Translations under genes and position numbers: made by a program
Assembly (NCBI RefSeq): GCF_009617895.1
Contig: NZ_BLAW01000001.1
Span: forward strand, 3,649,001-3,713,000
Origin: Prolixibacter sp. SD074
GTDB taxonomy: Bacteria > Bacteroidota > Bacteroidia > Bacteroidales > Prolixibacteraceae
Length of the DNA: 64,000 nt
Direction of reading: 5' to 3'
Part shown: positions 1-64,000 of the stretch, one piece after another
Layout of the letters: each line of letters begins with the position of its first letter
How positions within the stretch are numbered: position 1 is the stretch's first letter
The notes under the pieces: generated by a model
The model's input: the letters and a program-made list of their open reading frames with translations, nothing else
Told to the model about the DNA's origin: nothing
The model's database searches: none

Positions 1-84
1 TTTGCTTGAGATGTTGTCAAATAGCCGTAAGGGTTTTACGTTAACCGGAAAAGGTATAAATTTACGGCTCATAATTCCTGATCG

Positions 85-2091
85 ATGAAATTTAATTCCT
101 CTTTGTTTGTTTTTTTATCGGTATTGATGTTGACGATTGTGTTAGGTGGATGCAAGGCCTCCCGGAAATTGTCAAAATCAAATAAATCCTATGAAATAGG
201 GGAGTATTATCGATCCATTGAGCAGTACCGGAAAACCTATCGAAAGACCAAAAACCGGGCAGTAAAGGCCGAGATTCAGTTTCATATTGCTGAAGCCTAT
301 AAATACATTGGGGAGTATAAACGAGCCGCCGGTTTTTACAAAACAGCAATTATCCGTGGTTATTCCGATCCCATTGCAATTCTTCATTATGCCGATGTGT
401 TGAGGGCCAATGAGGAATATGATGAGGCAATTGCCAATTATCAGTTGTATCTTAAGTCGCAGCCCGGCGATCAACATGCATTGAACGGGATTGCATCGTG
501 TGACAGGACGCCCAGGTGGCTGGAAAATCCAACTCGTTTTCAGATAGAAGATTTAAAATCATTGAATTCAAAGTCCAGCGATTATGCCGGAGTATATCCC
601 GGAGGCCATGAAAACCAGGTTGTGTTCACCTCTTCGCGCAAAGGCGCAACCGGACGTCGTGATAGCCCGATTACCGGACACCTTTACGGTGACATTTTTC
701 ACTCCTATTACGACAAGCAAAAAGGTCGTTGGGAAAAGCCAGCGCTGGTTGATGAGAATCTGACTGTTGATACAGGTGATGACGAAGGAGCAGCATCTTT
801 CGGTTCGCGTGGGACAACCATGTTTTTTACCCGCTGTCGCTACGACAAAACCAAGTCGATGGGAGCGGAAATATACACCAGTTCCGAGACCGGAGGAACA
901 TGGTCGGAGCCGGTTAGGGTTGAACTGGTAGGCGATACCTTGTTGATTGCTCATCCGTCCTTGTCAGCTGATCGGAGGACGCTTTATTTCGTTTCGGATA
1001 TGCCTGGAGGTATGGGCGGTAAAGATATTTGGAAAGCAAAAGGAACTCCCGGAGCCTGGGGAAAACCCGAAAACATGGGACCGGCCATCAATACGCCCGG
1101 GAATGAAATGTTTCCGTTTATCCGCGATAACGGGGAATTGTATTTCTCTTCCGATTACCGTGTGGGAATGGGTGGGCTCGATATTTTTAAAGCCGTGAAG
1201 GATGACAAAGGGCAATGGAAAGTTGAGAATATGAAAGCGCCCATCAACTCACCAGGCGACGATTTTGCCATCTATTTTATTCCCGGAGAGGACAGGGGGC
1301 TGTTTTCGACCAATAGGAAAGGTACCCGTGGTGATGATATTTTCTCGTTTGTGCTTCCGCCGAAGATTTTTGAAATCGATGGAGATGTGGTTGACAAGGA
1401 AACCGGCAATCGGCTGAGGAACGCGACCATTCGCTTGATCGGTACTGATGGGACCATGTTGCGGTTAAATGCCGATAACGGAAAGTTCAAATTCAGACTT
1501 AATCCGGAAACAGAATATGTGGTGGCTGCTTTCAAGAAAGGCTACCTCAATGCCAAAGCCAATGAAACAACCATTGGCTTGAAGGACAGCAAAACGTTTG
1601 ATGTTAGCCTGGCACTCACTCCAACCGGTGCCCCGATTAGGGTCGACAATATCTACTTCGATTTCGGAAAATGGGATCTGTTGCCTGAATCGAAAAATGC
1701 GCTTGACAGTTTGGTACAAATCCTGGTACAAAACCCGACAGTTACTATCGAATTAATGGCGCATACCGATTGCCGCGGTGAGGCACAATTCAATTTCGAG
1801 CTTTCGCAGAAGAGGGCAGAATCAGTTGTGAATTACCTGGTGGCAAACGGTATCTCTCCAGTCAGGCTGCTTGCCAAAGGTTATGGGGAAACGGCACCCA
1901 AAACGGTTACCCGGAAATTGGCTGAGAAATACAGTTTCCTGAAAAGAGGAGATGAACTAACCTGCGATTTCATTAACCAATTACCAACCGAAGAAGAGCA
2001 GGAAAGCTGCCATCAAATTAATCGTCGCACCGAATTCAGGGTGCTTTCGACGGATTATCGTGAGAAATTTGCACCGTCACCCAAGGAGTAA
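85..2091 (+). CDS. porE: PorE-like OmpA-family lipoprotein (type IX secretion)
   Basis: Outer-membrane lipoprotein that probably ties the type IX secretion machinery to peptidoglycan. A signal peptide ends in a lipobox (LGGC, Cys23). TPR-like helices follow (about residues 28-150), then a PD40/WD40-type beta-propeller (about 165-420, repeats such as 'LYFVSDMPGGMGGKDIW' and 'LYFSSDYRVGMGGLDIF'). Next come a carboxypeptidase-regulatory-like domain (about 428-515) and a C-terminal OmpA domain (from about 517; 'IYFDFGKWDLLPES', 'AHTDCRGEAQFNFELSQKRA'). TPR, propeller, CRD, OmpA is the order known for Porphyromonas PorE. A gliding-associated or other OmpA paralogue with the same order cannot be excluded. 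The T9SS link is supported by a remnant with a T9SS sorting domain at 58.6-59.2 kb. The gene appears monocistronic. Confidence 0.8.
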   Translation: MKFNSSLFVFLSVLMLTIVLGGCKASRKLSKSNKSYEIGEYYRSIEQYRKTYRKTKNRAVKAEIQFHIAEAYKYIGEYKRAAGFYKTAIIRGYSDPIAILHYADVLRANEEYDEAIANYQLYLKSQPGDQHALNGIASCDRTPRWLENPTRFQIEDLKSLNSKSSDYAGVYPGGHENQVVFTSSRKGATGRRDSPITGHLYGDIFHSYYDKQKGRWEKPALVDENLTVDTGDDEGAASFGSRGTTMFFTRCRYDKTKSMGAEIYTSSETGGTWSEPVRVELVGDTLLIAHPSLSADRRTLYFVSDMPGGMGGKDIWKAKGTPGAWGKPENMGPAINTPGNEMFPFIRDNGELYFSSDYRVGMGGLDIFKAVKDDKGQWKVENMKAPINSPGDDFAIYFIPGEDRGLFSTNRKGTRGDDIFSFVLPPKIFEIDGDVVDKETGNRLRNATIRLIGTDGTMLRLNADNGKFKFRLNPETEYVVAAFKKGYLNAKANETTIGLKDSKTFDVSLALTPTGAPIRVDNIYFDFGKWDLLPESKNALDSLVQILVQNPTVTIELMAHTDCRGEAQFNFELSQKRAESVVNYLVANGISPVRLLAKGYGETAPKTVTRKLAEKYSFLKRGDELTCDFINQLPTEEEQESCHQINRRTEFRVLSTDYREKFAPSPKE

Positions 2092-2124
2092 CAATTTGTT
2101 AAAGGTGAAAGTCTAAAAAGATAT

Positions 2125-2132
2125 TAATTTTG
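2125..2132 (+). promoter_or_regulatory. Bacteroidota -7 element upstream of purM
   Basis: TAATTTTG matches the TAnnTTTG consensus and would place the transcript start about 50 nt before purM. A TTTG lies at 2095-2098, but the 26-nt spacing is longer than usual, so only the -7 half is well supported. Confidence 0.35.
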
Positions 2133-2187
2133 CGGCTGTTTTTCATCCGGAGGGCGTTGGCCCTTTGGCAAAATCTATTTTTCAGCT

Positions 2188-3360
2188 ATGGGCAGCGATA
2201 CCAGATACAACCGGCGTGGTGTTTCGGCATCGAAAGAAGATGTGCACAACGCCATCAAGCACATCGATAAGGGACTTTTCCCGAAAGCATTCTGCAAAAT
2301 AGTTCCGGACTACCTGAGCGGCGATCCCGATTATTGCAACATTATGCATGCTGATGGGGCAGGGACCAAATCATCACTGGCCTACCTTTATTGGAAAGAA
2401 ACCGGTGACTTGTCGGTTTGGAAAGGCATTGCACAGGATGCCATTATCATGAACCTGGATGATCTGCTCTGTGTGGGAGCTACCGACAATATCCTGCTCT
2501 CATCCACCATCGGGCGTAACAGGAACAATGTTCCCGGCGAAGTGATTTCGGCTATTATTAAAGGAACGGAAGAATTATGTGCAGAACTGCGCGAACAAGG
2601 AATTTCCATTTATCCGACTGGTGGTGAAACAGCCGATGTGGGCGATTTGGTCCGTACCATTATCGTCGACTCTACGGTTACCTGCCGGATGAGACGCGAA
2701 GATGTGATTTCAGCCGATAACATCCGTCCGGGTAATGTAATTGTCGGGTTGTCTTCTTCAGGGCAAGCCATTTACGAGAAAGAATACAACGGAGGAATGG
2801 GCAGCAACGGATTGACATCAGCCCGCCACGATGTTTTTGCCCATTACCTGGCCGAAAAATATCCCGAAAGTTTCGATCCTTCTGTTCCGGACGATTTGGT
2901 TTATTCTGGCGGATGCCGATTAACGGATGCCATCGAAAATGTAGGCCTGGATGCCGGCAAGCTTGTGCTTTCACCAACGCGTACCTATGCACCGGTTATT
3001 CGCAAAGTACTGGAGAAATACAGAAGCCGGGTTTTCGGGATGATTCATTGTTCGGGCGGGGCACAAACCAAGGTACTGCATTTTGTCGATAATGTGCATG
3101 TGGTAAAGGACAACATGTTTCCGGTCCCTCCGCTGTTTAAGCTCATCAAAGAACAAAGCGGAACCGAGTGGCAGGAGATGTACAAGGTATTTAATATGGG
3201 GCATCGTTTCGAGCTGTATGTAGGGCCTGATGTTGCTGAAAGCATTATCGCGATAGCCAAAGAATTTAATATTGATGCGCAAATTGTTGGGCGTGTTGGA
3301 AAACATGAAGGCAAGAAACTAACCATTCAATCGGCATTTGGCACTTTTGCATACCATTAG
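2188..3360 (+). CDS. purM: Phosphoribosylformylglycinamidine cyclo-ligase (AIR synthase)
   Basis: Cytosolic purine-biosynthesis enzyme that converts FGAM plus ATP to aminoimidazole ribonucleotide. The AIRS N-terminal domain shows 'HADGAGTKSSLAYLYW' and 'DAIIMNLDDLLCVGA', and a glycine-rich 'YPTGGETADVGD' segment. The C-terminal half carries 'GLSSSGQAIYEKEYNGGMGSNGLT' type nucleotide-binding features. At 390 aa it matches the longer Bacteroidota version of PurM rather than the roughly 345-aa enterobacterial one. It sits upstream of prfA (about 68 nt) and pyrF on the same strand, so these may be co-transcribed. It has its own candidate -7 element. Confidence 0.93.
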   Translation: MGSDTRYNRRGVSASKEDVHNAIKHIDKGLFPKAFCKIVPDYLSGDPDYCNIMHADGAGTKSSLAYLYWKETGDLSVWKGIAQDAIIMNLDDLLCVGATDNILLSSTIGRNRNNVPGEVISAIIKGTEELCAELREQGISIYPTGGETADVGDLVRTIIVDSTVTCRMRREDVISADNIRPGNVIVGLSSSGQAIYEKEYNGGMGSNGLTSARHDVFAHYLAEKYPESFDPSVPDDLVYSGGCRLTDAIENVGLDAGKLVLSPTRTYAPVIRKVLEKYRSRVFGMIHCSGGAQTKVLHFVDNVHVVKDNMFPVPPLFKLIKEQSGTEWQEMYKVFNMGHRFELYVGPDVAESIIAIAKEFNIDAQIVGRVGKHEGKKLTIQSAFGTFAYH

Positions 3361-3427
3361 TTACCCATGATTAATTTATTACAATGAGATTATTTTAATG
3401 GGGAAAAATGCCAAAACGCTACAAACT

Positions 3428-4513
3428 ATGTCATATAACAAACTTTTAGATAAATTTGAAAGTATCCAAATACGTTTTGAAGAAGTTGGTAAGCAAATTA
3501 CCGACCCGGACGTGATGAAGGATATGAAACGGTACGTCAAGCTGAATCAGGAATACAAACAGCTTGATTCGCTGGTAAACGCATTTTCAGAATACAAAAA
3601 GGTACTTCAGAACATTAAGGATGCCCGCGAAATGTTGGCCGAAGAAAGTGACGAAGATGTTCGGGAAATGGCCCGTGAAGAATTGGAAAGCAACGAGGCT
3701 AAAGTGGATGAGATGGAAGAAAACATCAAGTTGCTTTTGGTTCCGGCTGATCCGGAAGACAGTAAAAATGCCATCCTGGAAATTCGTGGTGGAACCGGGG
3801 GAGACGAAGCTGCCATTTTTGCCGGCGACCTATTCCGCATGTACTCCAAATATTGCGATGCAAAGGGTTGGAGAGTTGAAATTACGCACTACACCGAAGG
3901 TACATCGGGCGGTTACAAGGAAATTGTGGCCAGGGTTTCCGGTGAAGGTGTATATGGAGTGTTGAAATATGAGTCCGGGGTGCATCGCGTTCAACGCGTT
4001 CCACAAACCGAAACGCAGGGACGTGTTCATACATCTGCAGCGACCGTGGCCGTTCTTCCCGAAGCAGAAGAGTTTGATGTGGAGGTGAAGGAAAGCGACA
4101 TTCGGAAAGATACTTACTGTTCTTCAGGTCCGGGCGGGCAGAGTGTGAACACTACCTATTCAGCCATTCGTTTAACCCATATTCCTACCGGCATTGTGGT
4201 AACTTGTCAGGATGAAAAATCGCAGTTGAAGAACCTGGACAAAGCCATGACGGAATTGCGTTCCCGGATTTACAACATGGAATACCAGAAGTATCTCGAT
4301 GATGTGGCATCACGAAGAAAAACCATGGTTTCGACTGGAGATCGTTCAGCAAAAATACGTACCTACAACTACCCCCAGGGACGTGTTACCGACCATCGAA
4401 TTGGTTTAACACTTTATAATCTCTCCGCCATTATGGATGGCGATATTGAGGAAGTAATCGATAAGCTGCGCGTTGAAGAAAATGCACAAAGATTGAAGGA
4501 GAGCGAGCTGTAA
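3428..4513 (+). CDS. prfA: Peptide chain release factor 1 (RF1)
   Basis: Class I release factor that recognises UAA/UAG and triggers peptide release on the ribosome. The GGQ motif is present ('[12 protein letters not shown]'), as are the RF1-typical '[19 protein letters not shown]' and 'SGDRS'-like '[22 protein letters not shown]' segments. The codon-recognition tripeptide region reads 'RVPQTE', a PxT variant instead of PAT. I place the start at 3428 ([12 protein letters not shown]) because this aligns with the usual RF1 N-terminus; an in-frame ATG at 3398 would add ten residues. The product is 361 aa, normal for the family. It lies between purM and pyrF. Confidence 0.93.
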
Positions 4514-4602
4514 GATATCAGTTGCAATCTTTTTGTAGATACTTAAAATTAGAAAGTAGATTAATTCTAAATAAAATTAACTTCGCGCTAAAATTTCAGG
4601 GA

Positions 4603-5436
4603 ATGAATACCGAACAATTATTTGAAAACATCAAACGAAAAGGTTCATACTTGTGTGTAGGACTGGATACTGACATCCGAAAAATTCCACGATACTTACT
4701 TGACGCAACTGATCCGGTATTTGCTTTCAACAAAGAAATTATTGATGCCACAGCTGATGTGGCAGTCGCCTACAAGCCGAATTTAGCTTTTTATGAAATG
4801 CTGGGAGTGCAGGGCTGGAGCAGTCTGGGAAAAACGGCCAACTACATTCGGCATAATTATCCTGATATTTTTATCATTGCCGATGCCAAACGGGGGGATA
4901 TTGGCAATACTGCCTCGATGTATGCCCGGGCCTTTTTTGACCACCTCGATTTTGACGCTGTTACGGTAGCTCCTTACATGGGTGAAGATTCAGTAAAACC
5001 ATTTTTGACTTACCTCGATCGTTGGGTCGTTTTGCTGGCGCTTACTTCCAACAAAGGGGCCTTTGATTTCCAGTTTATGGAAGATAAGGAGACCGGGGAG
5101 AAATTATTCGAAAAGGTTTTGAATACTTCCAGTCAATGGGGGACCAACGAAAACATGATGTATGTGGTAGGTGCCACCAAAGCAGAAGAACTGGCCGGAA
5201 TACGTCAAATTATCCCAAATCATTTTTTACTGGTACCGGGTGTTGGGGCTCAGGGTGGAAGCCTGGCAGAGGTTTCAAAATACGGAATGAACGGGCGATG
5301 TGGATTGCTGGTGAATTTATCAAGGGCAATTATATACGCTTCGGATGGCGAGGATTTTGCAGAAAAGGCAAGGGAAAACGCACTGAAAGTAGCGGCTGAA
5401 ATGAAAGAAATACTAAAACTACACAAGCTGATATAA
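4603..5436 (+). CDS. pyrF: Orotidine 5'-phosphate decarboxylase (type 2)
   Basis: Catalyses the last step of UMP synthesis, decarboxylation of OMP. The phosphate-binding and catalytic segments are visible: 'YLCVGLDTD' at the N-terminus, '[13 protein letters not shown]', the catalytic '[14 protein letters not shown]' (the D-x-K-x-x-D signature), and 'VPGVGAQGG'. About 277 aa fits the longer PyrF subfamily found in Bacteroidota and Actinobacteria. I chose the ATG at 4603; the open frame extends to 4522, but those 27 residues lack family similarity and overlap the AT-rich intergenic stretch. It follows prfA by about 90 nt. Confidence 0.92.
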
Positions 5437-5487
5437 ACGTTAACTTAAACTGAGCGATTTATAGGGCTGCAAACTGACTCGTTTGAT

Positions 5488-6870
5488 ATGGTAATGGTGA
5501 TTGTGATGACATTGGTTTTTCTCATTGGATATTCCGGAATTATCCTTGAGAATGAAATCAAAGTGAACAAGGCGGCTTCGGCACTCATAATGAGTGTTAT
5601 AATTTGGATTGTTTATGTGGCAGGAGGCGACCAAATCCTTTCGGTGGGGTACAGTCACTCGTGGCATAATTATCTTTCCGAATTTAATGGTCCGATAACC
5701 CAAGAGGTACTCAATAACTTTATTGTCAATCATGAGTTGTTGCCCCATTTGTCCGATACGGCGAGTATTTTGCTCTTCCTGCTCGGAGCCATGGGAATTG
5801 TTGAGATCATCGACCGTTTCCAGGGGTTCAGAGTTTTGACCGAGCAAATTAGAACCAGGGACAAGGTAAAACTGCTTTGGGTACTTGGCCTGTTGGGATT
5901 CTTCCTGTCAGCAGTGCTCGACAACCTGACCACTACCATTGTCATGATTTCACTCATCCGGAAGCTGATAAACAAAGCCGAGGATCGGTGGATATTTGCC
6001 AGTATTGTGGTGATTGCAGCTAACGCAGGTGGAGCGTGGTCTCCGATTGGTGATGTGACCACCATCCTGCTCTGGATTGGCGGACAGATCACGGCAGCCT
6101 ATATCATTAAAGCCATCTTTTTGCCCAGTTTGGCAAACATCCTGGTTCCGTTGATTATTGTTTCATTTTTTGTAAAAGGTTCGGATGAAGGGCCCGAAGA
6201 TACAGGAGTAGAATCAAAGGAATTTACAGCTCCGTGGGAAAGAAGGTTTATCCTGGCGCTGGGCGTGGCAGCATTGGTATTTGTTCCTGTATTTAAAACT
6301 TTTACTCACTTACCACCCTATTTGGGAATGATGTTGGGGCTGGGAGTATTGTGGATTACAACGGATATCATGTTGCGGGCCCATCCGCACGAGGATAAAA
6401 GAATCCTGAGTGTAAGCCGAATTGTTCGTCAGCTCGACGCACCGACAATTCTTTACTACGCAGGTATTTTGACTACGGTTGCAGCTTTGTCTTCATCAGG
6501 TTTACTTGACCTGGTCGCCATGAAAATGGATAGTGGCGTAGGAAACATTTATGGTATTGATATGTTAATCGGGATGTTGTCCTCGTTAATCGACAATGCT
6601 TCACTTGTTGCGGCTTCCATGGGAATGTATGACATTGCTTCGCCGGGTGCAACCGGTTATCTTTCAACGTTTATAGTAAATGGTGATTTCTGGACATTCC
6701 TGGCTTACACAGCGGGGACCGGAGGGTCGATGTTGATTATTGGTTCAGCTGCCGGGGTAGCTGCCATGAGTATGGAAAATATCAGTTTTGGATGGTATTT
6801 TAAACGAATGTCAGGCTTGGCATTTCTGGGTTATTTGGCGGGAGCCGCACTTTTTTATTTCGGACTTTAG
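5488..6870 (+). CDS. nhaD: NhaD-family Na+/H+ antiporter, copy 1
   Basis: Inner-membrane sodium/proton antiporter of the ion-transporter superfamily, about 460 aa with roughly a dozen hydrophobic segments. The first conserved half has 'FLSAVLDNLTTTIVMISLIRK', followed by 'AANAGGAWSPIGDVTTILLWIGGQIT', both diagnostic of NhaD. The matching motif in the second half reads 'SSLIDNASLVAASMGMY', where the family and the neighbouring paralogue have DNxPLVA; proline is replaced by serine. It is followed 169 bp later by a closely related second copy. The divergence in the second-half motif suggests altered transport properties (inference). Confidence 0.9.
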   Translation: MVMVIVMTLVFLIGYSGIILENEIKVNKAASALIMSVIIWIVYVAGGDQILSVGYSHSWHNYLSEFNGPITQEVLNNFIVNHELLPHLSDTASILLFLLGAMGIVEIIDRFQGFRVLTEQIRTRDKVKLLWVLGLLGFFLSAVLDNLTTTIVMISLIRKLINKAEDRWIFASIVVIAANAGGAWSPIGDVTTILLWIGGQITAAYIIKAIFLPSLANILVPLIIVSFFVKGSDEGPEDTGVESKEFTAPWERRFILALGVAALVFVPVFKTFTHLPPYLGMMLGLGVLWITTDIMLRAHPHEDKRILSVSRIVRQLDAPTILYYAGILTTVAALSSSGLLDLVAMKMDSGVGNIYGIDMLIGMLSSLIDNASLVAASMGMYDIASPGATGYLSTFIVNGDFWTFLAYTAGTGGSMLIIGSAAGVAAMSMENISFGWYFKRMSGLAFLGYLAGAALFYFGL

Positions 6871-7039
6871 TGAAATAAAACACTAAATATAGAGGGTCGC
6901 AGTGTTATCTCCCGTCGCTGGCAAGGAAGAAAAAAGAGTGCCGGAAATAATGTATACCACCTTGAAACGTTTTATTTCTGAGTAATGTTCAAACTTTTAC
7001 CATGTATAATAAGTTGTTACTAAACTAAACTTTTGCAGA

Positions 7040-8425
7040 ATGTTTGAATTAATGGCAATTATTTTTCTCGTGGGATATGCTGGAATTATTTTTGAGCACG
7101 AGATACGAATAAATAAAGCAGGCACAGCCTTAATCATTGGCTCGCTTATGTGGGCCGTGTATGCCATCGGTGGGCCTGATATTCTTTCGTTAGGTTACAG
7201 TCACAGTTGGCACGAGTTTATTTCACAACACCCCGAATCCACCTCTCCGGAGGTTGTGAGAGAGTTTGTTACCGAACACGAACTGTTCGATCACCTCTCC
7301 GAAATCTCATCCATCGTGTTGTTTCTGCTTGGTGCCATGGGGATTGTCGAGGTGGTAGACCGTTTTCAGGGATTCCGTGTAATTACCGATCAGATTACGA
7401 CCCGCGATCGTGTTAAGCTGATGTGGTTAATCACTATTCTGTCCTTCTTCATGTCGGCCGTGTTGGATAACCTGACGACCACCATCGTAATGATTACCCT
7501 TACCAGGAAAATTCTGCGAAAGCCCGAAAACCGGTGGATTTTTGCCAGTATGATTGTTATTGCGGCTAATGCCGGAGGCGCCTGGTCGCCTATTGGTGAC
7601 GTAACAACAATAATGTTGTGGATTGGTGAACAGATTACAACAGGACATATTGTTAAATCAGTATTCTTGCCCAGCTTGGTCAGTATGCTGGTGCCACTCA
7701 TTATTGCTTCGATCTTTATGAAGGGTGAGACAGAACGGCCGGAATTGACAGACGAAGACACGAGGGAATTTACCTCGCCAGGAGAACGGAAGTTTATTTT
7801 CTTTCTGGGAGTAGGTGCGCTGTTATTCGTGCCGGTGTTTAAAACCATCACCCATCTGCCTCCATACCTGGGGATGTTGCTTGGTTTAGGGGTAATCTGG
7901 TTGATTACTGATTTAATGTTGAAGAATCGTTCTCACGAGGATAAACGTATGCTGAGCGTGAGCCGGATTGTTCGTAACCTCGATGCTCCGACCATTCTAT
8001 TCTTTGCAGGTATTCTGACTGCAGTAGCCAGCTTGTCGTCTGCAGGTCATCTCGATATTGTATCCAGGTTCCTTGATGTTCATGTAGGAAATATCTTTGG
8101 CATTAATTTATTTATCGGAGCGCTTTCATCCATTGTTGATAACGTGCCGCTGGTTGCGGGAGCCATGGGAATGTATGGTATTGCTCCTACCGGTGCTGAA
8201 GGTTATCTGGCAGATTTCGTACAGGATGGTCAGTTCTGGACATTCCTTGCGTATTGTGCCGGTACAGGGGGTTCCATGCTAATTATTGGTTCGGCCGCCG
8301 GTGTCGCAGCGATGGGTATGGAACAGATTCATTTCGGTTGGTATGCCCGTAAGATTTCCTGGATCGCGTTACTGGGATATTTAGCTGGAGCAGGTACCTA
8401 CTACGTGCAATCCGTTATATTTTAA
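7040..8425 (+). CDS. nhaD: NhaD-family Na+/H+ antiporter, copy 2
   Basis: Second tandem NhaD antiporter (461 aa), highly similar to copy 1 over its whole length. Both half-motifs look canonical: 'FMSAVLDNLTTTIVMITLTRK' and 'SSIVDNVPLVAGAMGMY'. The 'AANAGGAWSPIGDVTTIMLWIGEQIT' segment is also conserved. The extracytoplasmic loop after the first helices differs most between the copies. The intervening 169 bp shows no clear terminator. An imperfect -7-like sequence ending in CTTTTG lies just 4 nt before the ATG, so the gene may have its own, possibly leaderless, start (weak). Function: Na+ (or Li+) extrusion coupled to proton entry, important for saline growth. Confidence 0.92.
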   Translation: MFELMAIIFLVGYAGIIFEHEIRINKAGTALIIGSLMWAVYAIGGPDILSLGYSHSWHEFISQHPESTSPEVVREFVTEHELFDHLSEISSIVLFLLGAMGIVEVVDRFQGFRVITDQITTRDRVKLMWLITILSFFMSAVLDNLTTTIVMITLTRKILRKPENRWIFASMIVIAANAGGAWSPIGDVTTIMLWIGEQITTGHIVKSVFLPSLVSMLVPLIIASIFMKGETERPELTDEDTREFTSPGERKFIFFLGVGALLFVPVFKTITHLPPYLGMLLGLGVIWLITDLMLKNRSHEDKRMLSVSRIVRNLDAPTILFFAGILTAVASLSSAGHLDIVSRFLDVHVGNIFGINLFIGALSSIVDNVPLVAGAMGMYGIAPTGAEGYLADFVQDGQFWTFLAYCAGTGGSMLIIGSAAGVAAMGMEQIHFGWYARKISWIALLGYLAGAGTYYVQSVIF

Positions 8426-8725
8426 GATATTTTCCCGTCCTTATAATTTTTAATTGTATTTAATTCACTTTCCGGCTTTTTCTGCATAGAACTGGTATTG
8501 AGCTTGTCCATTTTGGATGAAGAACAGGAGAAAAATAAACAAACTCCTAATAGAACAACTATTGGCTCGATGGTTAAGTTGATCTATTTCATAATGACGA
8601 AATTAACATACTGTAAGATAAGTAGTATAGTTAGGAACAAAACCCATAAAGGTGTAAAAAAAATTTACAGAATAGGTTGCTCCCAGGCCTAAGTGGATGT
8701 ATCTTTGTTAGAAATAGATAATTAA
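8426..8725. other. 300-bp intergenic region before response regulator
   Basis: AT-rich spacer. A 64-codon open frame (8498-8692) has no recognisable domain, and I do not call it a gene. The only support for function is the promoter-like sequence at its 3' end (8676-8707). No strong hairpin is seen. Confidence 0.5.
8676..8707 (+). promoter_or_regulatory. Bacteroidota-type promoter of the NtrC-like gene
   Basis: GTTG at 8676-8679 (three of four matches to TTTG), 20 nt, then a perfect TATCTTTG at 8700-8707. The predicted transcript start is near 8714, about a dozen bases before the ATG at 8726. Confidence 0.5.
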
Positions 8726-10090
8726 ATGTCTGTAGGTCGAATATTAATCATTGATGACGGTAAAGGTCCGGGCGGTGCATTGGAGATGGCGCTCAGGATG
8801 GATTTTGAATCGGTTAAATCCTTTTCAAATCCGAACCTGCTTCCGTTTTATTTAAAGACCGAAAAAGCCGATGTGGCGATCTTAGACGTTGATTTTTCGG
8901 GAGTCAGAGAAGGGGAGGAACGTGGCCTTTACTGGTTGCGTGAAATTAAACGGATTAATCCGCGAATTGAGGTGGTTATTCTGTTGGAAGAAGAGGATGT
9001 AATGTTGGGCGAGCGGGCTATTGAGGAGGGAGCGGCCAACTTTGCTTTCAAGCGGGTAAATACACGGGAACTTGTTGCTTCTCTTCGCTCTATCGTGCAG
9101 CTTAAGCTGATGAAAGAGCGCTGCGAACTGGTTGAATCGCGTTTTGACGGGATAAGGAAAGAGCTACTGCAATCCAAACCGGTCATCCAGGGAAGTTCCG
9201 TTCCCTACAATCGGATGATGTACGCCATAACAGGTGTAATCGACACTCCCGATGCTATCTTACTGCAGGGAGAGACTGGAAGTGGAAAGAAAACGGTCGC
9301 GCGTTATATTCACAATCAATCATCCCGTCGGAATGAATTATTTCTCGAAGCAAACCATTTGCTCGAAAGAGAAACCGAACTGGGTGGTTATCTCTTTGGT
9401 GTGAAGAAACGGAACTATCCGACCGCAGACCCGGATCTTCCCGGGAAATTCCAACTTGCAGAAGGCGGTACACTTTATATTCCGGAAGTTGCAAAAATAC
9501 CTCTCTCTGTACAGGATCAATTTTTACGCTACATGGAAAAAGCTGTGGTAGAGCCGGTTGGAGCATCCAGATCCGTTCCGGTAAATGTAAAATTATTGCT
9601 CGGAACAGCTGAGGATTTAAAATCATTGGTAGAAGAAGGTGTTTTTCATGAGGAGCTATATCGTCGTCTTTCATCCAAAGCAATCGAAATTCCGGCGTTA
9701 CGGCATCGGGTGGAAGATATTGAAGATATAGCCAACTTTTTTATTTCACAGTCGTGTGCCAAATACCATAAAGGGCCACTCCGAATGAGTGCTCGTACGC
9801 TTGAAGAATTGAAACTTAATCAGTGGCCGGGAAATATATCCGAACTAAAGCTTACCATCGAAAAAGGGGTTATTCTGTGTGAAGAAGAAGTTTTGCGCCC
9901 TGAAGACTTCAGGTTTAGGCCTGTGGCACAATCGCAATTGTTTAAGATCCCGGATACCATTGAGGAGATGGAAAAATCGATGATTAAAAAGGCGCTGGAA
10001 CGGCATAAAAATAATCACAGCGCTGCTGCTGCCCAGTTGGGAATTACCCGCCAAACGCTCTACAATAAAATCCGCAAATACAAGCTTTGA
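8726..10090 (+). CDS. NtrC-type response regulator with degenerate AAA+ domain
   Basis: 454-aa protein with receiver (1-120), AAA+ (about 150-385) and Fis-type HTH (C-terminal 'NHSAAAAQLGITRQTLYNKI') domains. The receiver keeps the acidic pair (IIDD), the phospho-Asp (AILDVDF) and the Lys (FAFKRV), but has Leu where Thr/Ser is usual. The AAA+ domain keeps Walker A (GETGSGKKT). It has lost the sigma-54 contact loop: after 'YLFG' there is no GAFTGA. Walker B reads GGTLYIPEV instead of GGTLFLDE, the first Arg finger of FREDLYYRL is His (FHEELYRRL), and sensor II GNVREL is GNISEL. It probably binds DNA but does not activate sigma-54 polymerase in the usual way (inference). No histidine kinase is adjacent. 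Confidence 0.82.
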   Translation: MSVGRILIIDDGKGPGGALEMALRMDFESVKSFSNPNLLPFYLKTEKADVAILDVDFSGVREGEERGLYWLREIKRINPRIEVVILLEEEDVMLGERAIEEGAANFAFKRVNTRELVASLRSIVQLKLMKERCELVESRFDGIRKELLQSKPVIQGSSVPYNRMMYAITGVIDTPDAILLQGETGSGKKTVARYIHNQSSRRNELFLEANHLLERETELGGYLFGVKKRNYPTADPDLPGKFQLAEGGTLYIPEVAKIPLSVQDQFLRYMEKAVVEPVGASRSVPVNVKLLLGTAEDLKSLVEEGVFHEELYRRLSSKAIEIPALRHRVEDIEDIANFFISQSCAKYHKGPLRMSARTLEELKLNQWPGNISELKLTIEKGVILCEEEVLRPEDFRFRPVAQSQLFKIPDTIEEMEKSMIKKALERHKNNHSAAAAQLGITRQTLYNKIRKYKL

Positions 10091-10155
10091 AAATTATTAT
10101 GCTTGGTTAATATGGCTGGAATTTTGTAATTTGAGGAATATTATCCACCAGCCAT

Positions 10156-11433
10156 ATGAAAGAAGAGTTTCTTCATTTTATTTGGAAACACCGTCTTTAT
10201 CAGTCACGCCAGCTAAAAACGATTAACGGGGAACCAATTGAAATCCTTCAACCTGGAATCCATAATCTACATGCGGGCCCTGATTTCTCTGATGCACGTA
10301 TCCGTATCGATGGTACTTTATGGGTTGGCAGCGTTGAACTTCACCGTAAATCTTCCGATTGGAAACGTCATGGCCATGACAAGGATCAAGCCTATAACAA
10401 TGTCATACTACACGTAGTTGCTGAGTATGATGAGCCTGTTATAAATACGCTGGATGTCGAACTTCCTACTCTTATTCTGAAATGGGCCGGTGCCATTGAG
10501 GAGAATTATCATGAACTTACGGAAAGCAAGGATTGGGTGGCTTGTGCTTCCCGGTTATTCCGGGTCGATCCCTTTCGGGTGAAGTTTTTTCTAAACGGTG
10601 TAATGATTGAACGTCTGAAAGAGAAATCAGAAATGGTTAATGAGATACTTCGGGATACAAATGGCGACTGGGGAGAAACATTCTACCGGATGCTGGCCCG
10701 TGGTTTCGGATTTAAGGAAAATGCTCAGCCCTTTGAAATGCTGGCCCGTTCGTTACCGCAGAAGATCCTGGCTCACCATCATGATTCGTTACAGCAAACC
10801 GAAGCATTACTCTTTGGTCAGTCCGGACTGTTAGGGGAAGAACTGTTTGCGGATGATTATTATCTTTCGTTGAGAAAGGAATACCGGTTCCTGGCAACGA
10901 AATATTCATTAAAACCCATTGCAGGGCATCTTTGGAAATTCATGCGAATGAGGCCGGTCAATTTTCCAACGATCCGGTTAGCTCAGTTTGCCCGGTTGAT
11001 TTATAATTCACAAGGATTGCTCGGGAAGTTACTGGAGGCAAGAAATATTGATGAAATACGAGGCTGGTTTCAGGTAGTTGCTTCGCCATACTGGGACATG
11101 CATTATCATTTTAACCGGGAATCTCCTGTTCGGGAGAAAAAGCTGGGAGAACAATCTTTTCGGTTGTTGGTGATAAATGTATTGGTTCCCTTTTATTTTC
11201 TATATGGAGAACACCAAAATAAACTATATTTGAAAAACAGGGCACTGCAACTGCTGGAAGACTTGCCGGCAGAAGACAATATGGTGATACGAAAATGGAA
11301 GTTGGCCGGAATTGAAGCTGACAATGCATTGGAATCACAGGCATTATTGCATTTAAAAAGCCGGTATTGCGCGTTAAAGCAATGTCTTAGTTGCGGAATC
11401 GGGCATAAAATAATCTTGCATGAACCTCTTTGA
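10156..11433 (+). CDS. DUF2851 family protein
   Basis: 425-aa soluble protein of a Bacteroidota-enriched family of unknown function. The N-terminal block 'GPDFSDARIRIDGTLW' followed by 'GSVELHRKSSDW' is the family hallmark. The spacing of D, E and H/K residues there is reminiscent of PD-(D/E)XK nuclease-like folds, but that is only an inference from pattern. The C-terminus holds two Cys in 'ALKQCLSCGIGHKI'. No signal peptide or membrane segment. Its last 14 bases overlap the start of the downstream K+ channel gene in a different frame, so the two are probably translationally coupled. It follows the response regulator by 65 nt. Confidence 0.75.
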   Translation: MKEEFLHFIWKHRLYQSRQLKTINGEPIEILQPGIHNLHAGPDFSDARIRIDGTLWVGSVELHRKSSDWKRHGHDKDQAYNNVILHVVAEYDEPVINTLDVELPTLILKWAGAIEENYHELTESKDWVACASRLFRVDPFRVKFFLNGVMIERLKEKSEMVNEILRDTNGDWGETFYRMLARGFGFKENAQPFEMLARSLPQKILAHHHDSLQQTEALLFGQSGLLGEELFADDYYLSLRKEYRFLATKYSLKPIAGHLWKFMRMRPVNFPTIRLAQFARLIYNSQGLLGKLLEARNIDEIRGWFQVVASPYWDMHYHFNRESPVREKKLGEQSFRLLVINVLVPFYFLYGEHQNKLYLKNRALQLLEDLPAEDNMVIRKWKLAGIEADNALESQALLHLKSRYCALKQCLSCGIGHKIILHEPL

Positions 11434-12454
11434 GGAAGAAACTTACAGAACATTACGCATAGGAATTGTCCTCATGTTGGGGTTGATAATTTTCGGCATC
11501 CTTGGGTTTATGTCCATCGAAGATCTCAACTTTGTTGATGCGTTTTATATGACCATTATCTCCGTTTCAACAGTGGGGTTCGAAGTGGTGAAGCCTTTAT
11601 CATCCGCCGGTAAAATATTTGTCTCGATTTTGATTATCTTTTCCCTGGGTAATATTGCCTATGTGGGGTCCAGTTTGGTGCGTTTTTTTCTGGATGGTGA
11701 GTTTATTAATTATTTAAAGACGAATCGTGTGAACAAGAAAATTGAGAAACTGACCGATCATGTGATTATTTGTGGCTTCGGGCGGAATGGCGAACAGGCG
11801 GCTTTGGAACTTATGGACCATAATCAACATTTTGTTATAATTGAAAAGCGCGATAATGTGATAGGGCGCATTCGGGAAGATCCCAACCTTTTGTACGTGA
11901 GGGGAGATGCCACCCATGAGGATGATCTCCGATTGGCACGTATCGATCATGCAAGAGCTTTGATAGCCACCACGCCAAACGATGCAGACAATGTTTTTGT
12001 GGTGTTGACCGCCCGAAGTATGAACCCGAATTTGCTCATTATTAGTCGTGCTTCGGAAATTGGATCAGATATGAAACTTCGCCGGGCCGGAGCGACGAAC
12101 ATTATCATGCCTGAGCGAATGGGAGGACAACGTATGGCCCGTTTGGTGACCCAACCTGATGTCGTGGAGTTTGTGGAATATGTGCTGCTTCAGCGAAATC
12201 GATCCGTAAGCCTGACGGAAGTTCCGTGTAGCCGGATGGCCGAAGAGTATGAGGGAAGGACCATTGGTGATTTACGAATGGGAAATATTACCGGAGCTAC
12301 TATCGTGGGATTGAAGAACTTCGAAGGCAAATATGTGTTCAATCCGGGGCCTGGACATATATTAAATCGGGGCGACAAATTATTCGTTCTCGGATCACAC
12401 GGCCAGGTAGCAGGATTGCAGGAGTTTTTGGAACAAAAAACCGGGTCGCTTTAG
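11420..12454 (+). CDS. Potassium channel with RCK (TrkA-N/TrkA-C) domains
   Basis: 344-aa inner-membrane ion channel. Two transmembrane helices (about residues 12-35 and 65-90) flank a pore loop with filter 'STVGFEVVKPLS'. It continues into a cytoplasmic RCK domain beginning 'HVIICGFGRNGEQAALEL' (NAD-type Rossmann GxGxxG) and a TrkA-C domain ('EYEGRTIGDLR...GDKLFVLG'). The filter is TVGFE rather than TVGYG; a variant, but the TVG core is intact. Likely role: K+ flux gated by a nucleotide or other ligand. It overlaps the DUF2851 gene by 14 bp. Confidence 0.85.
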   Translation: MNLFEEETYRTLRIGIVLMLGLIIFGILGFMSIEDLNFVDAFYMTIISVSTVGFEVVKPLSSAGKIFVSILIIFSLGNIAYVGSSLVRFFLDGEFINYLKTNRVNKKIEKLTDHVIICGFGRNGEQAALELMDHNQHFVIIEKRDNVIGRIREDPNLLYVRGDATHEDDLRLARIDHARALIATTPNDADNVFVVLTARSMNPNLLIISRASEIGSDMKLRRAGATNIIMPERMGGQRMARLVTQPDVVEFVEYVLLQRNRSVSLTEVPCSRMAEEYEGRTIGDLRMGNITGATIVGLKNFEGKYVFNPGPGHILNRGDKLFVLGSHGQVAGLQEFLEQKTGSL

Positions 12455-12523
12455 CGGTTGTCAGTCAAATGGTTTAAATATAATATTCACAATCAAAGAT
12501 TACCAGTTTTCAATATTTTTATT

Positions 12524-12531
12524 TACTTTTG
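12524..12531 (+). promoter_or_regulatory. -7 element upstream of rpsO
   Basis: TACTTTTG matches TAnnTTTG; no clear TTTG at the expected upstream distance. It implies a leader of about 80 nt before rpsO, within which GTGTaatgattgtatcACAC can form a small hairpin. S15 autoregulates through its mRNA leader in other bacteria, so this leader may matter, but I see no recognisable S15-site consensus. Confidence 0.4.
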
Positions 12532-12620
12532 GGGCTGATTTTGCAAATAATGTTACACGGTTGTTATCGGGCGCGAATACTGCGGTGTAATGATTGTATC
12601 ACACTATTTATCTATAGAAA

Positions 12621-12890
12621 ATGTATTTAACATCAGAAAAGAAACAAGAGATTTTTGAAAAGCACGGCAAAAGTGTTACCAACACCGGTTCAACGGAAGG
12701 TCAGATTGCGTTATTCTCATATCGCATCAGCCACTTGACCGAGCACCTGAAAAAGAACCGCAAAGATTACAGTACTCAGCGTGCACTGATTCGTTTGGTA
12801 GGTAAACGCCGTTCATTACTCGATTATCTGAAAAGAAAAGATATTGAGCGTTATCGTGCAATTCTGAAAGAACTTAATCTTCGTAGATAA
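12621..12890 (+). CDS. rpsO: 30S ribosomal protein S15
   Basis: 89-aa primary 16S rRNA-binding protein of the small subunit platform. Sequence is typical: 'TGSTEGQIALFSYRISHLTEHLK' and the C-terminal 'RALIRLVGKRRSLLDYLKRKDIERYRAIL'. Length equals the family norm. The gene precedes pnp, the same neighbour order as in many bacteria, with a strong hairpin between them. Confidence 0.97.
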   Translation: MYLTSEKKQEIFEKHGKSVTNTGSTEGQIALFSYRISHLTEHLKKNRKDYSTQRALIRLVGKRRSLLDYLKRKDIERYRAILKELNLRR

Positions 12891-12898
12891 ACGAACGA

Positions 12899-12939
12899 CC
12901 TTGAAAGGCAATTTTCAAATTGCCTTTCAAGGTATTTTT
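12899..12939 (+). terminator. Hairpin between rpsO and pnp
   Basis: A perfect 16-bp inverted repeat (12899-12914 with 12917-12932, core CCTTGAAAGGCAATTT) is followed by TATTTTTA. It can act as a rho-independent terminator; by analogy with E. coli rpsO-pnp it might also be an RNase processing site (inference). Confidence 0.75.
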
Positions 12940-12992
12940 AAAAAGGCCCACCCATTTGTTTTAAACTTATTAATTGTTTGAAGAAGAGATTT

Positions 12993-15212
12993 ATGTATAA
13001 AGCTATTGAGAAGACAATCGATCTTGGCGATGGAAGGTCCATCACCATAGAAACCGGAAAATTAGCAAAACAAGCAGACGGATCGGTTGTGGTTAAAATG
13101 GGTGATACAATGTTGTTGGCTACTGTTGTTTCGGCAAAGGAAGCTAAAGAAGACGTTGATTTCATGCCCCTGTCGGTTGACTATCGTGAAAAATTCACTG
13201 CTGCTGGCCGTTTCCCCGGTGGTTTCCTGAAAAGGGAAGGCCGTCCGTCGGATGATGAAATTTTGGTCGCCCGCCTGGTTGACCGTGCTCTGCGTCCTTT
13301 GTTCCCGGAAGACTATCACGCTGAAACAGCGATGATGATTTCCTTGATTTCAACCGGGAAAGATGAAATGCCGGACTCATTGGCCGGATTGGCAGCATCA
13401 GCAGCAATTGCTGTTTCGGATGTGCCGTTTGAGTGCGCTATCTCAGAGGTTCGTGTCGGCCGTGTTGATGGAAAACTTGTCATTAATCCTTCATTAGAGC
13501 AGTTGGAAAATGCCGATATCGACATTATGGTGGGGGCATCATATGACAACATTATGATGGTGGAAGGCGAGATGGATGAGGTCTCGGAAGACGAAATGCT
13601 CGAAGCCATCAAATTTGCGCACGAAGCCATTAAGCAGCATTGCAAAGTTCAGGATGAGTTAGCTGCTGAACTTGGGGTCGTTAAACGTGAATATTCACAC
13701 GAAACAAATGATGAAGAGCTGCGTGAACTGGTTAAAAAGGAGACTTACCAGAAAGTATATGATGTAGCCCGGGCAACAATACAAAATAAGCAGGAACGCT
13801 ACGATGCCTTTGGCAAGGTAAAGGAAGAATTCATTGAGCAATACAGTGAAGGGAAAAAGGAGGAAGAAATTCCGCTGACCCTGATTGGCCGTTATTTCCA
13901 CGATGTGGAAAAAGAAGCTGTACGCCGGATGATTCTGGATGAGCAGATTCGCCTTGACGGTCGGAAAACAAACGAAATTCGGCCTATCTGGGGTGAAGTT
14001 AACTACCTGCCCGGAGCGCACGGTTCTGCAATTTTTACTCGTGGTGAAACTCAGTCGCTGACCAGTTTGACTCTCGGTACCAAGATGGATGAGAAGATTA
14101 TTGATAATGTAACAGTCCAGGGACGTGAGCGTTTCTTGTTGCATTATAACTTCCCACCCTTTTCAGTTGGTGAACCCCGTACGCCAAGAGGCGTTTCGCG
14201 CCGTGAAATTGGTCATGGTAATTTGGCTCACCGTGCATTAAAAGGAATGATTCCGGATGATTTTCCGTATATCCTGCGTATTGTATCTGATATTTTGGAA
14301 TCTAACGGTTCGTCATCAATGGCAACGGTTTGTGCCGGAACAATGGCCATGATGGATGCCGGTATACATATGAAACGTCCTGTTTCCGGAATTGCAATGG
14401 GACTGATTACCGATAAGGATTCAGATAAATTTGCTATACTTTCCGATATTCTGGGAGATGAAGATCACCTGGGAGATATGGACTTCAAAGTGACCGGAAC
14501 TGAGAAGGGAATTACCGCTACTCAAATGGATATCAAGGTTGACGGACTTTCTTACGATGTAATGGCCCAGGCTTTACAGCAGGCTAAAGAGGGACGTGAA
14601 CACATTTTGGGTAAAATTCTCGAAGTGATTGACGAGCCTCGTGAAGATTACAAACCGAATGTTCCGCGAATTGTGACCATCACCATTCCAAAAGAAATGA
14701 TTGGTCCGGTTATTGGTCCTGGAGGAAAAATCATTCAGCAAATTCAGGAAGATACGCAATCAACGATTGCCATTGAAGAGAAGGATGATCTGGGATATGT
14801 TGAAATCAGCGCTCCTAACCGCGAAGCAATTGATGCTGCATTAGAGCGTGTACGTGCGATTGTTGCCGTACCCGAAGTCGGTGAGGTATACAAGGGAAAA
14901 GTGAAGTCTATCGTTTCATTTGGAGCCTTTGTTGAGATTATGCCAGGTAAGGAAGGTTTGCTGCACGTTTCGGAATTTGATTGGAAACGTGTTGAAAATC
15001 CTGCCGATGTACTGAAAGAAGGCGAAGAAGTAGAAGTCAAACTACTTGAGGTCGACCAGCGTACCGGTAAATTGAAGCTGTCGAGAAAAGCGTTATTACC
15101 TCGTCCGGAGAGAACCGGAAACGAGAATGATCGTGGTGACAGAGGAGATCGGGGTGGTCGTGACCGCAACCGTGGAGATCGTCGTCCCCCGCGTCGTGAC
15201 AACGACAGATAA
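12993..15212 (+). CDS. pnp: Polyribonucleotide nucleotidyltransferase (PNPase)
   Basis: 3'-5' phosphorolytic exoribonuclease and degradosome component. Two RNase PH domains (first with '[21 protein letters not shown]', second with '[34 protein letters not shown]'), a KH domain (about residues 560-620, '[20 protein letters not shown]') and an S1 domain (from about 630, '[32 protein letters not shown]'). The tail is rich in Arg, Asp and Gly, plausibly an RNA-binding extension. I chose the ATG at 12993; a TTG at 12978 would add MKKRF. About 739 aa. Confidence 0.97.
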
Positions 15213-15235
15213 CTTTAATTCAAAATATATTTAAG

Positions 15236-15260
15236 AGCCCGGATGACCGGGCTTTTTTTA
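15236..15260 (+). terminator. Rho-independent terminator after pnp
   Basis: AGCCCGG (15236-15242), loop ATGA, CCGGGCT (15247-15253), then a run of seven T. The ATG of a longer open frame at 15243 lies inside this loop, which argues against using it as the next gene's start. Confidence 0.9.
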
Positions 15261-15302
15261 TCTCTGCCAGTTTTTCTATATTTAATCAATCTTTTATACA
15301 AT

Positions 15303-15800
15303 ATGGAAGCGAAAGAATCAGTATGGCTGAATGAGACAGAGGATCTTTTTCGTGAGAACCTGAAAGGTATATCGGGAAAAGATGTACGATTTTACCGACT
15401 TGAAGAGTTTTGGCGCAATATTCAACGGCTTGATGAATTCTCTGCTAGTTGCCCGGTTTGCCGTGAAATGCATGCAGAAATAAGGGAAACTATTGCCGGA
15501 ATGAATGACGCAGTAAAACATCCGGGAAAAAGGAGGCGAAAGTTCGATCGTGCATTGTCAACACTTGCATCACATATGACGGAGGAACACGGTTTCCTTC
15601 CGCCGTATTATTATACATACCGGTGGTCGGCACTTGGTTTACCTGCAGGTGCTTTGGTCGGTGCGTTAATCGATTTGGCGCTGTTTCACGGACAGAAATG
15701 GGGTTTCATTGTTGGTGGGACGATGATTGGAATGCTGATTGGTTATGTGCTTGGCGGTCGTAAAGACAATGAAATGAGAGCTAAGAAGAAGCTATTGTAA
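15303..15800 (+). CDS. Hypothetical protein with CxxC motif and C-terminal membrane hairpin
   Basis: 165-aa protein I do not recognise. The N-terminal soluble part (about 1-100) has a CPVC motif ('EFSASCPVCREMHAEIRETIAG') followed by a basic 'HPGKRRRKFDRALS' segment and 'HMTEEHGFLPPYYYTYRWSALGL'. The C-terminal part has two glycine-rich hydrophobic stretches ('LPAGALVGALIDLALF' and 'GFIVGGTMIGMLIGYVLGG') and ends in a Lys-rich tail. The start at 15303 (MEAKESVW) is preferred because the longer frame begins inside the pnp terminator. Confidence 0.7.
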   Translation: MEAKESVWLNETEDLFRENLKGISGKDVRFYRLEEFWRNIQRLDEFSASCPVCREMHAEIRETIAGMNDAVKHPGKRRRKFDRALSTLASHMTEEHGFLPPYYYTYRWSALGLPAGALVGALIDLALFHGQKWGFIVGGTMIGMLIGYVLGGRKDNEMRAKKKLL

Positions 15801-15943
15801 GCCTTCATTTTCGGAAATTAACAGATAACTGAACTTTTTTATTCGTTTAAGTTGCAAAGAATTAAACCTTTGCGTATATTATGTGCTGTTGGCTTATACC
15901 AGACAGAATTAAATTGTTTAATAAATAATCTAATACCGAACTT

Positions 15944-18061
15944 GTGAAAGGGCCCATACTACTTGCAGGTCTGGCATTTTTCGCCATTTCCTGTACCAAT
16001 AATCAGAAAATCAAATATCCTGTGGCGCATAAAGACAATGTTGTTGATGATTACTTCGGTCATAAAGTAAACGATCCATATCGCTGGCTGGAAGATGATA
16101 ACTCCGAAGAAACGGCCAAATGGGTGAAAGCAGAGAACAAAGTGACCAATGCTTTTCTGGGCCAAATTCCCTACCGGGATAATATTCGAAAACAACTGAC
16201 CGGCCTCTGGGATTATCCGAAATATTCAGCCCCTTTCAAAAGGGCAGGCAAGTACTTCTATTATAGGAACAGTGGATTGCAAAACCAAAGTGTCCTGTAT
16301 GTTCAGGATAACCTAAATGCTGAACCAAGAGCATTACTTGACCCCAATAAACTTTCCGATGATGGAACCGTGGCATTAAGCGCGGCGCGGGTTTCGAACG
16401 ACGGAAAGTACCTGGTTTATTTTATAGCCCGTTCAGGATCCGATTGGAATGAAGGATATGTTTTAGATATTAAAACCGGAGAAAAATTACCCGACCATTT
16501 GCGGTGGATTAAATTCTCCGGTATTGGATGGGATGGTGATGGTTTTTATTATTCCAGGTATCCAAAGCCAGAGGGCGGGAATGCGTTGAGTCAGTCAAAT
16601 GAATATCACAGGGTATATTTTCACCGGGTTGGAACTTCGCAGTCCGACGATAAAATGGTGTATGATACACCAGATCATCCTAAGCGGATGTCAGATATTA
16701 GCGTAACCAGGGATGAGAAAATTCAGTATCTGACCGAATACGAGGCATCTATCGGCAACTCGCTTTATGTGAGGGCGAATAACGATAAGAAGACGGAATG
16801 GAAACCTGTTTATACTGCTTTTGACAAAGAGTTTCAGGTAATTGATGATGTTGATGGACGATTACTGGTAATGACCAATTATAAGGCTCCGCGATACCGG
16901 CTAGTCAGTATCGATCCAGGGCATCCGGAAGAAGCCAACTGGTTGGAAACAATTCCTGAATCGGATGACGTCTTGAGTGATGCATCGGTTGTTGGCGGTA
17001 AAATCTGTGCTTCCTATATGAAAGATGCACACACCGTATTACAGCTGTTCCAGGCCGACGGCAAATTGATCGGAAATATTGAACTCCCGGAAATGGGGAG
17101 CGCTTCCATTTTGATTGGAGATAAAAATGATAATGAAGCATTTTACACCTTTGAGTCCTGGACTATGCCGAACACCATTTATCAATATGACGTGGCAACC
17201 GGACAATCGAAAGTATTCAGACAACCTGAGTTGAAATTTAATCCAAATGATTTTGAAACAAGGCAGGTGTTTTATGTCAGCAAGGACGGCACCAAAGTTC
17301 CGATGTTCATTTTCATGAAGAAGGGGACTAAACTGGACGGGATGAATCCGGCTCTTTTGTATGGATACGGCGGCTTCAATATTAGCCTGACACCCTACTT
17401 TTCACCAGCGCGAATGGTTTTCCTCGAGCAGGGAGGTGTTTACGCTGTAGCTAACCTACGCGGAGGTGGCGAATATGGTGAAGCCTGGCATGAAGCAGGG
17501 ACCAAAATGCATAAGCAAAATGTTTTCGACGATTGTATTGCGGCAGCGGAATACCTGGTCGAAAAGAAATATACCGATACCAATCATCTGGCATTGATGG
17601 GCGGCTCGAACGGCGGCTTACTGGTAGGCGCTGTCATCAATCAGCGACCAGATTTATTCCGCTTAGCGATTCCGCAGGTGGGAGTGATGGACATGCTTCG
17701 TTATAATAAGTTCACCATTGGTTGGTCGTGGGCTGGTGATTATGGAACCAGCGGTGATAGTGAGGAGATGTTTAAGTACCTTTATGCCTATTCTCCTTAT
17801 CACAATATTAAAAAAGACGGTCACTATCCGGCCATTCTTGCGTTGACGGCAGATCATGACGATCGCGTGGTTCCCGCACATACCTTTAAGTATATGGCCC
17901 GGATGCAGGATTATAACGATGGCAAAAATCCGACGTTGGTGCGTATCGAAACAAAGGCTGGACACGGAGGTGGAAAACCAACGTCAAAGATAATAGATGA
18001 GTATACCGATATCTGGTCATTTGTGCTTTATGAAATGGGGGTCGGGCCAAAATTTAATTGA
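15944..18061 (+). CDS. Prolyl oligopeptidase family serine peptidase (S9A), lipoprotein
   Basis: Peptidase cleaving after proline in short peptides, likely periplasmic and membrane-anchored. The GTG start gives a lipoprotein signal peptide (MKGPILLAGLAFFAISC, Cys17). The N-terminal part has 'VNDPYRWLEDD' and a seven-bladed propeller; the C-terminal alpha/beta-hydrolase has the nucleophile 'GGSNGGLLVGA', Asp in 'TADHDDRVVP' and His in 'TKAGHGGGKPT'. Catalytic triad is therefore complete. 705 aa, normal for S9A. Monocistronic by spacing. Confidence 0.92.
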   Translation: MKGPILLAGLAFFAISCTNNQKIKYPVAHKDNVVDDYFGHKVNDPYRWLEDDNSEETAKWVKAENKVTNAFLGQIPYRDNIRKQLTGLWDYPKYSAPFKRAGKYFYYRNSGLQNQSVLYVQDNLNAEPRALLDPNKLSDDGTVALSAARVSNDGKYLVYFIARSGSDWNEGYVLDIKTGEKLPDHLRWIKFSGIGWDGDGFYYSRYPKPEGGNALSQSNEYHRVYFHRVGTSQSDDKMVYDTPDHPKRMSDISVTRDEKIQYLTEYEASIGNSLYVRANNDKKTEWKPVYTAFDKEFQVIDDVDGRLLVMTNYKAPRYRLVSIDPGHPEEANWLETIPESDDVLSDASVVGGKICASYMKDAHTVLQLFQADGKLIGNIELPEMGSASILIGDKNDNEAFYTFESWTMPNTIYQYDVATGQSKVFRQPELKFNPNDFETRQVFYVSKDGTKVPMFIFMKKGTKLDGMNPALLYGYGGFNISLTPYFSPARMVFLEQGGVYAVANLRGGGEYGEAWHEAGTKMHKQNVFDDCIAAAEYLVEKKYTDTNHLALMGGSNGGLLVGAVINQRPDLFRLAIPQVGVMDMLRYNKFTIGWSWAGDYGTSGDSEEMFKYLYAYSPYHNIKKDGHYPAILALTADHDDRVVPAHTFKYMARMQDYNDGKNPTLVRIETKAGHGGGKPTSKIIDEYTDIWSFVLYEMGVGPKFN

Positions 18062-18112
18062 CCCTTCGCAAATTATTGGATATCTTTCCCGGAATTTTTA
18101 CCCCGGGTTTGT

Positions 18113-18748
18113 ATGAATATAAATTTTTTGGTTATAGAAGGTAATATCGGGTCAGGGAAAACCTCATTGTCAAGTCGGATAAGTCAGGATTTTCAGGCTA
18201 AACTGATTCTTGAGAAATTTGCGGATAATCCGTTTTTGCCGAAATTCTATCAAGATCCGGAGCGGTATTCTTTCCCCCTTGAATTGTCCTTCCTGGCCGA
18301 ACGATATAATCAGTTGAAGCGGGAACTTTCTGATCGCGATCTTTTTCACCAGTTGACGGTGGCTGATTACTTTTTTATGAAATCGCTGATTTTTGCTCAG
18401 AATACACTCGCTGAAGATGAGTATCAGTTGTATCGTAAGTTCTTTGAAATCATATATGATAAACACCCCAAGCCAGATTTGTATGTCTATCTTCATCTTC
18501 CTGAGAATCGTCTGATTGAAAATATCAGGAAGAGAGGACGGGAATACGAACAGGAAATTGATGAAAAATACCTGAAAAAAATCAGTGAAGGATATTTTCG
18601 CTTTTTTCGTCAGCAAAATGGCTTCCCGATTGTTATAATAGATACCCGAAATATTGATTTCGTGGAAAGTCAGGCAGATTATGAAAAATTAATTGACGTT
18701 ATTTTTCATAAGTCCTATAATTTTGGGGTAAACAGAGTAATTTTATAA
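18113..18748 (+). CDS. Deoxynucleoside kinase
   Basis: 211-aa cytosolic kinase of the dNK (deoxyadenosine/deoxyguanosine kinase) family for nucleotide salvage. Walker A 'GNIGSGKTSLS' lies at the N-terminus; 'LELSFLAERYNQLK' and the 'DLYVYLHLPENRLIENIRKRGREYEQEI' lid/LID-type segment follow. Substrate (dA, dG, dC) cannot be told from sequence alone. It begins about 50 nt after the prolyl oligopeptidase gene. Confidence 0.88.
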   Translation: MNINFLVIEGNIGSGKTSLSSRISQDFQAKLILEKFADNPFLPKFYQDPERYSFPLELSFLAERYNQLKRELSDRDLFHQLTVADYFFMKSLIFAQNTLAEDEYQLYRKFFEIIYDKHPKPDLYVYLHLPENRLIENIRKRGREYEQEIDEKYLKKISEGYFRFFRQQNGFPIVIIDTRNIDFVESQADYEKLIDVIFHKSYNFGVNRVIL

Positions 18749-18780
18749 TTAGATTCATTAATAAAAAAACGTTCTAAAGC

Positions 18781-18811
18781 TTTTCTTAATTAACAAAAGA
18801 TTTTACTTTTG
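18781..18811 (+). promoter_or_regulatory. Promoter of TPR lipoprotein gene
   Basis: TTTT (18781-18784, three of four to TTTG), 19 nt, then TACTTTTG (18804-18811). Predicted start about 40 nt before the ATG at 18858. Confidence 0.5.
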
Positions 18812-18857
18812 TGAAAAGTGTCGAACAATTGGTTTTGAAAATTAATAAAGGTTCATC

Positions 18858-20609
18858 ATGAAGAAAATCAATTTTAAGGCTGTTGCCGTATTCTTCGTTG
18901 GCGCGATGACGCTGTCAAGCTGTGCCAGTCTGCAGAAAATGAAGAAGAATGCCGATAAAATCAACTACACGGTTACCCCGGAAGTGCTTGTCACAAAGGG
19001 TGGTAATGTTGACGTTGAGATTCAGGGGCGCATTCCTGAAAAATTCTTTAACAAGAAAGCTACTATTACGGCTACTCCCGTTCTGACTTACGAAGGTGAA
19101 GAAAAAGCGTATGCTCCTTACAAACTACAGGGAGAGAAGGTAGAAGCTAACAACAAGGTGATTAGCTATACCGATGGCGGAACTTTCTCATATAAAGGGA
19201 GTGTACCTTATGTAGATGGAATGCGTAAGTCAGACTTGGTTGTGCGTATTACCGCTTCACAAGGAGACCAATCTTTGGATTTCGATCCGGTTAAGATTGC
19301 TGATGGTGTAATTGCGACCTCAACATTGGTTGAAGACAAACCCGCATCAATTGTAGGTATTGAGAAAGGAAAAAATACCACTGGTGTTTATGATCCGGCA
19401 ATTGATAAATTTCAGCGCGTTGTACCTGATGAATATAAAGCTGATTTGATGTACCTCATCAATAGCGCATATGTTCGTGGCTCTCAGCTGAAGAAGGAAG
19501 ATATGGATAAGCTGAATGAATACATCAAAGATGCGTTCGAAGCCGATCGTAAAGATCTGAAAGGCGTGATGGTTTCAGCATATGCTTCTCCTGACGGTCC
19601 TGAAAGTTTCAACACCAAGTTGGCCGAGAAACGTGAAGGTTCTGCAACAACGGTTGTTGACCGAAAACTGAAAAAAGATAAAGTTGAAACCGAAGTTGAA
19701 GGTAAGTACACTCCTGAAGACTGGGAAGGTTTTAAAGAACTGATGGAGAAATCCAACATCCAGGACAAAGAAATGATCCTGCGTGTACTCTCGATGTATC
19801 AGGATCCTGAAGTTCGCGAGCGTGAAATTAAAAATCTGAGTGGCCCATTCCAGGAAATTGCAAAAACAATTCTTCCGAAACTGCGCCGTTCAAAAATTAT
19901 TGCCAGCGTTGATTTGATTGGTAAGACCGATGAAGAAATAGCTAATTTGGCTGACACCGATCCTTCTAAGCTCAACCAGGCAGAATTGATTTATGCTGCT
20001 TCACTTACTGAAGACCTGAATAAGCAAAAAGCAATTTATACCAGTTTCACTCGGCAGTTCCCTGAAGATTGGCGTGGCTACAACGACCTGGGTGTTGTTG
20101 AAATGATGCAGGGTAATACTGGCGACGCTGAATCTAACTTCGAGAAAGCTGACAAACTGGATCCGAAAAATGCAATCGTTCAGAATAACTTAGGAGGTGT
20201 AGCTTTGGTGAACGGGGATCTGGATAAAGCACAGGAACTTTTCAGTGCAGCCAGTGGTGCCGGACAGGAAGTGAATTACAACCTGGGTACTGTAAGTATC
20301 TTGAAGGGTGACTACGATGCAGCCGTTAAATATTTTGGTGACGGAACTTTTGTCAACAAAGCTCTTGCTCAGATGCTTACCGGCGATAATAACGGTGCAC
20401 TCCGCACATTGAACAACCTGGAAGAAGAATCTGCACTGGGTGATTACCTGAAAGCCATCATCGGTGCGCGTACTGCCAAGACAACCCTCTTGTACGATAG
20501 CCTGGAGGCTGCAGTGAACAAAGATGCCAAGTATAAAGATATTGCAAAGGTTGATCTGGAATTTGCGAAGTACTTCAACGACGAGCAGTTCAAGTCAATC
20601 GTAGAGTAA
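18858..20609 (+). CDS. TPR repeat lipoprotein with OmpA-like segment
   Basis: 583-aa putative outer-membrane or periplasmic lipoprotein (signal peptide to 'TLSSCAS'). The middle includes 'GVMVSAYASPDGPESFNTKLAEKREGSATTV', resembling the peptidoglycan-binding region of OmpA-family proteins. The C-terminal third consists of TPR units ('WRGYNDLGVVEMMQGNTGDAESNFEKADKLDPKNAIVQNNLGG'). It resembles a family of Bacteroidota TPR/OmpA-like surface lipoproteins of unknown precise role. Isolated by its own promoter and a strong terminator, so likely a highly expressed single gene. Confidence 0.78.
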   Translation: MKKINFKAVAVFFVGAMTLSSCASLQKMKKNADKINYTVTPEVLVTKGGNVDVEIQGRIPEKFFNKKATITATPVLTYEGEEKAYAPYKLQGEKVEANNKVISYTDGGTFSYKGSVPYVDGMRKSDLVVRITASQGDQSLDFDPVKIADGVIATSTLVEDKPASIVGIEKGKNTTGVYDPAIDKFQRVVPDEYKADLMYLINSAYVRGSQLKKEDMDKLNEYIKDAFEADRKDLKGVMVSAYASPDGPESFNTKLAEKREGSATTVVDRKLKKDKVETEVEGKYTPEDWEGFKELMEKSNIQDKEMILRVLSMYQDPEVREREIKNLSGPFQEIAKTILPKLRRSKIIASVDLIGKTDEEIANLADTDPSKLNQAELIYAASLTEDLNKQKAIYTSFTRQFPEDWRGYNDLGVVEMMQGNTGDAESNFEKADKLDPKNAIVQNNLGGVALVNGDLDKAQELFSAASGAGQEVNYNLGTVSILKGDYDAAVKYFGDGTFVNKALAQMLTGDNNGALRTLNNLEEESALGDYLKAIIGARTAKTTLLYDSLEAAVNKDAKYKDIAKVDLEFAKYFNDEQFKSIVE

Positions 20610-20637
20610 TACTCAATTGAAAATATGTTCAGAAGCT

Positions 20638-20671
20638 ATTCCGGAGTAGTGTTTACTACTCCGGAATAAGA
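20638..20671 (+). terminator. Terminator after TPR lipoprotein gene
   Basis: Perfect 13-bp stem (ATTCCGGAGTAGT at 20638-20650 with its complement at 20655-20667), 4-nt loop GTTT, followed by a short T-rich tail. Confidence 0.8.
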
Positions 20672-20723
20672 TTTCTATACCTGTATTTTACATCTACCCT
20701 GGTAAAACCTTTATTTCTTTCAA

Positions 20724-20768
20724 AGAAAAAAGGTGGATTATCGTGTAAGGACACAATGAATCCACCTT
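20724..20768 (-). terminator. Terminator after the SpoU methyltransferase gene
   Basis: On the minus strand, AAGGTGGATT / AATCCACCTT arms (20730-20739 and 20759-20768) enclose an inner GTGT/ACAC stem and are followed by a T-run (A-run at 20724-20731 on the plus strand). Confidence 0.8.
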
Positions 20769-20800
20769 AAGATTGTTGGAATGTGTAATGTCCGGAGTAA

Positions 20801-21334
20801 TTACCGGCGCATTTTATTGCTGATATCCCATAATACGATACCCGCACTCACTGAAATATTGAATGAGTGTTTGGTTCCGTATTGTGGGATTTCTATGTTT
20901 TCATCACAGAGATCGATAATTCTTTGTTGCACACCTTTCACTTCATTACCGAAAATCAAGGCAACTTTATCTTCTTTAGTGGCATTGAAGTCAGTTAGTA
21001 AGGTGCTATTGGCTACTTGCTCTACTCCCACAATTTTGTATCCTTCGCTTCTTAGTTTTTTGACTACTTCGTCGGTGCCTTTGCAGTACTCCCAATCAAT
21101 TGATTTTTCTGCACCGATAGCTGTTTTATGAATTTCCTTGTTGGGCGGAGTAGCTGTAATTCCACACAGGATGATTTTTTCGATGCGAAGGGCATCCGAT
21201 GTACGGAATACCGATCCAACATTGTTCCCGCTTCTGATATTGTCTAAAACAACAGTTACCGGGAGTTTTTCCGCCTCTTTAAATTCATTGATGGATAATC
21301 TTTCCAGTTCGCTGGTTTTCAGTTTTCTTGTCAT
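20801..21334 (-). CDS. SpoU/TrmH-family RNA methyltransferase
   Basis: 177-aa SPOUT-class SAM-dependent RNA 2'-O-methyltransferase. The three family motifs are present: 'LDNIRSGNNVGSVFRTSDA', 'ALIFGNEVKGVQQ' and 'IPQYGTKHSFNISVSAGIVLWD'. The short form resembles TrmH/TrmL-type tRNA methylases, but the target is not evident. Its ATG follows the TAG stop of the arginine deiminase gene with no intervening base, indicating translational coupling, and a hairpin terminator closes the pair. Confidence 0.88.
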   Translation of the reverse strand: MTRKLKTSELERLSINEFKEAEKLPVTVVLDNIRSGNNVGSVFRTSDALRIEKIILCGITATPPNKEIHKTAIGAEKSIDWEYCKGTDEVVKKLRSEGYKIVGVEQVANSTLLTDFNATKEDKVALIFGNEVKGVQQRIIDLCDENIEIPQYGTKHSFNISVSAGIVLWDISNKMRR

Positions 21335-22606
21335 CTACCAATCTACTTTTTTCCGTCCTATTGGCATCGTCATACAGCGGGCGCCTCCACCTCCCCGGCT
21401 AAGTTCTGATCCGGCGATGGTAATAACGGCTTTCTTCGACGCACGAATATCGGCCTTGTTTTCAATAATGTCCTGAGCCTTAATAATGTCGTAACCATTT
21501 TTACTCATTTCCTCAATGGTATAATTATTTCTTTCGTAACCAATTACTTTTCCAGGAGCAATAGAGAAAAAGTTCGCTCCACTGTGCCATTGTTCGCGTT
21601 CCATGGTCCAGTCGTCTTTGGTCCCTCCACACTGGATCGGTCTCATATCCATACCCACTTCTTTCAGGGCTTGTAGCAGATCTTCTCGGAGTTTGATACT
21701 GGTTACCTCGCCGTTATCAATGGTAATGTGAATGGTCTGGTATTTATTGTTTCCCAGAATCAACGGAGCATAAATCATTACTTCATCCTTGTTCAGGAAG
21801 GTAAAGGTCATATCGAGGTGGATGAACGATTCAGGTGTATGCGGCAATTCCTGTACAATAATGTGTTTCGTAGGTGCTTTCTTCTCTTTGATAGATTCAA
21901 TCAGGTAATCAATTCCCTGTGAAGTCGTGCGAACGCCTGTCCCAATCAGGATGACATCATCGCGCGCGATTTCCACATCGCCTCCTTCAATGCTTGTATG
22001 TTGGCTTGACGGTATGTTTTTAATGGGTATCATCGGATCAATGGTTTTGACCCCAAATATAGGATGGTCTTTAAAAATAGCCGCCATAATCAGTGCCTCC
22101 CGGTCGCGTACCGGCCTGGCCATTTTCCCTATCAACACCTCATCATACACCGTCATAGAGGCATCGCGTGTGAATAAGATGTTGTGTAAAGGACGGAGGG
22201 CAAAACGCTCTTTACTCAGGAATTTTGTGAGGTTATCACGCTTTAAAATGGAGCCTTCGATCAATTGTCGCGCTAATTCATCTTCAGGGAGATCGTGTAG
22301 GGCACTTATTTCGCAAAAGGCTTCTTCACGTTCGCAGATGCGGTTGATAATGCGCTCTTTTGCATGCGAATCCTGGAGGGTTTGCGTTAGTAAATCTTTA
22401 ACTTCAAAGGTATTGGCAACTTTCTCCAAAACACCTTTTAACTGGGTATATTCCTGCCTGGCAACTGACAGATTAAGTATGTCACTATAAAGGGCACGCT
22501 CAGCATTTTGAGGCGTCATATTCTCCACTTCCTGCCCGGGAGTATGTAAAATAACTCCCTCTAATTGTCCGATTTCAGATCTGACATTTACATTAAACTT
22601 TTTCAT
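21335..22606 (-). CDS. arcA: Arginine deiminase
   Basis: 423-aa guanidino-modifying enzyme converting arginine to citrulline and ammonia. Catalytic residues are visible: Cys411 in 'GGGGARCMTMP', His/Asp in 'FIHLDMTFTFL', Glu in 'SIEGGDVEIA', Asp in 'ILFTRDASM'. It lacks neighbouring arcB, arcC or arcD genes, so it is not in a standard ADI operon here. The downstream partner is an RNA methyltransferase. The N-terminus starts 'MKKFNVNVRSEIGQLEGVILHTPG', canonical for ADI. Confidence 0.92.
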   Translation of the reverse strand: MKKFNVNVRSEIGQLEGVILHTPGQEVENMTPQNAERALYSDILNLSVARQEYTQLKGVLEKVANTFEVKDLLTQTLQDSHAKERIINRICEREEAFCEISALHDLPEDELARQLIEGSILKRDNLTKFLSKERFALRPLHNILFTRDASMTVYDEVLIGKMARPVRDREALIMAAIFKDHPIFGVKTIDPMIPIKNIPSSQHTSIEGGDVEIARDDVILIGTGVRTTSQGIDYLIESIKEKKAPTKHIIVQELPHTPESFIHLDMTFTFLNKDEVMIYAPLILGNNKYQTIHITIDNGEVTSIKLREDLLQALKEVGMDMRPIQCGGTKDDWTMEREQWHSGANFFSIAPGKVIGYERNNYTIEEMSKNGYDIIKAQDIIENKADIRASKKAVITIAGSELSRGGGGARCMTMPIGRKKVDW

Positions 22607-22650
22607 TGATGCTATAATAATGTTGTTGTGTCATTTGTGTTAATGTGAGG

Positions 22651-22658
22651 CAAATATA
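22651..22658 (-). promoter_or_regulatory. -7 element for arcA
   Basis: TATATTTG on the minus strand, about 45 nt upstream of the arcA ATG; no good -33 TTTG is seen. Confidence 0.45.
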
Positions 22659-22768
22659 GTTAAATATGGGTGGACTGAATTTTGCGGGAGATATGTTTAG
22701 CAATGTCTTTTATTGTATCATTTTCTTTTGTCAATTGTTATTTTTATACGGTAAAGAAGGAGGATGAG

Positions 22769-23356
22769 TTGAAAAAGTGGGTATACATTTTGTTTTTTTT
22801 ATTCCTTGCGGTATCAGCAGGTGGGCAGGTGGTTCTTATTCCTCCTGAATTACCTGATTCACTGGCCGGGAGGGGCGATTCCATTCCTCATGTCGAACTT
22901 CAGCCTATTCAGGTAAAGCCCCATAGCCGAAGGTATTACCGGAGGAAGCAACGCCGTTATTCCCGGCTTGTATCGATTGTTAATAAGGTGTACCCAATGG
23001 CCAAATTAGCTGCAAAAAAACTGGAGGAATACAACAAAGTTTATTTGACGCTGAAGACGGAACGGCAGCGTAAAAAGTATATCAAACAGATACAGGAAGA
23101 CTTGATGAATGAATATGGCGACGAGATAAAGCACATGAAAATCTCTGAAGGAAGAGTGCTAATGAAGTTGATTGACCGGGAAACCGGGCATTCGTCGTAT
23201 GCGATTATCAAGGAGTTCCGGGGCGGGTTTACAGCGTTCTTCTGGCAAACGGTTGCCCGTCTGTTTGGAAACGATTTAAAGGTCCGTTACAACCCTTACG
23301 GTGAAGACTGGATGATTGAAAATATTGTACAGCAAATCGATCAGGGGGCAATATGA
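22769..23356 (+). CDS. DUF4294 family secreted protein
   Basis: About 195-aa exported protein of unknown function found in Bacteroidota. I prefer the TTG at 22769, preceded by an unusually good Shine-Dalgarno (AAGGAGG, with ATGAG spacer), because it yields a clean signal peptide (KKWVYILFFLFLAVSAGGQ). The open frame extends upstream to 22682 but those residues are not signal-like. Conserved segment 'RRYSRLVSIVNKVYPMAKLAAKKL' and 'ISEGRVLMKLIDRETGHSSYAIIKEFRGGFTAFFWQTVARLFG'. The stop overlaps the start of thpR by four bases, so the two genes are coupled. Confidence 0.75.
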   Translation: MKKWVYILFFLFLAVSAGGQVVLIPPELPDSLAGRGDSIPHVELQPIQVKPHSRRYYRRKQRRYSRLVSIVNKVYPMAKLAAKKLEEYNKVYLTLKTERQRKKYIKQIQEDLMNEYGDEIKHMKISEGRVLMKLIDRETGHSSYAIIKEFRGGFTAFFWQTVARLFGNDLKVRYNPYGEDWMIENIVQQIDQGAI

Positions 23357-23916
23357 GCAAACGCACTTTCATTGCCGTAAATATCAAACCGGAAGAGAAG
23401 CTGCTAGCATTTATTCACGAATTGCAGCGAGAATTAGGGCGTAGCCACATTAACTGGGTAAATCCGGCTACCATGCACCTGACATTGCGGTTTTTAGGAA
23501 GCACTACGAAGGAACAAATTGGACAAATTTTGAATGAAGCGCCAGGTTTATTCAACCGGTATAAACCTTTTGAAATTGAGATGAAAGGATCCGGAAAGTT
23601 TGGTTCAGTGCAAAATCCTAAAATCTTTTGGATTGGATTCGAAGAAAACGAAGCGTTATCCGGGCTTGCCCGTGAAGTTGAATCATTGGTTCAGAGTGTA
23701 GGTTTTGAAAGTGAAGACAGGATATTCCGTCCGCATTTGACATTGGGGCGTGTTAAATGGCTCAAAGAAGCTGATAATTTAAAAAAGAAACTTGAAGATT
23801 ACCGTGAGGTAACGTTCCAACGTATGATGATAAAAGAGACGGTTTTCTACGAAAGTATCCTAAAACCAGCAGGTCCGTTTTACCGTCCTATTCAGAAGTT
23901 TTCCCTTGGTGCCTAA
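23353..23916 (+). CDS. thpR: RNA 2',3'-cyclic phosphodiesterase
   Basis: 187-aa LigT-type 2H phosphoesterase that opens 2',3'-cyclic phosphate ends (tRNA half ligation or processing). Both HxTx motifs are present: 'MHLTLRFLG' and 'PHLTLGRVKW'. Starts inside the end of the DUF4294 gene (ATGA overlap). Converges on the polyprenyl glycosylphosphotransferase gene with only 8 bp between stops and no obvious terminator. Confidence 0.9.
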   Translation: MSKRTFIAVNIKPEEKLLAFIHELQRELGRSHINWVNPATMHLTLRFLGSTTKEQIGQILNEAPGLFNRYKPFEIEMKGSGKFGSVQNPKIFWIGFEENEALSGLAREVESLVQSVGFESEDRIFRPHLTLGRVKWLKEADNLKKKLEDYREVTFQRMMIKETVFYESILKPAGPFYRPIQKFSLGA

Positions 23917-23924
23917 TTGTTGTT

Positions 23925-25340
23925 TTATTTTCCTCGTCCCTGCAGGATGTTGATCGCCGTGTAGATGATGATTTTAAAATCCACATACAAACTCATATTT
24001 CGAAGATAGATGAGGTCATACTGAAGCCTTTCAATCATCTGTGTCACATTTTCGGCATAACCATATTTTACTTGTCCCCAACTGGTAATTCCCGGGCGAA
24101 TTCGGAGCAAATGCCGGTAATGGGGTGCAGCTTTTTCAATTTTTTCAATATAAAAAGCCCGCTCAGGCCGGGGCCCGACCACTGACATTTCACCTTTCAG
24201 CACATTGATGAATTGTGGTATTTCATCGGAATGCGATTTCCGGAGAAACCGTCCGAATGGGGTAATACGCTGGTCGTTTTGGCTGGACAAATCGGGACCA
24301 TTTTTTTCAGCATCATTGTACATGCTTCTGAATTTGTACATGGTAAACGGTTTTCCGTAACGTCCGATACGAACTTGCCGATAAAGAATGGGGCCGGGTG
24401 AAGACAGCCGCACGCCAATAATGCAAACGAAGGAGAGAGGGGACAAAATAATCAGGCCCATAATTGAAATAAATATGTCAAGCAGTCGCTTGATGTTTTG
24501 TTGCCATGCCGGCATGATGCCGTTTGAAATCTGAATTAGCGGGCTTGAATAGACGGTGGTCATTTTTACAGCACCCGAAAGGATGGCATAAATATCGGGG
24601 ATACCGCGTATGATGATGTTCCGCCCGGCCAGTCGGTTAATAATGTCGTTCAGCTTTTTATGATCCGATGATTCAGAGGCAATAATTACCTCTTCAACAT
24701 TGTACTTGTTGATGATCCCAGGTATATCATTTAATTGCCCCAACACTTGTTGGTGGGGAACTTCCGTTTCTTTCTCACACTCATCTAATGCAACATATCC
24801 AATCACTTTATTCCCGGTAGGCACCGCCTGCGTTTCCAACTCCTGGGTAATGTGAACAGCCATTTCATTCGTCCCGATAATCAGAGTGGGGAATCCAATT
24901 CGCCCCGTTTTGAACTGATGAACCATGATGGATGAAATGGCCAGACGGGGTATGTAGGTTAAAACGAACTGAAAAACCAGTAGGGCCAATGCATGTTTGT
25001 CGTAGTATGTGTAGTCAGGAATATAGTCATCGAGAAGGAACATGAAGAAGATAAAAAGCGAACCCAGCACGGCCGAGAAAATCGTTTGTCCCAACTCCAG
25101 CAAGCGTGACTTTCGAAGAACATCATTGTAAAATCCGGAAATCGCGTACAAGCTAAGCCAAAAGAGCGGAATCAGTACTATACCGAGATAAAACTGCTGC
25201 GTAAATTCGATGGTATGGTTGTGTCCAAAAATCAAAGCTTCAGCATAATGTTTTCGGTACAGATAAAATAGTATCCAGGCGCACATAGCGGCTAAATAAT
25301 CTGAAACAAGGTAACTAATCAGGAAAGCTCTCCTTTTCAT
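23925..25340 (-). CDS. Undecaprenyl-phosphate sugar phosphotransferase (WcaJ-like)
   Basis: 471-aa integral-membrane initiating enzyme for exopolysaccharide or O-antigen synthesis, transferring a sugar-1-phosphate to undecaprenyl phosphate. N-terminal half has four or five hydrophobic segments and a CoA-binding-like Rossmann domain ('RIGFPTLIIGTNEMAVHI'). C-terminal bacterial sugar transferase domain shows 'KRLLDIFISIMGLI', 'MYKFRSMYNDAE', 'RKSHSDEIPQFINVLKGEMS' and 'VGPRPE'. It stands alone here, without other polysaccharide genes beside it. Confidence 0.9.
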   Translation of the reverse strand: MKRRAFLISYLVSDYLAAMCAWILFYLYRKHYAEALIFGHNHTIEFTQQFYLGIVLIPLFWLSLYAISGFYNDVLRKSRLLELGQTIFSAVLGSLFIFFMFLLDDYIPDYTYYDKHALALLVFQFVLTYIPRLAISSIMVHQFKTGRIGFPTLIIGTNEMAVHITQELETQAVPTGNKVIGYVALDECEKETEVPHQQVLGQLNDIPGIINKYNVEEVIIASESSDHKKLNDIINRLAGRNIIIRGIPDIYAILSGAVKMTTVYSSPLIQISNGIMPAWQQNIKRLLDIFISIMGLIILSPLSFVCIIGVRLSSPGPILYRQVRIGRYGKPFTMYKFRSMYNDAEKNGPDLSSQNDQRITPFGRFLRKSHSDEIPQFINVLKGEMSVVGPRPERAFYIEKIEKAAPHYRHLLRIRPGITSWGQVKYGYAENVTQMIERLQYDLIYLRNMSLYVDFKIIIYTAINILQGRGK

Positions 25341-25447
25341 CTGAACGACGAGGTTAGGTTTTATTGATCCCGTTTAAAATTGGCGCTTTATGATTTACAA
25401 AACGCCCGGGCTTTTAAAAAACTTATACAAATGAATACAAAATTTGG

Positions 25448-26335
25448 TTAGATGGAAATGGATTTTACCCGAAGTTGCTCTTTTATTCGGTTCACCAAAA
25501 GAAAAACTTCTTTCTCATCTTCCAGTGAATGAATAGAATACTCCAGGTTATTGACGCTTAACAGGAAGTCATCCATCTGGCGAATCAGGGTTTCATGAAC
25601 AGCTGTTTCGGAAAATGGGATGGTCCTATTTTCCGGTATTAGCGTCAGCCTGTTTGCCCTAAAGTTGACATCCAGCAGGCCACCATTCCGGTATATGAAT
25701 AAGCGGGATGAATCAGAAGTGTTTAGACTGCTGAAAGAGAGTGAGGCAACCATTCCGTCAGCAAAATCCAGATGGATATCGATGAAATCAGTAGCATCAG
25801 ATAAAAAACTACCGCCGGCCACTGCCGTTTCTGTTATTTCTGTTCGATTTAGTTTTAGAAGAATCCGGAAGAATCCGGTAATGTGATCAAATAAATCTCC
25901 CTGGAATTTTGTCGATGCATGTTCACCCTTCACAATGCGCGGATACTGGTTTGCTTGAAGTAATTGCCGTGTCAAGGGTTCATATAGTTGGTCGGCCCTT
26001 ACGGCAATCTGCGTACCTGCTTCGTGCGCCAGTTCGATTAATTGCTCTTGTTGTGATATTGAGAGCAGCTTAACCGTGTCGATAAATAGATGGCACGAAT
26101 TCCGGATAGCCAACGTTAAATACTCAAAACGGCAAAAATCCCGGTCGAGAACAAACAGGATATCCGAAATCAATGGAATAACACCGCTTTCATAAATGCT
26201 AAAATGTGCATGTGCGGTTAAATTCCACTTTTTATGATTATTAAAAACATACCAGTGCAATTTCCCTTTACCAGGCAATTTCCCGATAAGGTCATATTTT
26301 GGGCGGGGAGGTAAAATGATTCCGGGTTTAAGCAT
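25448..26335 (-). CDS. Divergent Gfo/Idh/MocA-like protein
   Basis: 295-aa protein. It resembles the oxidoreductase family only loosely: 'SISQQEQLIELAHEAGTQIAVRADQLYEPLTRQ' matches the region after the family's EKP motif, and 'DATDFIDIHLDFADGMVASLSFSSLN' matches the substrate-domain sheet. The EKP lysine is replaced ('FIDTVKLLS'), and no GxGxxG nucleotide loop is seen at the N-terminus, so catalysis is doubtful. I start at 26335; the frame continues to 26419 but a promoter element intervenes. It may be a scaffold or regulator of the polysaccharide gene downstream, which is pure inference. Confidence 0.6.
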   Translation of the reverse strand: MLKPGIILPPRPKYDLIGKLPGKGKLHWYVFNNHKKWNLTAHAHFSIYESGVIPLISDILFVLDRDFCRFEYLTLAIRNSCHLFIDTVKLLSISQQEQLIELAHEAGTQIAVRADQLYEPLTRQLLQANQYPRIVKGEHASTKFQGDLFDHITGFFRILLKLNRTEITETAVAGGSFLSDATDFIDIHLDFADGMVASLSFSSLNTSDSSRLFIYRNGGLLDVNFRANRLTLIPENRTIPFSETAVHETLIRQMDDFLLSVNNLEYSIHSLEDEKEVFLLVNRIKEQLRVKSISI

Positions 26336-26340
26336 ATACA

Positions 26341-26348
26341 CAAATGTA
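26341..26348 (-). promoter_or_regulatory. -7 element abutting a start codon
   Basis: TACATTTG on the minus strand, its G only 5 nt before the ATG at 26335, predicting a leaderless or nearly leaderless transcript. Confidence 0.4.
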
Positions 26349-26400
26349 CATAGGCTAAGTGTACAGAAGAATCTATTAACTTGCTTATTTATCAACCATT

Positions 26401-26435
26401 TTTGTTGAAAAACCCACAATTGAAAGGTATTTTTG
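26401..26435 (+). promoter_or_regulatory. Promoter of pcm
   Basis: TTTG at 26401-26404, 23 nt, then TATTTTTG at 26428-26435; predicted start about 20 nt before the TTG start codon at 26463. Confidence 0.5.
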
Positions 26436-26462
26436 TTGGCGAAATAGAAAAATGAACGGCGA

Positions 26463-27107
26463 TTGGAAGATAACTACCGACATCGTGGCCTGCGGCGAAA
26501 GCTGGTTAGCGAGATTCAGGCGAAAGGGATAACGGATGAAAATGTACTGGAAGCCATTGGGAAGGTGCCCCGTCATCTTTTTATGGATAGTAGCTTTGTT
26601 CAGTTTGCCTACCGGGATAAAGCCTTCCCGATTGGGCAAGGACAAACGATCTCTCAACCTTACACCGTTGCTTTTCAGACCCAACTGCTCGAAGTAAAAA
26701 AGTTTGACAAAGTACTGGAAGTTGGAACAGGTTCAGGTTATCAGTCTGCGGTACTTTGTGAAATGGGCGCCACCGTTTTTACCATCGAACGTCATCGTGA
26801 ACTATACGATAAGGCAAGGGCATTATTGCCATCCATTGGTTATGAACCGATGTTCTTTCACGGAGACGGTTATGCAGGTCTTCCTACATACGGACCTTTT
26901 GATAAAATAATTGTCACGGCCGGAGCGCTTTACATTCCCGGATCACTTCTGGAACAATTGAAGGTAGGCGGACGTTTGGTAATTCCGGTAGGCCCGCAAC
27001 ACCGGCAGGAAATGAAGCTGGTTATCAGGGAGTCGGAAACGGAATATCGAACAGAAGATAGAGGTGGTTTTATTTTTGTCCCGCTTGTTGGCGGAAAATC
27101 AGAATAA
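26463..27107 (+). CDS. pcm: Protein-L-isoaspartate O-methyltransferase
   Basis: 214-aa SAM-dependent repair enzyme for isoaspartyl residues. Motifs: 'IGQGQTISQPYTVAFQTQLLE', 'VLEVGTGSGYQSAVLCEMG' (SAM motif I), 'VFTIERHRELYDKAR', 'FDKIIVTAGA', 'LKVGGRLVIPVG'. It uses a TTG start: the upstream ATG at 26452 is out of frame, and the sequence MEDNYRHRGLRRKLV starts where homologues start. An MBL-fold gene follows by 12 nt. Confidence 0.9.
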   Translation: MEDNYRHRGLRRKLVSEIQAKGITDENVLEAIGKVPRHLFMDSSFVQFAYRDKAFPIGQGQTISQPYTVAFQTQLLEVKKFDKVLEVGTGSGYQSAVLCEMGATVFTIERHRELYDKARALLPSIGYEPMFFHGDGYAGLPTYGPFDKIIVTAGALYIPGSLLEQLKVGGRLVIPVGPQHRQEMKLVIRESETEYRTEDRGGFIFVPLVGGKSE

Positions 27108-27119
27108 TACAAGAACGCT

Positions 27120-27758
27120 ATGATGGAAATTCGAAAGTTTACATTTAATCCGGTAGCAGTAAATACTTACGTGATATGGGATGAAACAGGCGAGTGTGCC
27201 ATAATCGATGCAGGGTGCTCAAATCCTTCGGAAGAAGAAGCGCTGGCTGGTTTTATTGAAGAAAAGGGATTAAAACCGGTCAAACTGCTGAATACTCATG
27301 GCCATTTCGATCATGTGATTGGTAACGGTTTCGCTGCACGGAAGTGGGATTTGGAAGTGGAAATGCATCAGGGTGATGATGCGTTGGTTTCGAATGCAAA
27401 AGAGCAAGGAGGAATGTTTGGCATTGCGATGCACCAACCTCCGAAGCCGGGGAAATTCTTTAACGAAGGTGATGAAATCACGTTCGGAAATTCGACTTTG
27501 AAAGTAATTCATGTTCCCGGACATTCTCCTGGCGGTGTCGCTTTCCACAATGCGAAAGAAAAAGTGTTGATCGCAGGTGATATCCTTTTTTATGGTTCCA
27601 TCGGACGAACTGATTTACCCGGAGGCGATCACGAATCGTTAATCAATGGGATAAAATCCAAATTAATCGTCTTGGATCCGGCAACCAAAGTATTTTCCGG
27701 CCATGGCCCGGAGACCACAATCGGAGACGAAATAAAGAATAATCCGTTTCTTCAGTAA
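27120..27758 (+). CDS. MBL-fold metallo-hydrolase (glyoxalase II-like)
   Basis: 212-aa zinc hydrolase with 'THGHFDHVIGNG' motif, 'VPGHSPGGVAF', 'AGDILFYGSIGRTDLPGGD' and 'FSGHGPETTIGDE'. The GRTDLPGG signature is that of the glyoxalase II/hydroxyacylglutathione hydrolase-like group, common without glutathione in Bacteroidota, so the true thioester substrate is unknown. An ATG at 27123 is an equally possible start. Likely in an operon with pcm. Confidence 0.88.
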   Translation: MMEIRKFTFNPVAVNTYVIWDETGECAIIDAGCSNPSEEEALAGFIEEKGLKPVKLLNTHGHFDHVIGNGFAARKWDLEVEMHQGDDALVSNAKEQGGMFGIAMHQPPKPGKFFNEGDEITFGNSTLKVIHVPGHSPGGVAFHNAKEKVLIAGDILFYGSIGRTDLPGGDHESLINGIKSKLIVLDPATKVFSGHGPETTIGDEIKNNPFLQ

Positions 27759-27848
27759 AACGGTTTGGATAAAGGAAAAATATCATGTTTTCCTATTGCA
27801 GAAGACCTTAAAATTGTGTCGGCATATAATAAACTAAAATGACTAGCG

Positions 27849-30719
27849 ATGGCAATCGATAAATTTGTCAACCGCCATATAGGCCCCCGGGAGCGTGACT
27901 TAGAAGAAATGCAGCGGGTTATCGGCGTAAAATCAATGGACGAACTGATTGATCAGACGGTTCCGTCCAATATTCGTTTGGAAAAACCACTGAATTTACC
28001 CAATGGTTTAACCGAACGGACCTATTTCAAACAAATCAGGAAACTGGCTGCCAAAAATAAGGTCTTCAATACTTACATTGGTATGGGGTATTATGACACC
28101 ATCACCCCCGCAGTTATTCAGCGTAATATTCTCGAAAACCCGGTGTGGTATACTTCCTACACGCCTTACCAGGCGGAAGTTTCCCAGGGACGTTTGGAGG
28201 CATTGCTGAATTTCCAGACCATGGTTTGCGAAATGACTGCTATGGACCTGGCCAATGCTTCATTGCTCGATGAAGCCACCGCTGCAGCCGAAGCGATGTC
28301 GCTAATGTATGCGACCCGCAGTCGCGGAAAACAGAAAGCCGGGGCGAATGTTTGTTTCGTGGATGAGAACGTTTGGCCGCAGACGCTTGACGTGTTGCAA
28401 ACCCGTGCCGAACCGTTGGGAATTGAGTTGAAGGCAGGTGATTTTTCGCGCGACAAGATTGAAGAAAACTGGTTTGGCGCAATAGTCCAGTATCCCAACC
28501 TGAAAGGTGAGGTAGAAGATTATAGCAACTTCACCAGTCGTCTGCACGATAACGATTGTAAGATTTCGGTAGCGACCGATTTGCTGGCACTGGCGCTTAT
28601 TATCCCTCCGGGAGAATGGGGCGCTGATGTGGTTTTCGGTTCTGCTCAGCGTTTCGGGGTACCGATGGGATATGGCGGCCCTTCTGCTGCATTCTTTGCT
28701 ATCAGGGAAGACGACAAACGCTTTATGCCCGGTCGAATCATCGGTGTGACAAAAGATGCCACGGGGAAACCGGCACTGCGCATGGCATTACAAACCCGCG
28801 AGCAGCATATCAAACGCGAACGGGCAACCTCCAATATTTGTACAGCTCAGGCGCTTCTGGCTACCATGTCCGGAATGTATGCCGTTTATCACGGGCCGGA
28901 AGGTATCCAGGGAATTGCTGACAGGGTACATAGCATTGGTGTTTTATTGGGCGACGAGATTACAAAACTCGGCTACAGGCAAGAGAATGCCAATTTCTTC
29001 GATACCATCCGTATTTCGTTACCACGCCACGTAAAGAAAGAGGATATTGAGTGGCTGTCACTCGATTTGGAAATGAACTTCCGCTACTTCGAAACGGGTG
29101 AGGTAGGGCTCAGCATCGACGAGACGACGAACCTGGAAGACATCAACTGGATTCTGGAAGTATTTGCGAAAGCGGCCAACAAACGTATTCCGGTCATCTC
29201 TGAGATTCCGGAGAACTCCATCATCGACAAAAGATACGGCCGCAAATCAGCGTATCTGACCCAGGAGGTTTTCAATAAGTACCGCTCCGAGACCGAAATG
29301 GCCCGTTACATCAAGCGGTTGGAGAAAAAAGATATTTCGTTGGTGCATTCAATGATTTCGTTGGGATCGTGCACCATGAAGCTGAACGCTGCTACCGAGA
29401 TGATTCCGCTCAGTTGGATTGAGTTCAGTGGAATTCATCCTTTTGTGCCGAAAAATCAGGCCATGGGTTACCACGAAATGATGGAAGAACTGCGTCGCGA
29501 TTTGGCCGAAATTACCGGCTTCGACGATATTTCCCTTATGCCTAATTCAGGAGCTGCAGGCGAATACACCGGTTTGATGGTGATCCGGGAATACCACAAA
29601 AGCCGTGGCGAAGGAAACCGGAATGTCGTTTTGATTCCTTCATCGGCACACGGGACTAACCCGGCCAGTGCTGTTATGGCCGGCATGAAAGTGGTGGTCG
29701 TACCTTGCGACGAACGCGGAAATATTGATGTTGGTGCGCTTCGGGCGAAAGCCGAAGAACACAAGGATAACTTGTCGGCCTTCATGGTTACTTACCCGTC
29801 AACGCACGGAGTGTTCGAATCGGCTATCGTCGAAATGTGCGGCGTCATTCACAAAAATGGTGGCCAGGTGTACATGGATGGTGCCAATATGAATGCACAG
29901 GTGGGACTGACGAATCCGAAGCGAATTGGAGCCGATATTTGTCACCTGAACCTGCATAAAACATTTGCCATACCGCACGGCGGAGGTGGCCCGGGTGTTG
30001 GCCCGATTGGCGTGGCAAAACACCTGGTGGAATTTCTTCCTTCGCATCCGGTAATGAATAACGGGCACGTGGGCTTACACGCTGTATCAGCCGCTCCGTG
30101 GGGAAGTGCTTCGGTATTGCCCATTACCTACGGATACATCAAAATGCTGGGGGCCGATGGTTTAACGCAAGCATCCCGGATTGCTATTCTCAACGCCAAC
30201 TATATTGCTTCGTTGTTGAAGGATAATTACGGTATTCTCTATACCGGGGAGAAAGGACGGGTAGCACACGAGATGATTTTGGAATGCCGTCACCTGAAAG
30301 CTTCGGCTGGTGTAACCGAAGCCGATATTGCCAAGCGATTGATGGATTACGGTTTTCATGCTCCGACTCTTTCATTCCCGGTACACGGAACACTGATGGT
30401 GGAGCCAACCGAAAGTGAATCGAAAGAAGAGCTCGACCGGTTTGTGGAAGCCATGAACAGCATCTTCAGCGAGATTAAAGAGATTGAAGAAGGCAAAGCC
30501 GATGCGAATGATAACGTTCTGAAGAATGCACCGCATACAGCCGAAGTTTTGATGACTGACGACTGGAAGCACAGTTACTCCCGCGAAAAAGCAGCCTATG
30601 CGCTCGGTTGGCTCCGTGATAACAAATTCTGGGTACCCGTCAGCCGCGTTGATGATGCCTATGGTGATCGGAACCTGATTTGTACTTGTGAACCACTGGA
30701 AAGTTATATGGACAAATAA
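27849..30719 (+). CDS. gcvP: Glycine dehydrogenase (decarboxylating), P-protein
   Basis: 956-aa PLP enzyme of the glycine cleavage system, releasing CO2 from glycine and passing aminomethyl to lipoyl-H protein. Homodimeric fused form: N-terminal half ('VWYTSYTPYQAEVSQGRLEALLNFQTM') and C-terminal half with 'LGSCTMKLNA' and the PLP lysine in 'HLNLHKTFAIPHGGGGPG'. The gcvT and gcvH partners are not in this window. A MITE-like element lies directly downstream. Confidence 0.97.
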   Translation: MAIDKFVNRHIGPRERDLEEMQRVIGVKSMDELIDQTVPSNIRLEKPLNLPNGLTERTYFKQIRKLAAKNKVFNTYIGMGYYDTITPAVIQRNILENPVWYTSYTPYQAEVSQGRLEALLNFQTMVCEMTAMDLANASLLDEATAAAEAMSLMYATRSRGKQKAGANVCFVDENVWPQTLDVLQTRAEPLGIELKAGDFSRDKIEENWFGAIVQYPNLKGEVEDYSNFTSRLHDNDCKISVATDLLALALIIPPGEWGADVVFGSAQRFGVPMGYGGPSAAFFAIREDDKRFMPGRIIGVTKDATGKPALRMALQTREQHIKRERATSNICTAQALLATMSGMYAVYHGPEGIQGIADRVHSIGVLLGDEITKLGYRQENANFFDTIRISLPRHVKKEDIEWLSLDLEMNFRYFETGEVGLSIDETTNLEDINWILEVFAKAANKRIPVISEIPENSIIDKRYGRKSAYLTQEVFNKYRSETEMARYIKRLEKKDISLVHSMISLGSCTMKLNAATEMIPLSWIEFSGIHPFVPKNQAMGYHEMMEELRRDLAEITGFDDISLMPNSGAAGEYTGLMVIREYHKSRGEGNRNVVLIPSSAHGTNPASAVMAGMKVVVVPCDERGNIDVGALRAKAEEHKDNLSAFMVTYPSTHGVFESAIVEMCGVIHKNGGQVYMDGANMNAQVGLTNPKRIGADICHLNLHKTFAIPHGGGGPGVGPIGVAKHLVEFLPSHPVMNNGHVGLHAVSAAPWGSASVLPITYGYIKMLGADGLTQASRIAILNANYIASLLKDNYGILYTGEKGRVAHEMILECRHLKASAGVTEADIAKRLMDYGFHAPTLSFPVHGTLMVEPTESESKEELDRFVEAMNSIFSEIKEIEEGKADANDNVLKNAPHTAEVLMTDDWKHSYSREKAAYALGWLRDNKFWVPVSRVDDAYGDRNLICTCEPLESYMDK

Positions 30720-30726
30720 CCTCATG

Positions 30727-30942
30727 AAGAGGGCGTCCGAAAAGTTGAATTGAAACAGTGTTAACTTTCAAATTGAAAGCAATCCTGGATTTACCCCTCC
30801 TCCCGGTGTCCATCGGGACTCCTTAAAGGTGAGGCTAAAAGTCCCCCTTCAGGCTGTATTTAATTAAGGGGTAAATAACTTAAGCTGTACTTACAATTTG
30901 ATAGTTCTGAAAATGCTCTTTGGACTTTTCGGACACCCTCTT
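30727..30942. mobile_element. MITE-like element with 19-bp terminal inverted repeats
   Basis: Non-coding 216-bp segment bounded by inverted repeats (30727-30745, AAGAGGGCGTCCGAAAAGT, and 30924-30942, its complement with one mismatch). A second, internal inverted repeat pairs ATTTACCCCT (30789-30798) with AGGGGTAAAT (30867-30876). No transposase is present, and no clear target-site duplication is seen. The sequence could fold into a long hairpin and may also serve as a gcvP terminator. Insertion-sequence ends with GTCCGAAAAGT-like termini could mobilise it (inference). Confidence 0.6.
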
Positions 30943-30956
30943 TATTTTACCAACCG

Positions 30957-31775
30957 ATGATTGTATTTCCTAACGCCAAAATTAACATTGGCCTGCATAT
31001 TCTGCGAAAGCGGGATGACGGTTACCATGAGCTGGAAACTGTTTTCTATCCGCTGAAGTTACGGGACGGTCTGGAATTCATTGAAAACCGGACGGGGGAA
31101 GTGCGTTTCAGCAATAGTGGAATCGAGGTAGGTGGAAGACCGGAAGATAACCTGGTGGTAAAAGCATACCGAATGCTGGCTGCTGATTATACGCTGCCCG
31201 GAGTAGACATTCATTTGCATAAGGTTATTCCATTTGGGGCTGGTTTGGGCGGTGGTTCTTCTGATGCCGCTTTTATGTTGAAGGGGCTAAATGACTTTTT
31301 TGGCCTGAACATCCCCGAACAAAAGCTTTTATCTTCCGCTGCAAGGCTGGGTGCCGATTGCGCATTTTTCCTCAAAAATACACCCTTATTTGCGTCCGGA
31401 GCCGGGGAGAAGCTTGAACCACTTCCGCTAAGTTTGGCCGGATGGCATCTGTTGCTGGTAAAACCGCCGGTTGTGGTGGGTACTAAAGAAGCATATGCCG
31501 GTGTTCTGCCAGGGAAGCCAAATGTGGGATTAAAAGAAGCCATTCGGTTGTCGGTAAATAACTGGCAGGGGAATGTCGTCAATGATTTCGAGACGGGAAT
31601 TTTTCAACGGTTTCCCGAAATTAAAGCCATCAAAGAGAAACTGATTGAGCGGGGAGCAGTTTATGTTTCCATGTCGGGAAGTGGCTCGTCTGTTTTCGGT
31701 CTTTTCCGCAACGAACCGATTTGGCGCGACAGCGATTTCCCGGAAGGCAGTTTCATCTGGTCGGAGATCTTTTAA
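30957..31775 (+). CDS. ispE: 4-diphosphocytidyl-2-C-methyl-D-erythritol kinase
   Basis: 272-aa GHMP kinase of the MEP isoprenoid pathway. Markers: 'FPNAKINIGLHILRKRDDGYHELETVF' at the N-terminus, the ATP loop 'IPFGAGLGGGSSDAAFML' and 'VSMSGSGSSVFGLF' at the C-terminus. Starts 14 nt after the MITE-like element, which therefore occupies its promoter region. Ends opposite a shared terminator. Confidence 0.95.
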   Translation: MIVFPNAKINIGLHILRKRDDGYHELETVFYPLKLRDGLEFIENRTGEVRFSNSGIEVGGRPEDNLVVKAYRMLAADYTLPGVDIHLHKVIPFGAGLGGGSSDAAFMLKGLNDFFGLNIPEQKLLSSAARLGADCAFFLKNTPLFASGAGEKLEPLPLSLAGWHLLLVKPPVVVGTKEAYAGVLPGKPNVGLKEAIRLSVNNWQGNVVNDFETGIFQRFPEIKAIKEKLIERGAVYVSMSGSGSSVFGLFRNEPIWRDSDFPEGSFIWSEIF

Positions 31776-31828
31776 TCTTTTTCAGGAAGAATTTACTCTT
31801 TCCCTCTCGGAAAAAACAGGGAAAAGAT

Positions 31829-31863
31829 AACAAAAGCTGCCCCGGGATGAGGCAGCTTTTGTT
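31829..31863. terminator. Bidirectional terminator between ispE and the biotin carrier
   Basis: 13-bp arms AACAAAAGCTGCC (31829-31841) and complement (31851-31863), with A/T-rich flanks on both sides. Confidence 0.85.
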
Positions 31864-31865
31864 GT

Positions 31866-32186
31866 TTATTCGATAGTGATCATCAGTACATCTTTCGGAA
31901 TTCTGATGCCTTCTTTGACGTGGACCTCTTTGATTTTTCCATCGAAGGGCATTTCAATCTTGTTCTCCATTTTCATGGCTTCAAGAATTAGCAGGCATTC
32001 GCCCTCTTTCACTTTCTGGCCTGGTTTGACCATCAGTTTCAGAACGGTACCCGGAATATAGGAACGAACCTCATTCATATCAGGACGTTCCCATTTTTTT
32101 CGCATTTCAAACTTCTTTGTATACAGTGTTTTGTATTTGGCGCTGTTCACTACAAAGGTTTGGTATTTTGGTGTACTTTCTTCCAT
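31866..32186 (-). CDS. Biotin carboxyl carrier protein of acyl-CoA carboxylase
   Basis: 106-aa carrier. The biotinylated lysine is Lys72 in the canonical 'EAMKMEN' motif; the fold extends from about residue 40 to the end ('VRSYIPGTVLKLMVKPGQKVKEGE'). The first 40 residues are charged and may dock to the carboxyltransferase. It lies 33 nt downstream of the carboxyltransferase gene on the same strand. No biotin carboxylase or membrane beta/gamma subunit is adjacent. Confidence 0.92.
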   Translation of the reverse strand: MEESTPKYQTFVVNSAKYKTLYTKKFEMRKKWERPDMNEVRSYIPGTVLKLMVKPGQKVKEGECLLILEAMKMENKIEMPFDGKIKEVHVKEGIRIPKDVLMITIE

Positions 32187-32219
32187 TTTGAAAGGATTTG
32201 GTTAACAGAAAGTCTTGAT

Positions 32220-33764
32220 TTAGAACGGAGGGATACCGTGTTTTTTCGCCGGGCGGGCATCCACTTTGTTGTCCGACAGCGTCAGCGAGTGAATCAACAG
32301 GGAGCGGGTTTCAGCCGGTTCAATTACCTCGTCAATGTATCCTTTCGCAGCGGCTACATACGGGTTGGCAAATTTCTCTTTGTATTCCTCAATTTTCTGT
32401 TTCCGGACTTCATCCGGATTTTCTGCTTCAGCAATCTCCTTACGGAAGACAATGTTGGCAGCACCTTCCGGTCCCATCACAGCGATTTCGGCGGTAGGCC
32501 ATGCAAATACAAAGTCAGCACCCAGGTGGCGCGAGTTCATGGCAATATATCCTCCACCGTATGCTTTGCGCAGAATAACGGTGATTTTCGGTACGGTTGC
32601 TTCGCTGTAAGCATACAGCAATTTGGCTCCGTGGCGAATCACACCGGCATGTTCCTGGTCAACGCCAGGCAGGTAACCCGGCATATCCTCGAGGGTCACA
32701 ATCGGGATGTTGAACGCGTCGCAATAACGGATGAAACGAGCTGCTTTATCCGAGCTGTCGCAATCGAGCACACCGGCCAGGTATTTAGGCTGGTTTGCCA
32801 CAAAACCGACCGTGTCGCCCTTTAGGCGTCCAAAGCCGATAACGATGTTCCTGGCAAAGTACTCCATAATTTCGAAGAACTCGCTGCTGTCGGTCACCGC
32901 GCGAATAATGTCGCGGATGTCGTATGGACGACGCGGGTCTGAAGGAACAATCTCTTCAATATTGAGAGAAGAGGTTGGTTCCTGCGGTGGAAATTTGCGT
33001 GCTTTTTGGGTATTATTCCATGGAATAAATGAAATAAGACTCTTGATCTGATCAAAACATTCGTCCTCGCTTTCGGCGTAGAAATGGGCATTACCGGTAA
33101 TCTCGCTGTGTACGCGGGCTCCACCCAGTTCTTCCATACTAATTTCTTCGCCCAGTACGGTTTTAATAACATTTGGTCCGGTGATAAACATCTTGGAGAT
33201 ATTTTCCACTACGAAAACGAAATCGGTTAAAGCGGGAGAATAAACGGCCCCGCCGGCACAGGGGCCGAGGATAACTGAAATCTGCGGAATAACACCGGAA
33301 GCTTTGGTGTTCCGGTAGAAAATTTCACCATAACCAGCTAGGGAATTAACACCTTCCTGGATGCGGGCCCCACCGGAATCGTTAATACCGATAAGCGGAA
33401 CGCGCATTTTCAGGGCGTGGTCCATGATTTTGGTGATTTTGCGGGCATGCATCAAACCGAGCGAACCACCGGCTACGGTGAAGTCCTGTGCATAGATACA
33501 AACAGGTTGATTGTAAATGGTACCTGTCCCGATGATAACACCGTCGCCGTGCAACACCTTTTTGTCCATGTCGAAATCACGAGCTGTGTGCTCTACAAAA
33601 AGATCGTACTCGTGGAAAGAATCTTCGTCAAGAATAGACATGATTCTCTCACGGGCCGTCTTTTTACCCATGGCCACTTGTTTTTCGATGGCTTTTTCAC
33701 CACCCCCCAACTGTACCTCCTGCTTACGTTTACGGAGGTCCAGGATGTTTCTTTTTAATGACAT
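32220..33764 (-). CDS. Acyl-CoA carboxylase carboxyltransferase (beta) subunit
   Basis: 514-aa carboxyltransferase, probably for propionyl-CoA/methylmalonyl-CoA. Crotonase-like halves are clear: N-terminal 'AQDFTVAGGSLGLMHARKI', 'INDSGGARIQEGV', 'GPCAGGAVYSPALTDFVF'; C-terminal 'FVANQPKYLAGVLDCDSSDKAARFIRYCD', 'DMPGYLPGVDQEHAGVIRHGAKLLYAY', 'GGGYIAMNSRHLGADFVFAWP'. Two directions are possible: ATP-driven carboxylase (with an unlinked biotin carboxylase) or part of a Na+-pumping methylmalonyl-CoA decarboxylase. Context alone does not decide. Confidence 0.93.
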   Translation of the reverse strand: MSLKRNILDLRKRKQEVQLGGGEKAIEKQVAMGKKTARERIMSILDEDSFHEYDLFVEHTARDFDMDKKVLHGDGVIIGTGTIYNQPVCIYAQDFTVAGGSLGLMHARKITKIMDHALKMRVPLIGINDSGGARIQEGVNSLAGYGEIFYRNTKASGVIPQISVILGPCAGGAVYSPALTDFVFVVENISKMFITGPNVIKTVLGEEISMEELGGARVHSEITGNAHFYAESEDECFDQIKSLISFIPWNNTQKARKFPPQEPTSSLNIEEIVPSDPRRPYDIRDIIRAVTDSSEFFEIMEYFARNIVIGFGRLKGDTVGFVANQPKYLAGVLDCDSSDKAARFIRYCDAFNIPIVTLEDMPGYLPGVDQEHAGVIRHGAKLLYAYSEATVPKITVILRKAYGGGYIAMNSRHLGADFVFAWPTAEIAVMGPEGAANIVFRKEIAEAENPDEVRKQKIEEYKEKFANPYVAAAKGYIDEVIEPAETRSLLIHSLTLSDNKVDARPAKKHGIPPF

Positions 33765-33838
33765 AGGTTACGATTTAAATTCAAGATCTTCCTGAAAAAT
33801 CAGGCCGATCACCTATAAAGTTTGTCTACTTCAGGGGC

Positions 33839-33846
33839 CAAAATTA
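33839..33846 (-). promoter_or_regulatory. -7 element of the carboxyltransferase operon
   Basis: TAATTTTG on the minus strand, about 75 nt before the ATG at 33764; -33 not recognisable. Confidence 0.4.
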
Positions 33847-33847
33847 T

Positions 33848-33882
33848 AAAAAAAATGCCGGGAAAGAGCATGCCCCGGCATT
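33848..33882 (-). terminator. Terminator after lptG
   Basis: Minus-strand hairpin with arms AATGCCGGG / CCCGGCATT (33854-33862 and 33874-33882) and a following T-run. Confidence 0.85.
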
Positions 33883-33941
33883 AAATGATATCTCTATCTA
33901 TTTAGATATCAAAAAATTGAATAACAGTATTTAATGGTCGA

Positions 33942-35039
33942 TTATTTGGAGGCCCACCGGTATAAAAAGATAGCTATAATGGCATACAGGAAGTTGGGTA
34001 TCCAAACTGCCAGTAAGGGATCCATCCCTCCCTTTGTGGCAAAAACTGTCGATACTTGTAGGAACATGATAAAGGAGAAGCTGAGTAACAGCCCGATACC
34101 CAGGTGAAGGCCCATTCCTCCCCTGATTTTACGCGAAGCCAGTGCGGCACCGATGATCGAAAGAATAAATGTGGAAAAAGGACCTGAAGTTCGTTTGTGT
34201 TTTTCGATCTCGTACTGCACCACATTGTCTACGCCGCGCAATTTCAAATCCTCGATGTAATGGTTCAGCTCCCAGTAGTTCATGGTTTCTTCGAGGTTCT
34301 TTTGGCGGTCAAAATCTTCCGGCTTCATCCGAAGGGTGGTATCGATTACAGCACCGGAGGTAATTTTTTCGTCCGGACCACTTAGATCGCGTATGTAGTA
34401 ATTATGAATCACCCATTTCTTTTTGTCGCGGTCCCATTTTACGTAGTCCGAAATCAGCTTTGATTCAAGTTTGTGATCTTTGAATTTTTCGATAGAAAAT
34501 TTGTACCCAACGTCGTTTTTGTTGTTGTAGTTACGCATGTAGATATACAGGCCGGGTTCCAGTTGTCGGTGGATGTTCCGGTCATTATTGTTATACTCAC
34601 CTTTGAGATACGTGTTGGTAAAGTTGATACGAATGGTATTGGCCGGCGGGATGACAAAATTTCCCAGCACCCACGACATCGTCGCAATAATTCCGGCACC
34701 GATCATATAGGGGCGCATTAGTCGTTTGTATGTCACGCCACTGGCGAGGATGGCAATAATTTCGGAGTTGTAGGCCATCTTCGAGGTAAAATAAATTACC
34801 GCAATAAAGGTGAACAGACTACTAAACAGATTGGCGAAATAAGGGATGAAGTTCAGGTAAAAATCAAAAATAATGGCCTGCAGCGGAGCATGGCGACTGA
34901 TAAATTCGTCGATGTGCTCGGAAATGTCAAAAACAATCGAGATACCAATAATCAGGGCGATAGCCAGGAAAAAGGTTCCCAGAAACTTTTTGATGATGTA
35001 TATGTCAATCTTTTTCAGAAATGGTTTTGACAGCAGCAT
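33942..35039 (-). CDS. lptG: LptF/LptG family LPS export permease
   Basis: 365-aa inner-membrane permease of the YjgP/YjgQ family that, with LptB, extracts LPS for transport. N-terminal membrane helices ('FLGTFFLAIALIIGISIVFDISEHIDEF', 'FYLNFIPYFANLFSSLFTFIAVIYF', 'EIIAILASGVTYKRLMRPYMIGAG'), a periplasmic domain (about 130-270) and C-terminal helices. LptF versus LptG cannot be decided from sequence alone; the symbol is by closest resemblance. It follows tgt by 36 nt, an arrangement I know from other Bacteroidota. Confidence 0.85.
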   Translation of the reverse strand: MLLSKPFLKKIDIYIIKKFLGTFFLAIALIIGISIVFDISEHIDEFISRHAPLQAIIFDFYLNFIPYFANLFSSLFTFIAVIYFTSKMAYNSEIIAILASGVTYKRLMRPYMIGAGIIATMSWVLGNFVIPPANTIRINFTNTYLKGEYNNNDRNIHRQLEPGLYIYMRNYNNKNDVGYKFSIEKFKDHKLESKLISDYVKWDRDKKKWVIHNYYIRDLSGPDEKITSGAVIDTTLRMKPEDFDRQKNLEETMNYWELNHYIEDLKLRGVDNVVQYEIEKHKRTSGPFSTFILSIIGAALASRKIRGGMGLHLGIGLLLSFSFIMFLQVSTVFATKGGMDPLLAVWIPNFLYAIIAIFLYRWASK

Positions 35040-35075
35040 GCGAATAAGCGTAATTTTCGGCGAATTTATTTGAAA

Positions 35076-36206
35076 CTATAGACGGCGTCCCAGTTTTTCA
35101 ATCATAACATTCTTCCATTGGTTGAAAGTTCCTGCCTTGATCTGCTCCCGGGCTTCACTAACCAGCCATAAATAAAAGGCCAGGTTGTGGAGACTTCCGA
35201 TTTGCGCTCCCAGCATTTCTTTCGACCGGAACAAATGGCGCAAGTAAGCACGGGTATAATGATGATCAACAAACGAAGTGCCATTCGGGTCGACAGGAGA
35301 AAAATCGTTCTCCCACTTTTTATTCTTGATATTGATAATGCCTTCGCTGGTAAACAGCATCCCGTTACGGCCGTTTCGGGTGGGCATCACACAGTCAAAC
35401 ATATCTACACCTCTGTCGATGGCTTTCAAAATATTGATAGGAGTTCCTACACCCATCAGGTAACGGGGTTTATCTTCCGGAAGAATTTCGTTCACCACCT
35501 CAATGGTCGAATACATATCTTCCTCTTTTTCTCCCACCGAAAGACCGCCAATGGCATAACCGTCGCGTTCGAAAGAGGTGACGTGCTCAGCTGCTTTCCT
35601 TCTCAGTTCCGGATAAACGCCGCCCTGAACGATGGGGAAGAGCGTTTGGTCGTAACCATACTTCGGTCCCGTTTCATCGAAGCGTTTGACGCAACGTTCC
35701 AGCCAGCGCTGGGTCAGTTCCAGTGATTTTTTTGCGTAATCGAAATTCGAATCGCCTGGAGGGCATTCATCGAAAGCCATGATGATATCGGCTCCAATGA
35801 TTCGCTGAATATCGATGACTTTTTCGGGAGTAAACATATGTTGCGAACCATCGATATGCGATTGAAATTTGGCTCCTTCTTCCGACAATTTGCGGATATC
35901 GCCCAACGAGAAAACCTGGAAACCGCCGCTGTCGGTGAGGATCGGGCCATCCCAGCCGTTGAATTTATGCAAACCTCCTGCCTGCTCAATGGTGTCCATA
36001 CCCGGACGAAGGTATAAATGGTAGGTGTTTCCCAGGATAATCTGGGCTTTTACATCCTCTTTTAAATCACGAAAATGGACACCTTTTACAGAGCCCACCG
36101 TCCCGACAGGCATAAAAATTGGTGTTTCAATTTCACCATGAGCAGTCTGAAGTTTTCCTGCACGGGCCTTGGTGCCCTGCAGTGTATATTGTAGTTCGAA
36201 TTTCAT
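35076..36206 (-). CDS. tgt: Queuine tRNA-ribosyltransferase, zinc-site variant
   Basis: 376-aa enzyme exchanging G34 for preQ1/queuine in GUN-anticodon tRNAs. Catalytic regions intact: 'LTDSGGFQVFSLG', 'MAFDECPPGD', nucleophile loop 'GVDMFDCVMPTRNGRNGML'. The usual zinc motif CxCxxC...H is not present: the stretch after 'FSPVDP' reads 'NGTSFVDHHYTRAYLRHL', lacking all three cysteines, while the downstream His ('GSLHNLAFYL') remains. I set the start at 36206 (MKFELQYT), where homologues begin; the frame extends to 36227. It heads an operon with the LptG-type permease. Confidence 0.9.
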   Translation of the reverse strand: MKFELQYTLQGTKARAGKLQTAHGEIETPIFMPVGTVGSVKGVHFRDLKEDVKAQIILGNTYHLYLRPGMDTIEQAGGLHKFNGWDGPILTDSGGFQVFSLGDIRKLSEEGAKFQSHIDGSQHMFTPEKVIDIQRIIGADIIMAFDECPPGDSNFDYAKKSLELTQRWLERCVKRFDETGPKYGYDQTLFPIVQGGVYPELRRKAAEHVTSFERDGYAIGGLSVGEKEEDMYSTIEVVNEILPEDKPRYLMGVGTPINILKAIDRGVDMFDCVMPTRNGRNGMLFTSEGIINIKNKKWENDFSPVDPNGTSFVDHHYTRAYLRHLFRSKEMLGAQIGSLHNLAFYLWLVSEAREQIKAGTFNQWKNVMIEKLGRRL

Positions 36207-36224
36207 TACCAAAATTTTGACGCA

Positions 36225-36232
36225 CAAAGATA
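36225..36232 (-). promoter_or_regulatory. -7 element for tgt
   Basis: TATCTTTG on the minus strand, 18 nt before the tgt ATG; no clear -33. Confidence 0.45.
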
Positions 36233-36322
36233 GTTATTATGGTGTAATATCCCCGGAGAGCTTATGATCGCGATATGTGAAAAAAAATTAACGATATGTA
36301 GGTATTATACTCCGTCATTATA

Positions 36323-36330
36323 TATTTTTG
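36323..36330 (+). promoter_or_regulatory. -7 element for GT2-sigma-rsmG operon
   Basis: TATTTTTG on the plus strand, 25 nt before the ATG at 36356. Confidence 0.4.
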
Positions 36331-36355
36331 AGAGACTCAGAAATCCAATAGAATA

Positions 36356-37483
36356 ATGCTGACAGATACTCTTACATTTAGTTTGGTTGAACTTATCGGA
36401 ATGGCTGTTTTTGCAATGGGAACGCTTATTCAGTTGGTTTATCTGATTTCGCTCACCTCGCTTATTTTCCGAAAGAAGCCAGGGGTCTCAACCGGGAAAC
36501 CTTCTGTTTCAATAATTATTACCTCGCGGAATTATGCCGAAGAACTGAGAGAGGGCCTTGCGTTGTTGCTTGAGCAAAATTACCCGGATTATGAGGTTGT
36601 AGTGGTCGATGATTGCTCAACCGATCACACGGATAGTGTACTGAGGGTAATGAAACACAAGTATCCACATTTGAAAACAACCATTGTCAAACAGGAAACG
36701 GATTTTGCCAATGCACTTGCGTTAACCGTTGGCATCCGGGCTGCCACCAACGATTGGTTAATTTTCCTCGATCCACAGGTCGTGGTGCCCGGCCCGGGTT
36801 GGCTCGATGCCTATTCAGCTTATTTGGAACCGGGGAAAGACATTGTGTTCGGATACGTTAATTACTCGCATACTTCCGGTTATGGAAAATCGTGGACACG
36901 TATTGAAAACTTTACGTTGATGCTTCGTTATGGTCCGGCCTGGTTTTTCGGGTTACCAATGCCTATTTCGAACATTAACCTGGCTTATCGCCGGAAGTAC
37001 TTCCTTGAAAAAAGGGGTTTTGCTGCCCAACTGGATACCCCTTTCGGTGAAAACGAAATGTTTGTCAACAAATTATCGCGGAAAAACAATTCTGTTATTG
37101 CCTTTGATTCGGCTACTTCCGTGGGTATTTCCGGTCCGTTGATGTACTACGACTGGATGAACTTAAAAAAGAAACATTTGTTATTAAGAAGAAAATTTTC
37201 TGTATCTCAGCGTTTATATTTATCGCTTGATACGGTAAGCAGGATTCTGACAGATGTTGCCTTGCTGGTTCTTATGGTTATATCGCCTTATCGGTTTTGG
37301 ATTCTGGGCATTTGGGCATTCCGGTTTTTTGTGGAATTCCTGTTAATGATAGCTGCCTCGAAACAGTTGGGTGACAAAGGATTAGTTTTTCGAAGCTTTT
37401 TGTATAGGACCTGCCTGCCGCTAATTAATGGTTGGATGAGTTGGAGACAGCACATTGCGGCGGAGAGGAAGAAATGGAAATAA
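36356..37483 (+). CDS. Membrane-anchored family 2 glycosyltransferase
   Basis: 375-aa GT-A glycosyltransferase with an N-terminal membrane helix (about residues 10-35), the nucleotide-sugar site 'VVVVDDCSTDHTDSVLRVM', and C-terminal hydrophobic segments (about 295-345). The usual DxD appears as 'FLDPQVVV' (single Asp). Acceptor unknown; likely envelope polysaccharide or lipid. Its 3' end overlaps the sigma factor start, placing it in an operon with a sigma factor and rsmG. Confidence 0.82.
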   Translation: MLTDTLTFSLVELIGMAVFAMGTLIQLVYLISLTSLIFRKKPGVSTGKPSVSIIITSRNYAEELREGLALLLEQNYPDYEVVVVDDCSTDHTDSVLRVMKHKYPHLKTTIVKQETDFANALALTVGIRAATNDWLIFLDPQVVVPGPGWLDAYSAYLEPGKDIVFGYVNYSHTSGYGKSWTRIENFTLMLRYGPAWFFGLPMPISNINLAYRRKYFLEKRGFAAQLDTPFGENEMFVNKLSRKNNSVIAFDSATSVGISGPLMYYDWMNLKKKHLLLRRKFSVSQRLYLSLDTVSRILTDVALLVLMVISPYRFWILGIWAFRFFVEFLLMIAASKQLGDKGLVFRSFLYRTCLPLINGWMSWRQHIAAERKKWK

Positions 37484-38094
37484 ACCCCAATTTATCTGAG
37501 AATGCGCGGAGGGACCTTGAGCTGGTAAGGCTGGCAAGGGAAGGGGACGGGCATGCTTTTGCGCGGCTGATGAACCGCTATAAAGATGCTATTTATTTTA
37601 TGTTGCTAAAGATGGTTAATAACCGGGCCGATGCCGAGGACTTGACCATCGAAGCTTTTGGAAAGGCTTTTACCAACCTTCATCAATATTCGCCCAAATT
37701 TGCTTTTAGTACCTGGTTGTTCCGCATCGCCTCGAATAACGGTATTGATTTTCTGCGCAAGCGAAGGACCAATACCGTTCCGCTGGAGAATCCGGATACC
37801 GACCGCAACGATTCGGAATACAATTCCAATTTTAAATCAGAAACGCTTTCGCCGGAAGAAAAATATATTCGCCAGCAGCGGGCCAACATTCTTCGCCGGA
37901 TGGTGGGCCGGTTGAAGCCCCGTTATCGTATGTTGGTTGAGCTCCGATATTTCAAGGAGTATTCGTACGATGAAATAGCAAAAGAATTAAATTTGCCCCT
38001 TGGAACTGTAAAAGTGCAGCTTTTTCGTGCCCGTGAAATGTTGTTTAACCTGTTGAAGAAGACAGAAATGGGTTCCGACGAAAAGGGCAAATGA
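37474..38094 (+). CDS. ECF-type RNA polymerase sigma factor
   Basis: 206-aa sigma-70 family regulator with region 2 ('AFARLMNRYKDAIYFMLLKMVNNRADAEDLTIEAFGKAFTNLHQYSPKFAFSTWLFRIASNNGIDFLRKRR') and region 4 ('RMLVELRYFKEYSYDEIAKELNLPLGTVKVQLFRAREML'). The ATG at 37474 overlaps the GT2 stop by 10 bp; a start at 37432 is also open. No anti-sigma gene is adjacent. Its stop overlaps the rsmG start (ATGA). Confidence 0.9.
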   Translation: MEINPNLSENARRDLELVRLAREGDGHAFARLMNRYKDAIYFMLLKMVNNRADAEDLTIEAFGKAFTNLHQYSPKFAFSTWLFRIASNNGIDFLRKRRTNTVPLENPDTDRNDSEYNSNFKSETLSPEEKYIRQQRANILRRMVGRLKPRYRMLVELRYFKEYSYDEIAKELNLPLGTVKVQLFRAREMLFNLLKKTEMGSDEKGK

Positions 38095-38723
38095 GCATGG
38101 CAATGGATATGATTCAACCATATTTTCCCGATCTGACACCGGAGCAATACGGCCGTTTTGCCCGTCTTGAACCGCTTTACCGCGAATGGAACGAAAAAAT
38201 CAACGTGATTTCCCGGAAGGATATCGATCAACTACCCGTTCATCATGTATTGCATTCGTTGGCCATTGCGAAAGTGATTCGGTTTGTACCGGGGACACGT
38301 ATCATGGATGTGGGAACCGGCGGCGGTTTCCCTGGAATTCCCTTAGCCATTTTTTTCCCGGAAACGGAATTTCTGTTGGTCGATTCCATAGGGAAGAAAA
38401 TAAAAGTGGTAAATGAGGTGGCTGGTGCGCTGGGCTTGACGAATGTAAAAGGTGTTCATATGAGGGTACAGCAGGTAAAGGAACCATTCGACTTTGTTGT
38501 AAGCCGTGCTGTGACTGCTTTCCCCAAGTTCGTGGCGATGGTCCGGAAAAACGTTGCCAAAGAGCAAAAAAACGCACGTCCCAACGGAATCATTTATCTT
38601 AAGGGTGGTGACTTTGCCGGTGAAATTAAACCATTCCGCCGGGATGTGGAAATTTATCCGATTGCTGATTTTTTCAGCGAACCTTTCTTCGAAACCAAAA
38701 AAGTGCTTTGTCTTTCGCTGTAA
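38091..38723 (+). CDS. rsmG: 16S rRNA (guanine527-N7)-methyltransferase
   Basis: 210-aa SAM-dependent rRNA methylase (GidB). Motifs: 'EPLYREWNEKINVISRKDIDQLPVHHVLHSLAIAKVI', 'IMDVGTGGGFPGIPLAIFFPETEFLLVDSIGKKIKVV' and 'FDFVVSRAVTAFPKFV'. ATGA overlap with the sigma factor indicates coupling. Confidence 0.95.
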   Translation: MSMAMDMIQPYFPDLTPEQYGRFARLEPLYREWNEKINVISRKDIDQLPVHHVLHSLAIAKVIRFVPGTRIMDVGTGGGFPGIPLAIFFPETEFLLVDSIGKKIKVVNEVAGALGLTNVKGVHMRVQQVKEPFDFVVSRAVTAFPKFVAMVRKNVAKEQKNARPNGIIYLKGGDFAGEIKPFRRDVEIYPIADFFSEPFFETKKVLCLSL

Positions 38724-38739
38724 TTTTTCCGGTTTATAA

Positions 38740-39030
38740 ATATTACTCGTGTTACTTCTCAATATTTTGGTGATAGCCTGTACCAAAACACGCCTCATTC
38801 CGCGCTCAAGGGCATCGGCAATTTTTGGTTAATGTCGGTGTAATCGCCGGTATCCTCTTTCATCTTTCACTTTCGTGAATTCGTCATAAGCTTGGCGGAT
38901 GGATTTCTTACCACTGTTTTGCATTAGCTTGTTGCCATGAGCGTAAAGGCAATCGGCAGCTTTTCGTTTCGATTGGATGAGCTCCTGATCATAATCCACA
39001 AGTCCGGTTAATGCCTGAAAAAAAGCTATA
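38740..39030 (-). pseudogene. Decayed lipoprotein/repeat protein gene fragment
   Basis: Minus-strand coding traces 'ALTGLVDYDQELIQSKRK', 'YAHGNKLMQ' and 'SIRQAYDEFTKVKDERGY', then after a stop 'KIADALERGMRRVLVQAITK'. Together they look like Bacteroidota lipoproteins with a 'RKAYDEFNK...L..GY.D....' pattern. Between these pieces a +1 frame restores 'GDYTDINQK', so one insertion and one compensating deletion explain the break. The N-terminus and most of the C-terminus are missing, so this is a remnant, not a functional gene. Confidence 0.5.
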
Positions 39031-39044
39031 AAAAGCTGAATTCG

Positions 39045-39075
39045 TTTGGCACAAAGAAAAAAACAGTTAATTTTG
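39045..39075 (+). promoter_or_regulatory. Promoter of rpmH
   Basis: Perfect Bacteroidota-type promoter: TTTG (39045-39048), 19 nt, TAATTTTG (39068-39075). Predicted start near 39082, about 50 nt before the ATG. Confidence 0.75.
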
Positions 39076-39134
39076 CAATCCGAATTGGCAAAGAAGTACA
39101 AAAGGATATTAAACAGTAAAAATATTTTGCAGAG

Positions 39135-39293
39135 ATGAAAAGAACATTTCAGCCGCATAACAGGAAAAGGAAAAACAAACATGGTTTCCGTGAAAGAATG
39201 TCGACTGTAAACGGTCGCAAAGTTCTTAAAGCTCGTCGCGCGAAAGGTCGTAAAAAACTTTCTGTCTCAGACGAGCCGCGTCACAAGAGATAA
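39135..39293 (+). CDS. rpmH: 50S ribosomal protein L34
   Basis: 52-aa basic ribosomal protein, starting [20 protein letters not shown] and continuing with '[26 protein letters not shown]'. The sequence is diagnostic. It is flanked by its own strong promoter and terminator, and does not sit beside dnaA/rnpA as it does in many other phyla. Confidence 0.97.
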
Positions 39294-39324
39294 TGAACAT
39301 TATTTTCGAGTACGATATACGGAA

Positions 39325-39354
39325 GGTAAAGAGTTGATACTCTTTACCTTTTTT
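39325..39354 (+). terminator. Rho-independent terminator of rpmH
   Basis: GGTAAAGAGT (39325-39334), loop TGAT, complement at 39339-39348, followed by six T. Confidence 0.92.
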
Positions 39355-39655
39355 GGTGTGCTGTGCATGGTAAATAGCTAAGTGGTGCAAGTCCACGGTA
39401 GTAGGCGGCTTTATCCAGCAAGCCATCCACCAGGTATTATCGCCTATTTACGAACGGCAATTTTAGGACCACAGCTTTGGATTTCGACCGAAGAGGAGTA
39501 CCCATAAATACTTGAATGCAGGCGTATACTACAAGTATTTTATTTCCTGACCTCTCAATTGCCTAAGGGTAGTTTGCCAAGAAAAGATCGAACAAATTTA
39601 GCTTGCTGTTCGTTCTAACTGCAAAATCATCATTAACCTTTAAAATAGATTTATC
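39355..39655. other. Non-coding spacer before sodB with intron-like hairpin
   Basis: No gene seen. GTGG-TGCAAGT-CCAC (around 39384-39398) resembles a domain I hairpin of bacterial group II introns. A second stem pairs AAATACTTG (39506-39514) with CAAGTATTT (39532-39540). No reverse transcriptase or domain V could be found, so at most this is an eroded remnant. Confidence 0.35.
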
Positions 39656-40231
39656 ATGGCATTCGAACTACCCAAGTTGCCTTATGCGCTTGATGCGCTT
39701 GAACCTCACATCAGTAAGAAAACACTTGAATTTCATTACGGAAAACATCACCAGGGGTATGTAACCAAACTGAACGGATTAATTCCGGGAAGCCCTTTTG
39801 AGAAAGCAGATCTGGAAGAAATTATTAAAAAGAGCGACGGAGGCATTTTTAATAACGGGGCACAGGTTTGGAACCACACTTTCTACTTTTTTCAACTCTC
39901 GGGCTCACCTAAAACAGCACCGGAAGGAGCGCTAAAATCAGCTATTGAGGGTGATTTTGGTTCATTGGATAACTTCAAGGAGAAATTCAGCAATGCTGCT
40001 GCTACTCTTTTCGGATCGGGTTGGGCATGGTTGGTGAAAAATGCGGACGGAAAACTGGAAATCCTCCAGACGGCCAATGCCGGCAACCCGCTACGCGATG
40101 GCAAAACACCGTTGTTGACTTGCGATGTGTGGGAGCATGCTTACTATCTTGATAAGCAGAATCTTCGTCCTGCGTACATCGAAGAATTTTGGAAAGTTTT
40201 GGATTGGGGCGTCGTAGAATCGCGTTTCTAA
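39656..40231 (+). CDS. sodB: Superoxide dismutase (Fe/Mn family)
   Basis: 191-aa cytosolic enzyme. Metal ligands visible in 'LEFHYGKHHQGYV' (His), 'VWNHTFYFFQLS' (His) and 'CDVWEHAYYLD' (Asp, His). Residues such as 'FGSGWAWLV' are typical. The sequence looks closer to the Fe/cambialistic type common in anaerobic Bacteroidota, but metal choice is not certain from sequence. Own terminator follows. Confidence 0.93.
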   Translation: MAFELPKLPYALDALEPHISKKTLEFHYGKHHQGYVTKLNGLIPGSPFEKADLEEIIKKSDGGIFNNGAQVWNHTFYFFQLSGSPKTAPEGALKSAIEGDFGSLDNFKEKFSNAAATLFGSGWAWLVKNADGKLEILQTANAGNPLRDGKTPLLTCDVWEHAYYLDKQNLRPAYIEEFWKVLDWGVVESRF

Positions 40232-40255
40232 TCAGAAGAATTTAATGGTCGTAAA

Positions 40256-40287
40256 AAAGCCGGCACTACGATAAGTAGTCCGGCTTT
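40256..40287. terminator. Bidirectional terminator after sodB
   Basis: AAAGCCGG (40256-40263) pairs with CCGGCTTT (40280-40287), extended inside by ACTAC/GTAGT; A- and T-runs on either flank. Confidence 0.85.
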
Positions 40288-40308
40288 ATTGATTAAAGTC
40301 GTTGATTA

Positions 40309-40500
40309 TTATAAATCGGTATGGCACGATGAACCGGTGCCGATGCCGCAGCTTCCGCCACCACAACCGCAACCGGTACCTGTTCTCAGGTCACGAAGCG
40401 TCGGGTCGGTGACTTCTTTTTTTGTTTTGAGAAAACGCAATCCCAAAGCAAAAAATACGAAGCTCATCATGCCCAAAACAAGTAAAAATAATTTCAACAT
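40309..40500 (-). CDS. Small membrane protein with Cys/Gly-rich tail
   Basis: 63-aa protein: one N-terminal transmembrane helix (LFLLVLGMMSFVFFALGLRF), a short charged linker, then a C-terminal tail 'GTGCGCGGGSCGIGTGSSCH' with four Cys and one His, which could bind metal. It resembles the very small membrane proteins often seen in Bacteroidota. It follows the next small gene by about 115 nt on the same strand. Function unknown. Confidence 0.65.
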   Translation of the reverse strand: MLKLFLLVLGMMSFVFFALGLRFLKTKKEVTDPTLRDLRTGTGCGCGGGSCGIGTGSSCHTDL

Positions 40501-40614
40501 AGCATTAACGTTTTGTGCTGTAAAAGTAGTAATAAATAAGATAAAAAGGTCTTAAATTAAGGTAAAATAACCACCCGATATTTTCGGTGTGATTATCCCG
40601 AAGCGGGCATCTTC

Positions 40615-40845
40615 TTACTTTGCGAGTTTCAGATTTTTAAGCTTCTGTTCTTTTTTTACTTTGACCTGCTCTACCCGATCGAATGTTTGGGCACAAACAA
40701 TACCGCGTTTTTTCATTTCGCGGTTGTGGCCTACATGTGTATCGGGAAATTTCCCATTCTTTTTAAGAACAATTTGAATGGCTAATCCGAAGATTGCCAG
40801 GGAAACAAGAGCAATAGCCAGTAAAATTACCTTTATTAATCCCAT
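40615..40845 (-). CDS. Small membrane protein (KNGKFPxTHVGxN type)
   Basis: 76-aa protein with a single N-terminal helix (VILLAIALVSLAIFGLAIQIV) and a conserved-looking 'KKNGKFPDTHVGHNREMKKRGIVCAQ' segment, a pattern I know from uncharacterised Bacteroidota membrane proteins. The C-terminus is very basic and coiled-coil-like ('VKVKKEQKLKNLKLAK'). Own -7 element upstream. Confidence 0.7.
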   Translation of the reverse strand: MGLIKVILLAIALVSLAIFGLAIQIVLKKNGKFPDTHVGHNREMKKRGIVCAQTFDRVEQVKVKKEQKLKNLKLAK

Positions 40846-40865
40846 AACTTCTCTTTTCTCTGCCG

Positions 40866-40873
40866 CAAAGATA
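40866..40873 (-). promoter_or_regulatory. -7 element for the 76-aa protein gene
   Basis: TATCTTTG on the minus strand, 20 nt upstream of the ATG at 40845. Confidence 0.4.
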
Positions 40874-40875
40874 GT

Positions 40876-42147
40876 TCAAATATGATTCGGGTAATCTATA
40901 TTTCTGAAAATTTGAAGAAGTGTAGAATAATCGGAGGATGCTGTAGTTTCGATGCCCTTCGCCTGCAATAGTTGCTGCGCGGCTTTCAACAATGATTCCG
41001 TGGAGTAATCCTTCTCATGTACAAAATTGAGATATTTAAGAATCCAGAAGGCGTTGAAGCGATGGACGAAGCGCTTGACAAAAGTTGTCTCGCTGGAACA
41101 ATTGGCCTGTAGTTCAAGAATCGCGTCAATGGATTTTGATTGATGCAAAAACTGACGAAGAGGCAAGGTGAAATCTTCAATTGTTTCGGCAAGTTGTTGT
41201 TCGTTCAGGGTGTAAAGTTTGTTTACTTTTCGGAAAAACGGCCGCAGGTCACTGAAAGCCTGAAATGAATAAGTAGTCTCCAAAGAATCTTCACCCGAAA
41301 GGAACTGGGCCAGCTTTGGGCCGGTTCCAAACGGCACCCGGTCGGATGTTCGGATTCCCGGAAAGACCAGTGGTTCATTAATTTCGCCAAAGGTTCCCAG
41401 TTGGACGACTTTATGTAGAAAATAGAAATCTTCGCCTGCCTTTTTGCGGTTCATTCCTCCCTGTTTTACGTAAGCTCCGGCACGGACAGAAAAAGCAGAG
41501 CCCACTGTATAAATCGCATTGGGATAGCCGGTTATTTGCATGGCATGCCGGTAGTAACGCATGTATAATTCGTACCGGGTAATTCCTTCGCGGAGGCCGG
41601 AATCCAGACCTGGCTCCTGCAGGTCGTGTTCGAATCCGATGGTGAGGAGCTGGCATTTTTGGCAGCCTTGAAACGCCTCCTCAATAGCCACAAAGAAGTT
41701 GGGCGATACGCGGCAGTCTGCGTCCAGCGAAACAATGATTCCGTTTTCATTTCCCGCAAGGTTGAATCGGTGAATGGCCTCATCCATGCCAATTTTACGC
41801 GCCCAGCCCGCACCTGCCCATTTTTTTTTCAGTTCCGAAACATGTATCAGGTGAAAAGAGACTTTCCCGGAAGGAAGATTCATCCTCCAGGAATGAAATT
41901 GATTGAGGGTTTGTTGGTTAACTTCCAAGGCTTCAGAAGGAGCCTCTTCGGGAGAGTTAACCACCGCAATGACTTCGGTTGGGAGAGAAGGAGGTGTGGC
42001 CGACAACAACGATTCGAGGGTTCTGAATAATTCCGGTTCGCGGTAGCACGGAATTACCACACAACACGAGAGGTTGTCTTCCGGCTTTTCGTTCATGAAT
42101 GGTGGGAAACCGGCATGTTTTTTCAGATAGGAATCGAAGCTATGCAT
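40876..42147 (-). CDS. Family 2 glycosyltransferase
   Basis: 423-aa soluble GT-A-like enzyme. N-terminal 'LSCCVVIPCYREPELFRTLESLL', metal site 'IIVSLDADCRVSPNFF', and 'GGMNRKKAGEDFYFLHKVVQLG' as ED-type catalytic region. The C-terminal third (about 290-423) is helical with no membrane segment, so it may not be a processive enzyme. It lies downstream of an OmpH-like gene but is separated by a terminator. Acceptor unknown. Confidence 0.82.
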   Translation of the reverse strand: MHSFDSYLKKHAGFPPFMNEKPEDNLSCCVVIPCYREPELFRTLESLLSATPPSLPTEVIAVVNSPEEAPSEALEVNQQTLNQFHSWRMNLPSGKVSFHLIHVSELKKKWAGAGWARKIGMDEAIHRFNLAGNENGIIVSLDADCRVSPNFFVAIEEAFQGCQKCQLLTIGFEHDLQEPGLDSGLREGITRYELYMRYYRHAMQITGYPNAIYTVGSAFSVRAGAYVKQGGMNRKKAGEDFYFLHKVVQLGTFGEINEPLVFPGIRTSDRVPFGTGPKLAQFLSGEDSLETTYSFQAFSDLRPFFRKVNKLYTLNEQQLAETIEDFTLPLRQFLHQSKSIDAILELQANCSSETTFVKRFVHRFNAFWILKYLNFVHEKDYSTESLLKAAQQLLQAKGIETTASSDYSTLLQIFRNIDYPNHI

Positions 42148-42153
42148 CGTGCC

Positions 42154-42181
42154 GAAAAAAGCCCTGGTTTCGCAGGGCTTT
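42154..42181 (-). terminator. Terminator after OmpH-like gene
   Basis: Arms AAAGCCCTG (42158-42166) and CAGGGCTTT (42173-42181), with a T-run on the minus strand. Confidence 0.85.
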
Positions 42182-42203
42182 TAAGTTATATCGTAATTGG
42201 GCC

Positions 42204-42800
42204 TTACTTTTTCGAACTGTGGTAACGCTTGTTCAGCTCAGAAGTCACTTCGCGGGTAATGTTATGCTGATCGGAACCTTCCAGTAAATTAGCATTGCTG
42301 AAAATCAGGTCATATTTCTTATCAACATTATAAACCTTCACATAATTGGAAATACTGTCAATTATTTGCTGATTGATTTTTTGTTGCATGGATTGCAATT
42401 TGCCGGAAAGGTCGTTGTCCAGTTTTTGAATTTCCTGCTGCATGCCGATAAGGCGATTGCGTTCCTGCATGGCCCTTTCCTGTGTGAGGAAACCGCCCCG
42501 CTTCAGTTTTTCCTGGAAAGCGTTGGCCTGTTTCTCGAAATCGATGCGTTTTTGACCATACTCTTTCGTGTAAGAATCTTGTTTTCTATTGAAATCGTCG
42601 TTTAATTTCTTCGCTAAGTCGTAATTCGCCAGCACGGAATCCAACTTCACAAATGCCACTTTAACCGGGGCATTTGTGTCTTGATCTTTAGTGCCCGTTT
42701 GGTTTGACTGATCTTTTTTATTCCCTGTAAAGTATAATACATAGAGGCCAATAACCGCCAGTGCCAAAATAACATGAATGAATGTAGAGTTATTTTTCAT
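42204..42800 (-). CDS. OmpH/Skp-like periplasmic chaperone, membrane-anchored
   Basis: 198-aa protein. In place of a cleavable signal peptide it has an uncleaved-looking N-terminal helix (FIHVILALAVIGLYVLYF). After a linker comes the Skp core 'KVAFVKLDSVLANYDLAKKLNDDF', a long coiled coil (about 80-150) and 'YDLIFSNANLLEGSDQHNITREVTSELNKRY'. Skp-type proteins hold outer-membrane proteins in the periplasm. Strong promoter at 42841-42870. Confidence 0.82.
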   Translation of the reverse strand: MKNNSTFIHVILALAVIGLYVLYFTGNKKDQSNQTGTKDQDTNAPVKVAFVKLDSVLANYDLAKKLNDDFNRKQDSYTKEYGQKRIDFEKQANAFQEKLKRGGFLTQERAMQERNRLIGMQQEIQKLDNDLSGKLQSMQQKINQQIIDSISNYVKVYNVDKKYDLIFSNANLLEGSDQHNITREVTSELNKRYHSSKK

Positions 42801-42840
42801 ATGAATCGAATGATGATTGTTTGAATGGAATTAGGAATGA

Positions 42841-42870
42841 CAAATATAACCGAATTGCGGAATGCACAAA
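42841..42870 (-). promoter_or_regulatory. Promoter of OmpH-like gene
   Basis: Minus strand: TTTG (42867-42870), 18 nt, TATATTTG (42841-42848). Start predicted about 35 nt before the ATG. Confidence 0.6.
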
Positions 42871-43034
42871 GGATGCGGCTTAAAATTTGTTGGCGGAGAA
42901 AACTACTTTTTTATCATTCATTAAGTAAATTAGCCTCTACTCTTGATAAACGTCATAAATCCGGCTTTTTGTGTTTACTACTTTTACCTCTCGATGAAGA
43001 AGGGTAAAAATATCTAACTAGTACTATTACGACT

Positions 43035-43946
43035 ATGTTCAATAAAATGATATCATGGGTTTTGCCTTATATGCCCAAAAAACTGGTCTGGATTTTCTCC
43101 AAACGCTACATTGCCGGGGAAAATATTGAAGATGCGCTTCGCGAATCGAGAAAACTGAATGCTGAACAGACCATGGTGACCGTCGATATTCTGGGAGAAT
43201 ACATTAAAGAATTATCAGAAGCCACCGAGAATAAGAAACAGTATATCGAGCTAATCAAGCGATTTACCGACGAGAAGATTGATGGTAATTTCTCGGTAAA
43301 ACCATCGATGTTCGGGTTATTGCTCGATAAGGAGAGTTGTTACCAGAATATCCGCGAAATCGTCGCTGTCGCGGATGAGTGCGATTCCTTTATCCGCGTT
43401 GACATGGAAGATTCCACCTGTACCGATGCGGAGGTTGAAATTTTCCGTCGTTTGAAAGCAGAATTCCCTACACGCGTGGGACTGGTTGTCCAATCTTATA
43501 TGCGGCGTACATTAAGTGATGTGCGTGAATTGATGGATATGCATTCAGAGGAAGCTCCTTTAAATTTCAGGCTGTGTAAGGGAATTTATGTTGAGCCGGC
43601 TGAAGTGGCATTTAAAAAGTACCAGGAAGTTCGCGATCACTACCTGGAAGACCTGGAATATATGTTGCAAAATGGGATTTATGTTGGTGTCGCAACGCAT
43701 GATAAATACTTGGTCGATAGGTCATTGGAGTTATTGGAAAAGTATAAAACGCCCAAAGATAAGTATGAGTTTCAGATGCTGTATGGTGTAACACCCGATT
43801 TACGAAGCCGCATTATTAGTGCAGGCCATCGTATGCGTGTTTACGTACCTTACGGAGTACAATGGTTTAACTATTCAACTCGTCGTCTGAAGGAAAATCC
43901 GAATATGACCTGGTTGATTGTAAAGGCTCTTTTTGTCAGAGGTTGA
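43035..43946 (+). CDS. Proline dehydrogenase
   Basis: 303-aa FAD-dependent PRODH domain as a stand-alone enzyme oxidising proline to pyrroline-5-carboxylate. Barrel motifs: 'FSVKPSMFGLLLDKE', 'FIRVDMEDSTCTD', 'GLVVQSYMRRT', 'FRLCKGIYVEPAEVAF', 'YVGVATHDKYLV', 'FQMLYGVTPDLR' and C-terminal 'RVYVPYGVQWFNYSTRRLKENP'. The P5C dehydrogenase half (PutA) is not here. Ends before a strong terminator. Confidence 0.93.
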   Translation: MFNKMISWVLPYMPKKLVWIFSKRYIAGENIEDALRESRKLNAEQTMVTVDILGEYIKELSEATENKKQYIELIKRFTDEKIDGNFSVKPSMFGLLLDKESCYQNIREIVAVADECDSFIRVDMEDSTCTDAEVEIFRRLKAEFPTRVGLVVQSYMRRTLSDVRELMDMHSEEAPLNFRLCKGIYVEPAEVAFKKYQEVRDHYLEDLEYMLQNGIYVGVATHDKYLVDRSLELLEKYKTPKDKYEFQMLYGVTPDLRSRIISAGHRMRVYVPYGVQWFNYSTRRLKENPNMTWLIVKALFVRG

Positions 43947-43970
43947 TAAAATAAGTTTTCCAAAAACAGA

Positions 43971-43998
43971 AAACCGCCCGATATCCAGGCGGTTTTTT
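43971..43998. terminator. Bidirectional terminator after proline dehydrogenase
   Basis: AAACCGCC (43971-43978), 9-nt loop, GGCGGTTT (43988-43995), T-run to 43998; A-run on the other flank. Confidence 0.88.
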
Positions 43999-44024
43999 AT
44001 GCAACTAAATTTGGAAGCGATTAA

Positions 44025-44801
44025 TTATGGGGCTACCTCTTCCTGTTTTTCTTTTTTTCTCTCATCATACTTCATCCATTTTTTGGCGAGGTACGCCTGG
44101 TATCTGCCAATAACTACATCTTTTTCATTGGTCGAAATAACCTGATTCTTTAGTTTACCTTTATGAAGAATCGGTTTCCCGTACAGGAAGTTCGAAGGAG
44201 TAATGGTCCCGGTTGAGATTGAGATTCCTACGCTGTTTTCCGGATTCACTTTCATTCCCTTGTATTCCGCTTTCATCTGATAATTTCGCATGGCATTGCG
44301 GGCATTCATTTCGGCATCATACGTTTTGGGCGATTGTGTTAAGCCCTGAACGGTACCCATATCCACATTTTGTTGTGCATTCTGAAGCATTCTTTCATCT
44401 ACCGGTAGTTGCTTTATTTCGCTCATCAGGTTGTAATTCCGTGGGAAAATAACCACTTCCTTTATCTGTACGGTATCAGGCGACATAAAAACCCCCATCA
44501 GGTATTCCGAAGCGGAAAGCGTATCCGGAACCACCATATCTACTTCCCTGTAACCAACATACCTTGCGGTGATGGTATCGCCTGGCGAACCCCAGAATGA
44601 AAATTTCCCATCTGCATCGGTGGTTGCTTCGTGCTGGTGATTGAGCAGAAAGACTGTTTCCGGGAGTGGTTTCATCTCTTTCCTGTCAAAAACAACGCCT
44701 GTAACAAATACCGGCTGTTTTCCATCGGCTTTATTTTCCTGTGCTACTCCGGTCAAATGAGCGCTTATTAAAATCGTGAGAATAATCAATTTCTTTTTCA
44801 T
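44025..44801 (-). CDS. Carboxypeptidase-regulatory-like domain protein, secreted
   Basis: 258-aa exported protein. Signal peptide MKKKLIILTILISAHLTGVAQ, then a CarboxypepD_reg-like beta-sandwich (about 30-110: 'VFVTGVVFDRKEMKPLPETVF...ATTDADGKFSFWGSPGDTITARYVGYREVDMVV'). The remaining 150 residues are helical and end in a Lys/Glu-rich tail. Similar domains begin SusC-like receptors, but no plug or barrel follows here. I start at 44801; a longer frame to 44945 overlaps the GntR remnant. Confidence 0.72.
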   Translation of the reverse strand: MKKKLIILTILISAHLTGVAQENKADGKQPVFVTGVVFDRKEMKPLPETVFLLNHQHEATTDADGKFSFWGSPGDTITARYVGYREVDMVVPDTLSASEYLMGVFMSPDTVQIKEVVIFPRNYNLMSEIKQLPVDERMLQNAQQNVDMGTVQGLTQSPKTYDAEMNARNAMRNYQMKAEYKGMKVNPENSVGISISTGTITPSNFLYGKPILHKGKLKNQVISTNEKDVVIGRYQAYLAKKWMKYDERKKEKQEEVAP

Positions 44802-44849
44802 GATTGAAGGTTTTGAGTAGGATATTAAGGTTAAACCAACAGTAAGATG

Positions 44850-44945
44850 TGTATTAGGAACGATTGAGTCAATCAGTTTGTTTACATAGGTTATCAAAGC
44901 GTATGCTGAGCTTAAGAAGCGAGGAATTGTAGAATCCATTCTCAA
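44850..44945 (+). pseudogene. GntR-family regulator remnant
   Basis: Plus-strand codons around 44888-44940 read 'VIKAYAELKKRGIVESI', matching the end of the GntR winged-helix domain in Bacteroidota regulators; the preceding codons 'LGTIESISLF' fit the recognition-helix approach but are interrupted by a stop. Only the HTH trace remains. Confidence 0.4.
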
Positions 44946-45302
44946 TACGCATTATTCTTCATGTTGCTGTATACTGCCTCGTTTGCAGTTTCGTGGGGAC
45001 CGGTTGCATGGGTAATGCTTTCGGAGATTTTCCCGAACTCCATTCGGGGTGCCATGTCCATAGCGGTAGCAGCACAATGGGTAGCAAACCTGATTGTTTC
45101 GTGGACTTTCCCTGTGATGAATGATTCGACGGCTCTAACCAATATATTCCATCACGGATTCGCCTATTGGATTTATGGAATCATGGGAATTTTGGCCGCA
45201 GTGTTTATGTGGAAAGTGGTTCCTGAAACCAAAGGAAGAACATTGGAGGAAATGGAAGGACTATGGGGCCGGAAACACCATTCCCAACCCAGTGGAGAAT
45301 AG
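44946..45302 (+). pseudogene. MFS sugar porter, C-terminal fragment
   Basis: Encodes the last two to three helices of a sugar porter family MFS transporter ('SWGPVAWVMLSEIFPNSIRG', then 'PETKGRTLEEMEGLWG'), about 118 codons where a complete porter has about 450-480. The reading frame begins straight after the GntR trace, so a deletion joined the two. An ATG at 44961 exists, but a functional transporter is impossible. A strong terminator follows. Confidence 0.75.
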
Positions 45303-45323
45303 GATATTCTGATTGGAAAAAAC

Positions 45324-45366
45324 AAACCCCGGATTACGTAGGTGATGTAATCCGGGGTTTTTTGGT
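45324..45366. terminator. Terminator between sugar-porter remnant and FadL gene
   Basis: 14-bp arms AAACCCCGGATTAC (45324-45337) and complement (45347-45360), then a T-run; A-run on the other side makes it bidirectional. Confidence 0.9.
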
Positions 45367-45407
45367 GCGGTGTCTAATCCGCTTTTGTTACTGTAGTTAA
45401 GTAGGCA

Positions 45408-46670
45408 TTAAAAGGTAAAACCAATTTCGAAATAGAGTTGATTCATTTCTAGTTCAATTGTTTGCGCTGGATCCATTGGGTTCGGTCCAGAAACTTTATT
45501 GTTCAAAGCATAATTGAAAGCAAAGTTTAGTGCATTGCCTTTCTCGTTAATCTTCTTTGAAAATCCAAGGGCAATGTGGCTTTCGTTAACGGCCGGGGCC
45601 AGAATGTTGAACATCACTTCGCTGGCAGGAATCGGCTGTTTTCCGTAAGAATAACCTGCACGCAGTGTCCATGTGTCAATACCGGTATAATTGAAACCGA
45701 TTTTATAGATGGTCATGTCTTTCCAGCCAAAACCGGCACCATTATCGGAGCCCAGCGGGTTCATTGTTCCTGACGCTGTAAACATCGGGTTGGAAATCGA
45801 TTTAGTACCTGAATAATTAATTTGTTTCACATCGGCCAATACGGTAAAATCGCTGGAAATATGGTAAGCAACACCTACGCTCCAGTTCGAAGGAATTTCA
45901 AATTTTCCCTGCTCTGCGTACAAGCCGGCGTAATCTTTGAATGCACCCGTATAAATTTTGGACTGGTATTTGGCACCCAGCCAGAAACCGTTGAACAGTT
46001 CACCCATGTAACCAACTTTGAAACCTACGCCGGCTGAATAATCCGTACCGTTTCCGGTGAGTTTGGTGGGGTCTGATGAAAATCCGTAATCACCAAAAGT
46101 TTTTAATCCTTTTGCCTCGAAAGACTGTGCACCCAAGAGGGCTGAAATACCCAAACTGTGCTTTTCCGCCAGTTTAAATGAATAAGCCAAATCCACATAC
46201 ATCTGCATCAGGTTGACGCCTGTATGATCGGCAGACTGATCGTAGAATGTTTGCGTCGGATAATTGGTGTTCATACCACCGTTTCCGTAAATCGACAGTG
46301 TCAGAGCATTGTTGTCATTCAACTTCCAGTTTTTACCGATGTTCGGCATCACGAAAAGTTTTGAATCACTTTTTACGGTTCCGGGGGCTAATCCAAAATA
46401 TGGGGCCCCAGAAGGGTTTCCGGTAATGGTATATTGACGGTTTGGATTGAACAAACCAATACCAAAACTGAATTCACTTGAGTTAAATACGTTTCCGGCA
46501 GGGTTACCTCCAATTAATGCTGTTTCGTAAAATGCAGTTCCGGCGCCGGCAAAGCCGCTACTGATGGTTCCGTATCCAGGGCTAAAATAACCATCCGTGG
46601 CAAACGCCATGCTACTGCCTAACATAAGTACAAGCCCTATAACCAGACTTGTCGATAGACGATTTTTCAT
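45408..46670 (-). CDS. OmpP1/FadL/TodX family outer-membrane transporter
   Basis: 420-aa beta-barrel for hydrophobic substrates such as long-chain fatty acids. Signal peptide (to 'GSSMAFA'), N-terminal hatch motif 'GYFSPGYGTISSGFAGAGTAFYE...GGNPAG' and repeated amphipathic beta-strands ending in 'LYFEIGFTF' with a terminal Phe, as needed for barrel assembly. Monocistronic, with terminator downstream. Confidence 0.9.
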   Translation of the reverse strand: MKNRLSTSLVIGLVLMLGSSMAFATDGYFSPGYGTISSGFAGAGTAFYETALIGGNPAGNVFNSSEFSFGIGLFNPNRQYTITGNPSGAPYFGLAPGTVKSDSKLFVMPNIGKNWKLNDNNALTLSIYGNGGMNTNYPTQTFYDQSADHTGVNLMQMYVDLAYSFKLAEKHSLGISALLGAQSFEAKGLKTFGDYGFSSDPTKLTGNGTDYSAGVGFKVGYMGELFNGFWLGAKYQSKIYTGAFKDYAGLYAEQGKFEIPSNWSVGVAYHISSDFTVLADVKQINYSGTKSISNPMFTASGTMNPLGSDNGAGFGWKDMTIYKIGFNYTGIDTWTLRAGYSYGKQPIPASEVMFNILAPAVNESHIALGFSKKINEKGNALNFAFNYALNNKVSGPNPMDPAQTIELEMNQLYFEIGFTF

Positions 46671-47096
46671 TTCCTAATGATTTAATGTTTAGAGTGCTGA
46701 AAAATACAAACTTATACTTACATCAAGATGTATAAATACTAAAACATCCAAATGTTTAGAAGCATATATAGACAAAGCTATATATACCGAAATATTGTTC
46801 GGTTTGATAAGCTTTTGTATTCCTTTATAAATCAGGCGCAACGAGGGTGTATGTTTCAGCAATATAAAGACTTATGTATCCGAATTGGATATTTAAAGAT
46901 TGGAATCAATCTAAAATAAGTAAGTGTGGATAATCTGTTTTTATTTTTCAGGAAAATAACATATCGGAGACTCCAAAAAGTTTGAAATGATTTTTCACGG
47001 CTGTAATTTTAGGCACATTGCATTTCCCGCGAAAAACCTACATTCGTTTATTGTAAAAACGAATTTGTGTGTGAACTTACAAAATCATAATCTTAT
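46671..47096. other. 426-bp AT-rich intergenic region between divergent genes
   Basis: Holds the start regions of the FadL-like gene (minus) and the ATP-grasp gene (plus). Apart from the -7 element at 46707 I see no ORF, strong hairpin or repeat; its length suggests regulation, but no operator stands out. Confidence 0.5.
46707..46714 (-). promoter_or_regulatory. -7 element for FadL-like gene
   Basis: TAAGTTTG on the minus strand, about 37 nt before the ATG; no -33 TTTG at the expected distance. Confidence 0.35.
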
Positions 47097-48266
47097 ATGA
47101 TCTTACTCGAAGGCCCTTACGTTTCAGATTTTCTAAAACAGACAATTAAAAATTACCGGATACCGGTGGTTTATACTTCCTTTTCGGCGAAAATCCTTGA
47201 TGAGAAAGAACACCAACTTATTTCCACAGCAGACGCTGTTAAACGGGTTGAGCGAAATCCAGAGCAATTAATTTATACCAATTCTGAAAATTCGATACAT
47301 TGGGTTGAGCAAAATCTTCCATTCTCCGGTTTTCCCGAAAAGATTAATATGTTCAAGAATAAGGTTCGGTTTCGAAAGTTGTTGCGGGATAAATATCCCG
47401 AATATTTCTTTAAGGGAATTCCGTTCCATGAGCTGTCCACGACCGATGTATCCGGTTTTACTTTCCCGTTTATCATTAAACCGGCAGTCGGTTTTTTCAG
47501 CATGGGAGTTTACAAAGTTGACAAGCCGGAAGAGTGGCCCGATATTGTGGCAAGAATAACTGAAGAAGTGGCTAAGGTGCAGAATCTGTATCCTAAAGAG
47601 GTTTTTGATTCAACCGAATTTATTGCGGAAGAGTGCATTGATGGAACGGAGTATGCCATTGATTGTTATTACAATGCCGATGGGAAACCGGTTATTCTGA
47701 ACATTATGAAGCACCTCTTCTCTTCGGATAAGGATATGAGTGACCGGGTATATATCACGTCGAAGGAAATTATTTTATCGAACCTGGATTCGATGGGCGA
47801 TTTTCTCAAAGAGATGGGAGTATCTGCCGGTGTAAAGAATTTTGCCGCGCACGTTGAAGTTCGGATCAATGACGACGGCCATATTGTTCCGATTGAAGTG
47901 AACCCGATGCGCTTTGGCGGATGGTGTACTACGCCTGATTTGGCATGGTACGCGCATGGTTTTAATATCTACGAATATTTTCTATCGCAAAAAGAACCCG
48001 ATTGGAACCAACTTTTGGCGAATAAGGATGGTCAGGTTTTTAGTGTCGTCGTTCTGGATAACAGTACCGGAAGAGAAGGAAAACAGATTCCGGAATTTGA
48101 CTATGACCGGTTGATGAGGAATTTCGAAAAGCCGTTGGAGCTAAGAAAAGTGGATTACCGGAGCTATCCGTTATTCGGGTTTGTATTTGCACAAACACGG
48201 AGCGATCAGATGGATGAGCTTACCCGAATCTTAAAATCTGATTTGTCGGAATATATTCTGAATTGA
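47097..48266 (+). CDS. ATP-grasp domain protein
   Basis: 389-aa ATP-dependent ligase-like protein. Central grasp domain: 'FPFIIKPAVGFFSMGVYKVD', 'FIAEECIDGTEYAIDCYYNADGKPVI', 'GVKNFAAHVEVRINDDGHIVPIEVNPMRFGGW' (metal-binding E-N pair). A C-terminal region (about 290-389) is of unknown role. Such enzymes join a carboxylate to an amine or thiol; the substrate is not evident from neighbours. Weak hairpin AGGAGGA/TCCTCCT after the gene at 48285-48307. Confidence 0.82.
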   Translation: MILLEGPYVSDFLKQTIKNYRIPVVYTSFSAKILDEKEHQLISTADAVKRVERNPEQLIYTNSENSIHWVEQNLPFSGFPEKINMFKNKVRFRKLLRDKYPEYFFKGIPFHELSTTDVSGFTFPFIIKPAVGFFSMGVYKVDKPEEWPDIVARITEEVAKVQNLYPKEVFDSTEFIAEECIDGTEYAIDCYYNADGKPVILNIMKHLFSSDKDMSDRVYITSKEIILSNLDSMGDFLKEMGVSAGVKNFAAHVEVRINDDGHIVPIEVNPMRFGGWCTTPDLAWYAHGFNIYEYFLSQKEPDWNQLLANKDGQVFSVVVLDNSTGREGKQIPEFDYDRLMRNFEKPLELRKVDYRSYPLFGFVFAQTRSDQMDELTRILKSDLSEYILN

Positions 48267-48481
48267 AAAAACCAACGGAATAACAGGAGGATGAATGAAA
48301 TCCTCCTATCGCTTAAAAAATGTTTTACATACATATTTGACATCCGACATCAAACCGGAACGCCTTTTTATTGTTTGATGAGAAGTGTGATGCGATGTTT
48401 CCCCCCACTTCATATACATCAATTACAAAATCTTGTAATGATTTGCTTCAGCCAATGTCTAATAACCCAAATAGTTAAAAT

Positions 48482-51400
48482 ATGAGATTATTCACGTTCA
48501 TTAGCACGGTGCTATTGCTTTGTGGCACAGTGTTTCAATCCAATGCGCAGGTAAATGCGCGAATGTTTCGGTTCCCCGATGTCTCTGCGAAAACTATTGT
48601 TTTCTCCTATGCAGGCGATTTATGGGTTGTAGCAAAAGAGGGCGGAGTGGCCCATCGGCTGAGTTCTCCTAAGGGAGAAGAATTGTTTGCCAAATTTTCG
48701 CCCGATGGCAGTGAAATAGCTTATTCAGCAAGCTATAATGGCAACAACGATGTTTATGTCATACCTGCCATGGGAGGGCTTCCTAAACGTTTAACTTTCG
48801 ATAGTGGCAACGATCGGACCGTTAGCTGGACGCCGGACGGGAAAAGTGTCCTGTTTGCCTCTTCCCGCGAAAGCGGACGACAGCGGTTTAACCAATTATA
48901 CACGATTGCAGCCACGGGTGGTGAAGCAGCCAAATTGCCAATGCCTTACGGCGATTTTGCTTCGTATTCCCCCGATGGAGGTAAGATTGCGTTGAATTAT
49001 AAATCGCGGGTTTTCCGCAACTGGAAGAGATACAGAGGAGGCTGGGCCCCCGATATTTATATTTTCGATTTGAAAGACTTCAGCTCGAAGAACATTACCC
49101 GCGATGATGCCAGCGACGAGTTTCCCATGTGGCACGGCAATAAGGTTTATTACTTGTCGGACCGGGGTGAAGCAGAACGTTACAACATTTGGGTATACGA
49201 CATTGCTACCGATAAATCAACCCAGTTGACTCATTTTACGGATTACGATGTGCATTTCCCGTCCGTTGGTCCTGATGATATTGTTTTTGAAGCAGACGGA
49301 AAACTCTATCTGATGGGGCTTGATAACGACCAATACCATGAAGTAAAGGTTGAAGTTGTTACCGATGAACCGGCATTGATGCAAAAGCAGGAGAATGTGG
49401 AAGAGCTGATGCAATCAGCCGATATTTCACCCGATGGAAAGCGGGCTTTGGTCATGGCGCGCGGTGATTTGTTCTCCGTTCCGTCCGAACATGGTGTAGT
49501 TTCCGATTTAACCCAGTCTTCCGGCTCCGCCGAGCGGTATGGAGCCTGGTCGCCCGATGGCAAAACCATTGCCTATTGGAGCGATGCTTCAGGCGAATAC
49601 AATCTGATGTTGAAAAATGTGGAAACCGGTCAGGCGAAAAAAGTGACAGATTTTACATCCGGATACCGCTATCACCTTTACTGGTCACCCGATGGCAAGA
49701 AGATTGCATTTATCGATCAGGCAATGAATATTTCCTATTTCGATATTCCTGCAAACAAAGTGGTTTCGGTTGACAAAGGACTCTGGATGTACCAGGGGGC
49801 ACTTGACAACTTTTCTTGCAGCTGGTCGCCCGACAGCCGTTGGCTTACATATGACCGGGGACTTGACAACCGCAATGATGCCATCTTTATCTATGATACC
49901 CAGAATAAGGATAAGCGCCAGGTAACCAGTGGTTATTATGACGACCATAACCCGGTTTTTGGTCCCGATGGTAAATATTTGTTCCTGTTTACTGGCCGCT
50001 CATTCAAGCCTCAGTACAGCGATTTGGATAACTCGTTCATCTATCCGAAAACAACCGAACTGGCTGCTATTCCATTGCGGAAAGATGTGCCATCGGCTGT
50101 AGCTCCTCGGAATGATGTTGTCGATCCATCGAAAAAAGAAAATAGCGACGACGAAGAAAAGGAAAAGAAGGAGGATGCCAAGAAAGAGGTAAAACCGGTG
50201 AATATTGATTTTGACAATTTCGAAGAGCGGTTGGCTATTCTACCTCCGGTTGCCAATGATTATAGCGGGTTGAGTGCAGATGACGGAAAAATATTCTATC
50301 AGGCCGAAGTGGATGCCGGCAAGGAAACAGAGCATCCGGTAAAGTATTACGATTTGAAGAAACGGGAAGAAAAAACCGTAGTTGAAGATGCCGATGGTTA
50401 TCGTCTTTCAGCAAATGGTAAGAAGATGCTGGTCTTACAAAAGGATAACCTGTACATCATTAAACCTGAGCCGGAACAGAAATTGGAAAAGGCATTGCCG
50501 ACAGATCAAATGGTGATGACTGTTGATCCTCGTGCGGAATGGAAGCAGATTTTCAATGATGTTTGGCGGTTCGAGCGTGATTTTTTCTACGATAAGCACA
50601 TGCATGGTGTTGACTGGAATGCGCAGCGGGTGAAGTATGGCAAGTTGCTTGACGATGCCGTTACCCGTTGGGATGTCAATTATGTATTGGGTGAATTAAT
50701 TGGTGAGTTGAATTCATCGCATACTTATCGTGGTGGTGGTGATTTAGCCAATGCCCAAAAGACTAATACGGGTTATTTGGGTATAAATTGGGAAGCTGAG
50801 GGCAAATATTATCGAATCAGGAAAATCATTAATGGAGGCCCGTGGGATTCGGAAGTTCGTTCGCCACTTTCAGCTACTGACTTAAAAGTTCATGCCGGAG
50901 ATTATGTTTTTAGTGTGAATGGACGTCCCATTACTACCAATAAAGAACCTTATGAAGCATTCCAGGGGCTGGCAGGTAAAACGGTTGAGCTGATGGTAAA
51001 CAGCAAACCGGATATGCAAACGGCCCGTAAAATTGTGGTCAAAACACTTGAAAGTGAGGGACGGCTCAGGAATCTGGCATGGATAGAATCTATGCGCGAA
51101 CATGTCGATAAAGCCACCAATGGAAAGGTTGGTTACATCTATGTTCGAAGTACCGGAATCGATGGCCAGAATGACTTGGTACGTCAATATATGGCTCAGT
51201 GGAAGAAGGAAGGACTTATTATTGACGAGCGCTTTAACAGCGGCGGACAGATTCCGGATCGTTTCATCGAATTGCTTAACAGGAAGAATCTGGCTTACTG
51301 GGCTGTTCGTGACGGTAAAGACTGGTCGTGGCCACCCAAAGGAAACTTCGGTCCGAAGGCGATGTTGATTAATGGCTGGAGTGGTTCCGGGGGTGATGCT

Positions 51401-51718
51401 TTCCCCGATTTCTTCCGTAAGGCTGGATTAGGTCCGCTCATTGGTACCCGGACATGGGGAGGTTTGATCGGGATTACCGGTGCACCCGAACTGATTGACG
51501 GCGGGTTTGTATCCGTACCTACTTTTCGTATGTACAATCCGGATGGTTCGTGGTTCAAAGAAGCTCACGGTGTTGATCCCGATATTTTAGTGAAGGAGAA
51601 CCTGACCGAAGAGGCGAAGGGAATCGACCCTCAACTTGACCGGGCCATTGAATGGGTGAATGGCGCGTTGAAAGATTACAAAGGGAAGCCAGCACATGCA
51701 CCTTACGAAAAGAGATAA
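48482..51718 (+). CDS. Tricorn-like protease (S41 family) with PD40 propeller and PDZ
   Basis: 1078-aa exported peptidase (signal peptide MRLFTFISTVLLLCGTVFQSNAQ). Two propeller regions (about 25-340 and 350-560) carry repeated 'SPDGKxIAYxS' blades. A highly charged Lys/Glu linker (about 540-575) precedes the catalytic core. There follow 'GELIGELNSSHTYRGGGD' (catalytic His region), a PDZ domain (about 775-865, 'KVHAGDYVFSVNGRPI'), the nucleophile segment 'NGWSGSGGDAFPDFFR' (about residue 965) and 'GSWFKEAHGVDPDI'. Family role: degrading oligopeptides in the periplasm. Confidence 0.92.
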   Translation: MRLFTFISTVLLLCGTVFQSNAQVNARMFRFPDVSAKTIVFSYAGDLWVVAKEGGVAHRLSSPKGEELFAKFSPDGSEIAYSASYNGNNDVYVIPAMGGLPKRLTFDSGNDRTVSWTPDGKSVLFASSRESGRQRFNQLYTIAATGGEAAKLPMPYGDFASYSPDGGKIALNYKSRVFRNWKRYRGGWAPDIYIFDLKDFSSKNITRDDASDEFPMWHGNKVYYLSDRGEAERYNIWVYDIATDKSTQLTHFTDYDVHFPSVGPDDIVFEADGKLYLMGLDNDQYHEVKVEVVTDEPALMQKQENVEELMQSADISPDGKRALVMARGDLFSVPSEHGVVSDLTQSSGSAERYGAWSPDGKTIAYWSDASGEYNLMLKNVETGQAKKVTDFTSGYRYHLYWSPDGKKIAFIDQAMNISYFDIPANKVVSVDKGLWMYQGALDNFSCSWSPDSRWLTYDRGLDNRNDAIFIYDTQNKDKRQVTSGYYDDHNPVFGPDGKYLFLFTGRSFKPQYSDLDNSFIYPKTTELAAIPLRKDVPSAVAPRNDVVDPSKKENSDDEEKEKKEDAKKEVKPVNIDFDNFEERLAILPPVANDYSGLSADDGKIFYQAEVDAGKETEHPVKYYDLKKREEKTVVEDADGYRLSANGKKMLVLQKDNLYIIKPEPEQKLEKALPTDQMVMTVDPRAEWKQIFNDVWRFERDFFYDKHMHGVDWNAQRVKYGKLLDDAVTRWDVNYVLGELIGELNSSHTYRGGGDLANAQKTNTGYLGINWEAEGKYYRIRKIINGGPWDSEVRSPLSATDLKVHAGDYVFSVNGRPITTNKEPYEAFQGLAGKTVELMVNSKPDMQTARKIVVKTLESEGRLRNLAWIESMREHVDKATNGKVGYIYVRSTGIDGQNDLVRQYMAQWKKEGLIIDERFNSGGQIPDRFIELLNRKNLAYWAVRDGKDWSWPPKGNFGPKAMLINGWSGSGGDAFPDFFRKAGLGPLIGTRTWGGLIGITGAPELIDGGFVSVPTFRMYNPDGSWFKEAHGVDPDILVKENLTEEAKGIDPQLDRAIEWVNGALKDYKGKPAHAPYEKR

Positions 51719-51737
51719 ATGAAATAATCATAAAGAG

Positions 51738-51772
51738 AAAGGCGCCAGCCCGAATGCTGGCGCCTTTTGTTT
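51738..51772. terminator. Terminator after tricorn-like protease
   Basis: AAAGGCGCCAGC (51738-51749), loop CCGAAT, complement at 51756-51767, then TTGTTTT. Confidence 0.9.
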
Positions 51773-51793
51773 TATTCGGAAACCGGGGTTGGT

Positions 51794-51937
51794 TTACTGG
51801 AGTCCCATCAGGTGCTTGATGACGAGTAAAACAATAATCAATCCGGCAATAGCGGCAATCATCAGCATAATGTCCTTGTTAAAATGTTTCTTGCCGTTTT
51901 CCTCATTATGTGCCTGTTGTATTTCTTTATTTTCCAT
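51794..51937 (-). CDS. 47-residue single-pass membrane protein
   Basis: Small gene on the minus strand starting MENKEIQQAHNEENGKKHFN, then a helix 'DIMLMIAAIAGLIIVLLVIKHLMG' and stop. Charged N-terminus (cytosolic) followed by one helix is a clean tail-anchored design. I do not recognise the family. The reading frame is uninterrupted, with an ATG and hydrophobic pattern that are unlikely by chance, and it ends close to the shared terminator at 51738. Confidence 0.6.
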   Translation of the reverse strand: MENKEIQQAHNEENGKKHFNKDIMLMIAAIAGLIIVLLVIKHLMGLQ

Positions 51938-52028
51938 TTTCTATGTTTAAAATTAACTACACATCAATCCTTGTTTCCGGATGATTGTCTTCCGGAAATA
52001 GTTGTCAATTATTCTCGACGTGATTGCG

Positions 52029-52373
52029 CTAATTTCGAAAGCACCTCACCATTAGGTATATGGGCCTTTTCCTGTTAGTGAAAGGCTGGCGAAGTGCATT
52101 GGAGAAAATTTGAAAGTTAAAAGATGATTTTGTGTTTCCGGCAAGCCGCACCATTACCGGTAGCGATTGACTTTCGCTATCTGGAAAATCGGCAACACCG
52201 TTTTCGAAAACAATAGATGGGGTATAGGTGCAAGAAATCGTTCCGGAATAAAGTTCTTTTTCCGGGTGAACCGTATTGTTTATTTTACCCCAGGCGGTAC
52301 CTGCATCAAATAAAATGAGTAAAAAGCTTACGGTCAATAGCGCACTTAGTCTGCGATACACCTTTCTCAGCAA
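52029..52373 (-). CDS. Hypothetical secreted protein
   Basis: 114-aa open frame with a plausible signal peptide (RRLSALLTVSFLLILFDAGTAWG). The mature part 'TVHPEKELYSGTISCTYTPSIVFENGVADFPDSE' has two Cys within 90 residues and looks secreted, but no family is recognisable. It may be a remnant of a longer protein; the C-terminal 'FTNRKRPIYLMVRCFRN' does not look natural. Low confidence. Confidence 0.35.
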   Translation of the reverse strand: MLRKVYRRLSALLTVSFLLILFDAGTAWGKINNTVHPEKELYSGTISCTYTPSIVFENGVADFPDSESQSLPVMVRLAGNTKSSFNFQIFSNALRQPFTNRKRPIYLMVRCFRN

Positions 52374-52541
52374 TGTCTAAATTCGGTGTAATTTAATCAA
52401 AGAATCAATATGTCGCTTTAATTCCCGAAAGTATTACATGTGATTTGGGTGGTAGTAGTGGATAATCAATAGCTACTAAAGGGAAGAATATTTGCCCCCT
52501 GAGCTGAAAATTACCATTAAAAGTGATTCTGATCTGCTTCA

Positions 52542-53561
52542 ATGACTTTAATTTATATTTTAGTGACGCAAACAAATTGCTGTGCTTTGGTTGATTTATC
52601 CATAATTATTGTCAATTACCGGGGGTGGAAACATTTGGAGAATTGTTTGGATGCCCTGAAAAACTTTGGGGGGGAGCAATTCTCTTTCGAGGTGAATGTG
52701 GTCGATAACTGCTCGAACGACGGAAAGTTGGAAGGTTTTCAACTGCGGTTCCCAAAATTCCGTTTTCACCTGAATGGCGGTAACAATGGATTTTCCAATG
52801 GCTGTAACCTGGGAGCCAAAATTTCAGAGGGAGAGTATTTTCTCTTTTTAAATCCGGACACGATTGCCTCAGAAGAGTCTGTTTCTGGTCTTTTGAATGT
52901 TATTCGGAGCAATCCGGACATAACTATTCTTTCGTGCTCGCAGAAGAACTGTCGGGGCAATGAAGAAAGTCCGTATGGTTTTTTCCCCGCCTTATTCACG
53001 CTAAGTGGTCTGTTACGGGCCATCTGCCAGAAGGCGAAAAAGAAGGAACTGGAAGGATGCTTTTCGCCTGGAAAGGAAATCATATATCCTGATTGGGTTT
53101 CCGGATCGGTGGTAATGATTTCGAAGCATAAATTTGATGAATTGGGAGGATGGAATGAAGATTACTGGTTGTATTACGAAGACGTTGATTTGTGTAAACG
53201 AGCAACCGACATGGGCGGGACAGTGGCTTTGCATAACCGGATTTCGATTATTCACAACCATGGTGGGACCACTCGTACCAACCCGCGGGTCACAGCACTG
53301 ACCAAATCGGAGGTCGTTATTTCGAGACACGTTTATCTGTCCCGTCACTATAGCGGTCTATCGGCAGCAGGATTGCATGTGGTAGTAATGATAAGTGTTT
53401 TGTTGGGGACGTTGCTCCCTGCCCTTTTCGGGCTACTTTTCTTTTTCATCCGACGGTTGAACCAGTACACACATTTGTACCGCCGTTTGTTAGCTTACTA
53501 TTTTTTAGTGCCCTTTCGGGGAACATGGCTAAGTCCCCGGTCGGTCAATAATCGAAAATAA
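52542..53561 (+). CDS. Rhamnosyltransferase-like family 2 glycosyltransferase (WbbL type)
   Basis: 339-aa GT2 with 'LSIIIVNYRGWKHLENCLDAL', 'NGGNNGFSNGCNLGAKISEGEYFLFLNPDTI' and 'WVSGSVVMISKHKFDELGGWNEDYWLYYEDVDLCKRA', the pattern of WbbL-like dTDP-rhamnose transferases. A C-terminal hydrophobic stretch (about 278-305) may anchor it. A TTG at 52587 would give MVDLSIIIVNY, the usual family start, so the first 15 codons are uncertain. Confidence 0.85.
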   Translation: MTLIYILVTQTNCCALVDLSIIIVNYRGWKHLENCLDALKNFGGEQFSFEVNVVDNCSNDGKLEGFQLRFPKFRFHLNGGNNGFSNGCNLGAKISEGEYFLFLNPDTIASEESVSGLLNVIRSNPDITILSCSQKNCRGNEESPYGFFPALFTLSGLLRAICQKAKKKELEGCFSPGKEIIYPDWVSGSVVMISKHKFDELGGWNEDYWLYYEDVDLCKRATDMGGTVALHNRISIIHNHGGTTRTNPRVTALTKSEVVISRHVYLSRHYSGLSAAGLHVVVMISVLLGTLLPALFGLLFFFIRRLNQYTHLYRRLLAYYFLVPFRGTWLSPRSVNNRK

Positions 53562-53564
53562 AGA

Positions 53565-53588
53565 GAGGGAAAACATTTGTTCTCCCTC
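53565..53588. terminator. Hairpin between convergent genes
   Basis: GAGGGAAAACA (53565-53575) pairs with TGTTCTCCCTC (53578-53588) with one mismatch; flanking A/T runs. Confidence 0.6.
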
Positions 53589-53597
53589 AATTCAATA

Positions 53598-54761
53598 TCA
53601 TTCATTCTCAATAACCGGTAACCAGCCTTTGCGGGAAATAAGCCCGTGCCAGAGGTTATCCGGAATCACCAATTCATTTTGATCGTGGACCGAAAGTGTG
53701 GTCCGTATTTTGTCTACTGAACCGTTTTGAGCTTTCTGTACCCATTCCGGTTCCATCAGTAACTCTCGTCCCAGGGCGACAAGCGGTAAATTCCCTTCTT
53801 CGACAACTTTCAGTACATCATCCGGTGTATGTAGCGAACCAACCCCGATAACCGGAATTTTATTTCCAACCCGTTCCTGGATCAATAACGTTCTGGAGCG
53901 TTTATCCGAGGCATCGCGCATCGAACCATCCCATAAATTCATGGTGGAGATGTGGAGATAATCCAGCGGCTTTTTGGCCAAAGCATCTACCAGTTGTAGG
54001 GTGTCTTCCATTGTAATTCCCGGTTCTTCCATTTCTTCAGGCGAAAGCCGATAACCAACCGCAAAAGGCGATTTTGCATATTGTTTAACGTTTTGCAGAA
54101 CTTCATCTACTACCGCCAGCGGGAATTTCATGCGCTTCTCCAAAGTACCACCCCATACGTCGGTTCGGCGGTTGGAGTGTGGTGAGAAGAATTGCTGAAC
54201 CAGGTACGTGTTGGCGCCATGGATTTCCACCCCGTCGAAACCGGCAAGAATAGCGAGGTGTGTGGCATTTCCATAAGCTTTAATGGTGGACAGAATCTCT
54301 TCTTCCGCCATAGCCCGCGGAACGGCAGCTCCTTCGCGTTCTGCTGCAACGGCACTTGCACTGAGGGGTTGACCTCCAGGCACCTCATTCGGAGGGCACA
54401 TTCTTCCGCCATGATAGATTTGCAGAATGGCTTTGGCGCCTTCTTGCTGAATCGTCTCGGCCAAACGTTTCAGGCTTGGCAGCATTGCATCGGAGTGGGC
54501 CCCGATTTGGCCGGAAAATCCTTTGCCTTCCGGCATGATGAAGGCACAAGCGGTAGCTACTACACCCACACCGCCCGAGCGTTTTTTATAATAATTCAGT
54601 TCAGCATCTGAAACGGTACCGTCGAGGTTACCGGACCAGGTTGTCATCGGGGCCATCATGATCCGGTTTTTCAATTCAATCCCTGAAACCGGCAAACGGA
54701 ATGGTTCCCAGAGTGAAGCATATTTGGGGTTCATATAAGAATTTTTATTGTTTTCATTCAT
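53598..54761 (-). CDS. Old Yellow Enzyme family NADH:flavin oxidoreductase
   Basis: 387-aa FMN-dependent ene-reductase. Conserved parts: 'LKNRIMMAPMTTWSG', 'ILQIYHGGRMCPP', 'GFDGVEIHGANTYLVQQFFSPHSNRRTDVWGGTLEKRMKFPL' and 'PVIGVGSLHTPDDV'. It reduces activated alkenes such as enones and quinones. Last gene of a TetR-controlled operon with an aldo/keto reductase and MDR reductase. A start at 54734 (MNPKYASLWEPF) is equally likely. Confidence 0.92.
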   Translation of the reverse strand: MNENNKNSYMNPKYASLWEPFRLPVSGIELKNRIMMAPMTTWSGNLDGTVSDAELNYYKKRSGGVGVVATACAFIMPEGKGFSGQIGAHSDAMLPSLKRLAETIQQEGAKAILQIYHGGRMCPPNEVPGGQPLSASAVAAEREGAAVPRAMAEEEILSTIKAYGNATHLAILAGFDGVEIHGANTYLVQQFFSPHSNRRTDVWGGTLEKRMKFPLAVVDEVLQNVKQYAKSPFAVGYRLSPEEMEEPGITMEDTLQLVDALAKKPLDYLHISTMNLWDGSMRDASDKRSRTLLIQERVGNKIPVIGVGSLHTPDDVLKVVEEGNLPLVALGRELLMEPEWVQKAQNGSVDKIRTTLSVHDQNELVIPDNLWHGLISRKGWLPVIENE

Positions 54762-54793
54762 ACCTTCCGGGAAGGCATGAATGAGTAAATGAT

Positions 54794-55771
54794 TTATGCA
54801 TTGATCTGTTTCATGCCCGTTTCGTCATAGCGGTCACCATGAATGTTGGTCATAATACTGTTGATTTCTTTTACATCTTCAGCAGATAATTTGATGTTGA
54901 CTGCCTGGATATTCGAAAGCAAGTGTTTCTGCTTGGTGGTTCCAGGAATGGGGAAGATATCCTCACCCTGATGGAGTAACCAGGCTAATGCCAGCTGTGA
55001 TGGTTGACAGCCTTTTTTCTCAGCGAGCTTCCCGATGAGTTTGACTAACTCCAGATTTTTGGCAAAGTTGTTACCCTGGAAGCGGGGCGAAAAGCGCCGG
55101 TGATCGTTCGGCTCCAAATCATCGATGCTTTTGAAGCGACCGGTCAAAAATCCTCTTCCCAACGGACTGTAAGCCACAAAACCAACACCCAATTCCCGAC
55201 AGGTTGGGAGAGTGGTCCCTTCCACATCCTGACTCCAGAGTGAATATTCGCTTTGGACTGCAGTGATGGGATGAACCGCATTGGCCCGTTTTAACGTATC
55301 GCCTGATACTTCAGAGAGTCCCAGGTAACGAACTTTTCCTTCTTTTACCAATTCAGCCATGGCGCCAACCGTTTCTTCGATGGGCGTTTGAGGATCGACA
55401 CGGTGGAGATAATACAAATCGATGGCCTCACGGCCCAGCCGCTTGAGACTGGCTTCACAGGCCTGTTTCACGTACTCCGGTTTACCGTTAAGCCCGCGAC
55501 CTTCTTTTTCGTCGCGTACAATACCGAATTTGCTGGCCAGAACCACTTTATCCCATCGATCATGCAAAGCTTTGTTCAGCAACAATTCGTTGCGGCCAAT
55601 TCCATACATGTCGGCGGTATCAATGAAATTGATTCCATGCTCAAGTGCGGCATGTAACGTTTTTATTGATTCCTGGTCCTCCGGGTTTCCATAAAATTCT
55701 GACATTCCCATGGCCCCAAGTCCAATGGGAAAAACTTCCAAATCACTGTTTCCTATTTTTCTTTTTAACAT
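54794..55771 (-). CDS. Aldo/keto reductase
   Basis: 325-aa NADPH-dependent reductase. Catalytic tetrad visible: Asp and Tyr in '[14 protein letters not shown]', Lys in '[10 protein letters not shown]', His in '[13 protein letters not shown]'. Cofactor motif '[16 protein letters not shown]' at the C-terminus. Start at 55771 ([19 protein letters not shown]) follows the family N-terminus. Ten nt separate it from the MDR gene, so they are co-transcribed. Confidence 0.93.
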
Positions 55772-55782
55772 GATTATCAATT

Positions 55783-56787
55783 TTACTTCGTTTCGACAAT
55801 TAGTTTTCCTGTATTCACTCCATCAAATAATCCGATGAAAGCTTCCGGCAACTTCTCAAATCCTTTGATAACCGTTTCCCGATGTTTTAGTTTACCCTTT
55901 TTCACCCAGTCGGTGAGCCTGGCCAAACCTTCCGGTAAACGGTTGGCATAGTTGCCGATAATAAACCCTTGCATCAAAGCGCTTTTCTTCAGAATGAGTG
56001 GTTGTATGCGCGGACCGGCCGGTACCTCTGTGGCATTATAGAGTGCGATCTGTCCACACACCGCGATGCGTGCAAATTTATTGATGTTTGCCAATACCGC
56101 ATCTGAAATGGCACCACCTACGTTATCAAAATAAATATCAACACCATCGGGGCATGCGCGGGCAATGGCTTGTTCCATGTCCTTTTCTGTATGATAGTTG
56201 ATGACCTCGTCGAAGTGAAGCTCATCTTTCAGGTAGCGAAGTTTCTCGTCACTTCCTGCAATTCCGACAACGCTACAACCATAGATTTTGGCAATTTGTC
56301 CAACTGCCGTTCCTACTGCTCCGGCTGCTCCGGAAACCACAACGGTTTCACCCTTTTTCGGCTGGCCAATATCCAGGAAACCGAAATAGGCGGTAAGTCC
56401 TGTCATTCCAAGTATTCCCAGGTAATAACTCAATGGTACCGGGTTTTTATCGACTTTTTGGACCGATGTTGCTGGTACCGTTTGGTATTCCTGCCAGGCT
56501 AACGGACGAGAAACAACCACGTCACCGGCAGAAAAATCGGGATGACGGCTCTCTGTCACTTCTGCTACTGCGCCGCCACTCATTGGTTCGCCTACCTGAA
56601 ATGGTTCGACATACGATTTGGCGTCACTCATCCGTCCACGCATATACGGATCGACCGAAATGTATAAGGATTTCAATAATAATTCGCCGTCTCCAGGAAC
56701 CGGGACTTCTATTGGTCTGATTTCAAAATTGTCTTGAGTTGGGCGACCTGCCGGACGTGATTTCAGTATAATCTGTCTATTCTGCAT
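55783..56787 (-). CDS. Zinc-independent MDR family NADP oxidoreductase (LTB4DH/CurA-like)
   Basis: 334-aa medium-chain reductase of alkenals or quinones. '[11 protein letters not shown]', Rossmann '[32 protein letters not shown]' and '[14 protein letters not shown]' are diagnostic. Lacks zinc-binding Cys. First enzyme gene of the TetR operon, with a palindrome 50-70 nt upstream. Confidence 0.93.
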
Positions 56788-56836
56788 CAATATGTTGGTT
56801 TTTATTTTATCCCAATAATGGGAAATGGTTGATAAT

Positions 56837-56858
56837 AATAAATGAACGTTCGTTTATT
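56837..56858. promoter_or_regulatory. TetR operator upstream of redox operon
   Basis: 22-bp near-perfect palindrome (core ATGAACGTTCGT, one symmetric mismatch pair). The same sequence (20 of 22 identical) occurs at 57456-57477 before the tetR gene, so it is very likely the regulator's binding site. Confidence 0.8.
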
Positions 56859-56874
56859 CTGTATATAAAAAATT

Positions 56875-57447
56875 TTAAACGGCAACGGAACGCCAGGCCG
56901 CTTCGAATATTTCGTTCAGGATATGAACATCTGGTTCTTCCTTTCGGTTCAACGCTTGCTTGACGGTATGAGTTACCGGCGCGAAAAACAGCGTGTAAAT
57001 TAGCTGATTGGACAGGTTTCTTAGAATGTCTTTTTGCCGGGCGGCTTCAAAAAGGTCGAATAGTGGCTGATGGGCACGCACTCCCTCTTCCTGGTTAATT
57101 TTCTCGATTAGAGGGCAATTCGAAAAGTTTTCCAGGAAGCGGAATTCCAGTGGATAATCTCTGATGAACTGACAATGCCGTTTCCATATAGTCTGGAATG
57201 TTTCCTTGGTTGGCTCAAGATGTGCCTCGGTTGGAATATAAGCCATACTTTTCTTTCTCTCAAGATGAAGATAGAGTTTGTTCAGCATATCTTCCTTATT
57301 CTCGAAATAAAGGTAGAGAGTAGCTGGCGCCAGGTTGGCTTCGCGGGCAATTTTGGAAACAGAAGTTCCCTGAAAACCCTCGATGTTAATTAACTTAACA
57401 GCCGCCTGGTAAATACGAATAATCTTGTCTTCATCCTTGAGGCGCAT
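56875..57447 (-). CDS. TetR/AcrR family transcriptional regulator
   Basis: 190-aa repressor. N-terminal HTH: 'DEDKIIRIYQAAVKLINIEGFQGTSVSKIAREANLAPATLYLYFENKEDML' is a standard TetR domain; the C-terminal ligand domain (60-190) is unassigned. Probably senses a reactive or aromatic compound and represses the following reductase genes and itself: operators flank it on both sides. The ATG lies 4 nt after a -7 element, suggesting a leaderless mRNA. Confidence 0.92.
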   Translation of the reverse strand: MRLKDEDKIIRIYQAAVKLINIEGFQGTSVSKIAREANLAPATLYLYFENKEDMLNKLYLHLERKKSMAYIPTEAHLEPTKETFQTIWKRHCQFIRDYPLEFRFLENFSNCPLIEKINQEEGVRAHQPLFDLFEAARQKDILRNLSNQLIYTLFFAPVTHTVKQALNRKEEPDVHILNEIFEAAWRSVAV

Positions 57448-57451
57448 AACG

Positions 57452-57477
57452 CAAATATAAATGAATGTTCGTTTATT
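57452..57477 (-). promoter_or_regulatory. tetR promoter and operator
   Basis: Minus-strand TATATTTG (57452-57459) overlaps the palindrome at 57456-57477 (core ATGAATGTTCGT). Repressor bound here would block the promoter, so autorepression is expected. Transcription would begin at or next to the ATG at 57447. Confidence 0.75.
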
Positions 57478-57569
57478 TTAGAATTTTAACAAGAAATAAT
57501 GATGAAACCGGTTTGGTTTAAACTTAAGATCACACAGACGGTAACGATGGTGAAATAAGTGGGGAAAGG

Positions 57570-58382
57570 TTAGAAAGCCCTGAACATAATTGAAACATAG
57601 GTTCGTGATTTGACCGGATATCCGGCAAGAAATCCCGGCTGCCATAGTGGCATTTGATTTACCATCCGTATTGCTTCCTGCGAAAGAAGCGGGCTGGGGG
57701 ATTTTTCAATTTCAGGGTCGATGACTTTCCCATTTTCATCTACAACAAATCCTACAACGACTTCGCCGACAATTCCTTTCTGGAGTGCTTCTTTGGGGTA
57801 GTTAATATTCTGCTTAATGTACAGGCGCAAGGCGGTTTCACCTTTTGGGAAATGGGGCATTCTGTCTACTTTGTTGTAGATTTTGTTGGCGAGGTATTTA
57901 TTGACGTTTACCTCCTTACCGGTTCTGGTATAGGAGTGGAGTTCGGAAATGAACCCAGGTGGATCGTAAACGCAGTAGAACTCTTTTTGTCCATTAGGAT
58001 GGTATACAATTTTTTCTCCTGCCGGAACACCCATTTTAAAAGTTTCTGTTGAATAAAGGTTCCCGTTTTGGTACCATTGTTTGAAAATACCGTCCTCCAA
58101 TACTTTCTTCTTATTCAACTTTTGCGAGAGGTTGTTGAGGGAAACCTTTTCACCAGGGCCAGAAAATCGTACCTGGCGTAGCAATTGTCCGTTGATTTTG
58201 GCAATTTCCAGGTAAAAATGCGAAGGAGAGATGGTATCAACTTCCAATGTAATATTCACTGCTCTTCCGTTCTGCCAGTCTTTGACAAGTACAGGATTGG
58301 ATAATTCAACCGGTCGTGGCAGAGAGTTGGCTATTAGTGTATTGGTAAAAAGCAGAAAAGTAACAAGGTAAAAATACTTCAT
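57570..58382 (-). CDS. TonB C-terminal domain protein with MORN-like repeats
   Basis: 270-aa protein with a cleavable-looking signal peptide (MKYFYLVTFLLFTNTLIANS) rather than the TonB membrane anchor. Middle: MORN-like 'DGIFKQWYQNGNLYSTETFKMGVPAGEKIVYHPNGQKEFY'. End: TonB_C ('NYPKEALQKGIVGEVVVGFVVDENGKVIDPEIEKSPSPLLSQEAIRMVNQMPLWQPG'). Without a membrane anchor and ExbBD partners it probably does not energise receptors in the classical way (inference). Confidence 0.82.
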   Translation of the reverse strand: MKYFYLVTFLLFTNTLIANSLPRPVELSNPVLVKDWQNGRAVNITLEVDTISPSHFYLEIAKINGQLLRQVRFSGPGEKVSLNNLSQKLNKKKVLEDGIFKQWYQNGNLYSTETFKMGVPAGEKIVYHPNGQKEFYCVYDPPGFISELHSYTRTGKEVNVNKYLANKIYNKVDRMPHFPKGETALRLYIKQNINYPKEALQKGIVGEVVVGFVVDENGKVIDPEIEKSPSPLLSQEAIRMVNQMPLWQPGFLAGYPVKSRTYVSIMFRAF

Positions 58383-58559
58383 AAGTACAACGTTTCACCA
58401 GTAAATTGTGAACTCCGGGAGGGGGGATTAATTGTAGATAAAAATAAGGCGAAACCTCTAAGAAGTCAAGGGGGATATGCAATTTATATGAAGAAAGTTC
58501 AGTATAAAACAGCAGCAATTTTCTGTTGTATTTAATGCCAGTCTTCTGTCTGTCAGGAA

Positions 58560-59181
58560 GGATGAGGATATGAACGAATCCAAACTATCTGGGCTATGGA
58601 AAAGTGTCTTTTATGCAGGTTCACCTGACAGATTTGAAATACATCCGTGGTGGATCGCTAAAGGAACCTGTTGTATATGCACACGATACCTGGCACTATT
58701 TTATTGGCGCGTCTGAACCAACAGTAACCTGGCTTATGGCAATGTGGATTACGCTCCGGACTTCCAGGCTACCGAGCAATGGGTTTATACCCATTTTGGA
58801 TTGGACGGGTCATCGTATATTGCCGAAATCAATTATTTGAAGGGATGGTTGCAGGACCAGCTCAACTGGATGGATACTCAGTGGTTGCTTGAGGCCGGAA
58901 TTGACGATAAACCAGTATTGGCTGGTTCCGGCATTCATGTTTATCCAAATCCATTTACCGATCAAATTCATCTTTCTGTTGAAATAGTTGGCAGGAGTCC
59001 GATGCAGATTGAGCTGTGGTCCCCTCAGGGGCAAATGGTGTCCTTGGGTGAACGAACGCCCGGAGGTGATGGGCAAGGCCATCTCAGTATATCTCTCCCG
59101 AAGCTTTCCAGGGGAATTTACCTGCTGAAAGTGTGGCAGCAAAATCAGCCGCCAAAGGTGGCGAAGGTTCTGAAAAACTGA
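58560..59181 (+). pseudogene. CotH-kinase-like protein with T9SS sorting domain, frameshifted
   Basis: Three reading frames together encode CotH-type fragments: 'YAGSPDRFEIHPWW' (near 58612), 'DTWHYFIGASEP' (near 58686), then 'NLAYGNVDYAPDFQATEQW' leading into 'LKGWLQDQLNWMDTQWL'. The last frame continues intact to a C-terminal T9SS sorting domain ('VYPNPFTDQIHLSV...LSRGIYLLKVWQQ'). Several frameshifts and a missing N-terminal half show decay. The intact tail, about 145 codons from 58744, is not a gene by itself. Confidence 0.6.
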
Positions 59182-59190
59182 TGACATAAA

Positions 59191-59225
59191 AAATCCCGTA
59201 ACATTAAGATTGTTACGGGATTTCT
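59191..59225. terminator. Terminator between CotH remnant and apbE
   Basis: AAATCCCGTAACA (59191-59203) and complement (59211-59223), T-rich tail; A-run on the other flank. Confidence 0.88.
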
Positions 59226-59246
59226 TTTTCGAATGATATTCGATAG

Positions 59247-60257
59247 TTATTTTATGATGAGGTTTTTAAAACCTTTGGAATACCAAACCATATTCATGTT
59301 GTTGTCGCCCGCATAAATGAAGTATGCTTCCAGGTTCGGGTCGTTTTCCACAATCTTTTTGGCTTTCTCCACTCCCATAACCATGAAAGCTGTAGCATAA
59401 GCATCAGCCGTCATACAGTTATTGGTCAACACACTGGAGCTAAGCAGGCTGTGCTGAACAGGATAACCCGTGTGGGGATCGATAGTATGTGCGTATCGTT
59501 TACCATTTTTTATATAGAAATTCCGATAGTTACCGGAAGTGGCCAGCGCTTTGTCGTTTAGGTGAATCACATCCTGCAAATCATTATCATCGTACAATCC
59601 CTTATTGTTGGGCTTATTTATCCCGATTCGCCAGACTTCTCCTTTGGCATTTACGCCATGCGCCCTGACTTCTCCTCCGATTTCTACCATATAATTATTG
59701 CAGCCTTGCGAAGCCAGATAATCGCAGGCCATGTCAACTGCTTCTCCTTTGGAAATGGCGCTGGCGTCGAGCATGGTGTTGGCGTTTTCTTTAATGATTT
59801 TATCGCCCACCAGTTTTACTTTCTGGTAGCCGACTGTTTGCATCAAACTGTCGATTAGTTCCTTCGAAATGCTGTCTTTCTTGGTAAAACCAAATCCCCA
59901 GGCATTGACCAAGGGGGCAACAGTCATATCAAAAGCACCGTTGGTTTTTTTCGAAACCTCTTCAGCTTTCAGGAAACATTTACGGAAATACGGATCCACT
60001 TTCACCGTTGGGTCATTCTTGTTGATGCGTGAAATGGTTGAAGTAGGAATAAACGTAGAAAGCGAGTTTCCAAACTCATTCATTTTCTTTTCGATAGAAT
60101 CTTTCAGATTTATTCCGTCAGGACTCGAATAGATAAAATGATAAATGGTGGTGAAAACGGTGCCTTCGTTGTATACATATTTCTGTGTTTTTGGGGCACA
60201 TCCTGCCATAAACAGCAGTCCCACAAACAGTGTAAGCAGAGTTAATTTTTTCATCAT
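59247..60257 (-). CDS. apbE: FAD:protein FMN transferase
   Basis: 336-aa lipoprotein (lipobox 'FMAGC') that attaches FMN to Thr residues of Nqr/Rnf-type flavoproteins in the periplasm. Core segments: 'GAFDMTVAPLVNAWGFG', 'NTMLDASAISKGEAVDMACDYL', 'NYMVEIGGEVRAHG', 'YAHTIDPHTGYPV' and 'MTADAYATAFMVMG'. The start at 60257 (MMKKLTLLTL) was preferred over the longer frame because it gives a lipoprotein signal. No Nqr genes are adjacent. Confidence 0.93.
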   Translation of the reverse strand: MMKKLTLLTLFVGLLFMAGCAPKTQKYVYNEGTVFTTIYHFIYSSPDGINLKDSIEKKMNEFGNSLSTFIPTSTISRINKNDPTVKVDPYFRKCFLKAEEVSKKTNGAFDMTVAPLVNAWGFGFTKKDSISKELIDSLMQTVGYQKVKLVGDKIIKENANTMLDASAISKGEAVDMACDYLASQGCNNYMVEIGGEVRAHGVNAKGEVWRIGINKPNNKGLYDDNDLQDVIHLNDKALATSGNYRNFYIKNGKRYAHTIDPHTGYPVQHSLLSSSVLTNNCMTADAYATAFMVMGVEKAKKIVENDPNLEAYFIYAGDNNMNMVWYSKGFKNLIIK

Positions 60258-60274
60258 ATAGAAATTTTCCGCCA

Positions 60275-60282
60275 CAAAAGTA
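60275..60282 (-). promoter_or_regulatory. -7 element for apbE
   Basis: TACTTTTG on the minus strand, 17 nt upstream of the ATG at 60257. Confidence 0.4.
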
Positions 60283-60332
60283 GTGAAAGAATTGTTTTGG
60301 AAACATACTTTTCTGTTTCCAAATGATATCAA

Positions 60333-61400
60333 TTAAGAAATATTAAGACCATTCAGGTAAGGTTTCAGTTTACTGATGACGTATTCCGGAAGGAAATAGC
60401 GATAGAGGGCTGACGATTCTTGTTTCAGTAACTTATAGGATTTTCCTTGTATAAGTTCCGGCTTGAAGTCATTCAGATGGACCGAAAGATTCTTTTTTCC
60501 GTCGTCGAAAATGCCCCAGCTTTCGCGGGAGATGAAAGGAGAGAAGATGGTGAACGTTGAAATTTCAAGCGCTTTGGCCAGATTGGTGTGTCCGCAGTCG
60601 TTCCCGATATAGGCATCGGCATGCGTGACAATCCGGGCCAGTTCACGAAGACTCTTTCCGGTTAAACCGGTGAAAACACGATCGGCGTACCCCAGCTTTT
60701 CCGCAAATGCATTTGCAGCGTCTTTTTGATTGGGGAAATAATTGAGGATGATTTGTACCGGGTATTCGGACATTAAATACTTCATGACCTTCAGCATGTA
60801 ATCTTCCGGATAGGTTTTATTTTCCACACTGCCATAAATGCCTGCGACAATCACTTTCTTCGTCAAATCAACTCCTGCTTTCTGGAGAAGTTGCTTGCCT
60901 TCCTCTTTTTCTTCATCGGTTAAATAGAGGCGGGGATGGGGATCGTACTCGATGTTATCTTTTTTCAGAGGCTCCAGCAAAGCCAGACGTTGTTCAATTA
61001 CGGGGCCTGCTATCGAGGCAGGGCGGCTATTCTTGTCGACCAGGATATTGTAGTAAAGTCCGCGCCCCAACTTTTTATACGAAATCCGCTTTTTCGCCCC
61101 CGACAAGCGGGTGGTCACCCAACTGTCCATCTTGGTGTAGGCATCGATGACAATGTCGTATTTGGCTTTTCGGATTTTCCAGGCAAACTTTAGCAAATTG
61201 CCGACTTTCCGGTCGGAGTCATTAAAAACGATGATGTTGTCGATGTTGGGGTTGTTCTCCGCCATCTCGCGGGTAAAAGCATAAACCATGTAATCGATTT
61301 GGGCTTCGGGATACATTCTCCGCAGTTGGTTGCAGATGACTGTTCCCAGGAGAACATCACCGATTCGCTTTTGCTGAATAACAAGGATTTTCAGTTTCAT
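60333..61400 (-). CDS. Family 9 glycosyltransferase (heptosyltransferase-like)
   Basis: 355-aa GT-B enzyme of LPS core synthesis. 'ILVIQQKRIGDVLLGTVICNQLRRMYPEAQIDYMVY' at the N-terminus and 'HADAYIGNDCGHTNLAKALEISTFTIFSP' in the donor domain are the GT9 hallmarks. The start overlaps the stop of the O-antigen ligase gene by four bases (ATGA type), so the two are translationally coupled. Confidence 0.9.
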   Translation of the reverse strand: MKLKILVIQQKRIGDVLLGTVICNQLRRMYPEAQIDYMVYAFTREMAENNPNIDNIIVFNDSDRKVGNLLKFAWKIRKAKYDIVIDAYTKMDSWVTTRLSGAKKRISYKKLGRGLYYNILVDKNSRPASIAGPVIEQRLALLEPLKKDNIEYDPHPRLYLTDEEKEEGKQLLQKAGVDLTKKVIVAGIYGSVENKTYPEDYMLKVMKYLMSEYPVQIILNYFPNQKDAANAFAEKLGYADRVFTGLTGKSLRELARIVTHADAYIGNDCGHTNLAKALEISTFTIFSPFISRESWGIFDDGKKNLSVHLNDFKPELIQGKSYKLLKQESSALYRYFLPEYVISKLKPYLNGLNIS

Positions 61401-63007
61401 TGATGCTCATTATTTAAGACAAAACTGCCGGTCGATTCTTTCGTGTTAAGCGGTGGGCCGAAAACAAGCAGTGAATAAAAAAGAACAAAAAAGGTGCGTA
61501 TGGTATGGGTTTGTAAATTGTCATCTCCCAGGTTGGCAATGCCGATGGTTAGCAGGAAGAAGATGGTAATAACCGATAGTTTGCCAACGCGGAACGGTGG
61601 GTAAATCAGCAGAAACAACAGGATAGCGAATCCCGGGATTCCGAATGTAACCAAATAGTTCAGGTACTGATTGTGCGCATGGCTGAAATTGGCTGGTCGA
61701 AGCTTCGGGGTTTGCCGCATAAGCGTTTCGTTGAATGCTGCTTTTTCGTTGCCGGTACCAACCCCCACAAACGGATGCTCTGCAATAATGGATAAGGCGG
61801 CGCGCGTATAAGCCCAGCGTTGCACCAACGATTTGTTGTTGGGATTGCCGTTCGACCGGAAGGCATCCAGTTCCCAAATGGTTTGATAGATGCGGGCCGA
61901 AAGGTCCATGCGTCCGGGGACGTAACGGTAGTTGGCAAAACCTTCGTTGACGGATTGAATATCCTTATTCGTAAGATGGCTGACTCCTGCTGAATCTTTG
62001 GTAAGTCCTTTAGAGGTCAAATATCGGATCAAGGTGCTTTTTACCGGAAAGCCATTGGCATCCAAGCCGGAAAATTTCAGCGAACTTCGGTGGTTCCATT
62101 CCTTCTGCAGTTCCGGAAGACAAATATTGAGGTAAATGAAATGGCCGTTTTCCCGTAAGGTTTTACTGAAATCGTTTTGATATCGGTTCCCGTTTAGGGT
62201 GAATTGGGCAACCTGATTAGGGGCGGGCATGGAAGTGTGAAACTGTCGGTATAGTTCGCGACCAATTGGCGCCATAGGAATAATGATAAGTACGACAGCT
62301 CCACTCCAAACGTATTTTCGCAACCTTACCGGAATTTCCCGGTAGGTGGAGAACGGAAGCAAAATTAACGCCGCAAAGAGCGTCAGTAATCCGAGTAACG
62401 AGTGTAGCCAGAAGTTGAAAAACAATAAAAACAGGACTCCGGCAAGTCGTAAAATTTGACGTGCATACCAATTGTTTGCCCGGTAACGGAAAATTTGCTG
62501 AAACAGGAAAAACAGGGCAAAGTTAACCAGCAACGAATGGGCAATGTGCGGATTGAGTGTAGCGTCTCTTATGTCTGTTATTCCGATGCTTTCGCGAAAA
62601 TTCCATCGTACAAAAGCGACCAGCGAACTTATAACGACACCTAGAACGAGCGCGTAAAGAATGCGGTTTAGTTGTTCTCGGCTTATTGGAAGGTAGGCAA
62701 CGGCTGCCGGGATCAGGAACCAAAAAACATTGCGCCTGATTTCGTCGATGGCATTGGCCGGATGATGAGTACCTATCGCCCAGATTAGGTATAGAAGGAA
62801 AATGCCGGACGGGAAAACAGGGAGTGGATTTTTACGAAACAGGTTAAATTTTTCGTTAGGAGAAATAATCAGCCATGAAAAAACAAAAATCAGAACGGTG
62901 ATAATACTGACCAGTGCTTCGGAGAAAGGCAGGACAAGTGCCAATGACATCAGCATTCCTTCCATTATGAGAAGCTTTGTTGGTTTGATGTCCCGGATTT
63001 GCTGCAT
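61397..63007 (-). CDS. O-antigen ligase family membrane protein
   Basis: 536-aa polytopic protein with about 10-12 hydrophobic helices and a large periplasmic loop (about 250-420) ending in 'HPFVGVGTGNEKAAFNE' and 'FSHAHNQYLNYLVTFGIPGFAI', the Wzy_C/WaaL region. It may ligate O-antigen or other glycans to lipid A core or proteins. Paired with the GT9 gene downstream. Confidence 0.88.
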   Translation of the reverse strand: MQQIRDIKPTKLLIMEGMLMSLALVLPFSEALVSIITVLIFVFSWLIISPNEKFNLFRKNPLPVFPSGIFLLYLIWAIGTHHPANAIDEIRRNVFWFLIPAAVAYLPISREQLNRILYALVLGVVISSLVAFVRWNFRESIGITDIRDATLNPHIAHSLLVNFALFFLFQQIFRYRANNWYARQILRLAGVLFLLFFNFWLHSLLGLLTLFAALILLPFSTYREIPVRLRKYVWSGAVVLIIIPMAPIGRELYRQFHTSMPAPNQVAQFTLNGNRYQNDFSKTLRENGHFIYLNICLPELQKEWNHRSSLKFSGLDANGFPVKSTLIRYLTSKGLTKDSAGVSHLTNKDIQSVNEGFANYRYVPGRMDLSARIYQTIWELDAFRSNGNPNNKSLVQRWAYTRAALSIIAEHPFVGVGTGNEKAAFNETLMRQTPKLRPANFSHAHNQYLNYLVTFGIPGFAILLFLLIYPPFRVGKLSVITIFFLLTIGIANLGDDNLQTHTIRTFFVLFYSLLVFGPPLNTKESTGSFVLNNEHQ

Positions 63008-63084
63008 GGTTCGCTGTTAAGCCGAAGAGTATCTTTTAAACTATCTGATGAAAGCAAACATAGCAAAAATATAGACATCTGGCA

Positions 63085-63120
63085 TACAAAAAACCCGCCC
63101 CCAAACCTGGGAACGGGCTT
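63085..63120 (-). terminator. Terminator after dnaK
   Basis: Minus-strand hairpin (plus 63091-63120, AACCCGCCCC...GAACGGGCTT with inner CCCA/TGGG) followed by a T-run. Confidence 0.7.
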
Positions 63121-63144
63121 AAATGTGGAATATATATTGAGTGC

Positions 63145-64000
63145 TTATTTGACTTCCTCGAAATCTACATCCGTTACTTCGTCGTCGTCACCGCCTTTTT
63201 GCTGGCCTCCGGCCTGTTGGGCACCGGCTTGTCCGTCCTGTGGGTTAGCCTGGGCATTGGCTTCAGCATTGGTTGCATTGTACATCTCCTGTGAAGCAGC
63301 CTGGAAAACCTGGTTCAATTCGGCAGTCGCGGTATCGATAGCTGCCAAATCCTGGTTTTTGTGTGCTTCTTTCAGTTTCTTCAATGCTTCTTCAATCGGA
63401 GCCTTTTTGTCAGCCGGCAATTTGTCGCCGAACTCTTTCATCTGTTTTTCCGTCTGGAAAATCAGACCATCCGCCTGGTTCAGCTTGTCGATTTTTTCAC
63501 GGGCTTGTTTGTCAGCTTCAGCATTGGCTTCAGCCTCCTGCTTCATCCGTTTGATTTCGTCATCGCTCAGACCAGACGAGGCTTCGATACGAATCGATTG
63601 CTCTTTGCCGGTCGCTTTATCTTTTGCCATTACGTGCAAAATACCGTTGGCGTCGATATCGAAGGTTACTTCAATCTGTGGTACGCCGCGCGGTGCCGGT
63701 GGCAGTCCGTCGAGGTGGAAACGCCCGATGGATTTGTTTCCGGTAGCCATTGGACGTTCACCCTGCAGTACATGGATTTCAACTGACGGCTGATTGTCGG
63801 CTGCCGTGGTAAAGGTTTCCGTTTTCTTCGTCGGGATGGTAGTATTGGCCTCAATCAGTTTGGTCATCACACCACCCATGGTTTCGATACCGAGTGACAG
63901 CGGAGTTACGTCGAGCAACAGCACGTCTTTTACTTCACCGGTCAGTACACCACCCTGGATAGCTGCACCAATGGCAACAACCTCGTCGGGGTTAACCCCT
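63145..64000 (-). CDS. dnaK: Chaperone DnaK (Hsp70), C-terminal part
   Basis: Incomplete at the window edge: 284 C-terminal residues of about 635-640. Starts within the ATPase domain ('[23 protein letters not shown]'), then the linker '[19 protein letters not shown]' and substrate-binding domain ('[23 protein letters not shown]', '[16 protein letters not shown]'). Ends in a lid and a Gly/Gln-rich tail with the typical C-terminal '[13 protein letters not shown]'. The frame stays open past the last base of the window. Confidence 0.97.

Follow-up and report, generated by a model that had tools for sequence, protein, structure and literature searches.

The window, i.e. the whole analysed stretch of 64,000 nucleotides, carries on its minus strand a gene for a TetR-family regulator followed by three reductase genes, in the order and direction that an earlier note on this DNA had given and that open reading frames and domain searches bear out. 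The tetR gene (56875..57447) is followed by genes for an MDR ene-reductase of the curcumin reductase/prostaglandin reductase type (55783..56790, starting with TTG at 56790 or with ATG at 56787), an aldo-keto reductase (AKR; 54794..55780) and a flavin reductase of the Old Yellow Enzyme family (OYE; 53598..54761). The MDR protein scores 432.1 bits against the NCBIfam model CurA (curcumin/dihydrocurcumin reductase), just under the cut-off of 440, and 39.5 bits against the AcuI model, whose cut-off is also 440, and is thus not an AcuI. AKR and OYE score above their Pfam cut-offs and carry the motif residues, in OYE the HGANTY motif, which we take to be those expected for their families. By family, two of the three enzymes presumably reduce the C=C bond of enones and one reduces carbonyls. 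A terminator-like hairpin past OYE (53565..53588, minus strand), detected in a hairpin scan, is the probable operon end; by itself it says little, since the region contains 8 terminator-like sites and shuffled sequences 6.0. A gene for a TonB-C protein lies 122 bp upstream of tetR. On the plus strand, an open frame at 58744-59181 contains what resembles, by eye, a C-terminal sorting domain, lacks a clear gene start and is possibly a gene remnant.

The regulator, a protein of 190 amino acids, is placed in the TetR family by its TetR_N domain (PF00440, 52 bits against a cut-off of 24) and in a subfamily by its C-terminal domain TetR_HI_0893_C (PF22604, 44.6 bits against a gathering score of 27). 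An AlphaFold2 model (pLDDT 88.5) contains ten helices, and its structure matches are TetR structures. The closest solved fold is Maqu_1417 (3pas; Z 22.3, rmsd 2.3, 189 aligned residues), followed by BCE_2991 (4me9; Z 21.6, rmsd 2.6, 185 aligned) and by 3ppb, 3he0 and HI0893 (3qkx) at Z 19.4-19.6, the last with Z 19.4 and rmsd 2.3 over 182 aligned residues; RamR and FadR match the model lower than these five. In an alignment of 84 rows, the protein is conserved from residue 1 onward (R2 in 67/84, K4 in 69/84, D5 in 68/84 and K8 in 83/84), so that the start codon is probably right. Position 111 is a cysteine in 11 of the 84 rows, and at position 92 cysteine falls outside the six commonest residues. 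Neither of the two cysteines of the regulator is thus conserved, which gives no support to a thiol sensor common to these proteins.

Two matching near-palindromes flank tetR, at 56838-56859 (ATAAATGAACGTTCGTTTATTC) and 57457-57478 (ATAAATGAATGTTCGTTTATTT). A direct comparison confirms that they share 20 of 22 bases, as had been claimed, and a repeat search of the window returned them as 21-mers at 95% identity. Within the 20-bp cores, 9 of 10 positions pair in the 56838 site and 8 of 10 in the 57457 site. The core at 57457..57476, the predicted operator 1, ends 9 bp short of the tetR ATG and falls within the putative promoter of that gene, and the predicted operator 2 (56838..56857) lies 17 bp past the tetR stop, ahead of MDR. 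The overlap with a promoter element noted earlier was also found: operator 1 shares three bases with the -7 element TATATTTG (57452..57459, minus strand), which matches TAnnTTTG at 6/6 positions and has its first base 12 nt upstream of the A in the tetR start codon. When the 3.96-Mb single-contig genome was scanned with the pattern ATAAAYGAAYGTTCGTTTAT, both tetR-flanking sites were recovered at 0 mismatches, no others appeared at <=2 mismatches and three extra places matched at 3 mismatches; the reversed control gave 0 matches genome-wide. Random occurrence across the genome, named in the earlier note as what would speak against the idea, is thus not what the scan returned. The scan also rules out a wider regulon in this genome at <=2 mismatches, and the 'regulon' of the earlier note is better read as a single local operon. 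Directly past the tetR stop (56858-56877), an A-run is followed by a T-run (TAAAATTTTTT and similar); this feature recurs, mostly just ahead of operator 2, in distant Bacteroidota members with about 29-38% identity (L102, L103, L105, L112 and L113).

The regulator is patchily distributed, as none of three same-genus genomes has a TetR match at E<=1e-20. At this threshold tetR was found in 4 of 61 genomes of near relatives, and at E<=1e-25 TetR matches occurred in 14 of 395 genomes of a phylum sample and in 7 of 393 of an order sample, the own genome being included in all three counts. A scan of named genomes yielded 75 TetR loci: three are from Bacteroidales (42-50% identity), and the rest belong mostly to Paenibacillus and further Firmicutes. 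These Bacteroidales relatives, and a DnaK 83% identical to that of Parabacteroides over 83% of the stretch, point to Bacteroidota as the phylum of the present genome, and the genomes sampled as being of its phylum are labelled Bacteroidota accordingly. A plasmid search for relatives returned 18 records, all below 60% identity and none useful. Together with 16 larger regions and six more loci, and minus two without a TetR match at the cut-off (L097 and L098), the set comprised 95 loci besides the window. Seven fragmentary or distant loci (L058, L066, L088, L092, L094, L095 and L096) were retained in the motif scan of these 95 and kept outside the tree and the register, site-likeness, downstream-promoter and looser-score counts. 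In L058, the tetR reading frame is split into two pieces.

Scanning the 95 loci with a motif derived from the window (<=3 mismatches of 20) revealed 50 matches in the 12,371 positions before tetR, 48 in the 24,159 positions after it and 11 in 931,133 positions elsewhere. These densities of 4.0, 2.0 and 0.012 per kb correspond to an enrichment over elsewhere of about 340-fold before and 170-fold after tetR, in counts that are not independent because the relatives are Paenibacillus-heavy. A match was present upstream in 49 loci, downstream in 43, on both sides in 28 and on neither in 31. Under a looser score, 51 of 89 loci, counting the window, have their best upstream site 9 bp (38 loci) or 10 bp (13 loci) ahead of the start codon, and 25 of the 89 show no downstream site. 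A search of six Firmicute genomes (5.1-8.7 Mb) with the Firmicute version of the site gave 12 matches, and their coordinates place every one at the tetR locus. Upstream and downstream sites of the same locus differ by 4.51 mismatches compared to 5.57 in shuffled pairings (0/5000, n=59), a likeness to which shared ancestry or a recent duplication may contribute. The flanking sites in relatives, their restriction to the tetR locus in the own genome and in the six Firmicute genomes, and their likeness strongly support, at the level of sequence, the earlier prediction that the regulator would repress its own gene and control the neighbouring operon.

The sites, their conservation and spacing, the gene order and the promoter register, as established by sequence and comparison, probably describe a self-contained repressor cassette consisting of an autorepressed TetR with a leaderless mRNA, two matched operators and release by a small molecule. 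A TetR-family dimer would bind the two palindromes. At operator 1 it would lie across the tetR promoter and switch off its own gene, and at operator 2 it would block transcription of MDR-AKR-OYE, either from a local promoter or from tetR read-through. The regulator would be released by a small molecule, for which an electrophilic enone, aldehyde or quinone is the likeliest candidate. The proposed start of the tetR mRNA at its AUG would lead to weak synthesis of the repressor and good synthesis of the enzymes.

A serious rival, to which we give somewhat less than an even chance, is that a single promoter drives tetR-MDR-AKR-OYE as one leaderless operon, like acuR-acuI-dddL. Operator 2, some 620 bp away from operator 1, would then have no promoter of its own and act as a roadblock or a looping partner. 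The rival is serious because the best -7 element before MDR, near operator 2, reaches no more than 4/6 in the window and the hairpin scan detected nothing terminator-like in the space from tetR to MDR. In 31 of 89 loci, with varied cargo, site 2 begins 10-29 bp past the tetR stop. Hexamers of the -35/-10 type, at 4/6 each, surround the downstream site in only 21 of 47 non-Bacteroidota loci, a modest excess over a background of 141 in 1200 random places and 257 in 1200 base-shuffled sequences. Against a single operon, a downstream site lies within TTGATT-17-TATTAT, followed by a long leader, in Paenibacillus loci with OYE cargo (L041-L043 and L060), and in several Firmicute loci (L033, L037, L038, L043 and L060) a hairpin with a T-run, terminator-like by eye, is located between tetR and the second operator.

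The gene that follows tetR varies among relatives. Among 73 first downstream genes (the window MDR and those of 72 of 83 loci in which a gene begins no more than 420 bp further on and runs in the direction of tetR), SDR (9), MBL-fold hydrolase (8), nitroreductase (8), AKR (7) and OYE (7) are followed by Lon (5), outer-membrane efflux (3), DUF2860 (3), ADH_N_2 (MDR; 2) and NADPH-FMN reductase (2), Pfam counts that were drawn from the 25 families listed out of 55 matched, with ten examples checked. MFS proteins are also found among the cargo of some relatives. The nearest relatives (L024-L026), joined to the window TetR with support 100/97, carry nitroreductase cargo. When the cargo labels, in 15 groups of which one is a mixed 'other', are mapped onto an 89-row tree of TetR, at least 29 changes are needed compared to a minimum of 14 and a shuffled mean of 56.1; cargo partly follows lineage and is partly exchanged. 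In a clostridial branch (L072, L078, L080, L084, L086 and L087) tetR lies ahead of a Lon protease gene, with a Shine-Dalgarno match of dG -6.0 or stronger in 6/6 loci and operator-like sites upstream in 6/6 and downstream in 5/6. Two further loci (L107 and L108) carry after tetR a nitroreductase, an MDR, an alcohol-dehydrogenase-like and a DJ-1/PfpI-like gene, the last two named by eye, and look like a carbonyl-stress cluster.

An electrophile is a plausible inducer. The redox or electrophile theme of the earlier note fits the reductase cargo of relatives and does not extend to the MBL-fold, Lon, efflux and DUF2860 cargo that also occurs. It is possible, though less likely than not, that the inducer is instead a lipid, a drug or another hydrophobic compound and that the reductases are general detoxification cargo: RamR and FadR are among the solved relatives by fold, outer-membrane efflux, MFS or Lon proteins form the cargo of certain relatives, and conserved cysteines are absent from TetR. 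The frequent occurrence of carbonyl, ene and nitro reductases as cargo argues against this and is in keeping with an electrophile.

A further part of the proposed cassette is a leaderless repressor mRNA. The consensus of the -7 element, TAnnTTTG, is numbered -12 to -5. With TATATTTG taken as this element, +1 falls on the first base of the tetR start codon (57445..57447, minus strand), and as only 4 nt separate element and ATG, the mRNA is predicted to lack a leader. TAnnTTTG at -12 occurs at 2 of 2320 ATGs of the window, namely tetR and a 7-codon ORF, and among the 52 window ORFs of at least 150 aa, tetR is the sole one with the element at offset 12, one other having it at 13. In Bacteroidota relatives, besides the window, the exact element stands at -12 in 5 of 28, compared to 5 of 10,663 other ATGs, and is missing there in 23. 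In several of these members the element lies 24-27 nt upstream of the start codon, which implies a leader, or no element is clear.

In Firmicute relatives the same register is formed by a different promoter type. Hexamers for -35 and -10 (each at least 4/6, the -10 at -12 or -13 from the ATG) fit the leaderless register in 40 of 52 loci and in 3 of 8 loci of other non-Bacteroidota phyla, against a background, within those loci, of 180 among 12,267 other ATGs. Of the 40 register-fitting Firmicute loci, 39 have no Shine-Dalgarno match (dG > -4) and 38 contain an operator-like site between the hexamers, ending 9 or 10 bp before the ATG. In a control on one Paenibacillus genome, a Shine-Dalgarno match was present at some start of 27 of the 30 TetR genes examined and missing from three, among them the family member; none of these genes reaches 9/12 for the promoter, the family member scoring 8 with its -10 one base off. 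This control covered the 30 of 53 TetR matches with loci and took the best of all starts, family members being scored at one start. Clostridial loci L072, L078, L080, L082 and L084 keep the -35, the operator-like site and the -10, but with a Shine-Dalgarno leader.

That the tetR mRNA is not leaderless, and starts further upstream or is read from the TonB-C-protein gene, appears unlikely. The TTG expected at -33 of tetR is absent from the window sequence, which would fit such a reading, and the missing Shine-Dalgarno sequence is uninformative since only 2 of 12 TetR genes of the own genome, window tetR included, have one. The exact -7 element in register, and the same register in Firmicutes with another -10 type, argue for a leaderless start. 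Finally, a chance repeat of AT-rich intergenic DNA, suggested by nothing but the base composition of both sites, can practically be dismissed, given that the genome-wide ATAAAYGAAYGTTCGTTTAT counts with 0 reversed-control matches, and likewise the cross-species counts, contradict it.

The new element reported here is a predicted operator fused to a promoter so placed that transcription of tetR is expected to begin with the first base of the start codon. Whether this can be generalised is an evenly balanced matter: the locus may represent a TetR subfamily that has its operator, promoter and start codon joined in one module, whose register is conserved across phyla despite a changed -10 (TATTAT in Firmicutes, TAnnTTTG in Bacteroidota), with a leaderless repressor mRNA and a second matched operator for interchangeable detoxification cargo. 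If so, the clostridial members with a Shine-Dalgarno leader offer a natural experiment on the reason for the leaderless repressor, and the leaderless-repressor design would extend to Firmicutes and Bacteroidota. The analysis provides a testable operator and promoter architecture for a widespread TetR subfamily, and the cassette is a candidate for a small biosensor of electrophiles. In the available portion of an RNA-seq study of Paenibacillus riograndensis, 2 leaderless genes are given among 1269 analysed 5' UTRs, one for a stress-induced and one for a hypothetical protein, neither called TetR there (PMC5670726). Against this number, a conserved leaderless repressor in Paenibacillus would stand out.

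Searches of the open-access literature returned no experiments on the window regulator and no paper combining TetR family, OYE, AKR, operator and repressor; a related paper concerns, in its accessible part, an SDR ene-reductase (PMC10269891). The sole match to the operator strings was a primer sequence. Among solved structures, HI_0893, Maqu_1417 and BCE_2991 are the closest folds and best profile matches to the window TetR, and their titles give family and locus only, without ligand or operator. FadR of Bacillus (YsiA) is similar in the DNA-binding domain. Its NCBIfam model scores 53.4 bits, with the best stretch confined to residues 6-60, far under the family cut-off of 200. In the NemR-NemA system of Escherichia coli, a TetR-family repressor beside an OYE-family reductase mediates an electrophile response, and NemR senses via cysteines. 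The window shares with it a TetR repressor near an OYE, whereas the cysteines of the window TetR are not conserved among its relatives.

The closest parallel is AcuR-AcuI(-DddL) of Rhodobacter sphaeroides, with which the window shares a TetR-family mRNA predicted to be leaderless, a promoter-overlapping operator and an adjoining MDR gene. For AcuR, the available text of the original study reports a 5'-RACE start at the AUG, constitutive operator mutants, low repressor translation and inactive reporter fusions of the intergenic space; a TTGATT...TATTAT promoter is overlapped by the operator TAATAGAC-n6-GTCTATTA, the MDR gene adjoins and acrylate releases the repressor (PMC3017554). The same text describes the arrangement in taxonomically diverse bacteria and the leaderless repressor design in lambda cI, Tn1721 tetR and AcuR (PMC3017554). 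The TTGATT and TATTAT of AcuR stand at the same places as the leaderless-register hexamers of the relatives studied here; in the window, the start-at-AUG register and the overlapping operator are present by sequence, without a TTG at -33. AcuR was not recognised among the 50 alignment matches listed for TetR, which carries no weight either way. In contrast to AcuR-AcuI, the window has two sites, both unlike TAATAGAC-n6-GTCTATTA, its MDR is of the curcumin-reductase and not the AcuI type, and the cargo of its relatives varies. With AcuR, the leaderless TetR cassette is a kind already known, and the present one differs in operator sequence, second site, MDR type and exchange of cargo.
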